Assembly (NCBI GenBank): GCA_022706175.1
Contig: JAKJDB010000171.1
Span: 1-6,350, forward strand
DNA length: 6,350 nt
Reading direction: 5' to 3'
Source of the DNA: Candidatus Zhuqueibacterota bacterium
Lineage (GTDB): Bacteria; KSB1; UBA2214
The notes under the pieces are model-generated. The model was not told the DNA's origin and made no database searches. It saw only the letters and a program-made list of their open reading frames with translations. The position numbers were made by a program, and so were the translations under genes. The first letter of the stretch is position 1, and each line of letters opens with the position of its first letter. Positions 1 to 6,350 of the stretch are shown in pieces.

Positions 1-1
1 T

Positions 2-1015
2 CAAGACCTGCCAGTGCACGATCTCAAAGATTATCCATTCCGGTATTATGCCCAGTACCCGGCCCTGGGATTTCTGTTCTGGCCGCCGCTATTTGCTTTT
101 ATCGAAGCCTTGTTTTTTCTCGCCGGCGGCATTAGTATCACCTCGGCCATCCTTGCCATCGGTTTCTTCTCCTGCCTGCTTGCGCTTTCTTTGTACGACA
201 TGGTAAAATTCAGCACCTCTCGCTTGTTCGCCTTTTTCGCCGTGCTTTTACTGCTGACCATTCAACAGGTCTCTTTGTATCTGAATGTGGTCATGTTGGA
301 CATCCCCATGCTGGGCATGAGCTGTCTTACAGTCGCTCTCTATTTGAGAATCACCAGAGCGTCAGGATCAGAATCCTGGGCTCAGTGGGCGTCCTTAGCC
401 TGTGTGGCGAGTATGGCGCTCTATGTCAAGCAAACCTGTTTTATCGTCCTGGCAGCTATTGCCATCGACTTTATCGTCAATCACCGGAAGTGGCTGAAAA
501 GCCCCCGCCTCTGGTTGGCCGTGGTTCTTTTCACCTTTTTGACCATGCCCCTCGCCGTCTACACGATAAAATTCGGACAAGCCAATATCGCCCAATCTCT
601 CGGCAAGCAAACAAATCTGATCATGCCTGGCTACCTTGGAATGCCGCGATGGAGCGTACAGAATTGGCTCTACTATGCTAAAATCATCTGCGGACAAATC
701 CATCCAATCCTGATCATCTCAGCGGCCGCTGGAATCCTTCACAGTTTGATCGATTCCGCCCGTTTCAAACAAGCCCTTTTGTGGATAGCGTGGATTTTGT
801 GTTTTTATCTCTTTTTTTCATATTTCGACAATAAAGCCCCGCGCTTTGCCATGCTCACTTACCCGCCGCTGGTCATCATTGGAGTAGAGTTCATCCACAG
901 GATGCTTAAAAAGTTAAAGCCATATATATATATATATACCATGCCTCATTGGCTTGGCCATTCCCATCGTCCTTGGCGTAATCCGCATTCCCAGCCACGA
1001 CCTTCGTGGATTTGA
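2..1015 (+). CDS. GT39/ArnT-like membrane glycosyltransferase, 5'-truncated by the window, N-terminal part of a frameshifted gene
   Basis: This is a polytopic membrane protein resembling GT39/PMT-type glycosyltransferases, which move a sugar from a polyprenyl-phosphate donor onto lipid or protein on the outer face of the inner membrane. The frame is open to the left edge; the GTG at 14 is not a convincing start, so the N-terminus, including the loop that normally carries the catalytic acidic residue, lies outside. Counting from the GTG, hydrophobic helices fall near 15-37, 40-62, 70-92, 95-112, 126-152, 165-184, 230-245, 254-270 and 279-293. Family-like segments are YAQYPALGFLFWPP, VVMLDIPMLGM, ALYVKQTCF and APRFAMLTYPPLVIIG. 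After KKLKP at 299-303 the frame enters an AT repeat (YIYIY), runs into an unrelated tail of about 25 residues and stops at 1015. The hydrophobic continuation lies in another frame. The region is visibly AT-richer than the minus-strand operon. The fold class is fairly sure; acceptor and donor are unknown. Confidence 0.72.
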   Translation, partial: QDLPVHDLKDYPFRYYAQYPALGFLFWPPLFAFIEALFFLAGGISITSAILAIGFFSCLLALSLYDMVKFSTSRLFAFFAVLLLLTIQQVSLYLNVVMLDIPMLGMSCLTVALYLRITRASGSESWAQWASLACVASMALYVKQTCFIVLAAIAIDFIVNHRKWLKSPRLWLAVVLFTFLTMPLAVYTIKFGQANIAQSLGKQTNLIMPGYLGMPRWSVQNWLYYAKIICGQIHPILIISAAAGILHSLIDSARFKQALLWIAWILCFYLFFSYFDNKAPRFAMLTYPPLVIIGVEFIHRMLKKLKPYIYIYTMPHWLGHSHRPWRNPHSQPRPSWI

Positions 1016-1478
1016 GGAAATGGAAGAGATCGTCGCCTCATTGAAGATCCAGTCGCAACAAAGTAATATCATCTATTTTGGCGAATTTCGTCAACCGTTT
1101 GTCTATTACGTTCGCATCGGCGATTTCAGCCGCCGGACTCACATTCTACGCGGAGACGATACGTTCAAGGAAGAGCCGGATCTAGATGCGATGTGTCATG
1201 ACTACAGGATACGCTATTTGGTGCTGGAAACCGGAAATCCTCAGCAAACCGCGCTCCATTCTCAAGTACAATCGAGTCTCCAGCAGAACAGGAATTTTTC
1301 GCTTCAGGAAGAGCGTCGTTTTTATGTTTACGAGCGATATCGGCAGGTCGAGATCTATAAATACTGTGGGGCCATGGCAGAAAAAATAAAACCAATCCGT
1401 CTGTCCTCAGATCTGCTTAATAATAGCGAATACATGATGAAAGAGAATGAAGCGATGGAGAAGAAATCTCCGGAATGA
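918..1478 (+). CDS. C-terminal part of the same glycosyltransferase, displaced in frame by the AT tract
   Basis: This frame opens after a TAA at 915-917, passes through the AT tract and continues to a TGA at 1476-1478. It first encodes a hydrophobic stretch (CLIGLAIPIVLGVIRIP), which makes a good last transmembrane helix. A soluble tail of about 150 residues follows, with alternating strand and helix character (NIIYFGEFRQPFVYYV, IRYLVLE, RRFYVYERYR), as in the extracytoplasmic C-terminal domains of many GT39-like proteins. The upstream frame lacks both parts, so the two pieces complete each other. A separate gene could begin at TTG 954 or at ATG 1020, which has GAGGA two bases upstream (close spacing), but a standalone protein beginning with half a helix is less likely. 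The final codons lie in a repeat-like inverted arm, so the natural C-terminus may have been replaced. The polar tail after VYERYR looks unconserved, though I could not compare homologues. Confidence 0.6.
   Translation, partial: SHIYIYIPCLIGLAIPIVLGVIRIPSHDLRGFEEMEEIVASLKIQSQQSNIIYFGEFRQPFVYYVRIGDFSRRTHILRGDDTFKEEPDLDAMCHDYRIRYLVLETGNPQQTALHSQVQSSLQQNRNFSLQEERRFYVYERYRQVEIYKYCGAMAEKIKPIRLSSDLLNNSEYMMKENEAMEKKSPE
922..938 (+). repeat. (AT)8.5 dinucleotide tract inside the glycosyltransferase gene, candidate phase-variation switch
   Basis: Seventeen bases alternate A and T without interruption at the exact point where the coding frame is lost. With the present count the upstream frame stops at 1015. 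With one unit fewer it would stop at TAA 979-981. With one unit more, or two fewer, it would enter the long frame ending at 1478. That is the three-state behaviour expected of a slipped-strand switch. In the ON state the tract would encode PYIYIYIP just before the last membrane helix, which is tolerable there. Dinucleotide tracts are known to switch genes in other bacteria, for example the TA repeats in the Haemophilus hif promoter region. A sequencing error or a fixed mutation remains possible. Confidence 0.85.
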
Positions 1479-1503
1479 CACTATTACATTTTGTCTTTCC
1501 GAG
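1469..1503 (+). repeat. Imperfect inverted repeat spanning the glycosyltransferase stop codon and the array edge
   Basis: The left arm CTCCGGAATGACA (from 1469) faces TGTCTTTCCGAG (1492-1503) across about ten bases. GACA pairs with TGTC and GGAA with TTCC, with one T-T mismatch between them and one bulged C beyond. The TGA stop of the glycosyltransferase frame (1476-1478) is inside the left arm, and the right arm is the first part of the first A element. No T-run follows, so it is not a classical intrinsic terminator, although it could slow or process the transcript. The left arm may be the remaining end of a further repeat copy. Confidence 0.5.
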
Positions 1504-1694
1504 CCCGCAATGCTTTATCCATACGCGTGCTTTGAGTCGGCGCAGGGCGAGGAATCTATCGTCGCACTGAGCCATGCCCGTTTGCTTGTTCAGTTCGTCG
1601 CTAGATCCTTCGGCGCTTTGCTGATCCTGCAAACAGGTTCAGCATACAATGGTTTCGCGCCTCAGGAGGACAACATAAAGAACAAATCCTTTCC
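1489..1694 (+). repeat. Array unit 1 (complete: A1, spacer, B1)
   Basis: Element A1 spans 1489-1567. Its outer stem pairs TTCC 1497-1500 with GGAA 1551-1554 and GCCC 1503-1506 with GGGC 1545-1548, with a tandem G-A/A-G mismatch between the two helices. An inner stem pairs GTGCT 1527-1531 with GGCGC 1539-1543 using two G-T wobbles. The spacer is 1568-1600. Element B1 begins at 1601: TCCT/AGGA and GGCGC/GCGCC form an outer stem (1606-1616 with 1657-1667) around an inner hairpin, TGCTGA-T-CCTG (1619-1629) facing CAGG-T-TCAGCA (1634-1644) over a CAAA loop. Confidence 0.8.
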
Positions 1695-1780
1695 TTTTGT
1701 CTTTCCCGCAACCCTTTATTGCAACACTCTTCATGCCATCGTAAAGGGCGAGGAAGGCAACATGGATAACAATCCTTCCC
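1695..1780 (+). repeat. Array unit 2 (internally deleted, 86 bases)
   Basis: It starts with the A-type TTTTGTCTTTCC (1695-1706) and ends with a B-type tail, where the segment from GGCAACAT to CCTTCCC resembles the conserved tail of the complete units. Most of A, the spacer and B are missing. A new symmetric pair, CCCTTTA 1712-1718 and TAAAGGG 1742-1748, still lets it fold into a hairpin, and GGGCGAGGAA persists at 1746-1755. It looks like a diverged deletion derivative of the 206-base unit. Confidence 0.65.
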
Positions 1781-1986
1781 TTTTGTCTTTCCGAGCCCGC
1801 AATGCTTTATCCATACGCGTGCTTTGTGTCAGTACAGGGCGAGGAATCTATCGTCGCACAAAAACCAGCTCTTTCGCATTTCATGTTCGTCGCTGGATCC
1901 TTCGGCGCTTTACTGATTCTGCAAACAGGTTCAGCATGCAATGGTTTCGCGCCTCAGGAGGACAACATAAAGAACAAATCCTTCCC
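1781..1986 (+). repeat. Array unit 3 (complete: A2, spacer, B2)
   Basis: Element A2 spans 1781-1859; the inner stem is GTGCT 1819-1823 with AGTAC 1831-1835 (one G-T wobble), and the outer stem is the same as in unit 1. The spacer is 1860-1892 and differs strongly from that of unit 1. Element B2 starts at 1893, with the outer stem at 1898-1908 and 1949-1959. Its inner hairpin has two changes relative to B1: one keeps a T-G pair on the plus strand, the other becomes A-C on plus but G-T on minus. Confidence 0.8.
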
Positions 1987-2130
1987 TTTTGTCTTTCCGA
2001 GCCCGCAATGCTTTATCCATACGCGTGCTTTGTGTCAGCACAGGGCGAGGAATCTATCGTCGCACAGGTCTTGCCTCTTCGCTCATTTCGCTCGCCGCTA
2101 GAACCTTCAGCGCTTTGCGGAACCTTGCAG
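1987..2130 (+). repeat. Array unit 4 (A3 intact, B3 truncated)
   Basis: Element A3 (1987-2065) has the perfectly paired version of the inner stem, GTGCT 2025-2029 with AGCAC 2037-2041. A 32-base spacer follows, then a B-like start, CTAGAACCTTCAGCGCTTTG, at 2098-2117. After about 2130 the similarity ends, and the second arm of B is lost before the end of the peptidase gene. The boundary at 2130 is approximate. Confidence 0.65.
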
Positions 2131-2169
2131 AGGAAAATGATGATCCAGCGATCGATCCAGAGTTTAACC

Positions 2170-4266
2170 CTACATCAGCCCTCTTTTTTTCAGCAGCGGT
2201 TCAATGCCCGGTTCGCGGCCGCGAAAGCGTTTATACAGGGTCATCGCCTCTTCGCTGCCGCCGGCGCCGAGGATGTGCTTGCGAAAGGCGGTTGCGTAGG
2301 TTTGATCAAAGAGGCTGCTCTCTTTAAAGGCCTGGAAGGCATCGGCATCAAGCACCTCTGCCCAGATGTAGGCGTAATAGCCCGAGGAATAGCCGCCGGA
2401 AAAAATATGGCGGAAATAGGGGCTGCGGTAGCGTGAAGCGATCTCCGGGATCAGGCCGATGCGCGCCAGCGACTGCCCTTCAAAGAGCGTGGCGTCATGT
2501 TCAATGGGTTCCCGCAGCGTGTGCCAGTCCATGTCCAGATAAGAAGCGGCGAGATATTCAACCGTGGCAAAGCCCTGGTTGAAATGGCCTGATCTTTCGA
2601 TTTTGGCGATCAGCTCGTCCGGCATGGCAGCGCCGCTCTGATAGTGTTTGGCATAGCTCCTGAGCACCTGTGGTTCAAACGCCCAGTTCTCCATGATCTG
2701 CGACGGCAGCTCGACAAAATCGCGGGCCACCGATGTGCCGGCGATCAGGGGATAGGTGCAGTCGGAGAGCAGGCCGTGCAGGGCATGGCCGAACTCGTGG
2801 AACATGGTCTCGACCTCATCGAGACTGAGCAGCGCCGGCGTGTCGGCTGTGGGTTTGCTGAAATTGCCGACATTGACGATCACCGGCATCTGCCGGCCGC
2901 CGAGTTTCTGCTGGCCGCGGTATTCGCTCATCCAGGCGCCGCCGCGTTTGCTGGCGCGGGGAAAATAATCCACCATCAATACGCCGATGGGCCGGCCGTC
3001 CGCCTCTTTAACCTCAAAGGCGCGGACCTCCGGATGATACACCGGTATATCCTTGCGCTCCGTGAAGGTGATGCCCCACAGCTTTTGCGCCACGCCAAAA
3101 ACGCCGCTGCGTACGTTCTCCAGCTTGAAATAGGGCCGCAACGCCTCTTCGTCCAGAGCATATTTTTCTTTTTTCACTTTTTCCGCATAGTACCACCAAT
3201 CCCAGGGCTGCAGTTGGAATCCGCCTTTTTCCCGATCAATGATCGCCTGCATATCAGCGACCTCCTGGCGGCTGCGCTCCTTAGCCGGCCGCCACAGTTG
3301 ATCCAGCAGGGCGTAAACGTTTTCCGGCTTTTTCGCCATATTCTCTTCAAGCACATAGTCCGCATGACTGGGATAGCCGAGCAGATTGGCTTTGCGTACG
3401 CGCAGCGCGGCAATTTTGCTCAGGATCTTTTTATTGTCATTTTCATTGTTTTGATCCCCACGCTGAAGGTAGGCCTCATAGATCTGCCGGCGCAACCGGC
3501 GGTTCTCCGCGTATTGCAGAAAAGGAAAAATGCTGGGCGCCTGCAAAGTGAAAACCCATTTGCCGGCCTGGCCGCGTTCCGCAGCCGCTTCGGCCGCTGC
3601 GGAGACCATGGCCGGCGGCAGGCCGGCCAGATCGCCGGGCTGGTCGATGACCAGGCTGTAATTGTTGGTCTCCTTGAGCACATGGTCGCCGAACTTGAGC
3701 TCGAGCAGAGCCAGCTCCTGATTGATGGCGCGCAGCTGCTCCTGTTGCGCTTTCTCCAGATTGGCGCCGCCGCGGACAAACTCGCGATAGTATCGGGTAA
3801 GCACGGTCTCTTGTTCCGCGGTCAGGCCGAGACTCGCCTTTTGCTCATAGACCGCCTTGATGCGCTGAAACAGCTTGGCGTTGAGGCGGATGTCATCGCC
3901 ATGGCTGGAGCGCAGCGGCGACGCCTCTTCGGCGATCTTTTGCAGCGCATCGCTGGTCAGCGCCGAGGTCATGTTGTCGAACACATTGGTGACTCGAGTG
4001 AGCACACGGCCGGAGAGTTCGAGCGCATCGATGGTGTTGGCAAAGGTCGGAGGCTGCGGATTGTCAGCGATGGCGGCGATCTCCTGCTGGTGCAGACGAA
4101 TGCCCTCCTTGATCGCCGGCAGATAATGCTCGTTCTTGATCTTGCTGAAGGGCGGAACACCAAAGGGGGTCTTGAACTCTTTGAGCAGCGGATTTTCCTC
4201 TGCCACTGCCATGTTCAGGTTCACACAACAGATCGAGCACAACAGCGCAATCGCAATCTCTTTCAT
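2170..4266 (-). CDS. dcp: Exported M3-family peptidyl-dipeptidase (Dcp-like zinc metallopeptidase)
   Basis: M3A metallopeptidases of the Dcp/oligopeptidase A group hydrolyse short peptides; Dcp releases C-terminal dipeptides. Numbered from the ATG at 4266 (698 residues, a usual Dcp length), the zinc site HEFGH is at 490-494 and the third ligand is Glu519 in DFVELPSQ. The spacing of 29 residues from the first His matches the family. The substrate-side motif FSGGYSSGYYAYIWAE lies in the C-terminal quarter. The N-terminus is a signal peptide: MKE, a hydrophobic core, then AVA before EENP (likely cut after residue 22), so the enzyme is probably periplasmic or otherwise exported. No good lipobox is visible. 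An in-frame ATG at 4278 would add four residues, but GAGGA sits five bases before the 4266 ATG and no such site precedes 4278. The gene follows the small membrane protein gene by about 60 bases on the same strand without a visible terminator, so co-transcription is likely. Dcp rather than OpdA is judged by overall resemblance. Confidence 0.93.
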   Translation of the reverse strand: MKEIAIALLCSICCVNLNMAVAEENPLLKEFKTPFGVPPFSKIKNEHYLPAIKEGIRLHQQEIAAIADNPQPPTFANTIDALELSGRVLTRVTNVFDNMTSALTSDALQKIAEEASPLRSSHGDDIRLNAKLFQRIKAVYEQKASLGLTAEQETVLTRYYREFVRGGANLEKAQQEQLRAINQELALLELKFGDHVLKETNNYSLVIDQPGDLAGLPPAMVSAAAEAAAERGQAGKWVFTLQAPSIFPFLQYAENRRLRRQIYEAYLQRGDQNNENDNKKILSKIAALRVRKANLLGYPSHADYVLEENMAKKPENVYALLDQLWRPAKERSRQEVADMQAIIDREKGGFQLQPWDWWYYAEKVKKEKYALDEEALRPYFKLENVRSGVFGVAQKLWGITFTERKDIPVYHPEVRAFEVKEADGRPIGVLMVDYFPRASKRGGAWMSEYRGQQKLGGRQMPVIVNVGNFSKPTADTPALLSLDEVETMFHEFGHALHGLLSDCTYPLIAGTSVARDFVELPSQIMENWAFEPQVLRSYAKHYQSGAAMPDELIAKIERSGHFNQGFATVEYLAASYLDMDWHTLREPIEHDATLFEGQSLARIGLIPEIASRYRSPYFRHIFSGGYSSGYYAYIWAEVLDADAFQAFKESSLFDQTYATAFRKHILGAGGSEEAMTLYKRFRGREPGIEPLLKKRGLM

Positions 4267-4271
4267 GGATT

Positions 4272-4276
4272 TCCTC
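4272..4276 (-). promoter_or_regulatory. Shine-Dalgarno site deciding the dcp start
   Basis: On the minus strand the sequence reads ATGAGGAAATCCATG. GAGGA lies five bases before the second ATG (4266) and overlaps the first ATG (4278), which itself has only AACCTATT upstream. This favours translation from 4266. Confidence 0.7.
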
Positions 4277-4325
4277 ATAATAGGTTAATTGTTGAATCCT
4301 GTGTGGCCATCCCTGTTTTCCCATC

Positions 4326-4565
4326 CTATGACTCTGAACGTTTTGTCCGCGGCCAAAACTTGATCACATAAAAAAATCCCAGGATCAGCAACAGCACACC
4401 CCACCAGATGTCCGCGTGCAGACTCCATAGCCGCACTCGCGCCTCCACCGGCGGCGGCGACAGCCAATAGAACAGACCGGCAGCCAGGATCAACAAACCG
4501 TAGATCAGCACAATTCCACCGATAAAAAACCAGATCGGTATTTGTTTTTCATAATGGCTTTCCAT
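4326..4565 (-). CDS. Small two-helix membrane protein coupled to the symporter gene
   Basis: This 79-residue protein has a short polar N-terminus (MESHYEKQIP), a first membrane helix (about 11-33, WFFIGGIVLIYGLLILAAGL), a short linker with the proline run SPPPVEARVR, a second helix (about 51-68, IWWGVLLLILGFFYVIKFW) and a basic tail ending RTKRSES. I do not recognise a named family. It does not look like the DUF485 partner of acetate permeases, whose conserved patterns are absent. Its start lies seven bases after the symporter stop, and its ribosome binding site overlaps that stop, so the two are almost certainly made together. Small two-helix proteins beside secondary transporters can be accessory or stabilising subunits; this role is inferred from context. 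Both helices and the strong start site make it a real gene rather than a chance frame. Confidence 0.8.
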   Translation of the reverse strand: MESHYEKQIPIWFFIGGIVLIYGLLILAAGLFYWLSPPPVEARVRLWSLHADIWWGVLLLILGFFYVIKFWPRTKRSES

Positions 4566-4569
4566 AACT

Positions 4570-4574
4570 TCCTC
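4570..4574 (-). promoter_or_regulatory. Shine-Dalgarno site overlapping the symporter stop codon
   Basis: The minus strand reads TGAGGAAGTTATG. The symporter TGA (4575-4573) overlaps GAGGA, which is four bases before the ATG of the 79-residue protein. Ribosomes finishing the symporter end on the start site of the next gene, the usual arrangement for translational coupling. Confidence 0.75.
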
Positions 4575-6350
4575 ACCAGAAAATTAGATTGACGGCGATC
4601 AGCACCGACGCGACCACGCACGCCCAAAAGACGGGCTTCTGGTACCATGGACAGGCGGTCTCTTGGGGCCGCGGCGTAAGCCCCATCACCAGATTCTTCA
4701 GCTCTGCATCGGATTTGGGCTTGGTAAAAAGGCTCACCACCACGGTAATCAGCACGCACACCACCAAGGACCACCAGCCGCTGTACATGTTCACGGCCAT
4801 GGGCTTTGCCTTTTCTGAACGCGCGATGACCTTGGCATGATCCGGATTGAACGCAGCCGGCGCAAACCGCTTGGAAATAAAAGTCGAATGCACCTCCACC
4901 CCGGGTTTCAGGTAGACCAGAACGCCCTCCACGCCGAATTGATGTTTTTCCCTGGAATCAGCCATCATCACCTCGGGCGCGAGGATCTGCAACGGAGTGC
5001 TGCCGTTTTTCATCGGCAGCGTGACCGGCAGCGCCACAGGCGCGTCTTGCACCGTGATCGCTCGTCCGGACTCGAATCCCGACACCGGTACATTGACCAG
5101 ATCCACACGGCCGCTTTCGACCACGATCAGCGACGGCGCTTCCGAGCCGCCCTGTTCCATCGTCTCCACAGTCACCACCGCTCCCGGCGCCAGCGTCGCC
5201 TTGGGCTGCGGTTTATAGCCGTCCGGAAAGGTGTGCACATACGCCCACATGCTGATGGAGAAAAGAATGGCGATTAAAAATCCCCAGAAACCGCCGGCGG
5301 GCGTCGCCCGCTTCCACAACATGCCGAGGATCACGGTGCCGAATAAAGGCACGATGAAAAAGAAAACCAGGACCTGAAGATACTCGAGGATGTTGGAAAA
5401 GTAGAACAGAGAGTAAGCGGTAAGAATAGAGATAAGAATGCCGATCACCGAACTCCAGCGCCCCATGGCCAGATAATGCCGATCCGTGGCCTTTTTGTTG
5501 AGCAGAGGTTTATAGACATCATAGGTCCAGACCGTGGCAAAGGCGCTGACGTTGCCGGCCATGCCGGACATGAAACCGGCGATCATGGCCGTCACGCCTA
5601 GCCCGAGCAGACCCGGCCCCAGATACTGACCCATGAGCAACGGCAGGACATCATTGAACGTATGATGGGTGATGCCCGCGCGCGGATCGCTCTCCGGCAC
5701 CAGAACCATGGTGGAGCCGTCGGGATTGAACAGCACCGCCAACCCCAGCAGGCCGGGAATGGTGACGATGAGCGGCACCAGCATTTTGAGCGCCGCACCG
5801 ATGAGCGTTCCGTTCTGCGCCGAACGCAGGTCCTTGGCCACAATGACGCGCTGAACCTGGAGAAAATCCGTGCACCAGTAACCGAATCCCACCGCAATGC
5901 CAAAGCCAAAGATCATCCCGAACCAGTCGATGCCCATGGGATTGCTGGCAAAAGAGCCCAGATTGCGCCACAGGCTGGTAAAGTCGGCGTTCTGCACCGT
6001 CGGGTGGATGACCGCGACGTTTTTCTGTATGGTGGCCATCAGGTTGTTCCAGCCGCCGGCGTCGATAATACCGAGGATGGGGATGAGCAGCGACCCCAAC
6101 CAGATGAGAAAAAACTGCAGCACTTCGTTGAACACCGCGGACAGCAGCCCGCCCAAAGTCACATAGATGGCCACGGTGACCGAGGCCACCCAGATGCTGA
6201 CGTTCATGTCCCAGCCCAGCAGCAGGTTTAAAATTTTCGCCATGGCGAACATGCTGGCGCCGCTGACCGCCACGGTCATCACGCTGAACGAGATGCCGGC
6301 GACCGAGCGCGCCCCTTCCCCATAGCGCATCTGCAGATAGCCGGGAACCG
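4573..6350 (-). CDS. Sodium:solute symporter (SSS/SLC5 family) with an inserted polar domain; N-terminus outside window
   Basis: This is a sodium-coupled secondary transporter of the SSS/SLC5 (SGLT-like) family. The frame is open to the right edge, beginning VPGYLQMRYGEGAR, a family segment that normally follows the first helices; the Met at 6330 is therefore internal. Numbering from that Met, helices lie near 13-38, 45-65, 70-90, 136-153, 180-201, 238-268, 291-311, 316-338, 346-365, 516-536 and 563-583. Family hallmarks are TDFLQVQRVIVAKDLRSAQ (154-172) and the helix entering TVWTYDVYK (266-274), which corresponds to the sodium-site helix before the D-(I/V)-Y motif. Between helix 346-365 and the AKPMAVNMYSGWWS segment (507-520) sits an additional polar, beta-rich stretch of roughly 130 residues. 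The tail SLFTKPKSDAELKNLVMGLT matches bacterial members of the family. The substrate cannot be told from the sequence. It is the first visible gene of the operon; the promoter would be outside the window. Confidence 0.92.
   Translation of the reverse strand, partial: VPGYLQMRYGEGARSVAGISFSVMTVAVSGASMFAMAKILNLLLGWDMNVSIWVASVTVAIYVTLGGLLSAVFNEVLQFFLIWLGSLLIPILGIIDAGGWNNLMATIQKNVAVIHPTVQNADFTSLWRNLGSFASNPMGIDWFGMIFGFGIAVGFGYWCTDFLQVQRVIVAKDLRSAQNGTLIGAALKMLVPLIVTIPGLLGLAVLFNPDGSTMVLVPESDPRAGITHHTFNDVLPLLMGQYLGPGLLGLGVTAMIAGFMSGMAGNVSAFATVWTYDVYKPLLNKKATDRHYLAMGRWSSVIGILISILTAYSLFYFSNILEYLQVLVFFFIVPLFGTVILGMLWKRATPAGGFWGFLIAILFSISMWAYVHTFPDGYKPQPKATLAPGAVVTVETMEQGGSEAPSLIVVESGRVDLVNVPVSGFESGRAITVQDAPVALPVTLPMKNGSTPLQILAPEVMMADSREKHQFGVEGVLVYLKPGVEVHSTFISKRFAPAAFNPDHAKVIARSEKAKPMAVNMYSGWWSLVVCVLITVVVSLFTKPKSDAELKNLVMGLTPRPQETACPWYQKPVFWACVVASVLIAVNLIFW

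Follow-up and report, generated by a model that had tools for sequence, protein, structure and literature searches.

The window analysed here (the whole stretch of 6,350 nucleotides) carries a membrane glycosyltransferase gene whose reading frame is broken at a pure AT dinucleotide tract, and a second record of the same gene reads that tract as two units longer. The best explanation, and one that we regard as moderately probable, is that the tract is an SSR contingency (phase-variation) locus in a GT-C glycosyltransferase. Replication slippage would add or remove AT units in the transferase microsatellite, such that one length class in three would give the complete enzyme (ON) and the other two would meet a stop within 25 residues past the tract (OFF); the OFF forms would end short of the last hydrophobic stretch and of the soluble domain at the C-terminus, and the locus would toggle sugar addition on lipid-linked or envelope glycans. 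That the locus is prone to slippage is well supported; we infer that slippage is the cause, that the change is reversible, that ON cells occur, that the OFF form loses activity, that the enzyme has a role in the envelope, and that switching is of benefit.

The 3' part of the transferase gene occupies positions 2-1478 of the forward strand when its two frames are joined. Frame 2, which encodes the upstream part, is already open where the window begins and meets its first stop at 1013-1015, and frame 3, which encodes the downstream part, is open after a stop at 915-917 and ends at 1476-1478; because of the stops at 915-917 and 1013-1015 the two can be joined only in the 95 nt of 918-1012 on the forward strand, where both are open. 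A scan of the window located a perfect 17-nt run, ATATATATATATATATA, at 922-938, a pure (AT)8.5 repeat that begins at the fifth base of this corridor and lies wholly within it, as would be expected of a switch, and that is the presumed slippage site as well as the frame junction; the second-longest dinucleotide run in the window is 8 nt. A preliminary description had placed an (AT)8.5 tract at the frame junction, proposed three reading states and taken the window for the OFF state, and all of this was recovered on recomputation: at the present length the frame stops at 1013-1015 after a 25-residue off-frame tail, one unit fewer leads to a native stop at 979-981, and the gain of one unit or the loss of two yields an unbroken frame ending at 1478.

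The coding quality of the sequence on both sides of the tract bears on an alternative to which we give limited though appreciable weight, namely that the gene is decaying: a dispensable transferase whose tract slipped out of frame once, with later changes in length being neutral. Decay fits poorly with the lack of any second stop across about 490 codons (312 + 179 codons flanking the junction), which favours the switch, and with the position of the break in frame, which falls on the most slippage-prone sequence of the window. Nor is it favoured by codon usage, scored in segments of 120 nt after training on the two neighbouring genes. Frame 2 leads in the segments whose starts lie between 601 and 841, and frame 3 takes over for starts between 901 and 1381, though frame 1 comes almost level with it at 1201-1320; over 939-1475 as a whole, with stops omitted, frame 3 scores -1.3 versus -60.9 and -94.0 for the other two frames. 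The coding score is thus intact on both sides of the tract, and its maintenance in the C part counts for the switch.

Homologues indicate what the undivided protein looks like. A search with the joined protein, in which 7,996 candidates were scored, yielded 13 proteins, all of them representatives of 90% clusters. The nearest full-length homologues (P0002-P0006; 525-549 aa, 33-39% identical) all run past the junction into sequence corresponding to the downstream frame, five out of five, and their C-termini align with the C part, in keeping with a switch; P0008, P0009 and P0010-P0013 are also full-length and are more distant. One further protein, P0007 (311 aa, on a 5,633-bp contig, 35-36% identical), ends early, at a place other than the window's break. 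At each of the eight best genome loci (L001-L008) a frame of 528-635 codons from stop to stop spans the junction region, although at L005 and L008 the tblastn match extends beyond the stop of that frame, and the translated frames of all eight carry the same C-part motifs as the window. Since the homologues and these eight loci continue through the junction, the family normally has the joined frame, and the earlier suggestion that this frame is full-length is upheld, P0002-P0006 not ending near residue 310. The C-terminal part can accordingly be assigned to 939-1478 (forward strand, frame 3) from homologue C-termini, motifs and coding score, and comprises the last hydrophobic stretch and a soluble domain. 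Strongly conserved residues, defined from 12 of the 24 homologues in alignment A3 with columns of fewer than 10 letters dropped, are kept in the window at 67 of 81 positions on the upstream side of the junction and at 23 of 27 on the downstream side. Together, the computed states and the homologues show that changes in unit number would switch a complete frame on and off.

The N-terminal part (2-1015, forward strand, cut by the window start) matches the PMT_2 family of GT-C glycosyltransferases (PF13231; E 1.3e-12, 48.6 bits against a cut-off of 26.1), and the second record, P0001, adds 49 N-terminal residues beyond the window start. Neither the N nor the C piece matched an NCBIfam family at E 0.1, and full-length P0002 had one NCBIfam match, far under the family cut-off. 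A structural model of P0002 (mean pLDDT 89.4, pTM 0.91) has the GT-C fold, and in this model, which is of P0002 and not of the window protein, the tract maps to the loop after helix 336-361. With the tract in that loop, OFF forms would be predicted to lose a short predicted helix, 372-382, for which the model confidence is only about 57-72, together with some 140 residues that form a soluble alpha/beta domain; the OFF form may amount to a shortened membrane protein, not to a null. The only PDB profile match was to ArnT of Cupriavidus metallidurans (5ezm; E 1.5e-14), with the N part only, covering positions 19-314 of 465 and leaving the C domain outside, and the top Foldseek match of P0002 was also an ArnT (5f15; E 1.9e-8, TM 0.57), with ALG12 and oligosaccharyltransferases ranking close behind. 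The transferase resembles ArnT, the lipid A L-Ara4N transferase, in its GT-C membrane fold, but the fold alignment of P0002 with ArnT has 14% identity and an rmsd above 10.

The most direct evidence of variation is P0001, a 376-aa protein from a cluster of four members, encoded on a 47,069-bp contig and representing the same gene as that in the window. Up to the tract its residues and those of the window reading are the same; its ending is ...KPYIYIYIYHASLAWPFPSSLA, compared with ...KPYIYIYTMPHWLG... for the tract length in the window. The P0001 ending matches letter for letter the computed reading with two extra AT units, and its 13-residue off-frame tail is a translation of the unchanged flank, a point for the switch; it follows that the tract has 8.5 units in the window and 10.5 in P0001. 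Since the difference is one of whole units with constant flanks, the tract is length-polymorphic in whole units, as slippage predicts and as is characteristic of contingency genes. These are two lengths only, which may come from separate samples or from separate assemblies of one sample. We do not take P0001 as proof of another sample, the one certainty being that its letters exclude the window's tract length.

Both lengths are OFF and flank an ON length, and this circumstance can be read in more than one way. It would suit an artefact in which most cells have an in-frame tract and the repeat was sized wrongly during assembly, as 8.5 and as 10.5, as would the mere fact that two records differ in tract length. 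We consider such an error improbable, given that the difference consists of whole units only, that 7-nt T runs at 812 and 2184 sit in open frames, and that a tract of 17-21 nt is far shorter than ordinary sequencing reads. The long neighbouring genes are also open throughout, and it follows that the assembly is not generally error-prone, a further point for the switch: these are a Dcp-like M3 peptidase of 702 codons (2170-4278, reverse strand) and a sodium/solute symporter of at least 591 codons (4573-6348, reverse strand), the latter still open at the window end. Very improbable, in our view, is recoding, in which the ribosome (by a two-base slip, UAU/AUA) or RNA polymerase slips to make some full-length enzyme from an OFF genotype, the tract being a leaky expression element. 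Within a run of AU, a shift by two bases would indeed leave UAU and AUA codons fully paired; a recoding site has no need, however, of a tract whose length differs between records, and none of the eight homologous genes checked at L001-L008 has a dinucleotide run of more than 8 nt, an observation that also counts against a switch.

The same two OFF records also lend something to decay, as does the result that no ON (full-length) copy belonging to this species or a close one was present among the 90% cluster representatives covered by the joined-protein search, where the sole close match was P0001 itself, with its four members. The preliminary description had proposed a phase-variable switch, and that proposal is strengthened by the whole-unit difference of 8.5 versus 10.5 and weakened by this missing ON copy. 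Elsewhere, the same gene was absent among 48 homologous loci of the genome collection (the eight best being 30-38% identical), the tract with its flank had no matches in viral contigs, and a search for short fragments in relatives, using the 162 residues before the tract as query, gave 57 candidates and none at E <=0.001; in this search and in that with the C part, length limits excluded any full-length copy.

The C-part search gave three matches from 29 candidates. P0014 is the window's own ORF from the TTG at 954, with six members and on a 1,502-bp contig, where it stands as a separate short ORF. P0015 (152 aa, 68% identical) is a stand-alone C part on an 864-bp contig. We rejected P0015 as proof of a conserved frameshift, as its separate ORF could reflect the contig end. 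Separate C-part ORFs in P0014 and P0015 would be in line with decay, subject to the same reservation about the contig end for P0015. The third match, P0016 (GX408_02425, 127 aa), has the first residues, as found in P0001, joined to the last 100 or so, with about 400 missing; judging from its sequence it is a broken remnant of the gene from a relative, barring a mistake in assembly. That a relative retains only the two ends of the gene again speaks for decay, and its large internal deletion, together with the late position of the tract, about two-thirds along the transferase gene, weakens the adaptive reading. An AT dinucleotide repeat is likewise described, in an excerpt from one study, for the Neisseria glycosylation gene pglP undergoing pseudogenization (PMC6959607). 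Pulling the other way, the differences between the window and P0015 avoid conserved columns (4/34 conserved versus 34/96 variable; Fisher p 0.009, one of two such tests and uncorrected), which counts for the switch and against decay; comparison of the window with P0016 gave no conservation excess (2/15 conserved versus 10/68 variable columns, p 1.0), which counts against the switch.

Weighing these observations we still prefer a switch, and the rarity of the tract is relevant to that preference. A first-order Markov model of the window predicts 9e-9 such runs per window, an estimate that ignores the growth of repeats through slippage; because repeats do grow in this way, an empirical rate is the fairer measure. 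The identical 17-nt pattern occurs at one locus in 10 homologue-carrying genomes (10 of the 48 loci having been sampled) and at three loci, each in a different genome, among 99 genomes belonging to one phylum. Pooled, with one genome common to both sets, this amounts to four loci in 108 distinct genomes and 495.5 Mb (summed from rounded sizes), a rate of about 5e-5 per 6.35 kb, in genomes that are not known to be closely related to the window. Of these four loci one, L049, is probably outside a gene, since no open frame of more than 228 nt crosses the tract. In the 662,281 bases that make up the 48 homologue-bearing loci, dinucleotide runs reach 12 nt at most. The earlier view that the tract is unlikely by chance therefore holds at the empirical rate as well.

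The surroundings of the gene have features of their own. The transferase (2-1478) has a GC content of 47-49% versus about 58% in its two neighbours (2170-6348); it is possibly of foreign origin, and the low value is also a point in favour of decay. Between the transferase and the next gene lie 691 bases, and the stretch 1479-2125 contains three imperfect 90-nt copies of a sequence, 88% and 99% identical to the reference copy and spaced by 292 and 206, the longest two-copy match when 1400-2400 was examined being 223 nt at 89%. This sequence has no Rfam match at gathering thresholds, and is possibly a dispersed intergenic repeat.

SSR contingency loci that act by intragenic frameshift are well known, for example in the surface-sugar genes of Neisseria, Campylobacter and Haemophilus, and most of the repeat switches known from within glycosyltransferase genes consist of poly-G/C or tetranucleotide tracts. 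The window shares with these a pure short-unit repeat within a glycosyltransferase gene, the property that unit changes shift the downstream frame, and a difference of whole units between the window and P0001; it differs in that its tract is an AT dinucleotide late in the gene, with no ON allele among the records searched. Intragenic dinucleotide switches are thinly documented. A parallel in composition is the (TA)9-11 tract of hifA/hifB in Haemophilus influenzae, described in an excerpt as variable in length and proposed to alter promoter spacing (PMC2651432), which is likewise an AT/TA dinucleotide of similar and varying length, but lies in a promoter whereas that of the window lies in coding sequence. 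A Neisseria survey, in the excerpt cited, reports no change of repeat number at dinucleotide tracts and, for want of evidence, did not consider them further, though it notes that in other Gram-negatives tracts of this type do facilitate phase variation (PMC5953494). With 8.5 and 10.5 units, the two records lie above the dinucleotide cut-offs given in excerpts from searches of Neisseria (8 or more units; PMC5953494) and Campylobacter (6 or more units; PMC6321876), and thus in the range treated as hypermutable. Poly(A) and poly(T) tracts, by an excerpt of a further study, sit nearer 5' ends (PMC2831843), which counts against a switch here. Among the literature matches listed, judged by title and opening of the abstract, none describes a glycosyltransferase from an uncultured lineage that is switched by frameshift at an AT dinucleotide tract.

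In summary, the switch remains the interpretation we prefer for this locus. A more specific proposal, possible though doubtful, is that a probably uncultured environmental bacterium, not one of the much-studied mucosal pathogens, runs a late coding-region AT-dinucleotide switch on a GT-C transferase, in which OFF cells would keep a near-complete membrane domain and lose the soluble domain at the C-terminus. Differences in tract length between public records, such as that seen here, would offer a cheap entry to the question of how frequent surface-sugar switching is outside pathogens.
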